In this document: piece by piece, positions 1 through 64,000 of the stretch
Position numbering within the stretch: position 1 is the stretch's first letter
How the letters are laid out: each line of letters begins with the position of its first letter
Assembly (NCBI GenBank): GCA_016124675.1
Contig: WGNG01000014.1
Span: 62,001 to 126,000, forward strand
DNA: 64,000 bases
Origin: Alphaproteobacteria bacterium
Lineage (GTDB): Bacteria; Pseudomonadota; Alphaproteobacteria; Caulobacterales; Maricaulaceae
Reading direction: 5' to 3'
The notes under the pieces: model-generated
Databases searched by the model: none
Told to the model about the DNA's origin: nothing
Seen by the model: the letters and a program-made list of their open reading frames with translations, nothing else
Translations under genes and position numbers: made by a program

Positions 1-539
1 AGCGGGATCGCCGCGGCGGCGGTGGCCATGAAGGGCGCCAATCCCAGCGCGCCGTGCGCCACGCGCCAGTGCACGTAAAATCTGAGCAGCCCATAAAGCC
101 CGAGCAGGCCCTGCACCGCAGCGGCGTTGGCCAGACCTGCCAGATGCAGAACCCAGATCAGCGCCTGCACGTGCAGAAGCACGAACACCGCCCAGTTATG
201 AACCGCAATCCACGCGCCGAGACGCTCGCGGATCCCCAGCAGCATCACGGTCAGAAAGGCCGACGCCGGAAACAGCGCCCAGACGCGCAGCCAGGCCCCC
301 GCGGCCTCGCCAAATCCGGTGGCGGCGCCGGGACCGTAGAGCGCGGGATTGCCGGCCACCAGCGCGTTCAGGCCCGCCACCATGAGATAAAAGGCGGGCA
401 GCGCCAGGATCACGCCATTAAATGAGCGCCCGACGCCCAGCGGGGTGATATCGAAATACCCGCGCCAGCCGGGCCGGAAGGCCAGCATGGCGAACACGCC
501 GCGCACTCGCAGATTGGCGTCGCCGAGAGTCTGCCGCAT
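1..539 (-). CDS. Hypothetical multi-pass membrane protein, truncated by the window edge
   Basis: The reading frame is open from an ATG at 539 to the left edge, about 179 residues, with the C-terminus missing. Hydrophobic stretches lie near residues 41-63, 84-103, 110-136 and 141-155, with basic residues between them, so it is an integral inner-membrane protein. The start overlaps the dapE stop by one base (TGATG), so it is probably translationally coupled to dapE. I do not recognise the family from this part. The assignment rests on the coupled start, the uninterrupted frame and the membrane pattern. Confidence 0.7.
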   Translation of the reverse strand, partial: MRQTLGDANLRVRGVFAMLAFRPGWRGYFDITPLGVGRSFNGVILALPAFYLMVAGLNALVAGNPALYGPGAATGFGEAAGAWLRVWALFPASAFLTVMLLGIRERLGAWIAVHNWAVFVLLHVQALIWVLHLAGLANAAAVQGLLGLYGLLRFYVHWRVAHGALGLAPFMATAAAAIP

Positions 540-1702
540 CAGGCGAAGGCCTCGAAATAGCGCTCCAGAATGCGCGTGTAGATCGCCGTGAGCAAGGTGA
601 TGTCAGCCACCGGCACGCGCTCGTCGATCTGATGCATGGTGGCGCCGACGAGGCCGAACTCCGCCACCGGACAGTAATCCTTGATGAAACGCGCATCCGA
701 CGTGCCGCCGCCTGTAGTGAGGGCCGGGGCCTTGCCGGTCACCTCGATCACGGCGGATTTGAGCAGATCGGTGAAGGCGGGGTTTTCAGTCAGGAAGGCC
801 TCGCCGGTCACCGTCAGGTCCAGCTTGATCTGGCCATTGAAGCCGGCGGCGACGCCCGCAGCCTCATCCTCGATCCAGCGTTTGAGGTCATCGCCGGTGT
901 GGGCGATATTGAAGCGGATATTGAATTTCGCCTGCGCGGCAGCCGGGATCACATTGTGCGGCGCGTTGCCCACATCGATGCTGGTCACTTCCAGATTGGA
1001 GGGCTGGAAATGCGGCGCGCCGTCATCGAGGCGCCGGGCGGTCAGGCGGCCCAGAAGCGCCAGCAGGGGCGGGATCGGATTTTCGGCCTTGTCCGGATAG
1101 GCGACATGGCCCTGGCGCCCGGTCACGGTGATGACGCCGTTGAGCGAGCCGCGCCGGCCCACCTTAATGGTGTCGCCGATATGGGCGGGATTGGTGGGTT
1201 CCCCTACCAGGCAATGGTCAAGGCGTTCGCCGCGCGCATGAACGGCTTCCAGCAGTTTTTTCGTGCCGTTGATTGCCGGGCCTTCTTCGTCACCCGTGAT
1301 CAGGAAGGCGATGGAGCCGTTGGGCGCCCCATGCTGGGCGATATACGCGCCCACCGCCGCGACCATTGCCGCGATCGCGCCCTTCATGTCCGCTGCGCCG
1401 CGGCCCCACAGCATGTCCTGCGCAATGTCCGCAGCAAACGGCGCATGGCTCCACGCCGCTTCGGCGCCGGGCGGCACCACGTCGGTATGTCCGGCAAAGC
1501 AGAATACCGGCGCGGCCGTTCCCAGCCGGGCGTAGAGATTGTCCACCTCGCCAAACGGGTAGCGCGTGCACACAAAGCCCAGCGCGGTCAGCGCTGCCTC
1601 CAGCACGTCCAGCGCGCCCGCGTCAGCAGGCGTGACCGACGGCGCCTGGATCAGGCGGCGGGCGAGGGCGATGGGGTCGGGTGTGGAGAGCAGGTGTGAC
1701 AT
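539..1702 (-). CDS. dapE: Succinyl-diaminopimelate desuccinylase
   Basis: This M20-family metallohydrolase hydrolyses N-succinyl-LL-2,6-diaminopimelate to succinate and LL-diaminopimelate in the cytoplasm (lysine and peptidoglycan precursor synthesis). At 387 residues it has the usual length. Di-metal ligands and catalytic residues are visible: GHTD (His72), RGAADMKG (Asp105), GDEEG (Glu139/Glu140), then GEPTNP and a C-terminal GATMHQIDE containing the last His ligand. GGGTSDARF is the conserved DapE substrate motif. It follows dapD in the same direction, but the split low-GC lipoprotein gene (1862-3079) lies between them. ATG at 1702. Confidence 0.96.
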
Positions 1703-1861
1703 GGATCAGACTTAGGGCGAAAATGGCGACAATGCCAAGAGTCGCAGCCGCCCTTAGCATGACTGCCGGGATCACCCCCGATCAGAACCCCTTCCACCCA
1801 CAGGTAAGAGGTGTGCACCACAGCAGAGCGCAACTACCGCAGACTGCGCCCGGCATCTGCC

Positions 1862-2809
1862 CTAAGTCGCCTGGGCTGTGTTGGTGCTGGCAAAGAATCC
1901 GCAGCGCTCCGGCGATTGCGCGATCCAGTTTATCGCCTCAGCCGCATGTAAGTTTGACTGATTGAGGTTGTTATAGCTGTCTGCAGATTCACTCAGGGTG
2001 TTTAATGGAGAACCCACCCCGCCAGCGGGTGGAAAGTACAAGACATCGCGACTGGCGATCGTAATTGTCTCCAATCGCAGGGGCCTGCGTACGCCGCTAT
2101 AGTTAAATCGGACTGCAGCAGCTTCAGGTGAAATAACTTCTTTGTCAGATTCCCCCGAAACCAGTCTCGACGCAAGCGTAAGCGGTGATGCAAGTAAATG
2201 CCGGACGGTTTGCTCTGGCGTTGGCGCAAGGGACGCCGCGATTTCCCCCCAGATCAGGTTTATGGCTTGTAGCTCTGTCTGGAGGCGGAACGCCAAGGCG
2301 TCCCGAGAAGTGATGAGAGCGGTCTGATCGATTGACCGCAGCAGGCGATTAGAGTCGGCGATGCTTGAGGCCAGGAGGCGCTCCAGCTCGCGCAAGCTGT
2401 CAAGCGTCCGGGTGTTTGTAGTAATTGCTCCTGCCAGATCGCCCTCCAGCCTTTGTACTGCCTCGATGATTCTGTTTCTGGCGTTCAAAGCGCCAGCCCG
2501 CATCTCAATCAGATTGGCGCGACGGGTTGTAAGCTGCGAGCTTTCATCAAGGCCTGCGGCGTGAAGGCTCAAGGTTTCGCACTGAGCGATGGACACCGCC
2601 CTCAGCGCCTGAAATGCATTCGCCTGCTGCGGATCGAGATTGGCGATGTCCCGCAACACGGCCGGTGCAAGGGCCGCCCCAGCGAACCAGGAGCTGACAG
2701 GGGGAGAAGCGCTCGACACCAGCGACCCGAGGCCGCCGATGCCAGAGACGGCTGACCCCGCCGCGTCATACGCAACATAGAGACCTGACTGAGTGCCATA
2801 AAAGCGCAA
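1862..2809 (-). CDS. Hypothetical protein, apparent C-terminal part of a stop-interrupted lipoprotein gene
   Basis: About 315 residues, mostly helical and polar, with Leu/Arg-rich heptad-like segments in the middle (roughly residues 75-190). No ATG or GTG is available at the front. The first possible start is a TTG at 2809 with no clear Shine-Dalgarno sequence, and the frame stays open back to a TAA at 2837-2839. That TAA is exactly the stop of the upstream lipoprotein ORF, and both ORFs are in the same frame. The simplest reading is one gene of about 415 residues (1862-3079) broken by a nonsense codon. Base composition is lower in GC than the neighbours. Function unknown. Confidence 0.55.
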   Translation of the reverse strand: MRFYGTQSGLYVAYDAAGSAVSGIGGLGSLVSSASPPVSSWFAGAALAPAVLRDIANLDPQQANAFQALRAVSIAQCETLSLHAAGLDESSQLTTRRANLIEMRAGALNARNRIIEAVQRLEGDLAGAITTNTRTLDSLRELERLLASSIADSNRLLRSIDQTALITSRDALAFRLQTELQAINLIWGEIAASLAPTPEQTVRHLLASPLTLASRLVSGESDKEVISPEAAAVRFNYSGVRRPLRLETITIASRDVLYFPPAGGVGSPLNTLSESADSYNNLNQSNLHAAEAINWIAQSPERCGFFASTNTAQAT

Positions 2810-2836
2810 ACAGTACTGGCTTCGATTCCATGCGAA

Positions 2837-3079
2837 TTACAAACTATTATTTGCTAATGTGTTTGCTGGTCTTCGGCTAATATCAAAATAGTAGGTGGAA
2901 ATAGCAGGTCCAAACTCATCACTATATGGAGTTTTTCTTGGCTGTCCGATCAAGCACCAATCAGTGAGCTCGGTAAACTCACTTCCATAATTACCAAGCG
3001 TCGCGAATGCGCCATTGAGAGACTGGCAACCGCTTACGAATACGGCCAATAGGACAAAACTACTGCGAATGAGTGACAT
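2837..3079 (-). CDS. Small lipoprotein, or N-terminal fragment of an interrupted lipoprotein gene
   Basis: From the ATG at 3079 it encodes 80 residues. A type II signal peptide is clear: Met-Ser-Leu-Ile-Arg, a hydrophobic core, then the lipobox VSGC with Cys about residue 18, so the product should be lipidated. A purine-rich stretch ending in GGGGA precedes the ATG. The mature part has one further Cys and no family I recognise. The stop is in frame with the long ORF that follows, and translation past it continues naturally, suggesting a single gene split by TAA. The sequence is AT-richer than the flanking dap genes, which hints at transfer. Confidence 0.55.
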   Translation of the reverse strand: MSLIRSSFVLLAVFVSGCQSLNGAFATLGNYGSEFTELTDWCLIGQPRKTPYSDEFGPAISTYYFDISRRPANTLANNSL

Positions 3080-3314
3080 TCCCCAATCCCCGCCCCGAGG
3101 TGAAATCATTTACAGGTGGTTAATTTGATGGGGCGTGGGGGTGGCGTCAAGTCTGTAATCGGTCACAGGTTGCACAATATCCCGGAGCCAATGCGCGGGA
3201 TGCCGCCACCTGTCTGATATTAAAGCTGTTACAAGCTTACTTGAGCGGCGCCTGACCCTCTTTGCACGAGGCCGGATGCGACTTTGCCGCGCCGCCGAGC
3301 GGCTCTTTCCCCGC

Positions 3315-4145
3315 CTAATCCCTCAGCAGCGCATTGATCGAGGTTTTGGACCGGGTCTGGGCGTCGACGCGCTTGACGATCACGGCGCAGTACAGCGACG
3401 GCCCGCCCTTGGGATCAGGCAGGGCGCCGGGGACCACCACGGCATAGGCCGGGACTTCGCCGCGCATGACCTCGCCGGTGGCGCGGTCCACGATCTTGGT
3501 CGAGGCGCCGATATAGACGCCCATGGACAGAACCGCGCCCTCGCGCACGATGACGCCTTCGGCCACTTCGGCGCGGGCGCCGATGAAGCAATTGTCCTCG
3601 ATGATCACCGGGCTCGCCTGGAGCGGCTCGAGCACGCCGCCAATCCCGGCGCCGCCGGAGATGTGCACATTCTTGCCGATCTGCGCGCAGGAGCCGACCG
3701 TGGCCCAAGTGTCGATCATCGCCCCTTCGTCCACATAGGCGCCGATATTGACGAAGGAGGGCATGAGGACCGCATTGCGCGCAATATGGGCGCCGCGGCG
3801 CACGGCGGCGGGCGGCACGGCGCGGAAGCCAGCGGCTGTGAACTCAGCCTCGCCCCAGCCTTCAAACTTGGACGGGACTTTATCCCACCACGGCCCGTCG
3901 CCCGGCCCGCCGGAGATCAGCGTGTTGGGGTTCAGGCGGAAGGACAGGAGCACCGCCTTCTTCAGCCATTCATGCACGGTCCAGTCGCCATTGGCGTCGC
4001 GTGACGCCACCCGCGCCGCGCCGCAGTCGAGCAGGGACAGCGCGGTCTCCACCGCGCCGCGAACGGGCCCCTGCGACTGGGGGGTCAGCTCGGCGCGCGT
4101 CTCCCAGGCGGCGTCGATGGCGGCTTTGAGGGCGGGATCGGTCAT
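3315..4145 (-). CDS. dapD: 2,3,4,5-tetrahydropyridine-2,6-dicarboxylate N-succinyltransferase
   Basis: Transfers succinyl from succinyl-CoA to tetrahydrodipicolinate, two steps before DapE. At 276 residues it matches the DapD family. The N-terminal helical domain starts at Met-Thr-Asp-Pro and contains [20 protein letters not shown] left-handed beta-helix built of hexapeptide repeats follows (roughly residues 100-230, for example [20 protein letters not shown] and [20 protein letters not shown]). The start at 4145 lies four bases downstream of the end of the nucleotidase gene, so the two are probably in one transcript. Confidence 0.97.
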
Positions 4146-4149
4146 CGGG

Positions 4150-4848
4150 TCAGGCCTTGGCTCTGGCGGCGCGCATCTGGCCGAGGAAGCCGGTCAGACA
4201 ATCGCAGGCGTAATGGACATGAGCCGGGTGAGCTCCGGGGCCGGCGGTATGACCGTCCGGATCCTCGGCGCCGGCCCGGATCAGCACGGTGGTGAAACCC
4301 ATATCGGCCGCCGTGGCAAGATTGGCCGGGGAATCTTCAAACATCACCGAGCGGCGCGGATTGATGCCGAAATGCCGGGTGAAGCGATCAAAACTCTCCC
4401 GGTGCGGCTTGGGCAGATACTGCGCGGCCTCGATATCGTAGAGGTCGTTGAACAGGCCGTTCAGGCCCAGCCGGGCGATCACTTTCTCGGCGTGCTTGCG
4501 CGAGCCATTGGTGAACACCACGCGCTGGCCTTCCAGCGCCGCCACATGACCGGCGAGCTCCGGATTGGGGCTGATGACCGAATGGTCGACGTCATGAACA
4601 AAGTCCAGGAAATCGCCCAGGTCGACGTCGTGATTGCTCATCAGGCCGTTCAGCGTCGTGCCGTATTCGCGCCAATAGGTCTTCTGCACCCGGCGCGCCG
4701 CCTCCCGGTCCAGATCGAGCAGGCGCATCACGTATAGCGTCATGCGCTGTTCCACCTGGCTCATCACCGCCGTGTCGGCGGGGTAAAGCGTGTTGTCCAG
4801 ATCAAAGACCCAGGACTCCATGGACTGGAGGCGCAGATCGCCGCTCAT
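4150..4848 (-). CDS. HAD-family pyrimidine 5'-nucleotidase (SDT1-like)
   Basis: A cytoplasmic HAD phosphatase of the yeast Sdt1/pyrimidine 5'-nucleotidase type, 232 residues. Motif I is DLDNTLYP (Asp16/Asp18), motif II is VVFTNGS, and the acidic motif is FEDSPAN. The family dephosphorylates pyrimidine nucleoside monophosphates. Its position just upstream of dapD is typical of alphaproteobacteria. The ATG at 4848 overlaps the stop of the preceding DUF1036 gene (ATGA), giving translational coupling. Confidence 0.88.
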
Positions 4849-5831
4849 GCGTCGATCTCCTCAAAGTCGGGCGCAGCGAGCCGCAGTGTGACGCCCCCGG
4901 TCGCGGGGTCCGGCGCGGGCGCCGCGCGGAACCGTGCGAGGGTGAAGCCATGGCGCTCGCAGCCGGACGCGTTGTCGCTGACGAAGCGGCCCGGCGCGAT
5001 GCAGAAGGGCGCCTCCGCCCCGGTCAGGTGGCGTTCACCCTGGTCGGTCAGCAGGCGCACATGCACATGCGCTTCGCCGGCCATCAGCCGGTCCGACGCC
5101 AGGCGCATGCACGCGCCCGGCTCGATGCGCCACCAGCCGCGCACCTGGGTTTCACTCCCGCGCACGCGCGCCAGCGCCGCCGCCATGGGCGCTTCGGCGT
5201 CGTTGCAAACCCTCAGTCCGGTGCGGGCGTTGCGCTCCAGCGCCCGGGCGTGAAGCGCATTGATGAGACCCGTCCGGTCGTCGCCGAAGGTGCGTCCGAT
5301 TTCGGCTTCGAAGGCGGCGATCTGGCGCCGGGTGCGCCGGCCGGCAAACCCGTCAATGATGGGCATGTCATAGCCATTGGCTTGCAGCAGGCGCTGCAGC
5401 CCGGCCTCCTCGGCCCGCTCGCCGAAGTCCTCCAGCTCCACAAGGACGGCCCGCGTGCGCTCGGCGGCGTTAAGGCGGCGGAACTGGCGTGTCTGCAGGC
5501 CCAGCGCGGCGCAATTGGCGATGCCGTCGAACGAGAAATCAACCTCATCGACGCAGACTTCCAGCGCGCCGCGCCACTCGCGCACGCCGCCCGGATAGGC
5601 GCCGGTCGAGCGAGCGTAAAGAAACTGGTCGGTGTCCGCCCCCGGACCCACATCCGCGCAGGCGCCCGGCGCCAGGCGCGTCCAGCCCTCCGCCGTCAGC
5701 CCGGTTTCGGTGGGCCAGGCCTTGGCCACGTCCAGCATGAAGCTCGTCCCGTTACAGACCTCGCCTGCAAACGCCGGTCCGCCCAGAGCGGCGGCGCCCA
5801 GGACTGCGGCGAGCAGCGTGCGCGCGATCAT
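4845..5831 (-). CDS. Secreted protein with two DUF1036-like domains and a peptidoglycan-binding-like segment
   Basis: 328 residues with a Sec signal peptide (residues 1-22, ending Gly-Pro-Ala-Phe-Ala). An N-terminal DUF1036 domain (about 23-118: [21 protein letters not shown]) is followed by a segment resembling a PG_binding_1 domain (about 135-185: [28 protein letters not shown]). A second DUF1036-like unit follows (about 205-310: [16 protein letters not shown]). Paired Cys residues in each unit suggest disulfides in the periplasm. Start and stop both overlap neighbours by four bases (engB before, nucleotidase after). In many relatives I would expect argB at this position. Molecular role unknown. 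Confidence 0.75.
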
Positions 5832-6430
5832 GCCGGCGCCGTCAGGGCGAGATCGGCGAGCGCGGCGCGCAGCTCGGGGATCCCGTCCTGCCTCTCGCTG
5901 GAGGTGAGGGCGACATGGGGATGGGCGGCGGGGCGCCGCTCGATTCGCTTGAGCGTTTCGGCGACGCGCGCCTGTGCCTCGGCGGGCTTGATCTTGTCGG
6001 CCTTGGTGAGCACCACCTGGTAAATCACGGCCGCCTTGTCGAACGCTTTCATGACGCCCTCATCGACAGGCTTGATGCCGTGACGCGCGTCGATGAGCAA
6101 GAGCACGCGCTTGAGATTCACCCGGCCGCGCAGATAGTCCTGCGTCAGCGCCGTCCAGCGCTCCACCACGTCCCGGGGCGCCTTGGCGAACCCATAGCCC
6201 GGCAGGTCGACGATTCGCAGCCGCCCGGCGAGATCAAAGAAGTTGAGCTCGCGCGTGCGCCCCGGCTCGTTGGAGGCGCGCGCCAGCGCCTTGCGCCCGG
6301 TCAGGGCGTTGATCAGCGACGACTTGCCGACATTGGAGCGCCCCGCGAACGCCACTTCGGGCGTGTTGGGCGGGGGCAGGAACTCCAGCGCCGTCACGCC
6401 GAGCATGAAATCGCACTGGCCGGCGAACAA
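5828..6430 (-). CDS. engB: Ribosome-biogenesis GTP-binding protein EngB (YihA/YsxC)
   Basis: Circularly simple Era/TrmE-class GTPase needed for large-subunit assembly and cell division. G1 GRSNVGKSS (residues 30-38 from this start), G2 region [10 protein letters not shown]3 DLPGYG and G4 TKAD are all present, and G5 is TSS. The coordinates begin at a TTG, but this TTG encodes the Leu of the family-conserved stretch AARKLFAG, whose first half is encoded in frame upstream. The frame has no ATG, GTG or TTG further out. A CTG at 6496 overlaps the yidC stop and lies seven bases after GGGAG. The real protein probably starts there (222 residues). Confidence 0.93.
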
Positions 6431-6492
6431 CTTGCGCGCCGCTTCGATACGCTCGGCCTCGTCGAGGCCTGGCTGGGGCGCGTCAGGACAGG

Positions 6493-8562
6493 TCAGCGCT
6501 TGGCTCCCGGTTTGCGGCGGGCCGGTCCGGAGCGCTTCTTCTTGGCGGCGGGGTTGGAGCGCGTGCGGGTCCCGGCGGCCCTCGGCGCGGCGGCTTCGGC
6601 CGCGGCCTCACCGGCCTGTGCGGGCTCATCGGCATCCGTCTCCACGGCCGGCGCCGGCTTGGCTGCGGGCTTGCCGGCTTTCAGCGCCGTGACCGTCGCG
6701 GCGGGCGCTTTCTCCTGCAGCGTCGCCCCGGCCTGACCCGTCTCGGACAGGTCCGGCGCGGGCTCGCCCTTCAGCTTTGCCCTGAGGCGCGCGATGCCCT
6801 TGTCGAGCTCGGTCTCAACCCCCTGCCGGCGCATGATGATGTATTGCTGGATGACGGTGAGGGTGTTGTTCCACGCCCAGTAAATCACCAGCGCGGCCGC
6901 GAAGGGCGCCAGCACGAAGGTGAACACCACCGGCAGGAAGGCGAAGATCTGGCGCTGGATCTTGTCCGGCGGCGGCGGGTTTAGGCTCATCTGAGCCCAC
7001 ATTGTCACGCCCATGATGATCGGCCAGACCCCGACAGCCAGATAGGGGTTGGAAATGATCGGCACGCCCGACGGGTCGTAGGGCAACAGGCCGAACAGAT
7101 TCCAGATCGTCGTCGGATCGGGCGCGGACATGTCCTCGATCCACCCGAAGAACGGCGCGTGGCGGGCGTCCAGGGAGATGAAGACGGTCTTGTACACGGC
7201 GAAGAAAATGGGGATTTGCGGCAGGATCGGCAGGCAGCCGGCCAGCGGATTGATCTTCTCGCGCTTGTACAAATCCATCATGGCCTGCTGCTGGGCCTGG
7301 GGATTGTCTTTGTGGCGCTCGCGGATCTCGGTCATTTTCGGCGCTACGGCGCGCATCTTGGCCATGGAGGCGAAAGCGCGGTTGTTGAGCGGGAAGAGCG
7401 GGATCTTGATCAGCAGCACGAACAGCATCAGCGCCAGGCCGTAATTGCCGATGACGCCATAGAGTTCGTGGATGATCCAGAAGAAGGGCCGGGTCAGGAA
7501 CCAGAACATGCCCCAGTCGATGGCCTGGGACAGGCGGGGTATCCCCGCATCACGCTCGTATTGCGACAGCAGTGAGGACGACTTGGCGCCGGCATACATC
7601 ATGCTGGTGTCGCGGATCGTCTCGCCCGGCGCCACAGCCACGACCGCCGACAGATAGTTGGCTTCGAACACGCGCGCGCCGGGCCGGTCCAGCACACGGA
7701 ACTGGGCGCGAATCTCGGGCATGCCCTGGGGCGTGACGGCGGCGAGCCAGTATTTGGAGGTGAACCCCATCCAGCCGCCCGCGCCGGTGCGCTCCACGGT
7801 GCCGTCTTCGGTCAGCTGCTTGAAGTCGCGGTCGATCAGGTTGTCGCCCACCACGCCGACGCCGCCCTCATGCAGGATGAAGAAGTTGAGCAGGTCGGGC
7901 GGCACGCCTTCCTGGCGCACGACGCCAAAGCGGCGCAGCGAGACCGGCGCTTCGCCGGTATTGGTGACCGCATCGGTGACCGTGAACAGGTAATCGTCAT
8001 CCACCGAGACGGTGCGGCGGAACACCAGCGATCCGGCCACGTGCTCCAGCACGACCGGCGTCGACGGCGTCAGCCGGGCGCCCTCGACAAGGCGCCATTG
8101 CGTGCTGAGATCGGGCAGTCCTTGCGGCGCATCCGGTCCGCCAAGCCAGCCGGAGAACATGTAGTGGCCGTTGGCCGCACCCTCGGGATGCAGCAGCGTG
8201 ACCGGCACGCCGCTGTCGACCTCGGTGTCATAGCGCAGCAGCTGGAGGTCATCGAGGCGTGCGCCGGTCAGGGCCAGCGTGCCCGACAGGGCAGGTGTCT
8301 CGATCTCGATGCGTTCAAAGCGGGCAAGCGCGTCTTCGCGCGTCAGGCCTGAGGCAGGGCGCCCGATGTCAAACCCGACGCCGGAGGCATCAGGCGCGGC
8401 ATCCGTGGCGGCGGGCGCCTGCTGGGCCATCTGCGCGGCCTCGCGGGCGGCGCGCTGCTCACGGGCCTGCGGCTGCATCACCAGCAGGTCGTAGACCAGC
8501 AGGATGCCCATCACCGCCACGAAAAACAAAATCAGATTGCGCGTATTGCTGGGGTCGCCCAT
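6493..8562 (-). CDS. yidC: Membrane protein insertase YidC
   Basis: Inserts and folds inner-membrane proteins, alone or with SecYEG. Residues 9-28 form the first membrane helix ([19 protein letters not shown]), followed by the large periplasmic beta domain of Gram-negative YidC. The conserved five-helix core follows ([60 protein letters not shown]). At 689 residues it is longer than usual because of an Ala/Pro/Lys-rich C-terminal tail of about 100 residues ending in basic clusters. Such tails can contact ribosomes. The yidD gene often found between rnpA and yidC is absent: only 35 bases separate them. Confidence 0.97.
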
Positions 8563-8597
8563 GGGTGCGGATATCCTTGCCAGGCCAAAAACACGCC

Positions 8598-8999
8598 TCA
8601 GGCCGGATCGGGAGTCCGGCCGGCCCGCACGCGCGGGGCGAGGCTTAACAACGCGCTTTCCATATCGTCAAGCAAAGCCGTCCATGCCCGGGCCGGCGTG
8701 TCGGCGCGCGCGATAAACACATAGTCGGTTCCCGCCACGCCGTGGAGGGGCAGAAGCAGCCGCGCCGCCTCGCGCATCCGGCGCTTGGCCCGGTTGCGCA
8801 CGACGGCGCCGCCGATCTTTTTTGTCGCAGTAAATCCGGCCCGGGCAGGGCCATCCGGATCATCGGGCCGGACCACCGCCTGGATCACCACGCCCGGGCG
8901 CGCGGCGCGCAATCCGTCACGCGCGCGCAAAAAATCGCGCCGCTCGGTTATCCGCGCGGCGCGATCAGGATAGGCTGGGACGGGTTTCAGCGCGGTCAG
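8598..8999 (-). CDS. rnpA: Ribonuclease P protein component
   Basis: The protein cofactor of RNase P, which matures tRNA 5' ends. The RNR signature region is present ([21 protein letters not shown]). The family N-terminus [15 protein letters not shown] is encoded in frame above the only canonical start, a TTG at 8930 inside that motif. There is no ATG, GTG or TTG upstream in this frame. A CTG at 8999 overlaps the rpmH stop (CTGA) and gives a normal 133-residue protein beginning [16 protein letters not shown], so I place the start there. A conventional caller would report 8598-8930. Overlap with rpmH is usual for this pair. Confidence 0.85.
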
Positions 9000-9130
9000 G
9001 CGGACAGCCGCTTGCGCCCCTTGGCGCGGCGGCGCGCAATAACCAGACGGCCCGACTTGGTCGCCATGCGGGCGCGGAAGCCGTGACGGCGCGCGCGCAC
9101 CAGTTTGGAAGGCTGGAATGTACGTTTCAC
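8996..9130 (-). CDS. rpmH: 50S ribosomal protein L34
   Basis: A 44-residue, very basic ribosomal protein beginning [20 protein letters not shown] and ending GRKRLSA, a textbook L34. The start codon is GTG at 9130, and the stop overlaps the proposed CTG start of rnpA. It is the first gene of the rpmH-rnpA-yidC-engB transcript and is preceded by a strong sigma-70-like promoter (9193-9221). Confidence 0.97.
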
Positions 9131-9192
9131 GGGACCTGCTCCGTTCAGGGACGCCGCCAGCGCGCCAGCGGCTGTCCGAATTCGAGCGGCGG

Positions 9193-9221
9193 TTGATACG
9201 GGCGGGCGCGCGTCAAGTCAA
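9193..9221 (-). promoter_or_regulatory. Sigma-70-type promoter of the rpmH operon
   Basis: Read on the minus strand: -35 TTGACT (9221-9216), a 17-base spacer, then -10 TATCAA (9198-9193). This places the transcript start near 9186 and leaves a leader of about 55 bases before the rpmH GTG. The -35 matches the consensus in five of six bases and the spacing is ideal. Confidence 0.65.
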
Positions 9222-9340
9222 GCCGCGCCCGTGCATCACGACACGGTGAAGGCTGCGCCCTCAGGCGTGACTCGGTTGTGTCAGGAAACACCGCTATATG
9301 CGAGCCTTCCGTCAGCCAGACCCCAAGGAAGCAGGGCCAA

Positions 9341-10090
9341 ATGTCCGATATCGAATCTCCTCCGGCCCCGCGCACGCCGCTTTGGCGGCGCCTTATTCCG
9401 CTGGCGATCCTCGTCGCGGGGCTTGCGATCTTCCTGCTGGCGGGGGGCGGGCGATACCTCAACGCGGATGCGGCGCAGGCCTTGCTGCGCGATCTGGATG
9501 TGTGGGTGCGCGAGAATTTACTCCTCGCCATTGTGATATACGGCCTGATCTACGCGCTGGCGGTGTCGATTTCCGTGCCGGGCGCGGTATGGTTCACCAT
9601 CGGGGCCGGGTTTCTGTTCGGCCCCTTCGCCGGCACGGCGGTGGCGGTGGTCGGATCCACCATCGGGGCGACCATCATCTTTCTTGCCGCGCGCTATGCC
9701 TTCGCCGACTGGGTGCGCGAACGCTTCCCGTCCTATGTGGCGCGGCTCCAGAAAGGGTTTTCGCGCGACGCCTTCACCTATGTGCTGATCCTGCGCCTCA
9801 TTCCAGTGCTGCCCTTTTTCGGGGTCAATCTGGCGACCGCGCTCCTGAATGTGCCGCTGCGCGCCTACATGCTGGGCACGCTGATCGGCGTGGTGCCGCT
9901 GGCCTATGTCTACGCCACGCTGGGCTCGACCATTGGCCAGGCCGCCGGGGGCGTGCCGAGCCTGCTTGATCTTCTGACGCCTGAGCTCATCGCCGCCATG
10001 GCGGTGTTTGCGGTCGTGGGCTTCCTGCCACTTGCGTATAAGCGCCTTACGGGCAAGAAGCCGCCCGCCGCCAATGGAGGCCAGTCATGA
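9341..10090 (+). CDS. TVP38/TMEM64 (VTT-domain) family inner-membrane protein
   Basis: 249 residues with the DedA-related VTT (SNARE-associated Golgi) domain: GAVWFTIGAGFLFGPFAGT, GATIIFLAARYAFADWV, then LRLIPVLPFFGVNLATALL and a Gly-Thr-Leu-Ile-Gly helix. The family is linked to lipid scrambling or transport across bilayers. The ATG at 9341 (Met-Ser-Asp-Ile-Glu) is preferred over an upstream start because the signal-like hydrophobic helix follows closely and AAGGA precedes it. Its stop overlaps the start of the downstream flavoprotein (ATGA), a pairing seen widely in bacteria. Confidence 0.88.
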   Translation: MSDIESPPAPRTPLWRRLIPLAILVAGLAIFLLAGGGRYLNADAAQALLRDLDVWVRENLLLAIVIYGLIYALAVSISVPGAVWFTIGAGFLFGPFAGTAVAVVGSTIGATIIFLAARYAFADWVRERFPSYVARLQKGFSRDAFTYVLILRLIPVLPFFGVNLATALLNVPLRAYMLGTLIGVVPLAYVYATLGSTIGQAAGGVPSLLDLLTPELIAAMAVFAVVGFLPLAYKRLTGKKPPAANGGQS

Positions 10091-11508
10091 GCCGCCGGAC
10101 CCTGAAAGCCGATATCGCCATCATCGGTGCAGGCGCAGCGGGCCTGGTGACCGCCGCCGGCGCCGCCTCGCTTGGCCGCAAGGTGGTGTTGTTCGAAGCC
10201 GGCAAGATGGGCGGCGACTGCCTCAATTATGGCTGCGTGCCGTCCAAGGCGATCCTGACCGCCGCGCACAAAGCGCACAGCGTGCGCGAGGCGGGCCGCT
10301 GGGGCATCGACGCTGAATTGAAGCGCGTCGACTTTGCACGCGTACGCGAGACCATCGCCGAGGCGATCGCGGCCATCGAGCCCAATGACAGCCAGGCGCG
10401 GTTTGAGGGGCTTGGCGTCACGGTGGTGCGCGAGCGCGCCCGGTTCGCGGGGCCGCGCACGCTGGAATCCGACACGGTCCGCGTGACGGCCAAGCGCATC
10501 GTCATCGCCAGCGGCACACGCGCGCGCTTTCCCGGCATGGAGGGCCTGAATGACCTGCCTTACCTGACCAATGAGACGATCTGGTCGCTGGAGGCCTTGC
10601 CCGAGCATTTGATCATCCTGGGCGCCGGTCCCATCGGGACCGAGCTCGGCCAGGCCTTCGCCCGGCTGGGCTCGACGGTCACAATCATTGAGGCCGGAAC
10701 GCCGCTCTCCCGGTTCGAGCCGGACCATGCAGCCCTGGTGAAGGACGCGCTTCAGGCGGACGGCGTCACGCTTCTGCTCGGCCAGGCCGCCGTGCGCGCC
10801 TCGGGCGGGCCGGGCGCCATCGAGCTGACGCTGGCGGACGGCGCGCGCGTCAGCGGCAGCCATCTCCTGGTCGCCGCGGGGCGCGAACCGGTGCTCGACG
10901 GCCTCAATCTTGAGGCCGCGGGTGTCAACACCGATGAACGCGGCCTCATCGTCGATGACCGTCTGCGCACTACCAACACGCGCGTGCTGGCGGCAGGCGA
11001 CATCGCCGGCAAGGGCGGGCTGACCCATCTGGCCGGCTGGCATGGCAGCGTGATCATCCGCAATCTCTATTTCGGATTGCCCACGGCCCAGTCCTCCCAG
11101 CCCATCCCGCAGGCGGTCTATACCGATCCGCCGCTGGCGGGCGTCGGCCTCACCGAGGCCGAAGCGCGCGGCCAGCATGGCGATGCGGTGAGGGTGTCCA
11201 GCTGGCCGTTTTCAGAGAATGACCGGGCCATTGCGGAGGGCGATGTGCGCGGCGGGGTGAAGCTGGTGATCGGCAAAGGCGCGAAACTCCTGGGCGCCCA
11301 CGCGGCCGGGGCCCGGGCCGATGATCTGATCCAGATCGCCGGGACGGTGATGGCGCGTGGTGGTACGGTGCGTGACCTGACCAGCGCTGTGGCGCCCTAT
11401 CCGACCCGCGGAGAGGTCTTCAAACGCGCTGCAGGCAAGTATTATGAGCCCACGGTTTTCGGACCGTTCGCGCGCATGCTGGCGCGCATACTGACCGCCT
11501 TTCACTAG
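10087..11508 (+). CDS. MerA-like FAD/NAD(P)-dependent disulfide oxidoreductase
   Basis: 473 residues of the class-I pyridine nucleotide-disulfide oxidoreductase fold. FAD-binding GAGAAG (14-19), redox-active disulfide GGDCLNYGCVPSK (Cys45/Cys50), NAD(P)-binding GAGPIGTELGQAFARLG and the second FAD motif TRVLAAGDIAG are visible. In the C-terminal dimerisation domain the usual HPT..E catalytic His is replaced: the sequence reads YPTRGE. This is typical of MerA-like proteins that are not lipoamide dehydrogenases or glutathione reductases, so the substrate is unknown. Translationally coupled to the TVP38 gene, suggesting a membrane-linked redox role. Confidence 0.85.
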   Translation: MSRRTLKADIAIIGAGAAGLVTAAGAASLGRKVVLFEAGKMGGDCLNYGCVPSKAILTAAHKAHSVREAGRWGIDAELKRVDFARVRETIAEAIAAIEPNDSQARFEGLGVTVVRERARFAGPRTLESDTVRVTAKRIVIASGTRARFPGMEGLNDLPYLTNETIWSLEALPEHLIILGAGPIGTELGQAFARLGSTVTIIEAGTPLSRFEPDHAALVKDALQADGVTLLLGQAAVRASGGPGAIELTLADGARVSGSHLLVAAGREPVLDGLNLEAAGVNTDERGLIVDDRLRTTNTRVLAAGDIAGKGGLTHLAGWHGSVIIRNLYFGLPTAQSSQPIPQAVYTDPPLAGVGLTEAEARGQHGDAVRVSSWPFSENDRAIAEGDVRGGVKLVIGKGAKLLGAHAAGARADDLIQIAGTVMARGGTVRDLTSAVAPYPTRGEVFKRAAGKYYEPTVFGPFARMLARILTAFH

Positions 11509-11529
11509 ACCAGGGAGCCGGGGACGATA

Positions 11530-13017
11530 TTGAGCCGCAACGGTCAGCGCCGCGAGACCGGCCCGTCCGCCTGGGTTCAGGCGGGTGGACGGCGCGCGCT
11601 GCGCGCGGTCCGCTCCCTGCCGGGCAAGCTTTTGATCTTCTCGGTCCTGTTCGTGCTGGTCGCCGAGGTGATGATCTTCTTCCCCTCCGCATCGAATTTT
11701 CGAACCGAATGGCTGATGTTGCGCGCGGAGGCGGCGCACCTCGCAGCCCTCGCGGCCGAGACCGCTGATTCCGGCGGCCTCAGCGAAGACCAGGTGCGTG
11801 AATTGCTGGCGGGCGCCGAGGCGGTAGCCGTGGCGCGCGTCCATGGCGGTTTCAACGAGCTGGTGCTGGGCGGCGATGCGGGCGACCGTCAGATCGTTGT
11901 CGCTGACCTCACCCGCGAAACCCTGATTGACCGGCATCTGGCCTTGTGGAGCACGATGCTGACGTCGCAAGACCGTTATCTGCGCATCGTCGCCGCGCCG
12001 CGCACGCGCCCTGACGAGCAGATCAGCGTCATCCTGCCCGAGGCGGGCCTGCGTGAGGATCTTCTGGCGTTTTCTGCGCGCATCGCCGGCCTGTCGCTGT
12101 TCATCGCCGGGGTGACCGGCATGCTGCTCTATCTGGTGCTTATGTTCATGTTTGTACGGCCCATGCGAAGGCTGGCGCTGGCGATCAGTGCGTTCCAGAA
12201 GGATCCGGGCAATCCGGCGCTGGATTTCACCCCCTCGCGGCGGGGGGACGAGATTGGCGAGGCCGAAGCGGCGCTGGCCGCCATGCAGGGCGATGTGCGC
12301 GCCGCCTTTCGCCAGAGAGAGCGTCTCGCGGCGCTGGGCGGCGCCGTGGCGCGCATCAATCATGATCTGAGGAATGTTCTGGCCAGCGCCCAGCTGATCT
12401 CCGACCGCCTGGCCATGAGCGCGGACGAGCGCGTGGCCAATATGGGCGCGCGCCTGGTGCGCGCCATCGATCGCGGCGTGCGCCTGTGCGAGGACACGCT
12501 GACCTTCGGTCGTTCGCAGGAGCGCGCGCCTGTGCTGGGGACCGTCAATCTGCGCCAGGCGCTCGATGAGGCAGCCGGCGACGCCATGGCGGTGGCCGGC
12601 AAGGCCGAATGGGACAATCAGGTCAGCGAGTTCTGCACCGTGCTGGCCGATCCCGACCATCTGCACCGCATTTTCCTGAACCTGTTTCGCAACGCCGTTC
12701 AGGTGATGGGGTCGAGCGGCGTGCTGCGCGCGTCTGTTGTGCTCGGCAAGGACGCGCAGGCGGTGATCGCGGTCAGCGATACCGGACCGGGCGTGCCCGG
12801 CCAGGTGCGTGAGACGCTGTTTGAACCCTTCGGCCGGACAGGCGCCAAGGGCGGTTCGGGCCTCGGCCTGTCCATTGCGCGTGAGCTGGCGCGCGCCATG
12901 GGCGGGGATGTGAGGCTGGCCCGGTCCAGCGCGGCGGGCGCCGTGTTCGAGGTCAGCTTGCCCGCCGTGCAAGAGGCTCCACAACCCGGCGCGCAATCGC
13001 TAAACCGCCCGGCATGA
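11530..13017 (+). CDS. Membrane sensor histidine kinase
   Basis: 495 residues. Transmembrane helices are near residues 34-52 and 184-209, flanking a periplasmic domain of about 130 residues. A HAMP-like linker follows, then the phosphoacceptor motif INHDLRN (His278). The ATPase domain has an N-box (HRIFLNLFRNAVQ), DTGPGVP and GGSGLGLSIAREL. The start is TTG at 11530, after a GGGAG/GGGGA-rich leader. No response regulator gene is next to it, so its partner must be elsewhere. Its stop overlaps rlmJ (ATGA). Confidence 0.9.
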   Translation: MSRNGQRRETGPSAWVQAGGRRALRAVRSLPGKLLIFSVLFVLVAEVMIFFPSASNFRTEWLMLRAEAAHLAALAAETADSGGLSEDQVRELLAGAEAVAVARVHGGFNELVLGGDAGDRQIVVADLTRETLIDRHLALWSTMLTSQDRYLRIVAAPRTRPDEQISVILPEAGLREDLLAFSARIAGLSLFIAGVTGMLLYLVLMFMFVRPMRRLALAISAFQKDPGNPALDFTPSRRGDEIGEAEAALAAMQGDVRAAFRQRERLAALGGAVARINHDLRNVLASAQLISDRLAMSADERVANMGARLVRAIDRGVRLCEDTLTFGRSQERAPVLGTVNLRQALDEAAGDAMAVAGKAEWDNQVSEFCTVLADPDHLHRIFLNLFRNAVQVMGSSGVLRASVVLGKDAQAVIAVSDTGPGVPGQVRETLFEPFGRTGAKGGSGLGLSIARELARAMGGDVRLARSSAAGAVFEVSLPAVQEAPQPGAQSLNRPA

Positions 13018-13913
13018 ATTATCGCCACGCCTTCCATGCCGGAAATTTCGCCGACGTGCTCAAGCACGCCGTTCTGGCGCTGTGTCTGACGCACCTGACC
13101 CGCAAGGACAAGGCGCTGCGCTACATCGACACCCATGCCGGGATCGGGCGATATGACCTGACCAGCGACGCGGCGCGCCGCAGTCCTGAATGGCAGGGCG
13201 GGGTGGCGCGTGTGCTGGACGCCGCGCGGCCGGCTCGGGTGGAGGCGGCGCTGGCGCCCTGGCTCGCCGCGGTGCGCGCGGCCAATCGCGACGGCGCGCT
13301 GACCGCGTATCCGGGATCGCCCGATATCGCCACGTCGGTATTGCGCCCCCATGACCGCATCCAGCTGTGCGAACTGCATGAGGCTGACTGCCGCACGCTC
13401 GACCAGCGCTACGCCCGCGATCCGCGCGTCAAGGCTGAATGCCGCGACGGATACAAGGCGCTGTCCGCCCTCCTGCCGCCGCGTGAGCGCCGCGGTCTTG
13501 TGATGATCGACCCGCCGTTCGAGCAGCGCGACGAGATGGTGGCGCTGGCGCGCGCCGCGCGCGCCTCGCTCGAGCGCTGGCCCACCGGCACCTATATTTT
13601 CTGGCGTCCGCTCAAGGATTTATGGGCTGTCGAGCGTTTTGATTCAGGCCTCGCCCAATGGCTGATCTTCGAACAGGACTTTGAAGCAGACAAGATTTTG
13701 CGCGCCGATCTGTGGGTGCGTGACCTCACCGCTGAGGGCAAGCTGGCGGGCGCAGGCATTGTGGTGGTCAACCCGCCCCATACGCTGGAGGGTGATCTGC
13801 TGGCGCTGCTGCCCTGGCTCAGCGAGACGCTGGCTCAAGGCGAGGGCGCCGGATGGCGCCTCGATGGCGCGGTGACGCAAGACACGCTCGATCTGGACGA
13901 AGACGCGGGGTGA
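13014..13913 (+). CDS. rlmJ: 23S rRNA (adenine(2030)-N6)-methyltransferase
   Basis: 299 residues starting MNYRHAFHAGNFADVLKH, the hallmark N-terminus of RlmJ (YhiR). The SAM-binding loop DTHAGIGRYDL follows, and the catalytic motif is DPPF (Asp166-Phe169). The enzyme methylates A2030 of 23S rRNA during ribosome assembly. Overlaps the histidine kinase gene by four bases. Confidence 0.93.
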   Translation: MNYRHAFHAGNFADVLKHAVLALCLTHLTRKDKALRYIDTHAGIGRYDLTSDAARRSPEWQGGVARVLDAARPARVEAALAPWLAAVRAANRDGALTAYPGSPDIATSVLRPHDRIQLCELHEADCRTLDQRYARDPRVKAECRDGYKALSALLPPRERRGLVMIDPPFEQRDEMVALARAARASLERWPTGTYIFWRPLKDLWAVERFDSGLAQWLIFEQDFEADKILRADLWVRDLTAEGKLAGAGIVVVNPPHTLEGDLLALLPWLSETLAQGEGAGWRLDGAVTQDTLDLDEDAG

Positions 13914-13933
13914 GGGCGCAGCCCGATAGAGCT

Positions 13934-15172
13934 TTATCCATCCCCCAGCGCATCTCCGGCGCCGAACAGCTTGCCGCGTTCGGTCCAGGCCACCAGAGCC
14001 AGCGCGCCGGCGCCCATCACCACAAATCCGAGCAGGAGCGGCACGACTGTGCCGTCATAGGCGCGTCCTATCAGCGTGCCCAGCACGGCCCCTGAAATGG
14101 ACGTGACGGCCCCGTAGAGGGCAGCGACGGTGCCGGCGCGGTCGCGGGCGGGTTCCATGACGAGGGCTGAGAAATTGGCGCCGATCATGGCGAACAGCAT
14201 GAGCCCGCCGCCCAGCAGCGTGTAGTAAAGCCAGAAGGGTGGCTGGCCGGCCAGGGCGATCAGAAGATGGACCAGATTGATCACGATGAACGCCGCCAGC
14301 GCCGTGTGTGAGATGCGCCGCATGCCGAGCCATCGCACGATGCGCGCATTGATGATGTTGGCGCCCGCCAGTCCCAGCGCCACCGCGCCGAACGCCACCG
14401 GGAACCAGGCGCCCAGGCCATAAAGCTCGGCCAGAACCTGCTCGGATGTGGCGATGAAGGCGAACAGAGCGCCGAATATCAAGGCAGCCGCCAGCATGTA
14501 GCCCAGCGTCACCCGGTGGCGCGCCGCCAGGGCGTAATTGCGCCAGGCCGAGCCCCAGCTGAGCGCGATCCGGTTCTCCACCCGTAACGTTTCCGGCAGG
14601 CGCAGCGCCATCCAGAGCATCAGGCCGGCGGCCAGCACAAACAGGGCCGCGAAAATCGCCTGCCACGGCGCCACGAACAGGATGAGCTGGCCCAGGCCCG
14701 GCGCCAGGATCGGCGCGATCATGAACACGGTCATGGCGAACGACATTACCTCGGCCATGCGCCGGCCCGCCACCAGATCGCGCACCACGGCGACCGCCAC
14801 CACGCGCGTCGCCGCCGCCGCCACGCCTTGCAGGAAGCGCGCGGCCACCATCAGCCCCATGTCCGGCGCGCCGATGCACAAGGCCGTTGCGGCGAGATAG
14901 GCGATGAGCGCGGCCAGCAGCACCCGCCGCCGGCCCAGCGCGTCGGCCAGCGGCCCGAACAGGAGCTGCGCTGCGCCAAAGCCCAGCATGTAGGCGGTAA
15001 TGATCAGCTGGCGCTCATTGCCCGGCGCGCCCAGCGCCGCGCCCGCCTCGCCCATGGCGGGCAGGATGATGTCGATGGACAGGGCGTTGAGCGCCATCAG
15101 GCCGCCGACCATGGCGACCAGCTCCACCATCGTCAGCGACGGCCGTTTCGGGTCGGGCGAGTTGAGGCGCAA
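13934..15172 (-). CDS. Bcr/CflA-family MFS drug efflux transporter
   Basis: 412 residues with about 12 membrane helices. Typical DHA1 features are ALSIDIILPAM at the first helix, QLLFGPLADALGRRRVLL (motif A between helices 2 and 3) and RFLQGVAAAATRVVAVAVVRD (motif B). The family exports antibiotics, sulfonamides or Cys-type metabolites by proton antiport. Start TTG at 15172 with GGAGG ten bases upstream; a Met codon at 15130 is the alternative. Convergent with rlmJ with only 20 bases between stops. Confidence 0.88.
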   Translation of the reverse strand: MRLNSPDPKRPSLTMVELVAMVGGLMALNALSIDIILPAMGEAGAALGAPGNERQLIITAYMLGFGAAQLLFGPLADALGRRRVLLAALIAYLAATALCIGAPDMGLMVAARFLQGVAAAATRVVAVAVVRDLVAGRRMAEVMSFAMTVFMIAPILAPGLGQLILFVAPWQAIFAALFVLAAGLMLWMALRLPETLRVENRIALSWGSAWRNYALAARHRVTLGYMLAAALIFGALFAFIATSEQVLAELYGLGAWFPVAFGAVALGLAGANIINARIVRWLGMRRISHTALAAFIVINLVHLLIALAGQPPFWLYYTLLGGGLMLFAMIGANFSALVMEPARDRAGTVAALYGAVTSISGAVLGTLIGRAYDGTVVPLLLGFVVMGAGALALVAWTERGKLFGAGDALGDG

Positions 15173-15271
15173 TGGCGAACGGCCTCCGTCAGGCGTTTAT
15201 CGATGCTGGGCGGGGTTGTAGAGGAGGCATGCTGACGGGCAAGTGATTTGACGCCAGCGCGCTGCGCGCCA

Positions 15272-16147
15272 TCAGTATTGCGGATCTGCGTCCCAGGGCC
15301 AGCCTGGCGGGTAGGCGGCGGGAACCTCACCGGGAAACGCCGCCGGGCGCTTTTCCAGAAAGCTCATCACGCCTTCCACCGCGTCCGGGCTCATGCCCCG
15401 GTGCAATATGGCGCGGCTTTCAAGACGGTGCGCCTCCATGGGGTGGGGTGCGCCCAGCATCCGCCACAACAGGCGCCGGTTCATCGCCACCGACACCGGC
15501 GCCGCGCCGTTCACAAAGCGCAAGGCGCGCTCGCGCGCCAGCTCCATGACGCCTTCGGGCGTATCGGCCAGCGCGCTGACGAGGCCGCCTTGAAGCGCCT
15601 CTTCGGCCAGAAACGTCCGTCCCGACAGGCCCCAGTCCAGCGCTGTCTCCACCCCCACGATGCGCGGCAAAAACCAGCTGGCGCAGCCATCCCAGGCGAT
15701 GCCTCGCTTTGTGAACGGATAGGCGAATTTCGCGCCCGTGAGGCCGATGCGCGCATCCATGGGCAGGATCATGGTGGCGCCAATACCCACCGAGGCGCCG
15801 TTGATGGCGGCCACCACCGGTTTCTGGCTGTCAAAGATGCGCAAATTCAGCATGCCGCCGGAATCGCGCCATTGCGGATCGCGGTCATTGAGGGTTCCGC
15901 TGGCGTTGGCCTGTGAGACGGCGTTGAAGGTTTCCGCGCCCGTCGACAGATCCGCCCCGGCGCAAAACGCCTTGCCGGCGCCGGTCACGATGACGGCGCG
16001 TACGCTCGCGTCCGCATCGGTTTCGTCAAACGCGGCGCGCAACTCCTCGCCCATCACCAGCGTAAAGGCGTTCATCGCCTCTGGCCGGTTCAGCGTGATG
16101 ACCGCCAGCGGCCCGTCGCGGTTCAAGGTGATGGTCGTACGACCCAT
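15272..16147 (-). CDS. Enoyl-CoA hydratase/isomerase family protein
   Basis: 291 residues of the crotonase fold: LNRPEAMNAFTL, the first oxyanion-hole segment FCAGADLS and the second NGASVGIGATMILPMD. The member resembles the alphaproteobacterial 'crotonase/enoyl-CoA hydratase' proteins with a GIAWDGCASWFLPR segment. Precise acyl substrate unknown. The ATG at 16147 follows a GGGGGG ribosome-binding stretch. Confidence 0.85.
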   Translation of the reverse strand: MGRTTITLNRDGPLAVITLNRPEAMNAFTLVMGEELRAAFDETDADASVRAVIVTGAGKAFCAGADLSTGAETFNAVSQANASGTLNDRDPQWRDSGGMLNLRIFDSQKPVVAAINGASVGIGATMILPMDARIGLTGAKFAYPFTKRGIAWDGCASWFLPRIVGVETALDWGLSGRTFLAEEALQGGLVSALADTPEGVMELARERALRFVNGAAPVSVAMNRRLLWRMLGAPHPMEAHRLESRAILHRGMSPDAVEGVMSFLEKRPAAFPGEVPAAYPPGWPWDADPQY

Positions 16148-16519
16148 GCAACCCCCCAAATGGTGTCATGCCGTGGCCTGGTTGGGACGCTAGCCTAGAG
16201 CGCCCGCGCGCCCGCGCAAACCCGTCCGGCGCCGTGGTGGGCGCATGGACAGGCGCGACGCGGCGCTGGGCCTTATCCGGGGGATAGTGAGGTCTGCGCG
16301 GGTGGTGAAACCGGGCACGCACGTGATGCAGGCGGGCGACTGCGGGATCAAAACGTCCGATTCGATGCTTCGGGCTGGCCATGAGGGGCCGGGTCGGCTC
16401 AAATCCGGTCTTGCCTACCACCCCGCCGCCCGTTCGCCTTGCGCGTCCGCACACGCATTGCTACTCGACGGGTCTGCCTGTTCACTGACGTCCGCCCCGA
16501 TTTTTCCGGAGACCCGCCC
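16148..16519. other. Intergenic region between echA-like gene and gatC, with a tRNA-like 3' end
   Basis: 372 bases between divergent genes. It must hold promoters for both, but I see no convincing -35/-10 pair. Bases 16395-16420 look like the T-arm and acceptor end of a tRNA, ending in ACCA, and 16330-16336 can pair with 16410-16416, but no D-arm or clear anticodon arm can be drawn. I do not call a tRNA. No credible small ORF. Confidence 0.4.
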
Positions 16520-16807
16520 ATGCCGGTGACCCCTGACGACGTGCGCCGCATCGCCAAGCTGGCGCGCATCGCCGAGCCTGCCGACCGTATCGACGCCCTG
16601 ACGGGTGAGCTCAACGGCATTCTCAAATGGGTCGAGCTGCTTGACGAGGTCGATGTCAGCGATGTGGAGCCCATGACCACGGCGGTCCAGACGCCGCTGC
16701 CCCTGCGCAATGACGCGGTCACCGATGGCGGCGTGCGCGAGGCGATCCTGAAAAATGCGCCCAAAGCCGAAGAAGGCTTTTTCGTTGTGCCCAAGAGCGT
16801 GGAGTAA
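16520..16807 (+). CDS. gatC: Aspartyl/glutamyl-tRNA(Asn/Gln) amidotransferase subunit C
   Basis: 95 residues: VTPDDVRRIAKLARI, LNGILKWVELLDEVDVSDVEPM, and the terminal GFFVVPKSVE, all GatC hallmarks. It stabilises GatA in the GatCAB complex that amidates misacylated Asp-tRNA(Asn)/Glu-tRNA(Gln). The ATG at 16520 has GGAGA seven bases upstream. gatA follows after six bases. gatB is not in the window. Confidence 0.96.
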   Translation: MPVTPDDVRRIAKLARIAEPADRIDALTGELNGILKWVELLDEVDVSDVEPMTTAVQTPLPLRNDAVTDGGVREAILKNAPKAEEGFFVVPKSVE

Positions 16808-16813
16808 GCGCGC

Positions 16814-18292
16814 ATGACCGAATTTTCCGCGCTCACCCTGCACGAGGCCGTCGAGGGCCTGCGCGCCAAGAAATTCTCCGCCGTGGAGCTGGCGCACGCG
16901 ACGGTGGCGGCGGCGGAGGCCGCGCAGGGGCCGCTCAACTGCTTCACCTCCATCGACGGCGGCCGCGCGATCGAGATGGCGCGCGCCAGTGACGCGCGTC
17001 TGGCCAGAGGCGAGGGCGGGGCGCTGGAAGGCGCGCCCGTGGCGATCAAGGATCTGTTTGCCGTCAAGGGCGTGGAGACCACGGCCTCGTCCAACATCCT
17101 CAAGGGCTTCAGGCCGGAGTATGAATCCACCGTCACGCAGAAATTGTGGGACGCGGGCGCGGTGTACTTCGCCAAGACCGCCATGGACGAGTTCGCCATG
17201 GGGTCGTCCAACGAGACCGCGGCCACCGGGCCGGTGGTCAATCCGTGGCGGGCGAAGGGCTCTGCCGCCCGGCTGACGCCGGGCGGCTCCTCGGGCGGGT
17301 CGGCTGCGGCGCTCGCCGCCGGGATCAGCTATGGCGCCACGGGCACTGACACAGGCGGCTCCATCCGCCAGCCCGCCGCGTTTGCGGGTCTGGTGGGCGT
17401 GAAGCCGACCTATGGCCGCTGCTCGCGCTGGGGCGTGGTGGCGTTCGCCAGCTCGCTGGATCATCCTGGCCCGTTTGCCAAGACGGTGAAGGATGCAGCC
17501 CTGCTCACCCAGGTCATGTCAGGCCACGACCCGAAGGATTCCACCTCGCTGGCCGGCCCGGTGCCGGATTTTGCAGCGGCGGCGGATCGCCCCATCAAGG
17601 GCCTGCGCATCGGCATCCCCAAGGAATACCGCGTCGACGGCATGCCCGGCGAGATCGAGACGCTGTGGCGCGAGGGCGCCGAATGGCTCAAAGCGCAGGG
17701 GGCCGAGATCGTCGACATCTCCCTGCCCATGACCCAATACGCCCTGCCGGCCTATTACATCATCGCCCCGGCGGAGGCCTCGTCGAATCTCGCGCGCTAT
17801 GACGGCATGCGCTTTGGCGCGCGGGTGGAGGGGGCCGACCTGACCGAGACCTACGAGAAGACGCGCGCCGCCGGCTTCGGCAAGGAGGTGCAGCGCCGCA
17901 TCCTGATTGGCACCTATGTGCTCTCGGCGGGGTATTACGACGCATATTATCTCAAGGCGCTGAAAGTGCGCCGGCGTATCTATGAGGACTTCACGGCTGC
18001 GTTTGAGAAAGTGGACGCCATCCTCACCCCCGCCACACCCAGCGCCGCGTTCGAGATCGGGTCCAAGGCCAAGGCCGATCCCATCGAGATGTATCTCAAC
18101 GACATTTTCACCGTCACCGCCAATATCGCGGGCATCCCGGCCATGAGCGTGCCTGCCGGTCTCGACAAGGACGGCCTGCCGCTGGGCCTGCAGGTGATCG
18201 CGCCGGCGCTGGACGAGGAAACCATGTTCGCCGTGGCTGGCGCGCTGGAACGCGCGGCGGGGTTCACGGCGAGGGCGGAGAAGTGGTGGTGA
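16814..18292 (+). CDS. gatA: Glutamyl/aspartyl-tRNA amidotransferase subunit A
   Basis: 492 residues. The glutaminase subunit of GatCAB, which releases ammonia from glutamine. The amidase-signature triad is complete: Lys79 (VAIKDLF), cis-Ser159 ([12 protein letters not shown]) and nucleophile Ser183 ([15 protein letters not shown]). Later motifs such as [23 protein letters not shown] are diagnostic for GatA over other amidases. Follows gatC with a six-base gap. Confidence 0.97.
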
Positions 18293-18359
18293 TGCCCAGG
18301 CTGCCCATCTGGGCGCGCAGCAGCTTCTCCTGAGACGTGTATTGCGTTAGTCTGCGTCC

Positions 18360-18617
18360 ATGATCTGGCGCATTCTGATTCCCACGGTTCTGACCGTAAT
18401 CTTCGCCCTCCTGCTGATCGCTGGCGCCGTCTGGCTGCCGGACGACTGGGATGAGTTCAGCCTGCGGTTCATGATGGGGTTTGCCGGGACGTGGCTGCTC
18501 GGGCTCGCGGCGGTGACGCCCTGGCTTCTGCGCCGCTCCTCGAAAACATGGCGGCCGCGATTCTTGGACCGCCGCGAGCGAGCGCGCCGGTCACGCACGC
18601 AGCGCCGTATGCAGTGA
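18360..18617 (+). CDS. Small membrane protein (first of four overlapping micro-genes)
   Basis: 85 residues. Two hydrophobic helices (about 4-26 and 38-59) are separated by an acidic loop (LPDDWDEF), and a strongly basic tail is rich in Arg. The stop overlaps the next start (TGATG). Starts 67 bases after gatA. No recognised family. Confidence 0.5.
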   Translation: MIWRILIPTVLTVIFALLLIAGAVWLPDDWDEFSLRFMMGFAGTWLLGLAAVTPWLLRRSSKTWRPRFLDRRERARRSRTQRRMQ

Positions 18618-18820
18618 TGACGCCCCACACTCAGCTCTTCCGGGACGCCTTTCACGCGCTCTCGCTGGGGTGTTTCGGGTTCGCCATGTTTGGCCAGCCT
18701 GACGATTGGGTTGCGTTGGGCTATATTAGTCTCGGTGTCGCGCTTCATGGCGGAGCGCACGCTGTCATCAGGCTCAACGCGATGATCGAGCGCAAGCGGG
18801 CTGAGGCGGGAGTGACGTAA
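18617..18820 (+). CDS. Small membrane protein (second of four overlapping micro-genes)
   Basis: 67 residues beginning Met-Thr-Pro-His-Thr. It has a central hydrophobic region in two parts (about 14-24 and 30-50) and a charged end (MIERKRAEAG). Starts on the last base of the previous stop codon and ends one base into the following ATG (TAATG). Coupled initiation supports it being real despite its size. Function unknown. Confidence 0.45.
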   Translation: MTPHTQLFRDAFHALSLGCFGFAMFGQPDDWVALGYISLGVALHGGAHAVIRLNAMIERKRAEAGVT

Positions 18821-18954
18821 TGGACAATCTGGTTGAATGGATCGTGCTTGCGGTGCTGCTCAGCGGCGCAGTGGCGGTGGTGTCAGGCTATGCTTGGCGC
18901 CTCCACCGGCTGAAACACGCGCAGCGCGACCTGGGCGAGCGCCAAGCTTCATGA
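18820..18954 (+). CDS. Single-span micro-protein (third of four overlapping micro-genes)
   Basis: 44 residues: Met-Asp-Asn-Leu-Val-Glu, one hydrophobic helix (about 5-25), then a basic amphipathic tail (RLHRLKHAQRDLGER). Its ATG shares a base with the preceding TAA and its stop overlaps the next ATG (ATGA). No family recognised. Called on context and topology. Confidence 0.45.
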   Translation: MDNLVEWIVLAVLLSGAVAVVSGYAWRLHRLKHAQRDLGERQAS

Positions 18955-19166
18955 CCCTCCTCCGCTTTCTCATCCCCGCCTTCGGGCTCATCGCCATCCT
19001 CGGCGCGCTGATGGCCGGCGGGCGCCTGGGCGAGGCGGGCTGGCTTACGGCGATTGGCATCACCCTGATTGTGACGGGGGCGGTGGGCGTCGCGAATGTC
19101 ATCTTCTTCCGGCGGCTCAAGGCAGCGGTGGACCGCATGGCGGATGCGCAGCGCGAGGAGCGCTGA
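18951..19166 (+). CDS. Small membrane protein (fourth of four overlapping micro-genes)
   Basis: 71 residues. Two hydrophobic helices (about 4-22 and 30-51), then a basic/acidic helical tail (RRLKAAVDRMADAQREER). The ATG at 18951 overlaps the previous stop by four bases. The cluster ends 87 bases before the proS start. Function unknown. Confidence 0.5.
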   Translation: MTLLRFLIPAFGLIAILGALMAGGRLGEAGWLTAIGITLIVTGAVGVANVIFFRRLKAAVDRMADAQREER

Positions 19167-19253
19167 CGCACGCTGCGCATGCCTTGTTCTTGCAGGCCGG
19201 GCGGGCTAAGGGTCGAGGCTGATCACGCCCCCGCACACGGACACGCCGCCGCC

Positions 19254-20585
19254 ATGCGCCTCAGCCGATTTCTGCTTCCCGTCCTGAAAGAAACGCCTGC
19301 CGACGCGCAAATCGTCTCGCACCGTCTGATGCTGCGCTCCGGCATGATCCGTCAGGAGGCGGCGGGGATTTATTCCTGGCTGCCGCTGGGTCTGCGCGTG
19401 CTGCGCAAGATCGAGACCATCGTGCGCGAGGAGCAGAACCGCGCCGGCGCCATCGAAATCCTGATGCCGACGCTGCAGCCTGCCGATCTGTGGCGCGAGA
19501 GCGGGCGCTATGAGGCCTATGGCAAGGAGATGCTGCGCATCATCGACCGCCACAAGCGCGATTTGCTCTATGGACCCACGAATGAGGAGATGGTGACCGC
19601 CATCTTCCGCACATTCTGCCGGTCCTACAAGGACTTGCCGAAGAATCTCTACCACATCCAGTGGAAGTTCCGCGACGAGATCCGCCCCCGCTTCGGCGTG
19701 ATGCGCGGGCGCGAATTCCTGATGAAGGACGCCTATTCCTTCGATATCGACGAGGCTTCGGCGCGCGCGGCCTATAACCGCATGTTCATCGCCTATCTCA
19801 ACACGTTTGCGCGCATGGGGCTCAAAGCCGTGCCGATGCGCGCCGACACCGGGCCGATTGGCGGCGATCTCAGCCACGAATTCATCATCCTGGCCGAGAC
19901 CGGCGAGAGCGCCGTGTTCTGCGACAGCGCGTTGGTGGACATGGGCGCGCCGGGCGCGGACGTGGATTTTGACAGCGATCTGCAGGGCTTGGTGGACCAG
20001 CGCACCGCGCTCTACGCCGCCACCGAGGAGATGCATGACGCCGCCCGTTTCGAGGCCGAGACGCCGCAGGAGCGGCGCCTGTCGGCGCGCGGCATCGAGG
20101 TGGGGCATATTTTCTACTTCGGGACCAAGTATTCCGATCCCATGAAAGCCTTCGTCACCCATCCCGATGGGCAGGACCGGGCGGTGCACATGGGCTCCTA
20201 TGGCGTGGGCGTGTCGCGGCTCCTGGGCGCGATCATCGAGGCCCATCATGATGAGGCGGGGATCATCTGGCCCGACGCCGTGGCGCCGTTCGGGGCGGGC
20301 ATCATCAATCTCAAGGCCGGCGATCCGGATACGGACGCCGCGTGTTCGCAGGCCTATGACGCGCTGTCGCTGGCGGGGCTTGACCCGCTCCTGGACGATA
20401 CGGGCGAGCGCCCGGGCGCGAAATTCGCCTCCATGGACCTGATCGGCCTGCCCTGGCAGCTGGTGATCGGCCCGCGCGGGGTGAAAGAGGGCAAGGTGGA
20501 GCTCAAACGCCGCGCCACCGGCGAGCGCGTGGAGCTGAGCCTGGCTGACGCCGTCGCGCGGATCGTGGAGGCCAGCACCGCATGA
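19254..20585 (+). CDS. proS: Prolyl-tRNA synthetase (short bacterial type)
   Basis: 443 residues beginning [19 protein letters not shown], the usual start of the alphaproteobacterial ProS that lacks the editing insertion. Class II motifs are visible: motif 1 region [18 protein letters not shown], motif 2 [21 protein letters not shown] and motif 3 [13 protein letters not shown]. An earlier in-frame start (19179) would add an atypical 25-residue extension, so I chose 19254. Overlaps the lolC/E start by four bases. Confidence 0.95.
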
Positions 20586-21907
20586 GCGCTGGGCCTGACG
20601 CCGCCGGGACCGGAGCCGGTCCGTTCAGCGCCTTTGAATTCATGCTGGCGTTGCGCTATCTGCGCGCCCGGCGCCAGCAGGCCGGCGTGACGCTGGTGGC
20701 GATCATCTCCTTTGTCGGGATCATGCTGGCGGTGACCGCGCTGATCGCCGTCATGTCCATCATGAACGGCTTCCGCCACGAGCTGCTGACCCGGCTTCTG
20801 GGCGTGCAGCCCCATGTCTATGTCCAGCTGCCCCAGGATCTCAACAGCCAGACCAGCGATCTGGCTGACGCCATCGCGCAGCTGCCGGGCGTGCGCCAGG
20901 CCGGGCCGGTGACACTGGGCCAGGCGCTGGTGACATCGGCGCGCGGGCAGGCGGCGTTTGCGCAGGTCAATGGCGTGCGCGCCTCGGATTTCGTCAATTT
21001 CGACATCGTCACCGGCGCGGGCGGCGTGGCGGAGGCCGGCGGCGGGCTGGTGTCCGGCACGGCGGAGGGGTTTGGCGAGGGCCGCAATGGCGGCGACATC
21101 ATCGTCATCGGCTCGGCCATGGCGGCGCGTCTGGGCGTGTCGGCGGGCGATGACGTGACGCTGGTCACCCCGCGCGGCGCGCAGACCGCGCTGGGCGTGG
21201 CGCCGCGCTCGAAAACCTATCTCGTCGGCGCGGTGCTGACCGTGGGGGTGCAGGACCTTGATTCCATCCTCGTCTACATGCCCATCGAGCAGGCGGCGCT
21301 GTTCTTCAACCGGTCGGCGGCGGGCGATTACATCGATGTGCGCCTCACCAATCCCGACGCGCCCGAACCGGTGATCGCGCGCATCAACGCCATCGCGCCG
21401 CCGGGCGCGCTGGTGTTCGACTGGCGCGTGGAGAACGCCGCCTTCTGGAACGCGCTGCAGGTGGAGCGCATCGCCATGCGGCTCATCCTGTCCATCATCG
21501 TGGCCATTGCGGCGCTCAACATCATCTCCGGCGTGGTCATGCTGGTGAAGAACAAGACGCGCGACATCGCCATCCTGCGCACCATGGGCGCCACGCGCGG
21601 CGCGGTGATGCGCATCTTCCTGATCGCCGGGGCCACGATCGGCTCGTTCGGCACGCTGTGCGGCATCGTGCTGGGCCTGTTGTTCGTGGCGTTCATCGGC
21701 CCGATCCAGGACGGCATTGCGCTGATGACGGGTGTGAACATCTTCGACCCCACCGTCTACAAGCTCTACCGCCTGCCCGCGCGCGTGGACTGGACCGAAG
21801 TGGTGTTCGTGTCGGCCTGGGGCTTCGCCATGGCGCTCCTGGCCACACTCTTGCCCAGCTGGCGGGCCGGGCGGATCGATCCGGTGGAGGCGCTGCGCAA
21901 TGAGTGA
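20582..21907 (+). CDS. Lipoprotein-releasing ABC transporter permease (LolC/LolE family)
   Basis: 441 residues. The inner-membrane permease of the Lol system, which releases outer-membrane lipoproteins to LolA. One N-terminal helix follows [20 protein letters not shown], then a large periplasmic domain (about 55-275) and three C-terminal helices ([25 protein letters not shown] is the cytoplasmic coupling segment). Alphaproteobacteria usually have one LolC/E-like protein. Ends eight bases inside lolD. Confidence 0.93.
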
Positions 21908-22592
21908 GCCGGTCTTATCCATCCGCGCCCTGACGCGCGTCTATGACAGCGGCGCCGAGCGCCTGGAAGTCCTGTCAGGCGCCGATCTCGACCTCTATCC
22001 CGGCGAGCTGGTCGGGCTGGTCGGGCCGTCCGGCTCGGGCAAGTCCTCGCTCCTGCACGCCGCCGCCCTGCTGGAGACGCCCACCTCGGGTCAGGTCTTT
22101 ATCGCCGGGCTGGACGGGCTCGCCTTGCCGGAACGCGCCCGCACGGCCCTGCGGCGGCGCGAGATCGGCTTTGTGTACCAGTTCCACCACCTCCTGCCGG
22201 AACTCGACGCGCTGGAGAATGTCGCCCTGCCGCTGCGCATTGCAGGCAGGGGGGCAGGTCCCGCGAAGGCGGCGGCGCGCATGCGTCTGGAGACTCTGGG
22301 CCTTGGCGGGCGGCTCACCCACCGGCCCGGCCAGCTGTCCGGCGGCGAGCAACAGCGGGTGGCGATCGCCCGCGCGCTGGTCAACAATCCGCGCGTGGTG
22401 CTGGCCGACGAACCCACGGGCAATCTCGACCCCGCCCACTCCGACCAGGTCTTCGACGCCCTCGCCGCCGCCTGCCGCGAAGCGGGCGCTGCGGCGCTGA
22501 TCGCCACCCACAACCTCGCCCTCGCCGCGCGCATGGACCGGGTGGTGACGGTGGAGCAGGGGCGGCTGAGGTCCTGGGTGGCGCAGGGGTGA
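21900..22592 (+). CDS. lolD: Lipoprotein-releasing ABC transporter ATP-binding protein
   Basis: 230 residues. Walker A GPSGSGKSS (42-50), Q-loop region VYQFHHLLPEL, signature LSGGEQQRVAIARAL, Walker B VVLADEPTGNLD and switch His in ATHN. It energises lipoprotein release together with the overlapping permease. The proS-lolCE-lolD order is common in alphaproteobacteria. Confidence 0.95.
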   Translation: MSEPVLSIRALTRVYDSGAERLEVLSGADLDLYPGELVGLVGPSGSGKSSLLHAAALLETPTSGQVFIAGLDGLALPERARTALRRREIGFVYQFHHLLPELDALENVALPLRIAGRGAGPAKAAARMRLETLGLGGRLTHRPGQLSGGEQQRVAIARALVNNPRVVLADEPTGNLDPAHSDQVFDALAAACREAGAAALIATHNLALAARMDRVVTVEQGRLRSWVAQG

Positions 22593-23000
22593 GGCTCGCG
22601 GTCTGACGGCTCGACGTCTGACCGTGCTCTCTCCCGTTCCTGGGGCCAGCGCATTTGACCGAAGCCGGCCGGTTCACGGGGCGCAAGGCGGCGGGGCTCA
22701 GGCCGCCGCCATGTCCGGGATGATCGCCATGCGGCCCCGTTTTCTCCTGGCTCCTTGCTGGGTCATTTTCGCAAGCGGCGCAGCCTGTCAGGGACGACCG
22801 AGCCAGGCTCGGTCGCCGCACGGCGGCGGCCTGAATGGCCGTCCTTGACAGACTGCGATCGCCTGGCGGCTTCCTCCAGCATGGAACGAGGGGGAGGGCT
22901 GATCCCCGGAATTCTCGCCGCGGCGCGTGCTCAGCCTGCACGCCAACCCACCGACTTTCCACAGCTTTGCGAATCATTTTGCCGTGGCCACGATTCGCGC
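22593..23000. other. Long intergenic stretch before the dnaE locus
   Basis: About 400 bases without a supported gene. It contains one copy of a structured dispersed repeat (22751-22914) and a GC-rich hairpin near 22690-22710. Reading frames through it are repeat-derived and are not called. Confidence 0.5.
22751..22914. repeat. Structured dispersed repeat, copy A
   Basis: About 164 bases matching 61541-61704 almost end to end, with a few substitutions and short indels. The core is bounded by inverted arms CTGTCAGGGACG (22785-22796) and CGTCCTTGACAG (22840-22851). These pair with one G-T wobble, where copy B has a perfect pair. Internal hairpins occur around GACCGAGCC/GGCTCGGTC. The 3' flank (ACTGCGATCGCC...CCAGCATGGA) is also conserved. 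Confidence 0.75.
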
Positions 23001-23050
23001 TTGACGGCGGGAACAAAAAGAGAAAATATGCAACGGAACAAAACAGGAAT
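23001..23050 (+). promoter_or_regulatory. Promoter with two LexA-box-like sites upstream of the 30-residue gene and dnaE
   Basis: TTGACG at 23001-23006 is a -35 candidate, with AAATAT (23024-23029) at 17-base spacing. Between and after them are two near matches to the alphaproteobacterial LexA box GAAC-N7-GAAC: GAAC-N7-GAAA at 23011-23025 and GAAC-N7-GAAT at 23036-23050, each with one mismatch. Their overlap with the promoter is what an SOS operator would look like. Pattern-based only. Confidence 0.4.
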
Positions 23051-23088
23051 TGCCGCAAAAGCGGCGTTGAACCAGAAGGATGCCTGCC

Positions 23089-23181
23089 ATGCGCCACGCC
23101 CTTGAAGATATCGCTTCGGCCGCCGTCATCGCCGGCTTCGTGACCCTCGCGCTCGCCGTATCAGCCGCCATGGCGGGCTGA
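23089..23181 (+). CDS. 30-residue single-span membrane peptide upstream of dnaE (SidA-like candidate)
   Basis: ATG at 23089 with AAGGA eight bases upstream. It encodes MRHALEDIASAAVIAGFV followed by a hydrophobic run ending AAMAG, 30 residues, one membrane helix with a short charged N-terminus. The next gene is dnaE, 66 bases on. Size, topology, position and the LexA-like upstream sites recall Caulobacter SidA, a 29-residue SOS-induced inhibitor of cell division that binds FtsW/FtsN. I see no sequence identity that proves this. A 25-codon ORF at 23028-23105 overlaps in another frame and is less likely. Confidence 0.5.
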   Translation: MRHALEDIASAAVIAGFVTLALAVSAAMAG

Positions 23182-23246
23182 CCCTGGTGCGCCGCCTCGT
23201 CTAGGGTTGGCGCCCTGCCGACTCGCGATTGCTGCGGAGAGTTCCC

Positions 23247-26696
<3,450 letters not shown>

Positions 26697-27075
26697 GATG
26701 CGGTCCGATATGATCCGGGTCTGGCCGCACGCTCCGATATCCTGACCCGCAGCGCCGTCACAAGACCGGCGCGTGGCTTTACTGATGGCTCTCCAGCCTT
26801 GCCGGTACCCGCTCCCGCGCCCGCGCCGGCGCCTCGCGGCTCCGCCCTAACCTGACACATGTGTTCGGTCTGCCATTCTCCTGCAGCCCGGGGGGCGCCG
26901 CGCGCCGCGCCGCCATGGTATCGCTAGGGCTGCGCCGGGTCGCGAGCGAGTCTCTGGCGCCGGTGTGCGCGCTGGACCGGGCTTGCCAGCCGGCGGGTTC
27001 GCCGCTGCGCCGCGCGAGCCGCTTGCCAGACGACCGGCGTGCCGGATCACCGGCTTGCCAGAAGAGGGTGCGCCC
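26697..27075. other. Intergenic region between dnaE and the ABC permease gene
   Basis: 379 bases. Three CTTGCCAG repeats occur in the last 100 bases, but I see no gene, clear promoter pair or strong terminator hairpin with a T-tract. The in-frame upstream extension of the permease gene here looks non-coding. Confidence 0.4.
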
Positions 27076-27960
27076 ATGCCTGACGACCGCCCATCGCCTT
27101 CGGCCTCCGCCCCGCCCGCCGCTGCGAAGGCCGCTGCCACGCCGGCAGCCTCCGCGCGCGCGCCTCTGGCGCCGCCGGGCCCGCGCGCGTTCGGCGCGGT
27201 GAACTGGCTGGGGCTTTGGACGCTCTACAAGAAGGAAGTGCGCCGCTTTCTGAAAGTGCATTTCCAGACCGTGCTGGCGCCGGTCGTGACCTCGCTTCTG
27301 TTCATGATCGTGTTCTCGCTGGCCATCGGCGCCCAGCGCGGCGAGATCCTGGGCGTTGATTACGCGAGCTTCCTGGCGCCGGGCCTCGTGATGCTGGGCG
27401 TGCTCAACAATGCCTTCGCCAATTCGTCCTCCTCGCTCATCGGGGCGAAGATGATGAACAACACCGTCGATTTCCTGATGCCCCCGCTGTCGCCGTCGGA
27501 GCTCGCCGCCGCCTTCGTGGGCGGGGCGGTCACGCGCGGCGTGCTGGTGGGCGTGGCGACCGCCGTGTGCATCGCGCCCTTCGTCGACATGAGCATCGCC
27601 CATCCCTGGGCGGTGGCGTATTTTGGTTTGTCGGCGGCTTTGATGATGGGAGCCATCGGGGTGATCGCCGGGCTGTGGGCGGAGAAATTCGATCATCTGG
27701 CCGTGGTGACCAATTTCGTGATCCTGCCGCTCGCCTTCCTGTCGGGCACGTTCTACTCGGTGGAGATCCTGCCCGAGCCGTTCTACACGATCAGCCATGT
27801 CAATCCGGTCTTCTTCCTGATTGACGGCTTCCGCTACGGTTTCATCGGTGCCGGCGACAGCGATCTGCGCATCGGCGTGGCGGTGACGGCGGGGCTCAAT
27901 CTGGCGCTGGTGACGGCCTGCTATCTGCTATTGCGCTCGGGCTGGCGCTTGAAGAGCTGA
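27076..27960 (+). CDS. ABC-2 type transporter permease
   Basis: 294 residues. A Pro/Ala-rich N-terminal tail of about 45 residues is followed by the ABC-2 membrane domain: LYKKEVRRFLKVHFQTVLAP (amphipathic entry), six helices and the signature region PLAFLSGTFYSVEILP...VNPVFFLIDGFRYGFIG. It resembles YadH-type permeases that pair with a separate ATPase. No ATPase gene is adjacent. ATG at 27076 chosen; an extension to 26965 would be low complexity. Confidence 0.87.
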   Translation: MPDDRPSPSASAPPAAAKAAATPAASARAPLAPPGPRAFGAVNWLGLWTLYKKEVRRFLKVHFQTVLAPVVTSLLFMIVFSLAIGAQRGEILGVDYASFLAPGLVMLGVLNNAFANSSSSLIGAKMMNNTVDFLMPPLSPSELAAAFVGGAVTRGVLVGVATAVCIAPFVDMSIAHPWAVAYFGLSAALMMGAIGVIAGLWAEKFDHLAVVTNFVILPLAFLSGTFYSVEILPEPFYTISHVNPVFFLIDGFRYGFIGAGDSDLRIGVAVTAGLNLALVTACYLLLRSGWRLKS

Positions 27961-28011
27961 ACCAAAGGGGCCTAGATCGGGTCCGTACACGCGATTTTTG
28001 GGGACTGCTGC

Positions 28012-29196
28012 ATGGCCAAACCGTTGATGGATACCTATTCGCCACCCGATATCGATTTCGAGCGGGGCGAGGGGGTGTATCTGCATGCGCGCGGCGGGGC
28101 GCGCTATCTTGATTTCATCTCCGGCATCGCCGTGAACGGGCTCGGCCATTGCCACCCGGCGGCTGTGGCAGCGCTGAAAGCCCAGGCCGAAACGTTGTGG
28201 CATACCTCCAACATGTTCCGCGTGCCGGGCCAGGTGGAGCTTGCCGAAAAATACTGCCGCGACAGCTTCGCCGACCGGGTGTTCTTCACCAATTCCGGGA
28301 CTGAGGCGATGGAATGCGCGCTGAAAACGGCGCGCCACTATCATTTCGCCAACGGGCGGCCCGACCGCTACCGCATCATCACCTTCACCGGCGCGTTTCA
28401 CGGGCGCACGTTCGGCGCCATCAATGCGGGCGGCAATCCGGCGTATCTCGAAGGCTTCGGCCCCCGCATGGAAGGGTTTGACCAGGTCCCCTTCGGCGAT
28501 CACGACGCGCTGAAAGCCGCCATTACCGAGGAGACCGCCGCCATTCTGGTCGAGCCCGTGCAGGGCGAGGGCGGCGTGCGCGCCGTCCCCGATGTCTGCC
28601 TGCGCGGTCTTCGTGAGCTGTGCGACGATCACGGGCTATTGCTGATCTATGACGAGGTGCAGTGCGGCGCCGGTCGCACGGGCAAGCTGTGGGCGCATGA
28701 ATGGGCGGGCTCGGCCAGACCCGACATCATGGCCGTGGCCAAGGGCGTGGGCGGGGGCTTCCCCATGGGCGCGTGCCTGACCACTGATGCGGCGGGCGCG
28801 CACATGAAGGTCGGCACGCACGGCTCCACCTTCGGGGGCAACCCGCTGGCCATGGCGGTGGGCAACGCCGTCTATGACGAGCTGACGCGGCCGGGCTTTC
28901 TTGACCATGTCACCGCCATCTCCAACACGCTGCGCCAGCAATTGTCGGGGCTTGCCGATGCCCATTCGGGCAAGGTCGCCGAGCTGCGCGGGCGCGGCCT
29001 GCTCATCGGGCTGAAGCTCAAGGACGGTTACGTCAACAAGCAGCTGGCGGCCCTGGCGCGCGATCAGCATCTGCTGATGGGCGCCGCCGGGGACAATGTG
29101 GCGCGCCTGGCGCCGCCGCTGATTATCGATGAGAGCCATGTGCGCGAGGCGGTGGCGGCGCTGGATGCCGCGCTTGGCGCGCTTGAGCCGCAATGA
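28012..29196 (+). CDS. argD: Acetylornithine/succinyldiaminopimelate aminotransferase
   Basis: 394 residues, class III PLP aminotransferase. Motifs: FISGIAVNGLGHCHP, NSGTEAMECALK, TGAFHGRTFGA, EPVQGEGGV, DEVQCGAGRTG and the PLP lysine in VAKGVGGGFP (Lys244). ArgD acts in arginine synthesis and often also as DapC in the succinylase lysine pathway, which would complement dapD and dapE in this window. The usual next gene, argF, is missing: hslO overlaps argD directly. Confidence 0.93.
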   Translation: MAKPLMDTYSPPDIDFERGEGVYLHARGGARYLDFISGIAVNGLGHCHPAAVAALKAQAETLWHTSNMFRVPGQVELAEKYCRDSFADRVFFTNSGTEAMECALKTARHYHFANGRPDRYRIITFTGAFHGRTFGAINAGGNPAYLEGFGPRMEGFDQVPFGDHDALKAAITEETAAILVEPVQGEGGVRAVPDVCLRGLRELCDDHGLLLIYDEVQCGAGRTGKLWAHEWAGSARPDIMAVAKGVGGGFPMGACLTTDAAGAHMKVGTHGSTFGGNPLAMAVGNAVYDELTRPGFLDHVTAISNTLRQQLSGLADAHSGKVAELRGRGLLIGLKLKDGYVNKQLAALARDQHLLMGAAGDNVARLAPPLIIDESHVREAVAALDAALGALEPQ

Positions 29197-30161
29197 TGCC
29201 TGTTGCGCCCGGCGAGGCCGGCGCGGGGGATGACCGCGTGACCGGCTTCCAGCTGGAAGGGTGCCCCGTGCGCGGGCGGATGGTGCGCCTGGGCGCGGCG
29301 GCCGACCAGATGCTGTCGGCCCACGCCTATCCTGACAGCGTCGCGCGCCTGGTGGGCGAGGCGGCGCTGCTGGCCGTGCTGATCGGGGATTCGCTCAAGT
29401 TTGACGGCAAGCTGATCATCCAGGCCAGCGGTCCGAACTCGGGCGGGCGCCAGATCGAGGGCTCGGGCGCGGTGTCTTTCGTGGTGGCCGACTTCGTGCC
29501 GGGCGAGGGCGTGCGCGCCTACGCCAAGTATGACGCGCAGCGCGTGGCCGCGCTGGAGGCGGAGGGCCGCGCCGGCGCAACCGGGCTTCTGGGCGGGGAG
29601 GGTCATTTCGCCATGACGCTCGACCCCGGCCCCGGGATGGAGCGCTATCAGGGCGTGACCCTGATCACCGGCGAGACGCTGGCCGACAGCGCGGCGCATT
29701 ATTTCGACCAGTCAGAACAGGTGCCCACGCGCCTGCGCCTGGCGGTGGGGCGCGAGATCCTCGATGGCGGGCGCACGGTGTGGCGCGCGGGCGGGGCGCT
29801 GATCCAGCGCATCGCCGGCGATGCAGCGCGCGGCGACGCCCAGGAGGCGTTCGACCATGCGCGCGCCCTGTTTGAGACGCTGGGCGATGACGAGTTGCTC
29901 GACCCCCGGCTCAGCGCGGGCGAAGTGCTCTACCGGTTATTCCATGAGGATGGCGTGCGCGTCGAACCCGGCCGCCCGGCCAACCGCCGCTGCAGCTGCG
30001 AACGCGCCGCCCTGGCGCGCCTGCTCGCGCGCTTCCCCAGTGATGACCGCGAGCACATGAGCGGGGCGGACGGCTCGGTCGCGATGACCTGCGAGTACTG
30101 CAATCGCGAATGGCGCTTCACCGCAGCCGAGATCGACGCGGCGGCGAGCGCAAACGACTGA
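29193..30161 (+). CDS. hslO: Redox-regulated chaperonin Hsp33
   Basis: 322 residues. The N-terminal holdase domain (AHAYPDSVARLVGEAALLAVLIGDSLKFDGKL) is followed by a C-terminal zinc switch with CSC and CEYC separated by about 31 residues, the CxC...CxxC redox motif. Oxidation releases zinc and activates chaperone function. ATG at 29193 overlaps the argD stop (ATGA). Converges with the phosphatase gene. Confidence 0.96.
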   Translation: MMPVAPGEAGAGDDRVTGFQLEGCPVRGRMVRLGAAADQMLSAHAYPDSVARLVGEAALLAVLIGDSLKFDGKLIIQASGPNSGGRQIEGSGAVSFVVADFVPGEGVRAYAKYDAQRVAALEAEGRAGATGLLGGEGHFAMTLDPGPGMERYQGVTLITGETLADSAAHYFDQSEQVPTRLRLAVGREILDGGRTVWRAGGALIQRIAGDAARGDAQEAFDHARALFETLGDDELLDPRLSAGEVLYRLFHEDGVRVEPGRPANRRCSCERAALARLLARFPSDDREHMSGADGSVAMTCEYCNREWRFTAAEIDAAASAND

Positions 30162-30192
30162 CGCCGCTTGCGCCCGCATTGCGCCGCCCGGC

Positions 30193-31236
30193 CTATTCCA
30201 GATACAGCGCGCGCAGGCGTTCGAGATCGGCCCCCAGCACGCCGGTGAGATAGGCGTCCACGCTGCCATGGTCAGCTTCGATCTGGTCCAGCGCAGCGGC
30301 CAGATAGGCTGGGTCAGACCGCATGAAGGGGGCCAGCACCTCGTCGGGAAGGCTGACCCAGAAAGCGGCCGGGTCTTCCGGATCGATGCTGGCGCGGCTG
30401 GCTTCGATATCGGCCATGTAGTCGACGAAGGTGTCCGACAGGGCGTAGTCGGCGAGGATGGTCTCGCGCGGCACGCCGAGCGCGGTGAGGATCAGGGCCG
30501 CAGCCACGCCGGTGCGGTCCTTGCCGGCCGAGCAGTGGAAGGCGGCGGGCTGGCCGCCAGCCTCCAGCATGTCGAACAGGGCGGCGAACCGGTCCGCGAA
30601 CGCGCCGGGCATATCCCGGTAAAAGCCGGAGAAGGCCGCAACCGAGTTCTCCTCGGACAGGCCGCCGGAGAAGGCGGCGGCGAAGACGGCGGTGTCGATC
30701 TCATAGTCCCAGGCGAGGGTTTGGACCGGGCCGGCGCGCCAGTCGGTCGGCTCGGCCACGCGCTCGCTGGAAGCGCGCAAATCGCACACCACGCCGATCC
30801 CAAGATGGCTGAGATAGCGGTAATCGCCCTCGGTGAGGCCCGTCATCACACCCGAGCGGTAAAGCTGGCCCCAGCGCACGCGGCGCCCGTCAGCGGTTTC
30901 GTAGCCGCCCAGATCGCGGAAATTCTTCCCGCCCTCCAGCGGCAAAAGGCGTTCAGCCACGGTGTGTTCGCTCCCTGACAACGTGCGCACGCGCACATAG
31001 GGCCGACCTTCGACGGAGTCGGTGTCGATGGCGATGCTGCCTGAATGCGCCCCGACCGGGGTGAAGTCCGCGGCGTCAAAGCCGGACGGATCATGGCTGA
31101 CCGCCACCGCGGCCGGCGCCGGCGCGCCGGACCAGGACAGGATGAGCTCGCCTGCGGGCGAGCGCGACAGGGCGTACTGGGCGTGCGCCGATGGCGCGGC
31201 GATGATCAGGCACAGGCAGGCAAGCCAGAGGCGCAT
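30193..31236 (-). CDS. Secreted protein-tyrosine/serine phosphatase
   Basis: 347 residues. Signal peptide MRLWLACLCLIIAAPSAHA. The catalytic P-loop is HCSAGKDRTG (Cys nucleophile, CX5R), and upstream motifs LEGGKNFRDLGGYETADG and GVVCDLRASSER are typical of Tyr_phosphatase3 (DUF1706-like) enzymes. The start at 31236 has GGAG seven bases before it; an ATG four codons upstream is possible. It lies just downstream of, and on the same strand as, the TonB receptor, so it may help process the receptor's phosphate- or phosphoester-containing ligand. That link is inference. Confidence 0.85.
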   Translation of the reverse strand: MRLWLACLCLIIAAPSAHAQYALSRSPAGELILSWSGAPAPAAVAVSHDPSGFDAADFTPVGAHSGSIAIDTDSVEGRPYVRVRTLSGSEHTVAERLLPLEGGKNFRDLGGYETADGRRVRWGQLYRSGVMTGLTEGDYRYLSHLGIGVVCDLRASSERVAEPTDWRAGPVQTLAWDYEIDTAVFAAAFSGGLSEENSVAAFSGFYRDMPGAFADRFAALFDMLEAGGQPAAFHCSAGKDRTGVAAALILTALGVPRETILADYALSDTFVDYMADIEASRASIDPEDPAAFWVSLPDEVLAPFMRSDPAYLAAALDQIEADHGSVDAYLTGVLGADLERLRALYLE

Positions 31237-31305
31237 GACGGTCTCCATGGATGAAAGTGGAACGGGCTGGAGGACGCAATGTCCCTCCAGCCCGTCAGGG
31301 CGCGC

Positions 31306-33858
31306 CTAGTAGCTGACGCGCACGCCGGCCATGAAGCGGCGGCCAAACCCTTCAACCTCGGTGGGCAGGCTGCGGTCACGGTTCTGGTAGCGCACGCCCA
31401 GCTCGTCGGTCAGGTTGTTGGCGTCGACGTACAGCGTGGCGAAATCGGTGACCTGATAGCGCGCCGAGAGGTCGAGGCGCTCATACGCGCCCCAGTAGTT
31501 GTCGGCGTCGATATCGGTCTCGATCGAGGACAGCCAGTCATCGCGCCAGGCATAGTTGAGGCGTACCGAAAGGCCGTAATTCTCATAGTAGAGCGAGGCG
31601 TTGTAGATCATGTCCGACGTGCCCGGCAGCGGCAGGACGCGGCCGTCGGGCGCTGTGAACTCGCTGTCGATCAGGGTGATGTTGCCCTGGAAGCCGAAGC
31701 CGTCCAGCGGCCCTGGCAGGAAGGTCCATTGCTGCTGATAGTTCAGCTCCACGCCCGTCAGCCGGCCGTCAGTGCCGTTGTCCACGGTGATGTAGTCAAA
31801 GCCGGTCGTGCCCGGACCGAACCGGTCGTCGGCCAGCGTGGTGGACGCGTCGAAGATGACATTGTCCACCCAGCGCGAGAAGGCGCTGAGCGCCACGATG
31901 CCGCCGGCGTTGGGGTACCATTCGATGGCCGCATCCAGCCCCCATGACTCTTCGGCCTGAAGGCGCGGATTGCCCCCAATCACCACGTCGTTGGACGCGT
32001 CGACCACGGCGCTGGCGCGCAGTTCGCGATAGTCCGGGCGGCTGATGCCTGTGGTAAGGCCGGCGCGCAGCTTGACCGCCTCGCTGGCGTCAAAGCTGTA
32101 GTTCACGCTGGGGAAGAGGCGCGTGTCGCTCTGTGAGATGGAGAGCGGCTGGGGTCCTGCGGCGGTGACCGCAAATCCGGAGGTGGTGTAGTCGCTGTGC
32201 TCGACGCGCGCGCCGGCCACCAGCGTGGAGCGGTCCCAGCGCACCGTCGCCTGGCCATAGGCGGCGAGAATGTCTTCCTCGATGCCGATGGCCTGGTCGG
32301 GCGCGATCGTCAGGTTGAAGCCGCCAACCGCTTCGGCCCAGGCTTTGCGGATGCCTTCATTGTCATACAGAAAGACATCGAAACCGCGCGGGAAGTCCGA
32401 GGTCCACAGACGGTCGGTCAGGAAGGCGTCGATGTTCACCGAGGACGGGAAGGGCCGCAGCAGCGCGCCCAGATTACTGCCCGGATTGCCGCCGGCGGCC
32501 GAGCGCGTGTCGTACTGCGCGCCGAATTCAAGCGTCACGTCCTGACCGCCCAGCATGAGATCGCGGCTGGCGCTGGCCTGAAGCTTCCAGGCGTCGGTTT
32601 CCAGCACATCCCCGAACAGGATCGACAGATTGGCCGCCAGCGGACCAGATTGCGGGATGGCGGGCAGCGGGTCGCCGACGGACGGCGCCGGCGTGAAGCG
32701 GGTCTGCAGCAGGTTGACCGTCACAAAGCGCGGGTCTGTGCGGTCATACACCACGGTGGGCAGGCTGACATTGGGAACCGCGAGGATGGAGAGCGGGATC
32801 GGCAGGATCGTCGAGCTCTCGGTTTCGGTATAGTTGAGGCGCGCTTCCACCTGCCAGCCGGCTGCGTCGAAATCGGCGCCGGCCGTCGTCGTCCAGGTAT
32901 TGTTGTTGTAACGCCCGTCCTGCAGCAGGCGCTGGATCGGAACCGCCAGCACGGTGCCGGTCACCGGTCCGCGCCCCGGGCGGCCACCGAGATCGAACAC
33001 GAACTGGTCGCGCGTCTCGCGGTCGATGAACTCGCTGTACAGGGTCGACATGAACACGCGCGTCGCGTCATCGGGCCGGAACTCCACATGGAGGTTGGCG
33101 GCATTGGTTTCACGTTCCAGCGAGTAGGTGCGGAAATCGAGGTCTTCAGGCAGCAATACACCGCCCACGTTTTCGTAGGAGTATTCGCGATTGTCCGTAA
33201 TCTGATTATTGCGGTAGTGCGACACCGCAGCCAGGACGCCGAAACGGCCGTTCGACCAGGACGCGCGGCCGGCCAGCTGGCGCTGCGGGCCATCGCCCAG
33301 ATCATTGGTCCCGTAGCCCGCTTCGCCGTTAAAGCCGAAGCCCTCGATCGAGAACGGGTTGAACGTATTGATATTGATCGTACCGGCCACGGCCTCGGCT
33401 GACAGCGAGGGGGTCAGGGTCTTGATCGCCTCGATCGAGCCCACGATCACGGTGGGGATGGAGTCAAAGCGCGGCACCCGTCCGCCTTCGGCGCCCAACA
33501 CCTCGATCCCGTCAAACGCCACGGTCGTCCAGCGCTCGGGCATGCCGCGGAAGTTGATGTAGCGCGCCTGACCCTGGTCGCGCTGGATGGCGAGGCCCGG
33601 CAGGCGGCCCAGCGCATCGGCGGCGTTCTGGTCGGGGAAGCGCCCGATCGTATCAGCCGCAATCACGTCGATGATGTTGTCGGCGTTACGCTTCTGCGCG
33701 ATGGAGGCCGCCTGGGAATCGCGGATTGGCGATCCGATGACGCGCACCACGTCGCCCGCTTCGGCCGTTGACCCCGCCGGGGCGGCGTCCTGGGCGCTGG
33801 CGGCGCCCGTCATCAGTGCGGCAGTTGAAATGCTCAAGAACAAGGCAACGCGTGTCAT
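31306..33858 (-). CDS. TonB-dependent outer-membrane receptor (TIGR01782 type)
   Basis: About 850 residues. Signal peptide MTRVALFLSISTAALMTGAASAQ, then the plug domain (DNIIDVIAADTIGRFPDQNAADALGRLPG, RGMPERWTTVAFDG) and the TonB-Xanth-Caul signature with PSLSAEAVAGTINI. A long beta-barrel ends in an aromatic C-terminus (RFMAGVRVSY). It imports a specific large substrate across the outer membrane using TonB energy. Start 33858 has GGAGG upstream. Divergent from the tandem TetR regulator, which is the likely controller. Confidence 0.93.
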   Translation of the reverse strand: MTRVALFLSISTAALMTGAASAQDAAPAGSTAEAGDVVRVIGSPIRDSQAASIAQKRNADNIIDVIAADTIGRFPDQNAADALGRLPGLAIQRDQGQARYINFRGMPERWTTVAFDGIEVLGAEGGRVPRFDSIPTVIVGSIEAIKTLTPSLSAEAVAGTININTFNPFSIEGFGFNGEAGYGTNDLGDGPQRQLAGRASWSNGRFGVLAAVSHYRNNQITDNREYSYENVGGVLLPEDLDFRTYSLERETNAANLHVEFRPDDATRVFMSTLYSEFIDRETRDQFVFDLGGRPGRGPVTGTVLAVPIQRLLQDGRYNNNTWTTTAGADFDAAGWQVEARLNYTETESSTILPIPLSILAVPNVSLPTVVYDRTDPRFVTVNLLQTRFTPAPSVGDPLPAIPQSGPLAANLSILFGDVLETDAWKLQASASRDLMLGGQDVTLEFGAQYDTRSAAGGNPGSNLGALLRPFPSSVNIDAFLTDRLWTSDFPRGFDVFLYDNEGIRKAWAEAVGGFNLTIAPDQAIGIEEDILAAYGQATVRWDRSTLVAGARVEHSDYTTSGFAVTAAGPQPLSISQSDTRLFPSVNYSFDASEAVKLRAGLTTGISRPDYRELRASAVVDASNDVVIGGNPRLQAEESWGLDAAIEWYPNAGGIVALSAFSRWVDNVIFDASTTLADDRFGPGTTGFDYITVDNGTDGRLTGVELNYQQQWTFLPGPLDGFGFQGNITLIDSEFTAPDGRVLPLPGTSDMIYNASLYYENYGLSVRLNYAWRDDWLSSIETDIDADNYWGAYERLDLSARYQVTDFATLYVDANNLTDELGVRYQNRDRSLPTEVEGFGRRFMAGVRVSY

Positions 33859-33902
33859 GGGGCCCCCTCCGGCGCGAATGGAGCCTCTCATATGTCGGTG
33901 TT

Positions 33903-33919
33903 GAACGAACGTACCGAGT
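33903..33919. promoter_or_regulatory. Putative operator, receptor side
   Basis: GAACGAACGTACCGAGT, preceded by TT. It closely matches the motif at 34071-34087 (consensus TTGAACRAAYGTACC). It lies about 45 bases upstream of the TonB receptor start. Likely binding site of the divergent TetR-type regulator; inferred from the repeat only. Confidence 0.4.
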
Positions 33920-34070
33920 CAATTTTTCTCGACACTTTCGCGACGATTTCGTTAAGAATTGTCCCGAAACTGACCAAGAAGATGAAGAAAAACGTGCATC
34001 TGGAAGGCTTTGACCAGAAGGAATCGGTTGGACGGGCGGCTTTTGAGTTCGCAATCGATCATTCGAAATT

Positions 34071-34087
34071 GAACAAATGTACCAGAT
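34071..34087. promoter_or_regulatory. Putative operator, regulator side
   Basis: GAACAAATGTACCAGAT, preceded by TT. Same orientation as the receptor-side motif, 168 bases away, and about 47 bases upstream of the regulator start. The symmetric placement at both divergent genes suggests autoregulation plus receptor control. Confidence 0.4.
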
Positions 34088-34133
34088 TGCATCCAGTCTG
34101 GCCCCGCCCTCATATTGACGCTAGCGTGCTGCC

Positions 34134-35372
34134 ATGATGTCAGATGGAACTGTCCCCGTCCGCGCCCGCCTGGTGGCGTCAGCGCGCGCGCTGATCAGCC
34201 GGCACGGGCTGCGCGTGGCTACGGCGCGGCGCATCGCCGAGGCGGCGCAGCTGAGTGTGTCGCTGGTCAATTATCATTTCACCGACCGGCATGGGCTCAT
34301 CTGTGCGGTGTACGAGCAGGAGCTTGACGCCCACCGGGCCTGGCTGCAGGACGCCGCTGGCGCCCTCGCGGACGGCGGCGCACGGCCGGCCCACTTCGCC
34401 GACTGGCTGGCCGCCTTCGTGATGCGCCGCGTGCTGCACAGCGACACGGTCGCGCTGGAGCGCATGCTGTGGGTCAATGCCGGGCGGGCGCCGGGGCTCG
34501 CCGCGATCGCTGACGCCTGGATGGAGGCGGTGAACGCTTTCGCCGGTGAAATCGCCGCGCAATTCCGGCTCGACGCGGCAGCGCGCGGCTTGTTGGCGGA
34601 GTTCTATCTGTCGTGCGATCTGATCGTGTCGGCGGCGATGTCGGATCAGGCCGGCCTGACCCTGGCCCAACTTGCGGCACGGCGGTTCGCGGCGCGCCTG
34701 ACGGGGACCGGCCTTGAAACAGAGGCCGAGCCGGATCTGTTTGGCCCCCTCCATGCGGCTCTCATGCGCGGCGAGGGGCGGGCGGGCGCCGCGCCGGACC
34801 ACAGCGTCAGCCAGCGGATCATCGGCGCCGCGCTGGAGATCGCTGCGCGCGACGGGGCGGACGCCGTCAATCATCGCACCCTGGCGCGCGAGGCGGGCGT
34901 GCCGCTCTCGGCGACGACGCGCCATTTTTCCTCGCGGGCGGACATATTGCGATGCGCCTTTGAGCAAGCCCATGGCGCCCTCACCGGGGGCGCGCGCACA
35001 GACCCGGCCGGCGCGCCGCGCATGACGCCTGCCGAGCTGGCCGAAGGCAGCGCCCGCAGCCTGCTCACCAGCGGCGGCGAAATCGCCGCCCCGTTCCGGA
35101 TCATGCAGGAGCTCGTCATCCTGGCCCAGAGCGATCCGGCCCTGTCGGGCCTTGCCCGGTCGCTGGTGGCCACGCGCGGGGAAACCTCCCTGGCGGTGCT
35201 GCGCGCAGTAGCGGGGGTCGACGGGCAGATCACACGCACCGATGCCTTCGTCTGGTCGCTGTGCACGTTCGGCATGGTGGCGCAGCTGCAAAGGCTGGCG
35301 GCGCCGCAGCGCGCCGATTTCGTGCGCGCTCGGACCCTGGCGCGCCTCAACCTGCTGACGCCGGCCCGCTAG
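34134..35372 (+). CDS. Tandem-duplicated TetR-family transcriptional regulator
   Basis: 412 residues, about twice the normal TetR length. The first TetR_N helix-turn-helix is at about residues 10-57 (ARALISRHGLRVATARRIAE, LSVSLVNYHFTDRHGL) with its own ligand domain to about 200. A second TetR_N unit starts near residue 224 (IIGAALEIAARDGADAVNHR, VPLSATTRHFSSRADIL) with a second C-terminal domain. A covalent pseudodimer could bind DNA as a monomer. No clear Shine-Dalgarno sequence; two adjacent ATGs (34134, 34137). Divergent from the TonB receptor gene, its probable target. Confidence 0.88.
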   Translation: MMSDGTVPVRARLVASARALISRHGLRVATARRIAEAAQLSVSLVNYHFTDRHGLICAVYEQELDAHRAWLQDAAGALADGGARPAHFADWLAAFVMRRVLHSDTVALERMLWVNAGRAPGLAAIADAWMEAVNAFAGEIAAQFRLDAAARGLLAEFYLSCDLIVSAAMSDQAGLTLAQLAARRFAARLTGTGLETEAEPDLFGPLHAALMRGEGRAGAAPDHSVSQRIIGAALEIAARDGADAVNHRTLAREAGVPLSATTRHFSSRADILRCAFEQAHGALTGGARTDPAGAPRMTPAELAEGSARSLLTSGGEIAAPFRIMQELVILAQSDPALSGLARSLVATRGETSLAVLRAVAGVDGQITRTDAFVWSLCTFGMVAQLQRLAAPQRADFVRARTLARLNLLTPAR

Positions 35373-36001
35373 ACTCTTCCGCTCGGCCTTGCCCGGCAGG
35401 CCTCGCGCCACGCGGCCAGGGCGTCGAGGCCGGGTTCGGGCTCCATTTTCACCCATCCCGCAAAATCCACGAAAACCAGGGCAGAAATGTCGGCGAAGCT
35501 GAAGGCGTCGCCGGCGAGCCACGGGGTCTGGCGCAGACGTTGGTCCATCACTGCGAAGAAGCGCTGGCCGCGCGCCCGGCCGCGGTCGGCGAGCTCCGGG
35601 ATCTGGGGCACCGGGTCGGGGCCCGGCAGGGCGCGGTCTTTGAGGGCCTTGGAGCTGTTGCGCAGCACCTCCATGATCGCCATCAGGCCTTCGCTCTCCA
35701 CCCGCCAGACCCATTCGGCCGTGCGCGCCTGCTCCAGGGGTGAGCGGCCCAGCAAAGGCGGGTCGGGATAGAGCGCTTCGAGATAGCGCACGATGGCCGC
35801 GTTATCGCACAGCGCCTCGCCCTCTTCTGTCACCAGGACCGGCACGGTGCAGCGCGGATTGATGGCGCGGAATTCGGGCGTGAAATGCGCGCCGGTGCGC
35901 AGATCGATCTCCACCCGCGCCACATCGACGCGCTTTTCCGCAATCACCATGCGCGCGCGCCGGGGCGAGGGGGCGGTGGCGCAGTCATAGAATGTCATCA
36001 T
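35369..36001 (-). CDS. Glutathione S-transferase family protein
   Basis: 210 residues. N-terminal thioredoxin-like domain (TFYDCATAPSPRRARMVIAEK, NPRCTVPVLVTEEG, LCDNAAIVRYLEALYP) and an all-helical C-terminal domain with DAFSFADISALVFVDF. Substrate unknown. Two ATG codons lie side by side at 36001 and 35998. It follows the amidase gene by 19 bases and overlaps the TetR gene tail to tail by four bases. Confidence 0.87.
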   Translation of the reverse strand: MMTFYDCATAPSPRRARMVIAEKRVDVARVEIDLRTGAHFTPEFRAINPRCTVPVLVTEEGEALCDNAAIVRYLEALYPDPPLLGRSPLEQARTAEWVWRVESEGLMAIMEVLRNSSKALKDRALPGPDPVPQIPELADRGRARGQRFFAVMDQRLRQTPWLAGDAFSFADISALVFVDFAGWVKMEPEPGLDALAAWREACRARPSGRV

Positions 36002-36020
36002 GAGGCTCAGGCTCCGCGTG

Positions 36021-37760
36021 TCAGGAAAATTGCGCAGGGCGCTCGTCCGCAACGCCGAGGCGCGCCTCGATCGCCGCGCCCAGGGCGAGGATCACCCCCT
36101 CTTCATAGAGCGGGGCCCACAGGCTGGTGGCGTAGGGCACGCGGTGCAAGACGCCGCTGGCGTCGGCCGGCTGGCCGAAAATCGTGCGGGAGGGCGCCTC
36201 GATGAAGCCGGAGCGGAAGGCGAGCTGGGGGTGGCCGGTATAATTGGTGATCAGCAGCATCGCCCCGGCGAAGTTCGGCCCGATCACGGCGTCGAGATCT
36301 GCGAACCGGGCGTCCATCATCTCCATGGCCTCGCGGCGCAGCCGGTCGGCATTGATGAGGTCGACCGCCGAGAGGAAGCGTGTGCGCCGCCACGTATTGG
36401 GCCAGGCCGCATCATCCTGCCAGCGCAGGCGGTCGTCGAGGTCCTGCAGCGTCAGATGCTCGAACGCGGCGGCCGCTTCGGCTTCAAGCTGCATCAGCAT
36501 GGCGTCCCAGGGCCGGTCATCGACCTCGAACGGGACGAGCGTCACGCCCAGGCTGCGCGCCGCCTCCAGCGCGGCGCGGTCGGGATCGGCGGCGCCTTCA
36601 AACCAGCTGGCGTTATAGCCTACCCGCAGCCCGGTCAGATCGCGCGCGAAGTCCGCTTCAAAGCCAGTGGAGCGGCTCGCCGGATCGCCGTTATCGCCGC
36701 CATTGATCGCTGCCAGCACCAGGGCGGCGTCGGGCGCCGAGCGCACGATGGGGCCGATCTTGTCGAGCGACCAGCACAAGGCCATGGCGCCGGTACGCGG
36801 CACGCGCCCGAAGGTGGGGCGCAAGCCGGTCGATCCGCAGCGGTGGGAGGGCGAGACGATGGAGCCCAGCGTCTCGGTCCCGATGGCGAAGGCGCACAGG
36901 GCCGCCGCCGTGGCCGAGGCCGGCCCGGCCGAGGAGCCTGAACTGCCTTCGGCGGGGTTGAACGGATTGCGCGTCACCCCGTCAAACCAGATATCGCCAT
37001 AGGCGATGGCGCCGGTGGTCGCCTTGCCCAGCAGCACCGCGCCGGCCTGTTCCAGGCGCCGGGCGATTACCGCGGTCTCGTCCGCCACCCGGTCAGAATA
37101 GACCGTCGCGCCCCAGGTGGCGGGCAGGCCCTCCACGTCGACAATGTCTTTGAGCGCATAGGGAATGCCGTGCAGGGGCCCGCGCACCCGGCCGGCGGCG
37201 CGCTCGGCGTCGCGTTCGGCGGCCTGCGCGCGGGCGCGGTCTGCGCTGACATGGACATAGCATTCCAGCGCGTCTGCGTGGGCGTCGATGCGGGCGAGAT
37301 AAAGCTCGGTCAGCTGCGCGCTGGTGATCGCGCTGCGGGTCATCCAGGCCGCCAGCGTCCACACAGGGGCATAGGCGATATCGACGGGGTCAGAGGGCAG
37401 GGGGCCGGGGTCGGCGGGCAGGCCGGTGATGGCGTCAGCCTGCTCGCGATAAACCCGTCCGGGCAGGCGCGGATCAAAAATCAGGCCGGGATGCAGGCCG
37501 TTGGGCGGTTCGAGCGCGCGCAGGCGCTCGGCGCGCGCCTGCCAGGCCTCAAGGCCCGACAGCATCTGCTCGCGCTCGGCCGGCGTATAGGCGACGCCCG
37601 CCAATGTTTCGGCGCAGGCGAGCGTGCTGGCGCTGAGGCCCTCGGGCCGGACGGGGGCAGGGGCTGAGCAGGCGGCGAGCGCGCCGCCGGCGCCCGCCCC
37701 GGCCATCAGGGCGAGCACGCTGCGCCGCGTGGCGCGTGGATCTGGCAGTGGCATGGTCAT
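36021..37760 (-). CDS. Exported amidase-signature lipoprotein
   Basis: 579 residues. A twin-arginine signal (RRSVLALM, Arg12-Arg13) ends in a lipobox Leu-Ala-Ala-Cys31, so it is a Tat-exported lipoprotein. The amidase-signature triad is complete: Lys204 (YALKDIVD), cis-Ser273 (GSSGSSAG) and Ser300 (GTETLGSIVSPS). Members hydrolyse amide bonds of varied substrates; this periplasmic form is not GatA. Probably co-transcribed with the GST gene downstream. Confidence 0.88.
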   Translation of the reverse strand: MTMPLPDPRATRRSVLALMAGAGAGGALAACSAPAPVRPEGLSASTLACAETLAGVAYTPAEREQMLSGLEAWQARAERLRALEPPNGLHPGLIFDPRLPGRVYREQADAITGLPADPGPLPSDPVDIAYAPVWTLAAWMTRSAITSAQLTELYLARIDAHADALECYVHVSADRARAQAAERDAERAAGRVRGPLHGIPYALKDIVDVEGLPATWGATVYSDRVADETAVIARRLEQAGAVLLGKATTGAIAYGDIWFDGVTRNPFNPAEGSSGSSAGPASATAAALCAFAIGTETLGSIVSPSHRCGSTGLRPTFGRVPRTGAMALCWSLDKIGPIVRSAPDAALVLAAINGGDNGDPASRSTGFEADFARDLTGLRVGYNASWFEGAADPDRAALEAARSLGVTLVPFEVDDRPWDAMLMQLEAEAAAAFEHLTLQDLDDRLRWQDDAAWPNTWRRTRFLSAVDLINADRLRREAMEMMDARFADLDAVIGPNFAGAMLLITNYTGHPQLAFRSGFIEAPSRTIFGQPADASGVLHRVPYATSLWAPLYEEGVILALGAAIEARLGVADERPAQFS

Positions 37761-37982
37761 GGCGAGTCCCCCCGGGTCTGGGCCGCGTTCAGCGGGCGTT
37801 CACCCGGCGCGGCGTTAAGGTTCATGAACGGCTGCGTCGCCGCAAGCGTCAAGTCATCGCATTCGAATCGAAATGTGGCGAAGAATATGGCGCGCCACCC
37901 TCAAATCGCCTTCCTTCTGGACGAATTGACTGTTTGGTTAACGCCCGGGCTGGGCGACATATCATTGCAAAAGGGGCTGAAC

Positions 37983-38951
37983 ATGCGTGACGGGATCACA
38001 AGCCGGCAAGGCCAGAGGCCGCGCTACCTGGCGCCGGGCCAGGCTGCCGACACGCTAGGACAGGACGGGACGCCGGCGGAGGCGCGCGGCCCCGACAACC
38101 GCCTGGACGCGGCATGGAAGAACGCTGCGGCGGCGTTTTCCGCCTACACCGACTTTCGAGCCCGTCACAAGGTGATGCGCGCGGCCTCCTATCCTGACAG
38201 CCATATCATGCATTTCTCCATCCTCGCGGCGCTGGTGCTGTTCGAGGGTCTGGCCAATGCGTATTTCTTCTCCAAGGGCTCCGATCTTGGCCTGCTGGGC
38301 GGGTGGATCCAGGCGATCACCGTGGCGTTCACCAACGTCATCGCGGCCTTCTTCCTCATCGGCTTTCTGGGCCTGCGCCTGCTGCAGAACCCGGTCAGCC
38401 GCCCCTTCTCATTCTGGGTGGCGGTGGCGGGCGTGCCGCTGGCGGTGGCCTTCATTGTTTTCCTGAACTTCTCGGCGGCGCATTACCGCGACCTGTTGGA
38501 GTTGCAGGCTGCGGCCATGGCGATGACCGGCGAGTTTGCACCCAATGGCGAGATTCTCACTCCCGTCACCCGCGCGCTGACCTTCCAGCCGTTCGAGACG
38601 CTCGAAGCGCTGCTCCTGTTCATTCTGGGCGTCACGTTTGCCGCGATCGCCGCGTTCAAGGGCGCGACGTTCGACGATTCGCTGATCGGTTATGGCGCCG
38701 TGCAGCGCCGGGCGGTGGCGGCCTCGGCCCATCTGTCCGAGGTGATGAAGCGCCAGTATCGCAAGGAAGACGCAGATCAGCGCACGCTGGAGCTGGCCGA
38801 AGCGCTCCGCGAACACATGGATGAGTTCTTCGCCCGCGACTATGCCGGCTCGGCGGCGCGCTATGAGCGCATGGCGCAGGGCAAGGCCGGGTCCGCAGCC
38901 GAGCCTGACGCATCCTATGATTCAGAGCCGCCGCCCTACGATCGGCGCTAG
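37983..38951 (+). CDS. Hypothetical membrane protein
   Basis: 322 residues from the ATG at 37983, which has AAGGGG eight bases upstream. A polar N-terminus of about 75 residues is followed by helices near residues 78-98, 108-133, 142-162 and a helix near 210-230. The C-terminal tail is charged and coiled-coil-prone (EVMKRQYRKEDADQRTLELAEAL). No family recognised. The next gene, 83 bases on, encodes another anchored protein and may be functionally linked. Confidence 0.65.
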   Translation: MRDGITSRQGQRPRYLAPGQAADTLGQDGTPAEARGPDNRLDAAWKNAAAAFSAYTDFRARHKVMRAASYPDSHIMHFSILAALVLFEGLANAYFFSKGSDLGLLGGWIQAITVAFTNVIAAFFLIGFLGLRLLQNPVSRPFSFWVAVAGVPLAVAFIVFLNFSAAHYRDLLELQAAAMAMTGEFAPNGEILTPVTRALTFQPFETLEALLLFILGVTFAAIAAFKGATFDDSLIGYGAVQRRAVAASAHLSEVMKRQYRKEDADQRTLELAEALREHMDEFFARDYAGSAARYERMAQGKAGSAAEPDASYDSEPPPYDRR

Positions 38952-39034
38952 AATCCGGTGCATGCGGGGTGGCGGGCGGTGCTTCGGCGCGGCATGATCA
39001 CGGGTAACGCCAGCGCACCACGGGGGAGGACGCC

Positions 39035-39826
39035 ATGCGGTCAAAGGACCTGATCGGCCTGTTCAACATCGCCGTGGTGATCGGCGTGCTGGGCGCGATC
39101 AGCTATGCGGCCATCAGCCTTCAGCCGGCGGAGTACGATCCCGAGACGCTGTGCCTGGCGGGCGAAACCCCGCCCCATGTGGTGGTGATGATCGACCGCA
39201 CCGAAGTGGTCTACACCCCCACCCAGGCCGACCAGATCCGCCAGACCATCGTGGAGGCGCGCAACGGCCTGGTGATTGGCGAGCGCCTGTCGGTTTACGA
39301 GCTCAACCATCGCGGCGAGATCCGCAACACCAACCGGTTCTCGGTGTGCAATCCGGGCCGCGGCGACCAGATCAACCCGCTCTACCGCAATCCCCAGCGC
39401 GTGCAGGCGCGCTATGAGGCGCTGTTCGACCGGCCTCTGGACCTGGCGCTGGAAGGCCTGTTCGACCTCATCGAGTCGCCCATCACCCCGCTGCTGGAAT
39501 CGCTCGCCGAGCTGACCACGCGGCCTGAGTTTGACCCCGCCGTCCCGCGCCGCCGGATCGTGCTGATCTCCGACATGTTCCAGAACACGCGGCTCTACAC
39601 AGTCTACAGCCCGACGCGCCAGGATTTGCGCAACCGCCTGCCCGCTCCCGATCAGGTGGCGCAGGCCATCCGCAATGAATACGGCGACGGGCTGCGCGGG
39701 CTGGAGCTCGACGTGTACTACGTGGACCAGCCCGGCTGGAACGCCGAGGAACGCAGCCTCATCCGCGCCCACTGGCAGGCGGTGTTCGCCGAGCTGGGTG
39801 TTCGGGACAGGTGGACGGCGTTTTGA
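39035..39826 (+). CDS. Hypothetical membrane-anchored protein with a vWA-like fold
   Basis: 263 residues. One N-terminal membrane helix (about 7-28), then a segment that reads like a von Willebrand A/Rossmann core: HVVVMIDRTEVV (first strand, MIDAS-like DxT), and RRRIVLISDMFQ as the fourth-strand equivalent. The metal site is not a canonical DxSxS. Probably periplasmic or peripheral. Paired with the upstream membrane protein gene. Function not assigned. Confidence 0.6.
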   Translation: MRSKDLIGLFNIAVVIGVLGAISYAAISLQPAEYDPETLCLAGETPPHVVVMIDRTEVVYTPTQADQIRQTIVEARNGLVIGERLSVYELNHRGEIRNTNRFSVCNPGRGDQINPLYRNPQRVQARYEALFDRPLDLALEGLFDLIESPITPLLESLAELTTRPEFDPAVPRRRIVLISDMFQNTRLYTVYSPTRQDLRNRLPAPDQVAQAIRNEYGDGLRGLELDVYYVDQPGWNAEERSLIRAHWQAVFAELGVRDRWTAF

Positions 39827-40188
39827 GAGGGGGCGGGGAATAGAGCGCTTAATCGCCGGAGATTGTGCGGAGACTGTGACCTCTGCTGACGCGCTGGCAT
39901 TCTCCCGATTGAGCTAGAAAAGCAGACGCAATCTCCCTCCCCCTCGTGGGGAGGGTGGCTGAGCGTCAGCGAAGCCGGGTGGGGGCGCCGCCGTAAGGCG
40001 GCTGCTAAAGTCTTCGCCGAACGGCGCCTCACCCCACCCGACCCGGCGCTGCGCGCCGGCCCACCCTCCCCATCAAGGGGAGGGAAAGCGGTGTAGGCCC
40101 ACCCTCACGGGACGTGCCCCCCCCCTCCGTCCGCTTCGCGGACACCTCCCCCGCAAGCGGGGGAGGACAGGGTGTCAGCCTCTCCGAT
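39827..40188. other. Intergenic repeat block between convergent genes
   Basis: 362 bases without a gene. It holds the long hairpin repeat at 39934-40087 and two short perfect hairpins: GTCCGC/GCGGAC (40129-40143, loop TTC) and CTCCCCCGC/GCGGGGGAG (40146-40165, loop AA). As the flanking genes converge here, these hairpins may also act as terminators. Confidence 0.6.
39934..40087. repeat. Long hairpin dispersed repeat, copy 1
   Basis: About 154 bases, highly similar to 61325-61478. The ends are inverted repeats of about 24 bases (CCCTCCCC...TGGGGAGGGTGG at the left; its complement at the right). The inner segments GCCGGGTGGGG and CCCCACCCGACCCGGC are also complementary, so the whole element can fold into one long imperfect hairpin. 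Non-coding. Confidence 0.75.
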
Positions 40189-41325
40189 TCACCCCCGCCC
40201 CAGCGCCTCCACCAGGTCCCCGACCAGATCGTCTGCCGCTTCGATGCCGCAGGACAGGCGCACCAGATCGTCCGGGGTGGGGCTCAAGGGCCCTTCGATG
40301 GGTTTGCGGTGTTCGATCAGGCTTTCCACCCCGCCAATCGACGTGGCCTGGATGAAGACTTGCGTGCGGGCGCACAGGCGCGCGGCGGCCTCAGCCCCGC
40401 CTTTCAGGCGGATCGACAGGAGGCCGCCAAACCCGCCGGTCATCTGGCGCGCGGCGATGGCGTGTCCGGGATGGTCCGGCAGGCCGGGATAGAGGATTTG
40501 GGAGACAGCCGGGTGACCGGTCAGTGCCTGCGCGACCTGCATGGCGTTGGCGCTCTGGCGTTCGAACCGCACGAACAGTGTGCGCAAGCCCCGGATCAGC
40601 AGCCAGGATTCAAACGCGCCGGGCACCGCGCCGGTAAGGCTATGATGAGCGCAAAGCGCCTGCCAGCGCTCATCGTCGGCGCGGGTGATCACGGCGCCGG
40701 CGAGCACATCGCTGTGGCCGTTGAGATACTTCGTGGCTGAATGCATGACGAGATCAGCGCCCAGATCCAGCGCGCGCGTGGTGCAGGGCGGGGCGCAGGT
40801 GCCGTCGACGGCCAGTATGGCGCCGGCGCCATGGGCGATGTCAGCCGCACGCGCGATATCCACCAGCGACCAGAGCGGGTTGGCCGGCGTCTCGATCCAG
40901 ACAAGCTCCGTCTCACCCGGGCGCACGGCGCGGGCCAGCGCATCGGGATCGTCCGGATCGAACAGGGTGAGGATAAGGGCGCCTCTGGCCTCCAGATGCT
41001 GGAGGAGCTTCTTCGCCCCGTAATACATCTTGGTCTGCGCCACCACATGGGCGCCGGTGGGCAGGGTGGCGAACACCGCCATGGCGGCGGCAAGGCCCGA
41101 GGCGAACAGGCGCGCATCGGCGCCGCCCTCCAGCGCCGTCAGCACGGCGGCGGCGTGCGCCTGGGTCGGGCCTTCCGGGCGCAGATAATCATGCGCGCCG
41201 ATCAGGGCATTGTCGGCGCCCCGCGCATAGGTGGTCGCCGTATGCACGGGCGGGATCACCGCGCCGGTCTCGCCATCAATCCGGTGCAGCGCCTGGGCGG
41301 CGAGGGTTTCGGGGCGCTTATCCAT
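40189..41325 (-). CDS. Cys/Met-metabolism PLP enzyme (cystathionine beta-lyase/gamma-synthase-like)
   Basis: 378 residues of the trans-sulfuration fold: [11 protein letters not shown], the PLP lysine in [19 protein letters not shown] and a late GGFGGLLS motif. It acts on cystathionine, O-acyl-homoserine or a related thiol substrate; specificity cannot be told from sequence here. Its start overlaps the hemB stop by eight bases, so it is co-translated with hemB. Confidence 0.88.
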
Positions 41326-42301
41326 TCAGGATTTTCGCCGCCCGTGGCGCAAAATACGTCAGCACGCCATCCGCGCCCGCGCGCTTGAAGGCCAGCAGGC
41401 TTTCGAGCATGGCGCGCTCGCCATCAATCCAGCCATTGGCGGCGGCGGCCTGGATCATGGCGTACTCGCCCGAGACCTGGAACACATAGGTGGGCAGGGC
41501 GAAGGCGGACTTCACCCGCGCCACGATGTCGAGATAGGGCATGCCCGGCTTCACCATCACCATGTCGGCGCCCTCGGCAATGTCCAGCTCCACCTCGCGC
41601 AGGGCTTCGTCGGTATTGGCCGGGTCCATCTGATAGGTCTTCTTGTCGCCTTTGAGCGCCACCGAACTGCCGATGGCGTCGCGATAGGGGCCGTAGAAGG
41701 CCGAGGCGTATTTGGCCGCGTAGGACAGGATCATCACATGCTGGAAGCCTTCGCCGTCCAGCGCCGCGCGGATGGCGCCCACCCGCCCGTCCATCATGTC
41801 GGACGGGGCGATCACGTCGCAGCCCGCCCGCGCCTGGGTGAGGGCCTGGGCGCACAGGCGCTCCACCGTGGCGTCATTGACGATCACCCCGTTCTCGATG
41901 AGCCCGTCATGGCCATGATCAGTAAAGGGATCGAGCGCCACATCGCAGATGATCCCCACCTCCGGCGCGGCGTCCTTCATCGCTTTGATGGCGTGAGCCA
42001 CAAGGCCGTCGGGATTGTCCGCCTCGCTGCCCCGGGCATCTTTTCTGGCGGCATCCACATTGGGAAACACGGCGATGGCCGGAATGCCCAGGGCGCGCGC
42101 CTCCACGGCGGCTCTGGCCGCATCGGCCACGGTCAGCCGCGTGACGCCGGGCATGGAGGCCACCGGTTCGCTGTGCGCCTTGTCGGTGACCACCAGGGTC
42201 CAGATCAGGTCATCCGGGGTCAGCGTGTTCTCGCGCATCAGCCGGCGCGACCAGTCATGCTGGCGCATGCGGCGCAGACGGGTGGTGGGAAACTGGGCCA
42301 T
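41318..42301 (-). CDS. hemB: Delta-aminolevulinic acid dehydratase (porphobilinogen synthase)
   Basis: 327 residues. Condenses two 5-aminolevulinates to porphobilinogen in heme synthesis. Schiff-base lysines sit in [15 protein letters not shown] and [11 protein letters not shown]. The metal-site loop reads [15 protein letters not shown], with Asp where zinc enzymes have Cys, so it is the magnesium/zinc-independent type common in alphaproteobacteria. Confidence 0.96.
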
Positions 42302-42379
42302 GTCGGTGTATCTCGCGCTGCGTGGCTCTGGTGGGCGCAGAACACCCGGCGGCGCGCCCCTTGTCTAGGAGGTTTTCCC

Positions 42380-43516
42380 ATGCGGTTCGAACTCACCGAA
42401 GATCAGGCGATGATCCAGGACGCCGCGCGGCGCTTCGCCGACGACCAGCTCAAGCCCCACGCCGCGCAATGGGATGAGGAGAAGCATTTTCCCGTCGACG
42501 TGCTCAAAGAGGCTGCGGTCATGGGATTCGCCGGCATCTATACGCGTGAGGATGTGGGCGGATCGGGGCTGAGCCGGGTGGATGCGGCGTTGATTTTCGA
42601 ACAGCTCTCGCGCGGGTGCGTGTCCACCGCCGCCTTCATCTCCATCCACAACATGGTCAGCTGGATGATCGACAGCTGGGGCAGCGAAGACCAGCGCCAG
42701 CGCTGGCTGCCGAAACTCACCGCCATGGACATGATCGGCTCCTACTGCCTGACCGAACCGGGCTCGGGCTCGGACGCGGCCAGCCTGCGCACCAGGGCCG
42801 TGCGTGACGGCGCTGACTATGTGCTCAACGGGTCCAAGGCCTTCATCTCCGGCGCCGGGGCCAGCGATCTCTACATTGTCATGTGCCGCACGGGGGGCGA
42901 GGGCGCCAAGGGCGTCTCGGCCATCGTGGTGGAGAAGGGAACGCCGGGGCTCTCGTTTGGGGCCAACGAAAAGAAGATGGGCTGGAATTCCCAGCCCACT
43001 GCCGTGGTCAGTTTTGAAGACTGCCGCGTGCCGGTGGCGAACCGTCTGGGCGAGGAGGGGCAGGGCTTTCTGTTCGCCATGAACGGGCTCAATGGCGGGC
43101 GCATCAATATCGGCGCCTGTTCGCTCGGCGGGGCGGCGGAGGCGACGGACCTCGCCATCGCCTATGCGAAGGAACGCAGCCAGTTCGGCAAGCCGCTGGC
43201 CGAGTTCCAGGCCACCCAGTTCAAGCTTGCTGACATGGCCACCGAGCTCGAGGCGAGCCGGCTCATGCTCTTGCGCGCCGCCGATGCGCTCGACCGCAAG
43301 GACCCCGCGGCGCCGAAATACTGCGCCATGGCCAAGCGCTTCGCCACCGATCTGGGCTTCCGCATCGCCAATGAGGCGCTGCAGATCCATGGCGGCTACG
43401 GCTATCTCAAGGACTATCCGCTGGAGCGCATCGTGCGCGATCTGCGCGTCCACCAGATCCTGGAAGGCGCCAACGAGATCATGCGTGTGATCATCGCCAA
43501 GGATTTGCTGAGATAG
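42380..43516 (+). CDS. Acyl-CoA dehydrogenase (isobutyryl-CoA dehydrogenase-like)
   Basis: 378 residues. FAD-dependent alpha,beta-oxidation of a short branched acyl-CoA. Motifs: [17 protein letters not shown] (FAD/substrate), [18 protein letters not shown] and the C-terminal [10 protein letters not shown] carrying the catalytic Glu. An ideal ribosome-binding site AGGAGG lies seven bases before the ATG at 42380, which fixes the start, although the frame is open far upstream. It fits valine degradation with the 3-hydroxyisobutyryl-CoA hydrolase at 45399. The two are separated by two toxin-antitoxin modules. Confidence 0.92.
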
Positions 43517-43531
43517 CGTCGCGCGGCGCGG

Positions 43532-43560
43532 CCCGGCGCGCGTCAGGCGGACGCGCCGGG
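43532..43560. terminator. Hairpin between convergent genes, probable bidirectional terminator
   Basis: CCCGGCGCG (43532-43540) and CGCGCCGGG (43552-43560) form a perfect nine-pair stem with an 11-base loop, between the acyl-CoA dehydrogenase stop and the toxin gene stop. No T-tract follows on either side. Confidence 0.5.
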
Positions 43561-43565
43561 GCCGG

Positions 43566-43988
43566 TCAGGGCGCCTCGGTCCAGGGATTGATCACGGTCA
43601 GGCCGGCCGCCCGGAACGCGCTGGCATCGCGCGACGCCACGGCGAACCCGTGCGCGGCGGCGATCCCGGCGATATAGCCGTCGGCCGCGGGGAAGCCTTT
43701 TCCGGCCGCACGGGCCTGGACCGCGAGTTCGGCGTAACTCTGCGCGGCAGGAACGTCGAAGGGCAGGATCCGGGTGGAGAATTCATGCAGCAGGGCGTCA
43801 ACCCGGGTCGCCAGCAGCTCCTTCCGCTTGCCGTCGGGCAGGACGCCAACGCCGAATAGAAGTTCGGCCACTGTGACACTGGACAGGAACAACGCCTCGC
43901 CCGCGTGTGCGTCGATCCACGCACGAACCAAAGGGTGGGGTTCAGGCTTGATCGCCTCGGAAACGACATTGGTGTCGAGGACGATCAT
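43566..43988 (-). CDS. PIN-domain toxin of a VapC/FitB type
   Basis: 140 residues. The N-terminal MIVLDTNVVSEAIKPEP has the first catalytic Asp (Asp5) and the conserved Glu. A central VAELLFGVG follows, then GFPAADGYIAGIAAAHGFAVASRDASAF with the remaining acidic residues. An Mg-dependent RNase inhibited by the antitoxin encoded 12 bases upstream. Same strand and adjacent, so a type II module. Confidence 0.9.
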   Translation of the reverse strand: MIVLDTNVVSEAIKPEPHPLVRAWIDAHAGEALFLSSVTVAELLFGVGVLPDGKRKELLATRVDALLHEFSTRILPFDVPAAQSYAELAVQARAAGKGFPAADGYIAGIAAAHGFAVASRDASAFRAAGLTVINPWTEAP

Positions 43989-44000
43989 TGGAGACGTCCG

Positions 44001-44255
44001 TCAATCAAACTTCATGGGCTCGGCCGGGCGCTTGTCGCGGGTCAGTTCCAACGCCTCGATATCGGCGTTTGTCAGGCCCAATCTCCGGCTCGTTTCCGCC
44101 AACGCCGTACCCAACCCCTTGCGGCCCTCGGGATGAACCGCTGCTTCCAGAATGGCGCGCATTTCCGCTTCCGTGCTGCGATTATGCTGTGCGGCGCGGA
44201 TTTTCAGCGCGCGGTGCACGTCGTCGGGAAGATTGCGAATGGTGACAGCCGCCAT
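44001..44255 (-). CDS. FitA-like ribbon-helix-helix antitoxin
   Basis: 84 residues. AAVTIRNLPDDVHRALKIRA is the FitA/Arc ribbon-helix-helix DNA-binding signature, and HNRSTEAEMRAILEAAV completes the domain. The C-terminus (about 45-84) should bind and block the PIN toxin. A perfect 29-base palindrome just upstream is the likely autoregulatory operator. Confidence 0.9.
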   Translation of the reverse strand: MAAVTIRNLPDDVHRALKIRAAQHNRSTEAEMRAILEAAVHPEGRKGLGTALAETSRRLGLTNADIEALELTRDKRPAEPMKFD

Positions 44256-44278
44256 GATGACGCTCTCCGGAACCTGAT

Positions 44279-44307
44279 AGCAATGCCATCATTATGATGG
44301 CATTGCT
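44279..44307. promoter_or_regulatory. Palindromic operator of the FitAB-like module
   Basis: AGCAATGCCATCAT, one central T, then its exact reverse complement: a 14-base-pair perfect palindrome 24 bases upstream of the antitoxin start. Such sites are bound by FitA/VapB-type antitoxin-toxin complexes for conditional autoregulation. Confidence 0.75.
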
Positions 44308-44451
44308 GGCGAATTTCAAGCTGTTGCCGGGCAGGGGGCGATCAGAAGCGGCCCCGCCGATCTTATCTGCTGTGCGGGTTTGTCGCCGCAGGTCTGCCGC
44401 GCCGCTGCCGCTTGCGGCCCACAGATTTAACGCTCGCAGACCGCCCTTTGA

Positions 44452-44508
44452 TTGAATTTAACCCGGTTCTCCGCCATAATGGTCAGGCTTCTGATCAGAT
44501 ATCTGACC
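44452..44508 (+). promoter_or_regulatory. Promoter and overlapping operator of the Phd-VapC module
   Basis: -35 TTGAAT (44452-44457), 17-base spacer, -10 CATAAT (44475-44480). The predicted transcript start near 44487 lies within nested palindromes: GGTCAG/CTGACC (44481-44486 and 44503-44508), TCTGATCAGA (44490-44499) and AGATATCT (44497-44504). This is a classic arrangement for antitoxin autorepression. Confidence 0.65.
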
Positions 44509-44530
44509 AGAATGCACAAAGCCAAGGCCC

Positions 44531-44983
44531 ATGAAATTCGTCGGCGTGCTGGAAGCCAAAACCCATCTGTCGCGCCTGCTCGACGAGCTGGAGCGCACGG
44601 GCGAGCCGCTGGTGATCACCCGTCACGGCAAGCCGGTGGCGACGATTTATGCGGCTGAGCCGCCCGACGCCGCTGGCGGCGTGGCCGATGGCGACGGTCA
44701 GGCTGTGTTCGAGGGCGGGGCCGGCGCCGAGTCCGATCCCTATGCCGAGGCAGAGGCGATGCTCAAGGCGGATCCGGGACTCCGCGAACGGCTGCGCGCC
44801 GGGCTTAAAGGCCTGTCCGGCGGCAAACCTCCGCAGCCGCGCCCGCGCAAGCTGTCGGGGCCGGAATTGCTGGAGAAGATCAAGGCGCTGCAGGCCCAGT
44901 TGGAACCCGATCCTGAACTCGATGCGATGAGCTGGGAGGAACTCAAGGAGCTGATACGCTCGTGTCCGGGCGGTCTGGCTTGA
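44531..44983 (+). CDS. Phd/YefM-family antitoxin with an extended C-terminal region
   Basis: 150 residues. The N-terminal fold is KFVGVLEAKTHLSRLLDELE...GEPLVITRHGKPVATI, the Phd/YefM DNA-binding domain. A further 100 residues follow, rich in Ala/Gly/Glu/Pro (LKADPGLRERLRAGLKGLSG), with a charged helical end. That is much longer than the usual 80-90 residues. The toxin gene overlaps its last 22 bases. Confidence 0.82.
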   Translation: MKFVGVLEAKTHLSRLLDELERTGEPLVITRHGKPVATIYAAEPPDAAGGVADGDGQAVFEGGAGAESDPYAEAEAMLKADPGLRERLRAGLKGLSGGKPPQPRPRKLSGPELLEKIKALQAQLEPDPELDAMSWEELKELIRSCPGGLA

Positions 44984-45384
44984 TTGTGATGGATGCATCG
45001 GCTGCGGCGTCACTTGTGTTGCCGTCTCAGGAGACGCGCGCGTCCCGCACGCTGCTGGACCCGAATTCCCGCGCGCGCTTCGTGGCGCCAGACATTTTTC
45101 TTTGGGAAACCTACAATCTCGTGGTCCGCTATGCGCGCACTCACAAGACCAATGCCGCGCCCCTGGTTGAGGCTGTCGATGCGCTGGATGTTGAGACATG
45201 GCCCTGCCTGACACGGCCCCAGATCGCCGGGCTGATGGATCTGGGCCTGACTGAAAACCTCTCCCTCTTCGACGCCGCCTGTCTCGCCCTTGCCCTCGCC
45301 CTTGACGCCCCGCTGGCGACGCGCGATGCGGGGCTGTTGAAGGCGTCTGCCCTGGCGGGCGCGCCATATCTGGATTTGCGCTGA
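44962..45384 (+). CDS. VapC-type PIN-domain toxin
   Basis: 140 residues. IVMDASAAASLVLPSQ carries the first catalytic Asp, then FLWETYNLVVRYAR and LSLFDAACLALALALDAPLATRDAGLLKA with the later acidic residues. The GTG at 44962 is the furthest plausible start; an ATG at 44989 would delete the beginning of the first strand. Overlaps the antitoxin, forming a type II toxin-antitoxin pair on the opposite strand to the FitAB-like module. Confidence 0.85.
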   Translation: MSGRSGLIVMDASAAASLVLPSQETRASRTLLDPNSRARFVAPDIFLWETYNLVVRYARTHKTNAAPLVEAVDALDVETWPCLTRPQIAGLMDLGLTENLSLFDAACLALALALDAPLATRDAGLLKASALAGAPYLDLR

Positions 45385-45398
45385 ACAGGACCGACCCC

Positions 45399-46445
45399 AT
45401 GACCGACGAATTGATCATCCGCCGCGCCGGCGATGTCGGCCGGATCACCCTGAACCGCCCCGGCGCGCTCAATGCGCTCAATCAGGCCATGGTGGACGGC
45501 ATGACCGCCGCGCTTCTCGACTGGCGCGATGATGCGGAGGTCAAGGCGGTCGTGGTCGACGGCGCGGGCGAGAAGGGGTTCTGCGCCGGGGGCGATATCC
45601 GCATGCTCACAGAAAGCGGCAAGGCGGGCGACGGGCGCGCCTGGCGCTTCTGGCGCGACGAATACCGGCTCAACACCCTCATCGCCGAATACCCCAAGCC
45701 GTATATCGCCCTCATTGACGGCATCACCATGGGCGGCGGGGTCGGCGTGTCGGTGCATGGCGATTTCCGCGTGGCGGGCGACAGAACGGTGTTCGCCATG
45801 CCCGAAACCGGCATCGGCTTTCACCCCGATGTGGGCGGCGCCTATTTCCTGCCGCGCCTCATCGGCGAGATCGGGACCTGGATGGGCCTCACCGGCGCGC
45901 GCCTCAAAGCGGCCGACTGTATCCTCACCGGCGTGGCGACCCATTACGTGCCCAGCGAGCAGCGCCAGGCGCTGATTGATGCGCTGGAAGGCACGGCGCT
46001 GGATCATGACGGCGAGGCGGTGGAGGCGCTGCTGGACCGGTTCGCCGCAGATCCCGGCGCTTCGGACCTGTCGCTGACCCGGGCGCTCATCGACAGCGCG
46101 TTTGCGGGTGATGATGTGGACGCCATGGCCGGGCGCCTGGAAGCGGCGGGCGATGCCTGGTCGCTGCGCCAGCTGGAGGTGCTGCGGTCGAAATCCCCCA
46201 CCGCCTGCAAGCTGACGCTGGCGGCCCTGCGCCGGGGGGCGAATCTGAGCTTGCGCGAGGTCATGACCCAGGACCTGCGCGTCTCCATCCGCTGCCTCGA
46301 TGCAGGATCGGACTTTTATGAGGGCGTGCGCGCAGTGATCGTGGACAAGGACAACGCCCCGCGCTGGGCGCCGGCCCCGGGCGATGTATCGGGCTGGTTC
46401 GCGCCGCTGCCCGATGACGCGGAGATGAGCTTTCTGGAGGGTTAG
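45399..46445 (+). CDS. 3-hydroxyisobutyryl-CoA hydrolase
   Basis: 348 residues of the ECH_2 branch of the crotonase family. LNRPGALNALNQAMVDGM, GEKGFCAGGDIRML, GITMGGGVGVSVHGDFR and FAMPETGIGFHPDVGGAYFL with the catalytic Glu/Asp pair. It removes CoA from 3-hydroxyisobutyryl-CoA in valine catabolism. Its probable pathway partner (acyl-CoA dehydrogenase, 42380) lies upstream across the toxin-antitoxin island. Confidence 0.9.
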   Translation: MTDELIIRRAGDVGRITLNRPGALNALNQAMVDGMTAALLDWRDDAEVKAVVVDGAGEKGFCAGGDIRMLTESGKAGDGRAWRFWRDEYRLNTLIAEYPKPYIALIDGITMGGGVGVSVHGDFRVAGDRTVFAMPETGIGFHPDVGGAYFLPRLIGEIGTWMGLTGARLKAADCILTGVATHYVPSEQRQALIDALEGTALDHDGEAVEALLDRFAADPGASDLSLTRALIDSAFAGDDVDAMAGRLEAAGDAWSLRQLEVLRSKSPTACKLTLAALRRGANLSLREVMTQDLRVSIRCLDAGSDFYEGVRAVIVDKDNAPRWAPAPGDVSGWFAPLPDDAEMSFLEG

Positions 46446-46537
46446 GGCGCATTGCCGCACCGGCCTGGGCGTGCGCGACGCACGCCGTTTTGATAGACTG
46501 GAGATCTGTGGACGGCTTCAGCTATCAGGAGCGCGAC

Positions 46538-47119
46538 ATGGCCCGCATCTGCCTTATCAACGCCCATCCAGACCCGGCGCCGGAGCGCTTCTGCCATGCG
46601 CTGGCGAATGCCTATCAGGCGGGGGCGGCCGCCGCTGGACACGAGGTCAGCCGGTTTGACGCCGGCGCCCTCGACTATGGTTTTCTCACCACAGCGCAGG
46701 CCTTCACCGAAGCGCCGGCGGCGCCGGTGCGCGCCGTCCAGGACGCGCTGGCGGCTGCGGGCCATCTGGTGATGATCTATCCGCTCTGGCTGGGAACGCT
46801 GCCCGCCCGCTCCAAGGCGCTGCTGGAGCAATTGGGCCGGGCGAACTTCTTTCTTGATACCGGCTCGGACAGCTCCAGATGGCCGGCGCGCAAGATGAGC
46901 GGCAAGTCCGCGCGCCTGATCGTGACGATGGGCATGCCGGCCACGATCTACCGGCTGGTGTTCCGCGCCCATTCGCTCAAGGCGCTGGAGACCGGCGTGC
47001 TGGGGCTGGCGGGCTTCAAGCCGGTGCGCAGCACGGTGTTCGGCATGGTGGAGGCGAGCGCCGCGCGCCGCGCCGCCATGCTGGAGACGGCCGGGAAGCT
47101 CGGCGCGCTGGCGCGATAG
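46538..47119 (+). CDS. Flavodoxin-like NAD(P)H:quinone oxidoreductase
   Basis: 193 residues. MARICLINAHPDPAPERFCHAL begins the Flavodoxin_2 fold (FMN phosphate loop), followed by LVMIYPLWLGTLPARSKALLEQ, the typical YPLWW-like active-site region. Likely two-electron quinone reduction. GGAG lies seven bases before the ATG at 46538, which I prefer over a start 16 codons upstream. Confidence 0.85.
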   Translation: MARICLINAHPDPAPERFCHALANAYQAGAAAAGHEVSRFDAGALDYGFLTTAQAFTEAPAAPVRAVQDALAAAGHLVMIYPLWLGTLPARSKALLEQLGRANFFLDTGSDSSRWPARKMSGKSARLIVTMGMPATIYRLVFRAHSLKALETGVLGLAGFKPVRSTVFGMVEASAARRAAMLETAGKLGALAR

Positions 47120-47191
47120 GACCCTGCGAGCGCTTGATCACGCCGCCCATACCGGCGACACTCGGATTAACGCCAGGCCGGGGAGGGCGAC

Positions 47192-47509
47192 ATGGATTTT
47201 CTTCAACAGGTGCTGGATTTTTTCCGCGCCGGATTCAATCAGGTCAATGCGGTTCAGGGGCTGATCATTGCTCTGGTCGCGGCGCTCCTGCTGCCCCGCC
47301 TGGCGCGCCTGCCCATGTTCGTCGTCGCCGCCGCGCTGGTGCATGTGATCGTGGACACGCTGCTGCCGGTGCTGTCGGGCGGCGGCGCGATCACCTTGCC
47401 GCAAGTGCTGGAACTGAGATTCTGGCGCTATGTGGCCACGCTGCTTGCCGGTTATCTGATCGTGATCCTCATCCTCGGTTTCCTCAAGCGCCTGCTACTC
47501 CGGCGGTAA
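47192..47509 (+). CDS. Small three-helix membrane protein, paralogue of the next gene
   Basis: 105 residues, about three membrane helices. The second half reads HVIVDTLLPVLSGGGAITLP, then RYVATLLAGYLIVILILG and a basic end KRLLLRR. It aligns with the following protein (HVVVDVVLPMV..., YAAFLALGYFVAITVLS..., KSVLLPRR). No known family assigned. Confidence 0.65.
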   Translation: MDFLQQVLDFFRAGFNQVNAVQGLIIALVAALLLPRLARLPMFVVAAALVHVIVDTLLPVLSGGGAITLPQVLELRFWRYVATLLAGYLIVILILGFLKRLLLRR

Positions 47510-47660
47510 ATCCCTCTCCGGGCCCCAGGCGCGCCATCAAAGACACACTACTGGCGCGCGACGCCACTGAACCGGTTTATTTTGCCTTGCTTTTTGTTAA
47601 GGTTTTGGCAGTCTCCCGCCATGCTTGGCCTGAGGGAGGCTTTGAAGCGAGGGGAATGTT

Positions 47661-48041
47661 ATGGAATTCGTAGATATGATCTGGGGCTATGTGGCGCCCG
47701 TTTGGAATTGGCTGGTCGCTGGGCTGGCCGTTCACGGGCCCAAGACTGCGGCCTGTGACATCAACTGGACCTTCCTGGGTCTGCAGATGGGCGTGATCGC
47801 GCTGGTCATGGCGCTGTTGATGCAGCAATACGGCGCCATCCTGATCTTCACCATCCTGGGCGTGATCGTGCATGTGGTGGTCGATGTGGTGCTGCCGATG
47901 GTGAGGACCAGTGCTCCCTTCAATCTGCCGCCGGTGACCGAGATGCCCTATCTGCAATACGCTGCCTTCCTGGCGCTGGGCTATTTCGTCGCCATCACCG
48001 TGCTGTCGATCATCAAGTCGGTCCTGCTGCCGCGCCGCTAG
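47661..48041 (+). CDS. Small membrane protein, paralogue of the preceding gene
   Basis: 126 residues with three to four membrane helices. It shares with the preceding protein the HV(I/V)VD motif after a hydrophobic helix, a short Pro-containing loop and the C-terminal KxxLLxRR. GAGGGG lies seven bases before the ATG. Function unknown; a tandem duplication of a short membrane gene. Confidence 0.65.
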   Translation: MEFVDMIWGYVAPVWNWLVAGLAVHGPKTAACDINWTFLGLQMGVIALVMALLMQQYGAILIFTILGVIVHVVVDVVLPMVRTSAPFNLPPVTEMPYLQYAAFLALGYFVAITVLSIIKSVLLPRR

Positions 48042-48168
48042 GGGCCCACGAACGGCCTGACTGCATCGCCGCCGGGCGCCGCGTGACCGCGCGCCCGGCG
48101 GTTTTGCGTGTCTTGGCGCAAGGTCCCCGGCGCGCTAAGCCTGAATCACGCAAACAGGAGAGCGCCCC

Positions 48169-48963
48169 ATGGCCCAGGAAGACGACGTCCAGCTTGATGT
48201 GACCCGCGCCGGGGTGGCGGTGATCACGCTCAACCGGCCCGACAGGCACAACGCCTTCAACGCCGACGTGGTCGCGCGCCTGTCCGACATTTTCGAAACG
48301 CTGCGCACCAATGCGCAGGTGCGCATCGTCTTCCTGCGCGGGGCCGGGCGCAGCTTCTCGGCCGGCGCCGATCTCGAATGGATGAAGGCCGCCGCCGACT
48401 GGACCCATTCGGACAATGAAGAGGATGCGCTGGGCCTGGCGCGCATGCTGCACCGGCTCCACGACCTGCCCCAGATCACCGTGGCGCTGGTGCATGGCGC
48501 GGCCATGGGCGGCGGCGCCGGGCTGATGGCGGCCTGCGATATCGCCGTGGCGGTCAGGGACGCCAAGATACGCTTTTCCGAAGTGCGCCTGGGCCTGACG
48601 CCGGCCACCATCTCGCCCTTCGTGGTGCGCGCCATCGGCCCGCGCTACGCGCGCGCACTCTTCATCACCGGCGAGGGGTTTGACGGTGACTTCGCCCACA
48701 AGATCGGCCTTGCCCAGTATGTCGTCGGCAGCGCTGAAGAGCTGGACGACATGATGGAGCATATCGCCAAGCTGGCCTTCGACGCCGCGCCGGGCGCGGT
48801 GCGCGACGCCAAGGCGCTCGTCGATATGGTGGCGGGCGAGGACATTGATGATGGCCTGATGCGCAAGACCGCCCACAAAATCGCCGACCGCCGCGTCAGT
48901 GACGAGGGCCGCGAGGGCCTGGCGGCCTTCCTGGAGAAGCGCAAGCCGTACTGGCTGGACTAG
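48169..48963 (+). CDS. Methylglutaconyl-CoA hydratase-like enoyl-CoA hydratase
   Basis: 264 residues, crotonase fold. LNRPDRHNAFNADVV, GRSFSAGADLEWMK (the ADLEWMK is characteristic of methylglutaconyl-CoA hydratase/LiuC), GAAMGGGAGLMAACD and FSEVRLGLTPATISPFV with the catalytic Glu. In leucine catabolism it hydrates 3-methylglutaconyl-CoA to HMG-CoA. Near the methylcrotonyl-CoA carboxylase alpha gene (49892), with a DUF817 gene between. Confidence 0.87.
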   Translation: MAQEDDVQLDVTRAGVAVITLNRPDRHNAFNADVVARLSDIFETLRTNAQVRIVFLRGAGRSFSAGADLEWMKAAADWTHSDNEEDALGLARMLHRLHDLPQITVALVHGAAMGGGAGLMAACDIAVAVRDAKIRFSEVRLGLTPATISPFVVRAIGPRYARALFITGEGFDGDFAHKIGLAQYVVGSAEELDDMMEHIAKLAFDAAPGAVRDAKALVDMVAGEDIDDGLMRKTAHKIADRRVSDEGREGLAAFLEKRKPYWLD

Positions 48964-48972
48964 GGCGTCCCC

Positions 48973-49821
48973 ATGCTGTCGCCGCGCGCCGAGCGTACGC
49001 TTCACGCCTGGCGCGGCGTGCTGCACCGCCGCTTCGTGCGCGGCCCGGTCAGCGGTTTTGCTTTTGAGTTCGTCGCGTTCGGCATCAAGCAGGCCTGGGC
49101 CTGCCTGTTCGGCGCACTGATGCTGGCGCTCCTGCTGGGAAGCTTCCTGTTCTGGCCGCCGGACGCCTGGCTCGGGCGCTATGACGCCATCACGCTCGGC
49201 GCGGTGCTGATCCAGATCGGCATGCTCGCCTTCCGGCTGGAAAGCTGGGCCGAGGCGCGGGTGATCCTTGTGTTCCACGCCGTCAGCACGGTGATGGAGA
49301 TATTCAAGGTTCACGTCGGCAGCTGGATCTATCCCGAGGTCAGTGACGCCGTTCTCCAGATCGCGGGCGTGCCGCTGTTTTCCGGCTTCATGTATGCGGC
49401 GGTGGGCAGCTATCTGGTGCGCGTCTGGCGCATCTTCCATTTCCGCTTTGACCGCTTCCCGCCGCTCTGGCTGCAGGCGCTTCTGGCGGTGGCGGCCTAT
49501 GTGAATTTCTTCACCCATCATTACACACTCGATATGCGATGGGTTCTGTTCGCCGCCAGCGCCCTGATCTACGGACCGTGCATCGTCTGGTTCCGGCCCG
49601 ACGAGCGCCACCGGCCCATGCCGCTGCTGCTGGGCCTCTTGCTGGTCGCGCTGTTCATCTGGTTTGCCGAGAATATCGGCACGTTCGCGCGCGCCTGGAG
49701 CTATCCGGGGCAGGAGCTCAGCTGGCGCCCGGTGCATCTGGCCAAGCTGGGCAGCTGGTATCTGTTGATGCTGATCAGCTTTGTGCTCGCCTGCGCGGTG
49801 CGCGAGCGCGACGGGCGATGA
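48973..49821 (+). CDS. DUF817 family membrane protein
   Basis: 282 residues with about eight membrane helices. Recognisable as DUF817 by EFVAFGIKQAWACLFGALMLALLL, FHAVSTVMEIFKVHVGSWIYPE and VNFFTHHYTLDMRWVLFA. Role unknown; a uracil or other small-solute link has been suggested for the family only by annotation. Lies between two leucine-degradation genes. Confidence 0.85.
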   Translation: MLSPRAERTLHAWRGVLHRRFVRGPVSGFAFEFVAFGIKQAWACLFGALMLALLLGSFLFWPPDAWLGRYDAITLGAVLIQIGMLAFRLESWAEARVILVFHAVSTVMEIFKVHVGSWIYPEVSDAVLQIAGVPLFSGFMYAAVGSYLVRVWRIFHFRFDRFPPLWLQALLAVAAYVNFFTHHYTLDMRWVLFAASALIYGPCIVWFRPDERHRPMPLLLGLLLVALFIWFAENIGTFARAWSYPGQELSWRPVHLAKLGSWYLLMLISFVLACAVRERDGR

Positions 49822-49891
49822 CCTTGCCTCTGCGGCGCGCTTGGCGCACAACGCCCGCGTCGAGTTCAATCGCGCATGTGCGGATATCCCC

Positions 49892-51880
49892 ATGATCAAC
49901 AAACTGCTTGTCGCGAACCGGGGCGAGATCGCTTGCCGCATCATGCGCACCGCGCACCGCATGGGCATCGCCACGGTGGCGGTGTATTCCGACGCCGACG
50001 CGCGCGCCCCCCATGTGCGCCTGGCCGGGCAGGCGGTGCGGCTGGGCCCGGCGCCGGCGCGCGAGAGCTATCTCAAGGGCGATCTCATCATCGCGGCGGC
50101 GCGCCAGACCGGCGCTGACGCCATCCATCCAGGCTATGGCTTTTTGTCGGAGAACGCCGATTTCGCCCGTGCGTGTCAGAAGGCGGGCGTCATCTTTGTC
50201 GGGCCGGACCCCGAAGCCATCGACGCCATGGGCCTGAAGGACCGCGCCAAGGCGCTCATGGAAAGGGCCGGCGTGCCGGTGACGCCGGGCTATCACGGCG
50301 CCAATCAGGACCCCGCCTTTCTGGAGCAGCAGGCCGGCAGGATCGGCTATCCGGTGCTGATTAAGGCAGTGGCTGGCGGCGGCGGCAAGGGCATGCGCAA
50401 GGTGGAGGCGGCGGGCGAGTTCGCTGCGGCGCTCGCCAGCTGTCAGCGCGAAGCCGCGTCCAGCTTCGGCGATGACCGGGTGCTGATCGAGAAATACATC
50501 ACCAGCCCGCGCCATATCGAGGTGCAGGTGTTTGGCGACCGGCGCGGGCGCGTGGTGCATTTCTTCGAGCGCGACTGCTCGCTGCAGCGCCGCCACCAGA
50601 AAGTCATCGAGGAAGCCCCGGCGCCCGGCATGACCCCCCATGTGCGCGCGGCCATGTGCTCGGCCGCCGTGCGCGCGGCCGAGGCGGTGCATTACGTGGG
50701 CGCCGGGACGGTGGAGTTCATCGTCGACGGGTCCGGGCCGCTGCGCGATGACGGCTTTTATTTCATGGAGATGAATACGCGGCTGCAGGTCGAACACCCG
50801 GTCACCGAAGCGGTGACGGGCTATGATCTGGTCGAATTGCAGCTGCGCGTGGCGGCGGGCGGATCGGTCCCCGAGCAGGACCGCATCGCCATCAAGGGCT
50901 GGTCCATTGAGGCGCGCCTCTATGCCGAGGACCCGGCCACCGGATTTCTGCCCTCCATCGGCCCGCTGGACCGCCTGGTCCTGCCCGGCAAGCCCGAGGG
51001 CGTGCGCGCCGATAGCGGCGTGGATGAGGGCGGCGAGGTGTCGCTCCACTATGATCCCATGATCGCCAAGCTGATCACCCACGGCGCCACGCGCGAGGAG
51101 GCGATCGACACGCTGGTGGCGGGGCTGGATGCGCGAACGGTCGTCTGGCCGGTGCGCACCAATGCCGGCTTCCTGCGCCGGGCGCTGACCCATCCCGATT
51201 TCCGCGCCGCCCGCGTGGACACGCGCTTCATCGACCAGCGCCTGGACGTGCTCGCCCCCAAGACCCCGCCCGCTTTGAGCTGGATCGCCGGCGCCCTGGC
51301 GCTGACAGGGGGCGGGCCGCTGGCCGCGCCTGCCCGTGACCCCTGGGACATACGCGACGGCTTCCGCGTCAATGGTGAAGCAGTGTTCGAAGCCGGGCTC
51401 GACCATGCCGGCGCCCGGGTCGCGGTGCGTCTGGCCATGCGCAATGGCCGTCTCGAAGCCCAGGCCGGTGACGAGACGCTGGTGCTGGACGAGCCGCATT
51501 TTCAGCCCGGCCTGTTCACCGCCCGACTCGACGGTCAGCCGGTCAGCGCCCGCTTCGAGCTCTGGCCAGGCGGCGGCGCGCTGGTGGCTGCCCGGGGCGA
51601 AACCCACCTCATCACCGAATACAATCCGGCCGCCCAGGCCGAGGCGCTGGAAGGCGGCGGCGCGGTGCTGGCCCCCATGCCCGGCAAGGTCCTCTCCGTC
51701 GCCGTGAAGCCCGGCGACACGGTGAAAAAGGGCCAGGCCCTGGTCGTCCTGGAAGCCATGAAGATGGAGCACGCCCTGACCGCGCCGCGCGACGGGGTGG
51801 TGGAGACGGTCAACGCCGCCGCCGGCGCCCAGGTGAGCGACGGAACGGCGCTGGTGGTGTTGAGCGAGGCGGAGGGGTAG
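49892..51880 (+). CDS. mccA: Methylcrotonyl-CoA carboxylase alpha subunit (biotin carboxylase/BCCP)
   Basis: 662 residues. Biotin carboxylase ATP-grasp domain from INKLLVANRGEIACRIMRTA, glycine-rich loop VAGGGGKGMRKVE, EKYITSPRHIEVQVFGD, FMEMNTRLQVEHPVTEAVTG. The C-terminal biotinyl domain carries VVLEAMKMEH (biotinylated Lys). The length and the liuC neighbour favour the methylcrotonyl enzyme, although acetyl/propionyl-CoA carboxylase alpha subunits look alike. The beta subunit is not adjacent. ATG at 49892. Confidence 0.88.
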   Translation: MINKLLVANRGEIACRIMRTAHRMGIATVAVYSDADARAPHVRLAGQAVRLGPAPARESYLKGDLIIAAARQTGADAIHPGYGFLSENADFARACQKAGVIFVGPDPEAIDAMGLKDRAKALMERAGVPVTPGYHGANQDPAFLEQQAGRIGYPVLIKAVAGGGGKGMRKVEAAGEFAAALASCQREAASSFGDDRVLIEKYITSPRHIEVQVFGDRRGRVVHFFERDCSLQRRHQKVIEEAPAPGMTPHVRAAMCSAAVRAAEAVHYVGAGTVEFIVDGSGPLRDDGFYFMEMNTRLQVEHPVTEAVTGYDLVELQLRVAAGGSVPEQDRIAIKGWSIEARLYAEDPATGFLPSIGPLDRLVLPGKPEGVRADSGVDEGGEVSLHYDPMIAKLITHGATREEAIDTLVAGLDARTVVWPVRTNAGFLRRALTHPDFRAARVDTRFIDQRLDVLAPKTPPALSWIAGALALTGGGPLAAPARDPWDIRDGFRVNGEAVFEAGLDHAGARVAVRLAMRNGRLEAQAGDETLVLDEPHFQPGLFTARLDGQPVSARFELWPGGGALVAARGETHLITEYNPAAQAEALEGGGAVLAPMPGKVLSVAVKPGDTVKKGQALVVLEAMKMEHALTAPRDGVVETVNAAAGAQVSDGTALVVLSEAEG

Positions 51881-51903
51881 GGCCGCCGCAGCATCCAGAA
51901 GCA

Positions 51904-51949
51904 GCCCGCCCCGCCCGCGCCGGATCGCGCCGGCGGGAACGGGGCGGGC
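51904..51949. terminator. Strong hairpin between convergent genes, probable bidirectional terminator
   Basis: GCCCGCCCCG (51904-51913) pairs perfectly with CGGGGCGGGC (51940-51949), and inner bases CCCGC/GCGGG extend the stem. It lies between the convergent mccA and carbonic anhydrase genes. No T-tract. Confidence 0.55.
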
Positions 51950-51955
51950 CTGGCG

Positions 51956-52489
51956 TTACTGCGGTTGATAAGGCAGGGATGAATGGTGCAGGACGATGAT
52001 CAGCTCGCCCTGATCGTTACGCTCATAGCCAAAGCTGTACTCCACCGTGACCTGCGAACCGTCGGCGCGGGTGAAGACATAGGCGCCCATGGCCAGGGCG
52101 CTGTCTGAATCGATGACTGTGCCGGCATTGTCCCATTCCACATCGGTGAAGGGCGCCAGCGCAAAGCCTGCATCCTCTTCGTGACCGCCGCCGATGAAAT
52201 ACGACAGCGCGTCGTCGAAGCTCATCCGGAACCGGGGGTTGGCGGCCAGGGTCGGCTTGAACAGCACCGGGCGCTCACCAAACCCGTAGAAGGTCTCGAT
52301 GTGGGCGCGCGCCGCCGCCTCCACATCGCCGCCTTCCACATGGGTGCGGCCGATATGAACAATGCCCTCGCCCCAGGCCTGCTGGGCGGCGGCAATCTCC
52401 GCCTCGGTGATGGCCGGGGTGCTGGCGAAGGCCGCCGCGCTGAACCACGCCGCCGCGCCTGCAGCGCTCAAGACTGTCTGTGTCATCAT
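51956..52489 (-). CDS. Iota-class carbonic anhydrase (COG4337/SnoaL-like)
   Basis: 177 residues. Signal peptide at residues 1-22 (ends Ala-Ala-Phe-Ala). The mature part matches the COG4337 family: FKPTLAANPRFRMSFDDALSYFIGG, AIAMG-like SALAMGAYVFTRADG, VEYSFGYERND and the diagnostic C-terminal HHSSLPY (168-174). The family interconverts CO2 and bicarbonate and some members are metal-free; here it would act in the periplasm. GGAG lies seven bases before the first of two ATGs (52489, 52486). AT-rich DNA upstream (52560-52620) likely contains the promoter. Confidence 0.82.
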   Translation of the reverse strand: MMTQTVLSAAGAAAWFSAAAFASTPAITEAEIAAAQQAWGEGIVHIGRTHVEGGDVEAAARAHIETFYGFGERPVLFKPTLAANPRFRMSFDDALSYFIGGGHEEDAGFALAPFTDVEWDNAGTVIDSDSALAMGAYVFTRADGSQVTVEYSFGYERNDQGELIIVLHHSSLPYQPQ

Positions 52490-52645
52490 GTCTGGCTCCG
52501 ATCCTGATCTGCGCGCCCGCCCCATGCGGGGCGCGAGACGAGGGTGTAGCAGGGCCAAAGAGCCGCATAAAATTGAATTAAAGTAAGTTATTATTCGTTT
52601 TAATGTAACATTAGCCGGGTTTGCTCATTCGCCTCGCCAGCCCGC

Positions 52646-53257
52646 CTAACCCCGCCCCAGCGCCCCCCGCACATAGGGCAGCGCCGTCCAGGCGGTGAGG
52701 ATGGCGATGAACCACACCCCGCCCACCCAGTAGAAGAACCAGGCCGCCACCGGCAGGCTGACCGGCGTGGCGATGTCGAGCGCGACCAGCGCGAAGGGCG
52801 CGGCGGTCATGCCCATCGCCAGCGCTGTTTTGGTGCGCGCGTCCGAGGTGACGGTGAGGGTGGCGGGCGCGGGGCGGGTGAAGCGCAGGCCGGTGACAAG
52901 CACGTCGCGGCCGACAATGATGGCGACCGGCAAGGCCAGCCAGATCATCCAGTTGCTGAGGGCGGCAAAGGCGATGAGATAGGCGCCCACCAGCACCTTG
53001 TCGGCGATGGGATCAAGCAGGGCGCCAAATGCGCTGCGCGCATCCAGCACCCGCGCCAGCCAGCCGTCCAGCCAGTCGGTGAGGGCGGCCAGCACGAAGA
53101 TCACCGCCGAGGCCGCGCCCCAGAAAACCGCCGAGGCTTCATCGCCCTGACCGGCGCTGATGATCAGGCAATACGCGCCAATCACCCCCGCAGCCATGCG
53201 CGCCAGCGTGATGGCGTTGGGCAGATGGCGCAGCGGGCTATTCGTGGAAATGGTCAT
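52646..53257 (-). CDS. pgsA: CDP-diacylglycerol-glycerol-3-phosphate 3-phosphatidyltransferase
   Basis: 203 residues, integral membrane. The CDP-alcohol phosphatidyltransferase motif is exact: D61-x2-D64-G-x2-A68-R-x8-G-x3-D82-x3-D86 (DWLDGWLAR...DPIADK). It makes phosphatidylglycerophosphate. Its start lies 20 bases inside the end of uvrC, the usual alphaproteobacterial uvrC-pgsA order. Confidence 0.95.
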
Positions 53258-55148
53258 AGATCGTCCTCGCCAGCGTTTTGGAGACGCCCTCCACCGCTTC
53301 CAGATCGGCGAGGTTGGCGCGGGTGATCGCGCGCGCCGAGCCGAAATGCTTCAGAAGCGCGCTTTTGCGCTTGTCGCCAATGCCGGGAATGTCGTCGAGC
53401 GGGTTGTCGCGGATCTGGCGCTGGCGCCGGGCGCGGTGGCCGGTGATGGCGAAGCGGTGCGCCTCGTCGCGCAGGCGCTGGATGTAGTACAGCACCGGAT
53501 CATTGGGCGGCAGGCGCACGGGCGGCTTGCCGGGCAGGTAGAACACCTCGCGCCCCGCATCGCGGTCCGGGCCCTTGGCCACGGCGGCCAGAGGGATGTC
53601 CGCGAGGCCGAGCGCCTCCATCACGCCCTGCACGGCCGAGAGCTGTCCCTTGCCGCCATCGATCAGCACCAAGTCCGGGGCGGGCGCGCCGTCATCGCGC
53701 TCCCGCTTCAGGCGCGCAAAGCGCCGGCGCAGCATGGCGGCCATCATGGCGTAATCATCATCGGTGGCCGCGTCCTCGCCCTTCATGTTGAAGCGGCGAT
53801 AGGCGGTTTTCTCAAATCCCTCCGGCCCGGCGACGATCATGGCGCCCAGCGCGTTCGTGCCCTGGATGTGGGAGTTGTCATAGACCTCGATGCGCGCGGG
53901 CGGCGCGTCCAGCCCGAGCACCCTCGCGACACCTTTCAGGAGCTGGGCCTGGGACGCGCTCTCGGCCATCTGGCGGGCCAGCGCCTCGCGCGCATTGCGC
54001 ACAGCCTGTTCCACCAGCTGTTTCTTGTCGCCGCGCTGGGGCGCGCGAATTTCCACGCCATGCCCGGCGCGCAGGGCCAGCGCCTCGCTGAGCAGTTCAG
54101 CTTCCTCGGGCGCATGGCTCACCAGCAAAAGGCGCGGGGCGGGCTTGTCGTCATAGAATTGCGCCAGAAACGCCGCCAGCACCGCGCCCTCGGGGGCGTC
54201 GGCCTCGTGGCGGGGATAGAAGGCGCGATTGCCCCAGTTCTGGCCCGCCCGGAAGAAGAAGACCTGCACGCAAGACCGCCCGCCCTCGCTGTGCACGGCC
54301 ACCACGTCGGCCTCTTCCAGGCCTTCAGGATTGATGTCCTGATGGGTCGTCACCGCCGCGATGGCGCGGATGCGGTCGCGCAGCTTGGCCGCGTGCTCGA
54401 AATCCATTGCCTCGGACGCGGCCGTCATCTGGGCCTGCAGCGCCTCGCGCAGCTCGTTGGAGCGCCCGCGCAGGAAGCTGGTCGCATCGGCCACCAGCTC
54501 GGCGTATTCCTCGGCGTCCACATAATCCACGCACGGCGCCGCGCAGCGCTTGATCTGGTACAGCATGCAGGGCCGGGTGCGGCTCTCATACACGCTGTCC
54601 GAACAGGTGCGCAGCAAGAACGCCTTCTGCAGCGTGTTGAGCGTGTTGTTCACCGCGCCCGCGCTGGCGAACGGGCCGAAATACGCGCCCTTGGCCTTGC
54701 GCGCGCCGCGATGCTTGGCCAGCTGCGGCGCGGCGTGATCGCTGCGGATCAGGATGTAGGGAAAGGATTTGTCGTCGCGCAGGATGATGTTGAAGCGCGG
54801 CTTGAGGCGCTTGATGAGATTGGCTTCCAGCAAGAGCGCCTCGGTCTCGGTGCTGGTGACCACAAACTCCATGGTGCGCGTCAGGGCGATCATCAGGGCG
54901 ATGCGGTTGGTGTGGCCGCCGGTTTTGGCATAGTTCGCCACCCGGTTTTTCAGCCGCTTCGCCTTGCCCACATAGAGCACCTCGCCATCGGCGCCATACA
55001 TGCGGTAGACGCCGGGCTTCATCGGCAATTGCCTGACATAGTCGGCGATGATCTGCGGCCCCGGCCGCGCCTCGTCCGGCGCACCGGCGGGAGCGGCGTC
55101 GTCAGCCGCATCCATGGGCGGCGCATCAGGGCGGGCAGCTTTGACCAT
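53238..55148 (-). CDS. uvrC: UvrABC system protein C (excinuclease subunit)
   Basis: 636 residues. GIY-YIG nuclease domain ([20 protein letters not shown]), Cys cluster [24 protein letters not shown] motif ([14 protein letters not shown]), the RNase H-like endonuclease domain ([32 protein letters not shown]) and C-terminal helix-hairpin-helix ([19 protein letters not shown]). Makes both incisions in nucleotide excision repair. ATG at 55148; earlier in-frame starts add a Pro-rich stretch with no support. Confidence 0.96.
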
Positions 55149-55203
55149 GGGCGGCAAGATAGGGTGCTGCGCGCGCGCCGTCAGCGGGCAGGGGCAGGTG
55201 GGG

Positions 55204-55995
55204 TCAGGATAGGAAGAAATCGGGCTGCTTGTCCTCATCTAGCCGGATCAGCCCAACAAGCAGCCATTGGTTCGCTGCGCCGTGCGTTGCATTGCGACGG
55301 GAGTGGGTGCTGAAGGCCAGGGCCAGGCCTTTGGGAAAATACTCATCTTCGTATTTGCGTTTCAGGGTCTTGAGCGCCTCCGCCTCGCCGTACAAACGGC
55401 GAAAATTCCAGAAAGCACTGACGCTTTCCCAGTCATCGGCTTCATGCCGGCGCGACCGGCCATCCTGGTCAGTCCACTTGACCATGAATTTTAACGGGCA
55501 GGGCTCGAACGGTCTTGCCGGCTTGTCCAGCCATGACAATTGCCGTGCTAACTCATGGTGCTTGGTCCGCTCGTCATCCAGCTCGGCTTGCGTCTTCTCC
55601 TGCCAGCCTAGTTCGAACGCGCTCGGACGAAGAAGCGTCAGGGATTCACCACGCGCATCGGCGTCTGCGAATGAGCTGCGGACGAGCGGGCTGACCAGCC
55701 GGGACCGTTCGGATTTCGGGACTTCGCCAAGACTTTCCAGCGAGTCCGGATCGACCTTCTGGCTCTCTGTGCGCCGGTCGCTGTCAGACTTCCTGTAGCG
55801 ATAGCGAATCCACTGCCAGCGGGAGAATTTCTGCCAGTCCTGCAGATTTCGAAAAGGGACGGGATACTGGCGGCGCCATTTCCCATCGCGGCCAATGCCC
55901 GCGCAGCAGACGGTCTCGAAATAACGGCTAGACCGATGCGGTTGCGCCTTCACCAGGATGAAGCACTCGTCGGTGAGCTCTGGTGTCTGGCTCAA
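55204..55995 (-). CDS. Hypothetical partner of the DUF488 protein
   Basis: 263 residues, soluble. An N-terminal segment reads [20 protein letters not shown], followed by [14 protein letters not shown] and [19 protein letters not shown], an arrangement I associate with a family encoded beside DUF488 genes. The middle (about 85-150) is polar, and the end is [12 protein letters not shown]...[13 protein letters not shown]. Its first 68 bases overlap the end of the DUF488 gene, so the pair is tightly linked. Codon use is less GC-biased than the flanking uvrC and folB, suggesting acquisition. Function unknown. Confidence 0.7.
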
Positions 55996-56449
55996 TGGTC
56001 TGAACCCCGAGGTGACGGGCCTTCAGCCCGGTTCGCGCTTCGAGTATGTCCGACACAATCTTTCGATGACAAGTGGTTTGGTCGCGCTCGTAACAAAGCA
56101 GGGCGATGGTGCGCCCCGTTTTAAGCTGATCCTCGATCTGTCCCAGTGCTGACTGAGCTTCGTCGCTTTCGATGACCTGATCATATATGTCGCGGAACCT
56201 GCGCCAGTCGCCGGCGCGGGCCGCTTCACGGCCGGGTTTGGGATCACCAAGCTGGCGCAAGTGCAGATACATAATTCCGGCTGACTGCAAACGGTCCGCC
56301 AGCGCTGTCTTGGAAAACCCCTTCCGGCGCGACTGCGCGCGGTCCCGGATATCGATCAGGTAATCGACGCCAGCCCGGGCCAGCGTCGCGATGAAGTCAT
56401 CGAGCGCCGCGCCTTCATAGCCGATCGTGTTCAGTTGAGCGCTAGCCAT
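55928..56449 (-). CDS. DUF488 domain protein
   Basis: 173 residues. LNTIGYEGAALDDFIATLARAGVDYLIDIRDRAQSR is the classic DUF488 start, KGFSKTALADRL follows, and the Cys motif is CYERDQTTCHRKIVSDIL. Some DUF488 proteins are proposed to act on nucleic acids or as part of stress/defence loci, but no activity is established here. ATG at 56449 chosen because an upstream start at 56506 would overlap folB. Confidence 0.85.
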   Translation of the reverse strand: MASAQLNTIGYEGAALDDFIATLARAGVDYLIDIRDRAQSRRKGFSKTALADRLQSAGIMYLHLRQLGDPKPGREAARAGDWRRFRDIYDQVIESDEAQSALGQIEDQLKTGRTIALLCYERDQTTCHRKIVSDILEARTGLKARHLGVQTIEPDTRAHRRVLHPGEGATASV

Positions 56450-56496
56450 GTCGAACCCGTAACGCGAAACGCTTAATGAGCCAACAGCGTTACCCC

Positions 56497-56910
56497 CTAC
56501 CGCCATCGCTCCAGACTGACCCCGACGCTGTCGGCATCGGCCAGCGCGGTCAGCTTGTCGATGCTCAGCGCCAGGCGGGTGATGCGCGGGTCGGTGAAGA
56601 GCGTGTCGGCGATGGTCTGGGCGAGGTCTTCGAGGAGATCGTGGTGGCGGGCCAGCACGATCTGGCGCACGGTTTCGGCCAGCGCGGCGTAATTGACGGT
56701 GTCTGTAAGGCGGCCCGAGGGGCAGCGCGCGCTGGCGTCGACGTCGGCGGTCAGGTCGATGCGCACGCTCTGACGCCGCCCGCGCTCTGAGTCATAGACG
56801 CCCACTTCCGCCTCCAGGCGCAGGCCGCGCACATGCACGCTGACGCGCTCGCCGGCGTGTTCGGGTCGGGCGGCCGGGGCGTCGCCGGGGCGGACGGGTT
56901 CAAGTTTCAT
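56497..56910 (-). CDS. folB: Dihydroneopterin aldolase
   Basis: 137 residues. RVSVHVRGLRLEAEVGVYDSERGRRQ, TDTVNYAALAETVRQIVLARHHDLLEDLAQTIAD with the catalytic Glu, and IDKLTALADADSVGV with the catalytic Lys. It produces 6-hydroxymethyl-dihydropterin in folate synthesis. It is divergent from the SDR gene, with about 100 bases of shared promoter region. Confidence 0.93.
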   Translation of the reverse strand: MKLEPVRPGDAPAARPEHAGERVSVHVRGLRLEAEVGVYDSERGRRQSVRIDLTADVDASARCPSGRLTDTVNYAALAETVRQIVLARHHDLLEDLAQTIADTLFTDPRITRLALSIDKLTALADADSVGVSLERWR

Positions 56911-57011
56911 GGGCGCGGCGCCTCTTTTTTGTGCGGCGATCAGGCTATATGCCCCGTGCGGGCGCGTGTGAACACGGATTGGCGCCCTTTTGAGCAGACC
57001 GGAGCCCGTCC

Positions 57012-57797
57012 ATGACGCAATCACACCTCGCCGGGGCACACCCCGCCGGCAAAGGCGCCGCCCTGGTCACCGGCGCGTCCAAGCGCATCGGGCGCGCACT
57101 GGCCGAAGCTCTGGTCGAGGACGGCTACGCACTGGCGGTCCATTACAATGCATCGCGCGAGGAAGCGGACGCCTTCGTGGCGGCGATTGAGGCGAAGGGC
57201 GGCCGCGCGGCGGCGCTGGGCGCGGACCTGGCGGACCCGCAGGCAGCAGCCGGCCTGATCGATGCGGCGCGCGCCGCGCTGGGGCCGGTCAGCGTGCTCG
57301 TCAATTCCGCCTCGGTGTTCGAGGACGATGCGGTGGGCAGCCTAACCGCCGCCAGCTTCCGCCGCCATATGGACGCCAACACGCTGGCGCCCGCGCTTCT
57401 GAGCCAGGCCTTCGCCGCGCAGGCCCCTGAGGGTGCAATGATATTCAATCTTCTGGACTACAAGCTGTTCAACATGAACGCCGATTTCTTCTCCTACACA
57501 TTGTCCAAAGCCGCGCTGATGACCATGACCCAGATGCTGGCGCGCGCGCTCGCCCCCAAGGTGCGCGTCAATGCCGCTGCGCCGGGCCTGACCCTGCCCA
57601 GCCCCTATCATTCCCACGCAGAGTTTGAGCGCCTGCATGACGACAACCCGCTCAAATGCGGGCCGACGCCGGATGATCTGGTGCGTACGCTGCGCTATTT
57701 CCTGGAGACCCCGTCCGTATCCGGACAGATCGTCTGCGTGGATGGCGGCCAGCATTTCGACCCGCGCCTGACGCGCGACGTGTTCGGGGCGCTTTAG
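57012..57797 (+). CDS. SDR-family oxidoreductase, pteridine reductase (FolM/PTR1)-like
   Basis: 261 residues. TGASKRIG (20-27) is the NADP-binding loop, NSAS (98-101) the NNAG equivalent, and the catalytic pair is Tyr162-x3-Lys166. The TGASKRIGRALAE...LAVHYN pattern and the NLLDYK segment fit the dihydromonapterin/pteridine reductase group. The divergent folB gene supports a pterin role. Confidence 0.85.
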   Translation: MTQSHLAGAHPAGKGAALVTGASKRIGRALAEALVEDGYALAVHYNASREEADAFVAAIEAKGGRAAALGADLADPQAAAGLIDAARAALGPVSVLVNSASVFEDDAVGSLTAASFRRHMDANTLAPALLSQAFAAQAPEGAMIFNLLDYKLFNMNADFFSYTLSKAALMTMTQMLARALAPKVRVNAAAPGLTLPSPYHSHAEFERLHDDNPLKCGPTPDDLVRTLRYFLETPSVSGQIVCVDGGQHFDPRLTRDVFGAL

Positions 57798-57834
57798 GAC
57801 GATTGTCCGGCAAATCTGGCGGGCGCAGCCTGGC

Positions 57835-58149
57835 CTATGGCTCGCCGCGCGGGCTGTCGGTCAGCACCACGATCTCGCTGGGATGGGCAAAGCGCAGCAC
57901 GGCGCGCGCGCGCTCTTCGAGATAATCCACATCCACCGCGCCGGTGCGCTCGTCGAGCCGGGCGACCCGGTCCTCCATGCGCTCACGCTGGGCGCGCGTC
58001 TCGGCGAGCTCCGCCTCCACCGCCGCGATCTCGATCTGGATGCGGGCGTGGTTGTACACGCCCTGCTCCCCGTTCATGGCGTGATAGCCGAAATAGGCGA
58101 TCACCAACGCCAGAAACCCCGTCAGGCTGAACCGCTTCAGCGTGTTCAT
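57835..58149 (-). CDS. ftsB: Septum formation initiator FtsB/DivIC-like protein
   Basis: About 104 residues. One N-terminal membrane helix (FSLTGFLALVIAYFGYHAM), a periplasmic coiled coil (IAAVEAELAETRAQRERMEDRVARLDERT) and a short globular end (YLEERARAVLRFAHPSEIVVL), the FtsB/DivIC layout. It bridges FtsL/FtsQ in the divisome. The start may instead be the ATG four codons upstream (58161). Confidence 0.85.
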   Translation of the reverse strand: MNTLKRFSLTGFLALVIAYFGYHAMNGEQGVYNHARIQIEIAAVEAELAETRAQRERMEDRVARLDERTGAVDVDYLEERARAVLRFAHPSEIVVLTDSPRGEP

Positions 58150-58430
58150 GGCCGTCCCCATCCACCATCCGCCTTTTGCGGATCGTACGGGCGAAAATCT
58201 AGCCCGGGCAGGGTAAAGGAAGCGTTAGGCGAATCGAGTCCGTTCAGGCGATTCGCAGACTCGCGCAGGTTTGGGTCGGCGAGGCCCACGGCGCAAACCG
58301 GACATTGGGAACCGGATTTCGGGTGATGTGCGCGGCTGCCAAAGACCGTCGGCGTCAAGCCCACGGCGCTACCCAAAGAGTGGGAACCGGTTCTTGGATA
58401 AATTGCACCGCCACTGGAAACCGTCAGCCG

Positions 58431-58754
58431 TCAGGCAGACGGCCCGTCGCCCAGCGCCGCCTCGGCGTGGAAGCGGAAGGCTTTCAGCGCATCCAGCACC
58501 GGCGTGTCGTAATTGCGCGGCGTCTCGGCTGCGCCGGTGATCCAGGCGTAGACATCGGTGTCCGGCGCATCCAGCAGGCGCTCGAACGCGTCCAGCTCCG
58601 CGGGCGACAGGCCGTCCAGCCGCGCCTGCGCAAACCGCCCCATGATCAGATCGGCTTCCTTGAACCCCCGCCGCCAGGCGCGAAACAGCAGCCGCTTCTT
58701 GCGGTCTTCAGGATCGATGGGACGGTTGGGATCGGAGAAAGGATCATCGCTCAT
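58431..58754 (-). CDS. sdhE: FAD assembly factor SdhE (succinate dehydrogenase flavinylation factor)
   Basis: 107 residues. The hallmark RRGFKEADLIMGRF (28-41) corresponds to the RGxxExD motif, followed by LDAFERLLDAPDTDVYAWI. It aids covalent attachment of FAD to SdhA. ATG at 58754 has no Shine-Dalgarno sequence (CCTCCC precedes it). In alphaproteobacteria sdhE is commonly divergent from recG, as here, apart from the small CopG-like gene between. Confidence 0.92.
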   Translation of the reverse strand: MSDDPFSDPNRPIDPEDRKKRLLFRAWRRGFKEADLIMGRFAQARLDGLSPAELDAFERLLDAPDTDVYAWITGAAETPRNYDTPVLDALKAFRFHAEAALGDGPSA

Positions 58755-58849
58755 GGGAGGGCATTTAGGTTTGAATGACCTCGGCGGGAAGGGGCTTGAG
58801 CCTATTGGGCTCAGCGAACTTGCCAAGGCCGATGATGCCCGGACGCCTC

Positions 58850-59065
58850 TTATTGCAACCGCTCCGCAATCCACAACTTGATAAGCGATTGCCGTGTCAC
58901 GCCCAGATGGCGCGCCTCGCGGTCGAGCGCTTCCACGACCCAGCCGGGGAAATCCACGTTCACGCGGCGCATCTCCTCATTCGCACGCCGCGCCTTGGAC
59001 CAGTCCACGGCGGCGCTGAGGTCTTGCCCGGCGTCGAACGCCGCATCGAATTCCCGGGCCTTCAT
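58850..59065 (-). CDS. CopG/BrnA-type ribbon-helix-helix antitoxin, orphan
   Basis: 71 residues: MKAREFDAAFDAGQDLSAAV, then VNVDFPGWVVEALDREARHLGVTRQSLIKLWIAERL, the BrnA/CopG ribbon-helix-helix signature in its C-terminal half. A BrnT toxin would normally precede it, but only 128 bases separate it from recG and no toxin ORF fits. May be a remnant or act on a distant partner. Confidence 0.8.
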   Translation of the reverse strand: MKAREFDAAFDAGQDLSAAVDWSKARRANEEMRRVNVDFPGWVVEALDREARHLGVTRQSLIKLWIAERLQ

Positions 59066-59193
59066 GGCGCGTCGCCTCCAGGGTGGATATCCAATATACC
59101 AGCCGCCCGAACGCGCTTCAATTTCTGGTTCGGGCGCCACGCCCCTTTCCTAACCCCTTCCCCTCCATCCCCGGCGCGGCTTAACTCGTGCCC

Positions 59194-61284
59194 ATGCGCC
59201 CTCAATCCCTCTTCCCGCTCTTTGCTGACATCACCACGCTGAAGGGCGTCGGCCCGAAGCTGGCCGAATTGCTGGCGCGGGCGGCGGGCGGGCCGCGGGT
59301 GAAGGATGTGTTGTTTACGCCGCCCACCGGCCTCGTTGACCGCACCCGTCGCCTGTTCATCTCTGACGCGGGCGATCTCGGCGGCGTCGTGACGCTGGAG
59401 GGCGAGGTGGAGGCGCATGTGCCGCGCCCCACGATGAAGCAGCCCTACAAGGTGCGCCTGCGCGACGAGACGGGCTTTCTGCATCTGGTTTTCTTCAACG
59501 CCCGGCCCGATTACCTGATGCGCGTGCTGCCCGTGGGCGCGCGCCGGGTGGTGTCGGGCAAGGCGGAGCGTTTCGGCTCGGAAATCCAGATGGTGCATCC
59601 CGATCTGATCGCCGCGCCGGGCGAGATCGAGGCGGGTGATCTTTTGCAGCCGGTCTATCCGCTCACCGCCGGGCTGTCGGGCGCAGTGATGCGCAAGGCG
59701 GTGGCCGGGGCGCTGGCGGCGGCGCCGGACCTGCCCGACTGGATCGATCCGCCGCTGGCCGCGCGCGAAGCCTGGCCCGGCTGGCGCGCCGCGCTCACGG
59801 CGCTGCATGCGCCCGCATCCGCCGATGATCTGGCGCCGCAAGCGCCCGCGCGCCGGCGCCTCGCCTTTGACGAGGTGTTCGCCCACCAGCTGGCCCTGAA
59901 GCTCGCCCGCCGCGAACGCCGCGCCCGCAAGGGCCGCGCGCTCACGGGCGATGGCGTGAAGGTGAGGGCGGTGCTGGACGGTGCGCCCTTCACCCCCACG
60001 GGCGCGCAGACCCGCGCCTTCGAGGCCGTGCGCGAGGATTTGCGTGCGCCTGCGCGCATGATGCGCCTCATCCATGGCGATGTGGGATCGGGCAAGACGT
60101 TTGTGGCGGCGCTGGCCGCCGCCCATGTGGCCGAGGCTGGCGGCCAGACCGCCCTGATGGCGCCCACCGAGATCGTCGCGCGCCAGCATGCCGGCGTGCT
60201 CGAAGCGCTGCTCGCCCCTGCCGGGATCAGGGTCGCCGCGCTGACCGGCCGCGACAAGGGCGCGCGCCGGGCGGAGATATTGGAGCAGATGGCCAGCGGC
60301 GAGGCCCATGTGGTCTGCGGCACCCATGCCCTGTTTCAGGAGGCGGTGGAGTTTCACGATCTGGGCCTGGTGGTGATCGACGAGCAGCACCGCTTCGGCG
60401 TGTCGGACCGGCGCCGCCTCACCCTGAAAGGCGCCGCGCCCGACGTGCTGGCCATGAGCGCCACGCCCATCCCGCGCACGCTGACGCTCGCAGCCTTTGG
60501 CGACCTCGATGTCTCGCGCCTTGATGAAAAGCCCGCCGGGCGCATCGCGCCGGACACGCGCGTGGTCTCCGCCCAGCGCCTGAGCGATGTGGTGGACGGG
60601 CTGAAACGGGCGCTCTCCCATGGCGAGCGCGCCTACTGGGTATGTCCGCTGGTGGAGGAGAGCGATATCTCCGACCTTGCCGCCGCCGAGGCGCGCCACC
60701 ATATGCTGGGCGAGCTTTTGCCCGGGCGGCGGGTGGGGCTGGTGCATGGCCGCATGCCCGCGCGCGACAAGCAGCAGGCCGCCGAGGATTTCCGTGCGGG
60801 CAAGATCGATGTGCTGGTGGCCACCACGGTGATCGAGGTGGGCGTGGACGCCCCCGACGCCACCATCATGGTGATCGAACATGCCGAGCGGTTTGGCCTC
60901 GCGCAATTGCACCAGCTGCGCGGCCGGGTGGGGCGGGGCGACAAGCCGTCCACCTGCCTCCTGCTCTATCACGGCCAGCCGGGCGAGACGGCGCGCGCGC
61001 GCCTGGACATCATGCGCCGCACCGATGACGGGTTCGAGATCGCCGAGGAAGACTGGCGCCTGCGCGGCTCGGGCGATCCTTTGGGCCTGCGCCAGTCGGG
61101 CCTGCCGGACTATCGCCTGGCGGATCTGGCCGCCCATGCCGACCTCATCGAACTCGCCAGCGACGCCGCCCGCTATGAAACCGCCCGCGAAGACGTGCTT
61201 TCCGGCCCGCGCGGGGAGGCGCTGCGGACCTTGCTCTATCTGTTCGAACGCGATGAGGGCGTGCGGTTGATGCGGTCTGGGTGA
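59194..61284 (+). CDS. recG: ATP-dependent DNA helicase RecG
   Basis: 696 residues from the ATG at 59194 (a GTG two codons earlier is the alternative). The N-terminal wedge domain (OB fold: VTLEGEVEAHVPRPTMKQPYKVRLRDE) is followed by Walker A HGDVGSGKT, DEQH box VVIDEQHRFGVSDRR, motif III MSATPIPRTL and motif VI QLRGRVGRGD. The TRG motif region is LRGSGDPLGLRQSGLPDYR. Remodels stalled forks and Holliday junctions. Followed by 758 bases of repeats. Confidence 0.95.
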   Translation: MRPQSLFPLFADITTLKGVGPKLAELLARAAGGPRVKDVLFTPPTGLVDRTRRLFISDAGDLGGVVTLEGEVEAHVPRPTMKQPYKVRLRDETGFLHLVFFNARPDYLMRVLPVGARRVVSGKAERFGSEIQMVHPDLIAAPGEIEAGDLLQPVYPLTAGLSGAVMRKAVAGALAAAPDLPDWIDPPLAAREAWPGWRAALTALHAPASADDLAPQAPARRRLAFDEVFAHQLALKLARRERRARKGRALTGDGVKVRAVLDGAPFTPTGAQTRAFEAVREDLRAPARMMRLIHGDVGSGKTFVAALAAAHVAEAGGQTALMAPTEIVARQHAGVLEALLAPAGIRVAALTGRDKGARRAEILEQMASGEAHVVCGTHALFQEAVEFHDLGLVVIDEQHRFGVSDRRRLTLKGAAPDVLAMSATPIPRTLTLAAFGDLDVSRLDEKPAGRIAPDTRVVSAQRLSDVVDGLKRALSHGERAYWVCPLVEESDISDLAAAEARHHMLGELLPGRRVGLVHGRMPARDKQQAAEDFRAGKIDVLVATTVIEVGVDAPDATIMVIEHAERFGLAQLHQLRGRVGRGDKPSTCLLLYHGQPGETARARLDIMRRTDDGFEIAEEDWRLRGSGDPLGLRQSGLPDYRLADLAAHADLIELASDAARYETAREDVLSGPRGEALRTLLYLFERDEGVRLMRSG

Positions 61285-61324
61285 GGTGGGAATCACGCCT
61301 GCGGGAGGAAAGACAGGGCGTTTT

Positions 61325-61478
61325 TCCCTCCCACTCGTGGGGAGGGTGGCTGAGCGCAGCGAAGCCGGGTGGGGGGCGCCGCCGACAGGCGGCTGCTCAA
61401 AACCTGCACCGGGCGGCGCCTCACCCCACCCGACCCGGCGCTTCGCGCCGGCCCACCCTCCCCATCAAGGGGAGGGAA
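61325..61478. repeat. Long hairpin dispersed repeat, copy 2
   Basis: Highly similar to 39934-40087 over the whole length, with terminal inverted repeats CCCTCCC...TGGGGAGGGTGG and CCACCCTCCCCATCAAGG plus complementary inner GCCGGGTGGGG and CCCCACCCGACCCGGC arms. Located 40 bases after the recG stop. Confidence 0.75.
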
Positions 61479-61540
61479 AAGGGTGGCGCGACTTTCCCTC
61501 ACCCCTACTGGTACTAACCTGCGACCCCATCTGCCTGTCG

Positions 61541-61704
61541 CTCCTTGCTGAGCCATTTTCGCGAGCGTCGCAGGCTGTCAAGGACGACCGAGCCTGCGCT
61601 CGGTCGCCGCACAGCGGCGGCCCGAAGGGCCGTCCTTGACAGACTGCGATCGCCTTGCGGTTCTTTCCAGCATGGAGCGATGGGGAGGACTGACCCCCGA
61701 GAGT
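61541..61704. repeat. Structured dispersed repeat, copy B
   Basis: Matches 22751-22914. CTGTCAAGGACG (61575-61586) and CGTCCTTGACAG (61631-61642) form a perfect 12-base-pair outer stem. Inside are CGACCGAGC/GCTCGGTCG (61585-61593/61598-61606, loop CTGC) and GGCCC/GGGCC (61619-61623/61627-61631, loop GAA). The drawing resembles a multibranched RNA or a cruciform. Confidence 0.75.
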
Positions 61705-61767
61705 CTTCCAGGCGGGAGACAATGCGGTTGCACTCCCCCGAGGGGGAGGGGAAGAAAACCACACCCT

Positions 61768-61884
61768 GCCTTCCCGGAAGCCGCGAAGCGGCTGTCCGGG
61801 ACCCATCCCGACACTTTTGAGCCGCCTCGACTGTGGATATGATCGGTGGATGGGTCCCGGGTCGGCAACGCCGCCCGGGAAGGC
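61768..61884. repeat. Third palindromic element with nested stems
   Basis: GCCTTCCCGG (61768-61777) is complementary to CCGGGAAGGC (61875-61884), and CCGGGACCCATCC (61796-61808) to GGATGGGTCCCGG (61848-61860). Small stems GCCGC-gaa-GCGGC and GGC-aac-GCC sit in the arms. Single copy in this window; looks like a mobile or repetitive extragenic unit. Confidence 0.55.
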
Positions 61885-62042
61885 GCCATTGGGTTCGGTT
61901 GCCCTGCCTGTCCAAACGGGCCCACCCCGATATTTCGCTAGCGCAGCATCACCTTGCGGGCTTTACGCAATGGCCCGGCGCCTGCTAAAGCCGGATCAGC
62001 CTCAACAGGGAGCGCGCGGGCATTGTTTCGCGTGTGAAATAC

Positions 62043-63074
62043 ATGGCCTCCAAGTCTACCCCTTCCAAGTCCGCCCCGTCCGCCGCAGCGAAGAAACCCG
62101 CCAGCCTGCCGGTCACCAGGGACCAGCTCACGGGCTGGTACCGGGACATGCTCCTCATCCGCCGGTTCGAGGAAAAGGCCGGCCAGCTTTATGGCATGGG
62201 CCTGATTGCCGGCTTCTGCCATCTCTATATCGGCCAGGAGGCCGTGGTGGTGGGCGTGCAGGGCGCGCTGGAAGCGGGCGACCAGGTGACCACCGGCTAT
62301 CGCGATCACGGGCACATGCTGGCCGCCGGCATGAGCGCCAACGGCGTGATGGCCGAGCTGACGGGCCGCGAGGGCGGGTATTCGCGCGGCAAGGGCGGGT
62401 CCATGCACATGTTCTCGCGCGAGAAGCAGTTCTTTGGCGGCCACGGCATTGTCGGCGCGCAGGTGCCCATCGGGGCGGGGCTCGCGTTCGCCAACAAGTA
62501 TCGCAGGAACGGCAAGATCAGCGCGACCTATTTCGGCGACGGCGCCGCCAATCAGGGCCAGGTCTATGAGAGCTTCAACATGGCCAAGCTTTGGAACCTG
62601 CCTGCGCTCTTCATCATCGAGAATAATGGCTACGCCATGGGCACCAGCGTGAAGCGGGCGAGCTCGGAGACCGAGCTGTTCCGGCGCGGCGCCGGTTTCG
62701 GCATTCCGGGCGAAGCGGTGGACGGCATGGACGTGATCGCCGTCTACCAGGCTGCGAAGACAGCCGCCGCCCATGCCCGCGAGGGCCATGGCCCGTACAT
62801 CCTCGAAATGAAGACCTACCGGTATCGCGGCCACTCCATGTCCGATCCGGCCAAATACCGCACCCGCGAGGAGGTCAATGAATACCGCGACCACAAGGAC
62901 CCGCTGGATCTCGCCCGCAAGATGCTGATCGAGGCCGGCTGGAGCGATGAGGACGCGCTCAAGGAGATGGACAAAGAGGTCAAGCAGATCGTCAACGAAA
63001 GCGCCGAATTCGCCAAGGACAGCCCCGAGCCGGACCCGAGCGAGCTCTATACCGACGTGCTGGTGGAGGGTTAG
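62043..63074 (+). CDS. pdhA: Pyruvate dehydrogenase E1 component alpha subunit
   Basis: About 343 residues. Thiamine-diphosphate motif GDGAANQGQVYESFNMA...IENN, active-site region YRDHGHMLAAG and phosphorylation-loop-like YRYRGHSMSDPAKYRTREE. Forms the E1 heterotetramer with PdhB, feeding acetyl-CoA into the TCA cycle. A Ser/Lys/Ala-rich N-terminal tail of about 25 residues precedes the fold. Start ATG at 62043; a GTG at 62034 is possible. Confidence 0.95.
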   Translation: MASKSTPSKSAPSAAAKKPASLPVTRDQLTGWYRDMLLIRRFEEKAGQLYGMGLIAGFCHLYIGQEAVVVGVQGALEAGDQVTTGYRDHGHMLAAGMSANGVMAELTGREGGYSRGKGGSMHMFSREKQFFGGHGIVGAQVPIGAGLAFANKYRRNGKISATYFGDGAANQGQVYESFNMAKLWNLPALFIIENNGYAMGTSVKRASSETELFRRGAGFGIPGEAVDGMDVIAVYQAAKTAAAHAREGHGPYILEMKTYRYRGHSMSDPAKYRTREEVNEYRDHKDPLDLARKMLIEAGWSDEDALKEMDKEVKQIVNESAEFAKDSPEPDPSELYTDVLVEG

Positions 63075-63077
63075 GTG

Positions 63078-63479
63078 ATGCCCATCGACGCCAGCCTTCT
63101 CGTCATTGCAGTTCTCATCTACATGGCCATGATCGCGGTCCAGGTGGTGTTCTCCAATCTGGAGCACAAGCCGAAAGACCAGCTGGGTTCGCGCGACGGG
63201 CTGACCGACACCAGCCGCCTGACCGGCCGGGCCAAGCGCGCCAATCACAACATGGTCGAGGCGCTGGTCATGCACGCGCCGCTGGTTCTGGTTGTGCTGG
63301 TCCTGGACCGCGCCAACGAGATGACGGCGCTGGGCGGCTGGCTGTTTGTCGCCGGGCGCGCTGTCTACGCGCCGCTTTACTGGCTCGGCGTGCCCGTGCT
63401 GCGCACCCTCGCCTGGTTAGCGGGGGCGGCGGGCACCGTGCTCGTCCTTTTCCAGATTCTTCCGTTTTCCGGAGCCTAG
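63078..63479 (+). CDS. MAPEG-family membrane protein
   Basis: 133 residues with four membrane helices. SRLTGRAKRANHNMVEALVMHAPLVLV is the MAPEG signature (RAxxNxxE), the family of microsomal glutathione S-transferase-like proteins. GGAGG lies seven bases upstream of the ATG at 63078. Lies between pdhA and pdhB with gaps of three and six bases, so it is co-transcribed with the pyruvate dehydrogenase genes. Specific role unknown. Confidence 0.85.
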   Translation: MPIDASLLVIAVLIYMAMIAVQVVFSNLEHKPKDQLGSRDGLTDTSRLTGRAKRANHNMVEALVMHAPLVLVVLVLDRANEMTALGGWLFVAGRAVYAPLYWLGVPVLRTLAWLAGAAGTVLVLFQILPFSGA

Positions 63480-63485
63480 ATCGTC

Positions 63486-64000
63486 ATGCCCATCGAAGTG
63501 CTCATGCCCGCCCTGTCGCCCACCATGGAGGAGGGCACGCTGGCCAAGTGGACCGTCAAGCCCGGCGACACGGTGAAGTCCGGCGATGTCATCGCCGAGA
63601 TCGAGACCGACAAGGCCACCATGGAGGTGGAGGCCGTCGAGGAAGGCGTGGTCGGAAAGCTCTTGGTCGAGGAGGGCGCCGAAGGCGTCAAGGTCAACCA
63701 GGTGATCGCGCTCCTGCTCGAAGAGGGCGAGGACGACAGCGCGCTGGAGGGGGCTGGGTCTGGCGGGAACAAGTCCTCGTCCGGTGGCGACACCCCACCC
63801 CGACCCTCCCCTCAAGGGGAGGGAGAAGAGACCGGCTCTTCCAAGGGCGAGAGTTCCAACGGCGGGGCGGCTGAAAAATCTGGCAAAGGTGGCTCCACTT
63901 CCTTTCCCTCCCCCTTGGGGGGTGAGGCCGCCAAGTCTGGTCCGGGGGACCAGACGACCGGCCGAACGGGTGGGGGGAAACCCGAGACGGTGAAGCACAC
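63486..64000 (+). CDS. pdhB: Pyruvate dehydrogenase E1 beta subunit, N-terminal lipoyl domain (truncated at the edge)
   Basis: The first about 171 codons. Residues 1-80 are a lipoyl domain: [20 protein letters not shown], then [12 protein letters not shown] with the lipoylated Lys. Alphaproteobacterial PdhB often carries such a domain. After it the Gly/Ser/Glu-rich linker contains residues encoded by palindromic elements: CCCTCCCCT/AGGGGAGGG at 63804-63823 and GTCTGGTCC/GGACCAGAC at 63935-63955. The frame stays open throughout ([26 protein letters not shown]). The E1 beta catalytic part lies beyond the window. Confidence 0.88.

What the first reader, a model, noticed from the sequence alone, without database searches (positions are those of the whole stretch)
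23001..23181. SOS-like 30-residue membrane peptide upstream of dnaE
A single-span peptide gene with a good ribosome-binding site sits 66 bases before dnaE. Its promoter overlaps two one-mismatch LexA boxes (GAAC-N7-GAAA, GAAC-N7-GAAT). Caulobacter SidA is a 29-residue SOS-induced division inhibitor; from memory its gene is also near dnaE, which must be checked. This could be a diverged checkpoint peptide and would also place dnaE under SOS influence.
Basis: partly seen in the sequence, partly recalled or inferred. Interest (0 to 1): 0.7.

Follow-up and report, generated by a model that had tools for sequence, protein, structure and literature searches.

The report
Diverged SOS division-checkpoint peptide before dnaE
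A tiny membrane-peptide gene in front of the replicative DNA polymerase gene looks like a diverged form of Caulobacter's DNA-damage division brake SidA, and a similar peptide-plus-switch arrangement turns up before this polymerase gene in other Alphaproteobacteria.

Summary
Window 23089-23181 encodes a 30-residue single-span peptide with TTGACG and two LexA-like boxes (one mismatch each) upstream and dnaE 65 nt downstream. It is a real gene: 24 synonymous, 0 nonsynonymous changes against its three nearest relatives. The window peptide itself fails that model but sits at the same locus. Of 120 order loci that I picked, 95 have a 22-45 aa membrane ORF behind a LexA-type box before dnaE; mock spacings give 1-14. 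Profiles of the two clades align (hhalign 93.4%). Outside the order, 15 of 69 genomes have a forward perfect box before dnaE and 14 of these have such an ORF behind it, against 13 of 796 mock boxes. Best reading: a diverged sidA ortholog, LexA-repressed, probably co-transcribed with dnaE, blocking septal wall synthesis at FtsW. Induction, binding and division arrest are inferred. SOS control of Caulobacter dnaE is in print; the wide peptide-dnaE linkage I did not find in print.

The parts
23089..23181 (+). sidA-like gene, 30 aa single-span peptide MRHALEDIASAAVIAGFVTLALAVSAAMAG
23080..23082 (+). in-frame upstream ATG (33 aa form); less likely start: it abuts the ribosome-binding site and the 33 aa form is seen in 4 of the 13 genus loci with the peptide
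23074..23079 (+). ribosome-binding site AGAAGG, 9 nt before ATG 23089
23001..23006 (+). -35-like element TTGACG, present at this place in 13 of 13 genus loci that have the peptide
23024..23029 (+). possible -10 element AAATAT, 17 nt after TTGACG; overlaps the right half of box 1 (inference; the consensus scan found no promoter)
23011..23025 (+). LexA-like box 1, GAAC-N7-GAAA, in the promoter spacer
23036..23050 (+). LexA-like box 2, GAAC-N7-GAAT, 25 bp after box 1, over the expected transcription start (inference)
23051..23066 (+). short leader hairpin; arms differ between relatives but stay complementary (role unknown)
23247..26696 (+). dnaE, replicative DNA polymerase III alpha subunit, probable second gene of the transcript
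21900..22592 (+). lolD-like ABC ATPase (TIGR02211, below its cut-off), upstream neighbour

Best explanation
This is a diverged ortholog of Caulobacter sidA. In undamaged cells LexA sits on two boxes, one in the promoter spacer and one over the transcription start, and represses the promoter. After damage, RecA-triggered LexA cleavage releases it and a 30-residue peptide is made that inserts in the inner membrane and, like SidA, holds the septal synthase FtsW/FtsI/FtsN inactive, delaying division. The same transcript probably runs on into dnaE, raising the replicative polymerase at the same time. Shown here: the gene, its selection, conserved boxes, locus conservation and profile match. Inferred: LexA binding, induction, topology, co-transcription, target and division arrest.
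For: Purifying selection on the protein. Box pair and TTGACG kept in all 13 genus loci with the peptide; 8 versus 0/0 sites genome-wide for the refined pattern; the genome has its own lexA with GAACAGGCATAGAAC ending 44 nt before its start. NF033228 SidA places lie before dnaE; loci named Caulobacter, Phenylobacterium and Brevundimonas carry SidA-type peptides before dnaE. 95 of 120 order loci have box plus membrane ORF; with other spacings (N3-N6, N8-N12) the same joint test gives 1-14 of 120. hhalign f1 profile versus SidA-type profile 93.4%, E 2.5e-7 for the single comparison, 22 columns. Peptide-to-dnaE gaps of 11, 13 and 14 nt in three relatives; no terminator-like site in the window's 65-nt gap and an unremarkable fold. 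SidA biology: PMC4211646 (passages), PMC12700426 (passages).
Against: The curated SidA model finds nothing in the window peptide. Trp19, invariant in the 16 SidA-type peptides, is Thr in the window, and identity of the window peptide to the f1 peptides outside its genus is 17-47%. Both boxes are imperfect; plain GAAC-N7-GAAC is hardly enriched genome-wide (41 against 34), and of the six other sites of the refined pattern only one was tied to a likely SOS locus, 2.4 kb before a second, DnaE2-like gene. The consensus scan found no sigma-70 promoter. No expression or binding data. One genus genome (G003) lacks the peptide at this place; 17 of 26 f4 and 6 of 6 f2 loci lack box plus peptide.
Confidence: 0.78

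Rival explanations
1. An SOS-induced membrane peptide of another action, for example TisB/DinQ-like depolarisation of the membrane (names recalled, apart from a listing of a DinQ paper) or a different membrane target, having drifted away from FtsW.
For: The window's genus lacks the tryptophans kept in most relatives and the sequence is a rather generic Ala-rich span; no test here reaches the target.
Against: Same locus, orientation, length and box type as SidA and a profile match that covers the N-terminal part as well as part of the span.
Confidence: 0.13
2. A leader peptide whose translation regulates or couples to dnaE, with no role of the product itself.
For: Upstream of dnaE wherever it was found by the family profile (by eye); 11-14 nt away in three genomes.
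Against: Residue-level conservation with free synonymous sites; gaps up to 312 nt in other genomes; Caulobacter SidA acts as a division inhibitor (PMC4211646, passages).
Confidence: 0.05
3. The boxes no longer bind LexA in this genus and the peptide is constitutive or under another regulator.
For: Each box has one mismatch; right halves GAAA and GAAT; little genome-wide excess of the plain pattern.
Against: Half-sites 96-100% alike against 54-60% in flanks; GAAT/GAAA forms also occur before SidA-type peptides, with or without a perfect neighbour.
Confidence: 0.04

Closest known systems
SidA of Caulobacter crescentus (NCBIfam NF033228)
   Same: locus before dnaE, about 29-31 aa, one membrane span, LexA-type boxes upstream, profile-level similarity
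   Different: not recognised by the curated model; lacks the tryptophan invariant in SidA-type peptides; two imperfect boxes 25 bp apart, where many SidA-type loci have a perfect one too
DidA of Caulobacter (SOS-independent, acts on FtsN; PMC4211646, passages)
   Same: small damage-induced membrane division inhibitor
   Different: DidA is induced independently of SOS and binds the SPOR domain of FtsN; no sequence comparison was made here
YneA, SosA, ChiZ of other bacteria (PMC13396833, passages)
   Same: SOS or damage-induced small membrane inhibitors, proposed to act on FtsW
   Different: carry extracellular domains or extensions; no sequence relation tested; that paper's low-confidence models place SidA on the opposite side of FtsW TM7 from the others

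Membership tests
SidA | score over the NF033228 cut-off (35 bits) | tested here: not met
   no match; so it is not filed as a member of that curated family. The model is narrow: it misses 8 of 40 f3 genomes too, 4 of which have a peptide at the locus (L084, L101, L102, L103)
SidA | gene lies directly before dnaE | tested here: met
   window; 32 of 33 NF033228 places likewise
SidA | about 29 aa, one hydrophobic span | tested here: met
   30 aa, best 17-residue Kyte-Doolittle mean 2.41
SidA | LexA operator GTTC-N7-GTTC upstream | tested here: inconclusive
   two boxes with one mismatch each, conserved as a pair; no perfect box, and binding not testable
SidA | homology to Caulobacter-type peptides | tested here: met
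   hhalign 93.4% over 22 columns; weak for a 30-residue span on its own, convincing only with the locus
SidA | induced by DNA damage through LexA | not testable with these tools
   needs expression and binding data
SidA | binds FtsW and blocks division | not testable with these tools
   needs bench work
DidA | SOS-independent induction, FtsN target | not tested
   considered only from PMC4211646 passages

The most novel reading that the evidence does not exclude
A LexA-controlled operon of a SidA-like division brake and the replicative polymerase gene dnaE is an old feature of Alphaproteobacteria, present well beyond Caulobacteraceae (Maricaulaceae, Parvibaculum and Rhodobiaceae, Bradyrhizobium and Tardiphaga, Methylopila and others), with the peptide diverging so fast that the curated model sees it only in part of one family; damage would thus stop septation and raise replicative polymerase from one switch, and some lineages keep only the dnaE half.
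Probability: 0.6. Interest if true: 0.7.

Novelty: new variant of a known kind. Interest (0 to 1): 0.55.

Why it matters
In the papers I saw, SidA is treated as a Caulobacter protein, and in the order sample the curated model stays inside one family. If its locus is a general alphaproteobacterial checkpoint, the question of how Rhizobiales and other relatives stop division after damage becomes directly testable with a list of candidate genes, and natural variation in the peptide can be set against FtsW to find the contact. It would also give a reason for LexA sites before dnaE: the first gene of the unit is a small peptide that is easily missed.

Tried and rejected
One search covered a wrongly guessed accession (NF007661 is not LexA); its result is not used. 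Pfam and NCBIfam give nothing for the window peptide even at E 10. No terminator-like site was found in the 65-nt gap to dnaE and its fold is unremarkable (z -0.01, which found one such site at 22746-22762 and one on the minus strand at 23065-23052). Only one place for the peptide was found in the own genome. The family profile A2 (27 f1 peptides, many from the genomes searched, so partly circular) finds 40 of 40 f1 genomes and one partial f2 place judged chance, but no peptide of f3, f4 or f5; homology between families rests on locus, boxes. The leader hairpin is modest: shuffles reach a sequence's own stem length in 12% of cases. In one search, 10 of 14 outside-order candidates are matched by at most 2 of 200 shuffles for at least one of three profiles (three tries each); L231, L235, L262 and L271 are not; L238 was left out as a near copy of L233.

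Full report
What is there. The window holds a lolC/E-type permease, a lolD-type ATPase (below its curated cut-off), a 30-codon ORF and dnaE in one direction. The ORF (23089-23181) has a ribosome-binding site; in front of it stand TTGACG (23001-23006), a LexA-like box in the promoter spacer and a second one 25 bp on. The G002 contig of the same genus has 6,877 bases, the same length as the record 'Oceanicaulis sp. PL25a_bin.92', and both give the same peptide, so I take the window to be an Oceanicaulis-like member of Maricaulaceae (inference).

It is a gene. Window against its three nearest relatives: 24 synonymous, 0 nonsynonymous differences; over 78 pairs of 13 genus sequences pS is 0.54 and pN 0.19, and reading the other two frames reverses the ratio. 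The family profile finds the peptide in 40 of 40 sampled f1 genomes, once in each (partly circular, since it was built from 27 f1 peptides, many of them from these genomes).

Boxes. GAACAWANNNNGAAH, written after seeing the boxes, occurs 8 times in the genome and 0 times reversed on either strand; two of the 8 are this pair. The plain GAAC-N7-GAAC is hardly enriched genome-wide (41 sites, 34 reversed). All 13 genus loci with the peptide fit one pattern with TTGACG and both GAAC halves; the script asked for these letters, but none of the 13 failed; 20-24 nt flanks agree in 54-60%. The genome has lexA, with a perfect box ending 44 nt before its start. In the 600 bases before dnaE of 120 order loci, GAAC-N7-GAAC occurs in 76, spacings N3-N6 and N8-N12 in 0-13, the opposite orientation in 5. 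The 120 loci are my choice, not a random draw: 30 (the window included), 80 from the listed places, then 10 more, among them f4 genera in which the peptide had been missing.

It is at the sidA locus. The NCBIfam model for SidA, NF033228, hits 32 of 200 order genomes (25 over the cut-off), all in family f3 (32 of its 40), and of 14 controls only Caulobacter vibrioides. Comparing coordinates by eye, 32 of 33 places lie on the same strand within about 360 nt before dnaE; the exception is a second, below-cut-off place in G038. Loci named Caulobacter, Phenylobacterium and Brevundimonas carry such peptides before dnaE (two of them, L164 and L218, without a box of the types scanned). In the 120 order loci an ATG ORF of 22-45 aa with a membrane span and a box GAAC-N7-GAA[CAT] within 160 nt before it is found in 50 of 52 f1, 21 of 21 f3, 15 of 15 f5, 9 of 26 f4 and 0 of 6 f2, 95 in all. 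The same test with other spacings gives 1-14 of 120; such an ORF without asking for a box is found in 96 of 120, against 5 in the reversed sequences and 20 on the other strand. The window peptide scores nothing against NF033228, but the f1 profile aligns to the SidA-type profile with 93.4% probability over 22 columns and to the f5 profile with 86.1% (one row of that profile was not an exact translation).

dnaE. The stop of the peptide lies 11, 13 and 14 nt before the dnaE match in three relatives, and the window gap shows no terminator-like site. In five order loci without the peptide a box stands before dnaE: L029 at -54, L076 at -72, L079 at -80, L150 at -61, L083 at -131 (one search filed L150 as 'peptide, no box' because of an ORF that I read, by eye, as the end of an ABC ATPase). 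Outside the order five genomes have GTTC-N7-GTTC, the opposite orientation, at -54 to -80 and no forward box (L264, L266, L290, L292, L299). A 2012 paper (PMC3323433, sections 7 and 8 read) states that dnaE of C. crescentus had been reported as SOS regulated, citing work that is not held; so SOS control of dnaE is known there.

Beyond the order. Of 111 genomes outside the order with a dnaE match I examined 69 (29 loci and 40 fetched; the weaker dnaE matches were not fetched; one stretch has only 195 nt). 15 of 69 have a forward perfect box before dnaE (other spacings 0-4; opposite orientation 7, two of them beside a forward box). In 14 of the 15 an ATG ORF of 25-55 aa with a membrane span starts within 130 nt; the fifteenth (L238) has one with a GTG start. 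Mock boxes in the 54 genomes without a forward box give 13 of 796. Profile scores exceed shuffles clearly for 10 of 14 candidates. Named examples: Parvibaculum, Rhodobiaceae, Tepidicaulis, Bradyrhizobium, Tardiphaga, Methylopila, Alsobacter. The loci named as Rhodobacteraceae or roseobacters showed no box (two of them have under 200 nt upstream). So the arrangement is either ancestral and often lost, or spread; I built no tree.

Mechanism. SidA is a 29-residue inner-membrane protein that interacts with FtsW; mutations in ftsW and ftsI suppress it, and the favoured model is that it keeps the FtsW/FtsI/FtsN complex inactive (PMC4211646, passages). Caulobacter sidA is LexA controlled, early and strong compared with uvrA (PMC12700426, passages). 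By locus and anatomy I expect the same here. The right half of box 1 reads GAAA-ATAT where a -10 would be, which may be why its last base departs from the operator consensus (inference).

Literature. Seven searches of the open library showed, in their listings and in the passages I opened, no paper that places sidA before dnaE or describes SidA outside Caulobacter; the founding sidA and Caulobacter regulon papers are not held, so this is no proof of absence.

Verdict. It is a diverged variant of a known kind; the added result is how widely the peptide-box-dnaE arrangement is spread.

Noticed in passing
window 22750-22869: One copy of a palindromic repeat of about 120-170 bp; 44 matches at about 27 places (counted by eye) in the genome. 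Another copy lies about 180 bp before the LexA-type box of the second-DnaE locus on C23.
   Followed up: partly
window 23051-23066: Leader hairpin right after box 2; 10 distinct arm pairs in 13 genus sequences, all complementary with G-T pairs allowed; modest against shuffles one by one.
   Followed up: partly
L029, L076, L079, L083, L150 (dnaE upstream): Peptide absent but a LexA-type box kept 54-131 nt before dnaE, as if dnaE alone stayed in the regulon.
   Followed up: partly
L264, L266, L290, L292, L299 (dnaE upstream, outside the order): GTTC-N7-GTTC, the opposite orientation, at -54 to -80 in five genomes without a forward box: perhaps LexA sites of dnaE alone.
   Followed up: no
L183 (Bradyrhizobium), L215 (Tardiphaga), L155/L159 (Parvibaculum), L223 (Methylopila): Small membrane ORF behind a perfect LexA-type box before dnaE outside the order.
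   Followed up: partly
G000:C12:85158 (L126) and G000:C1:59619 (L123): LexA-type sites beside genes that look like DNA cytosine methyltransferases (by eye, no family search).
   Followed up: no
G038:C3:315102-315185: A second, weaker SidA-model match away from dnaE in one f3 genome.
   Followed up: no
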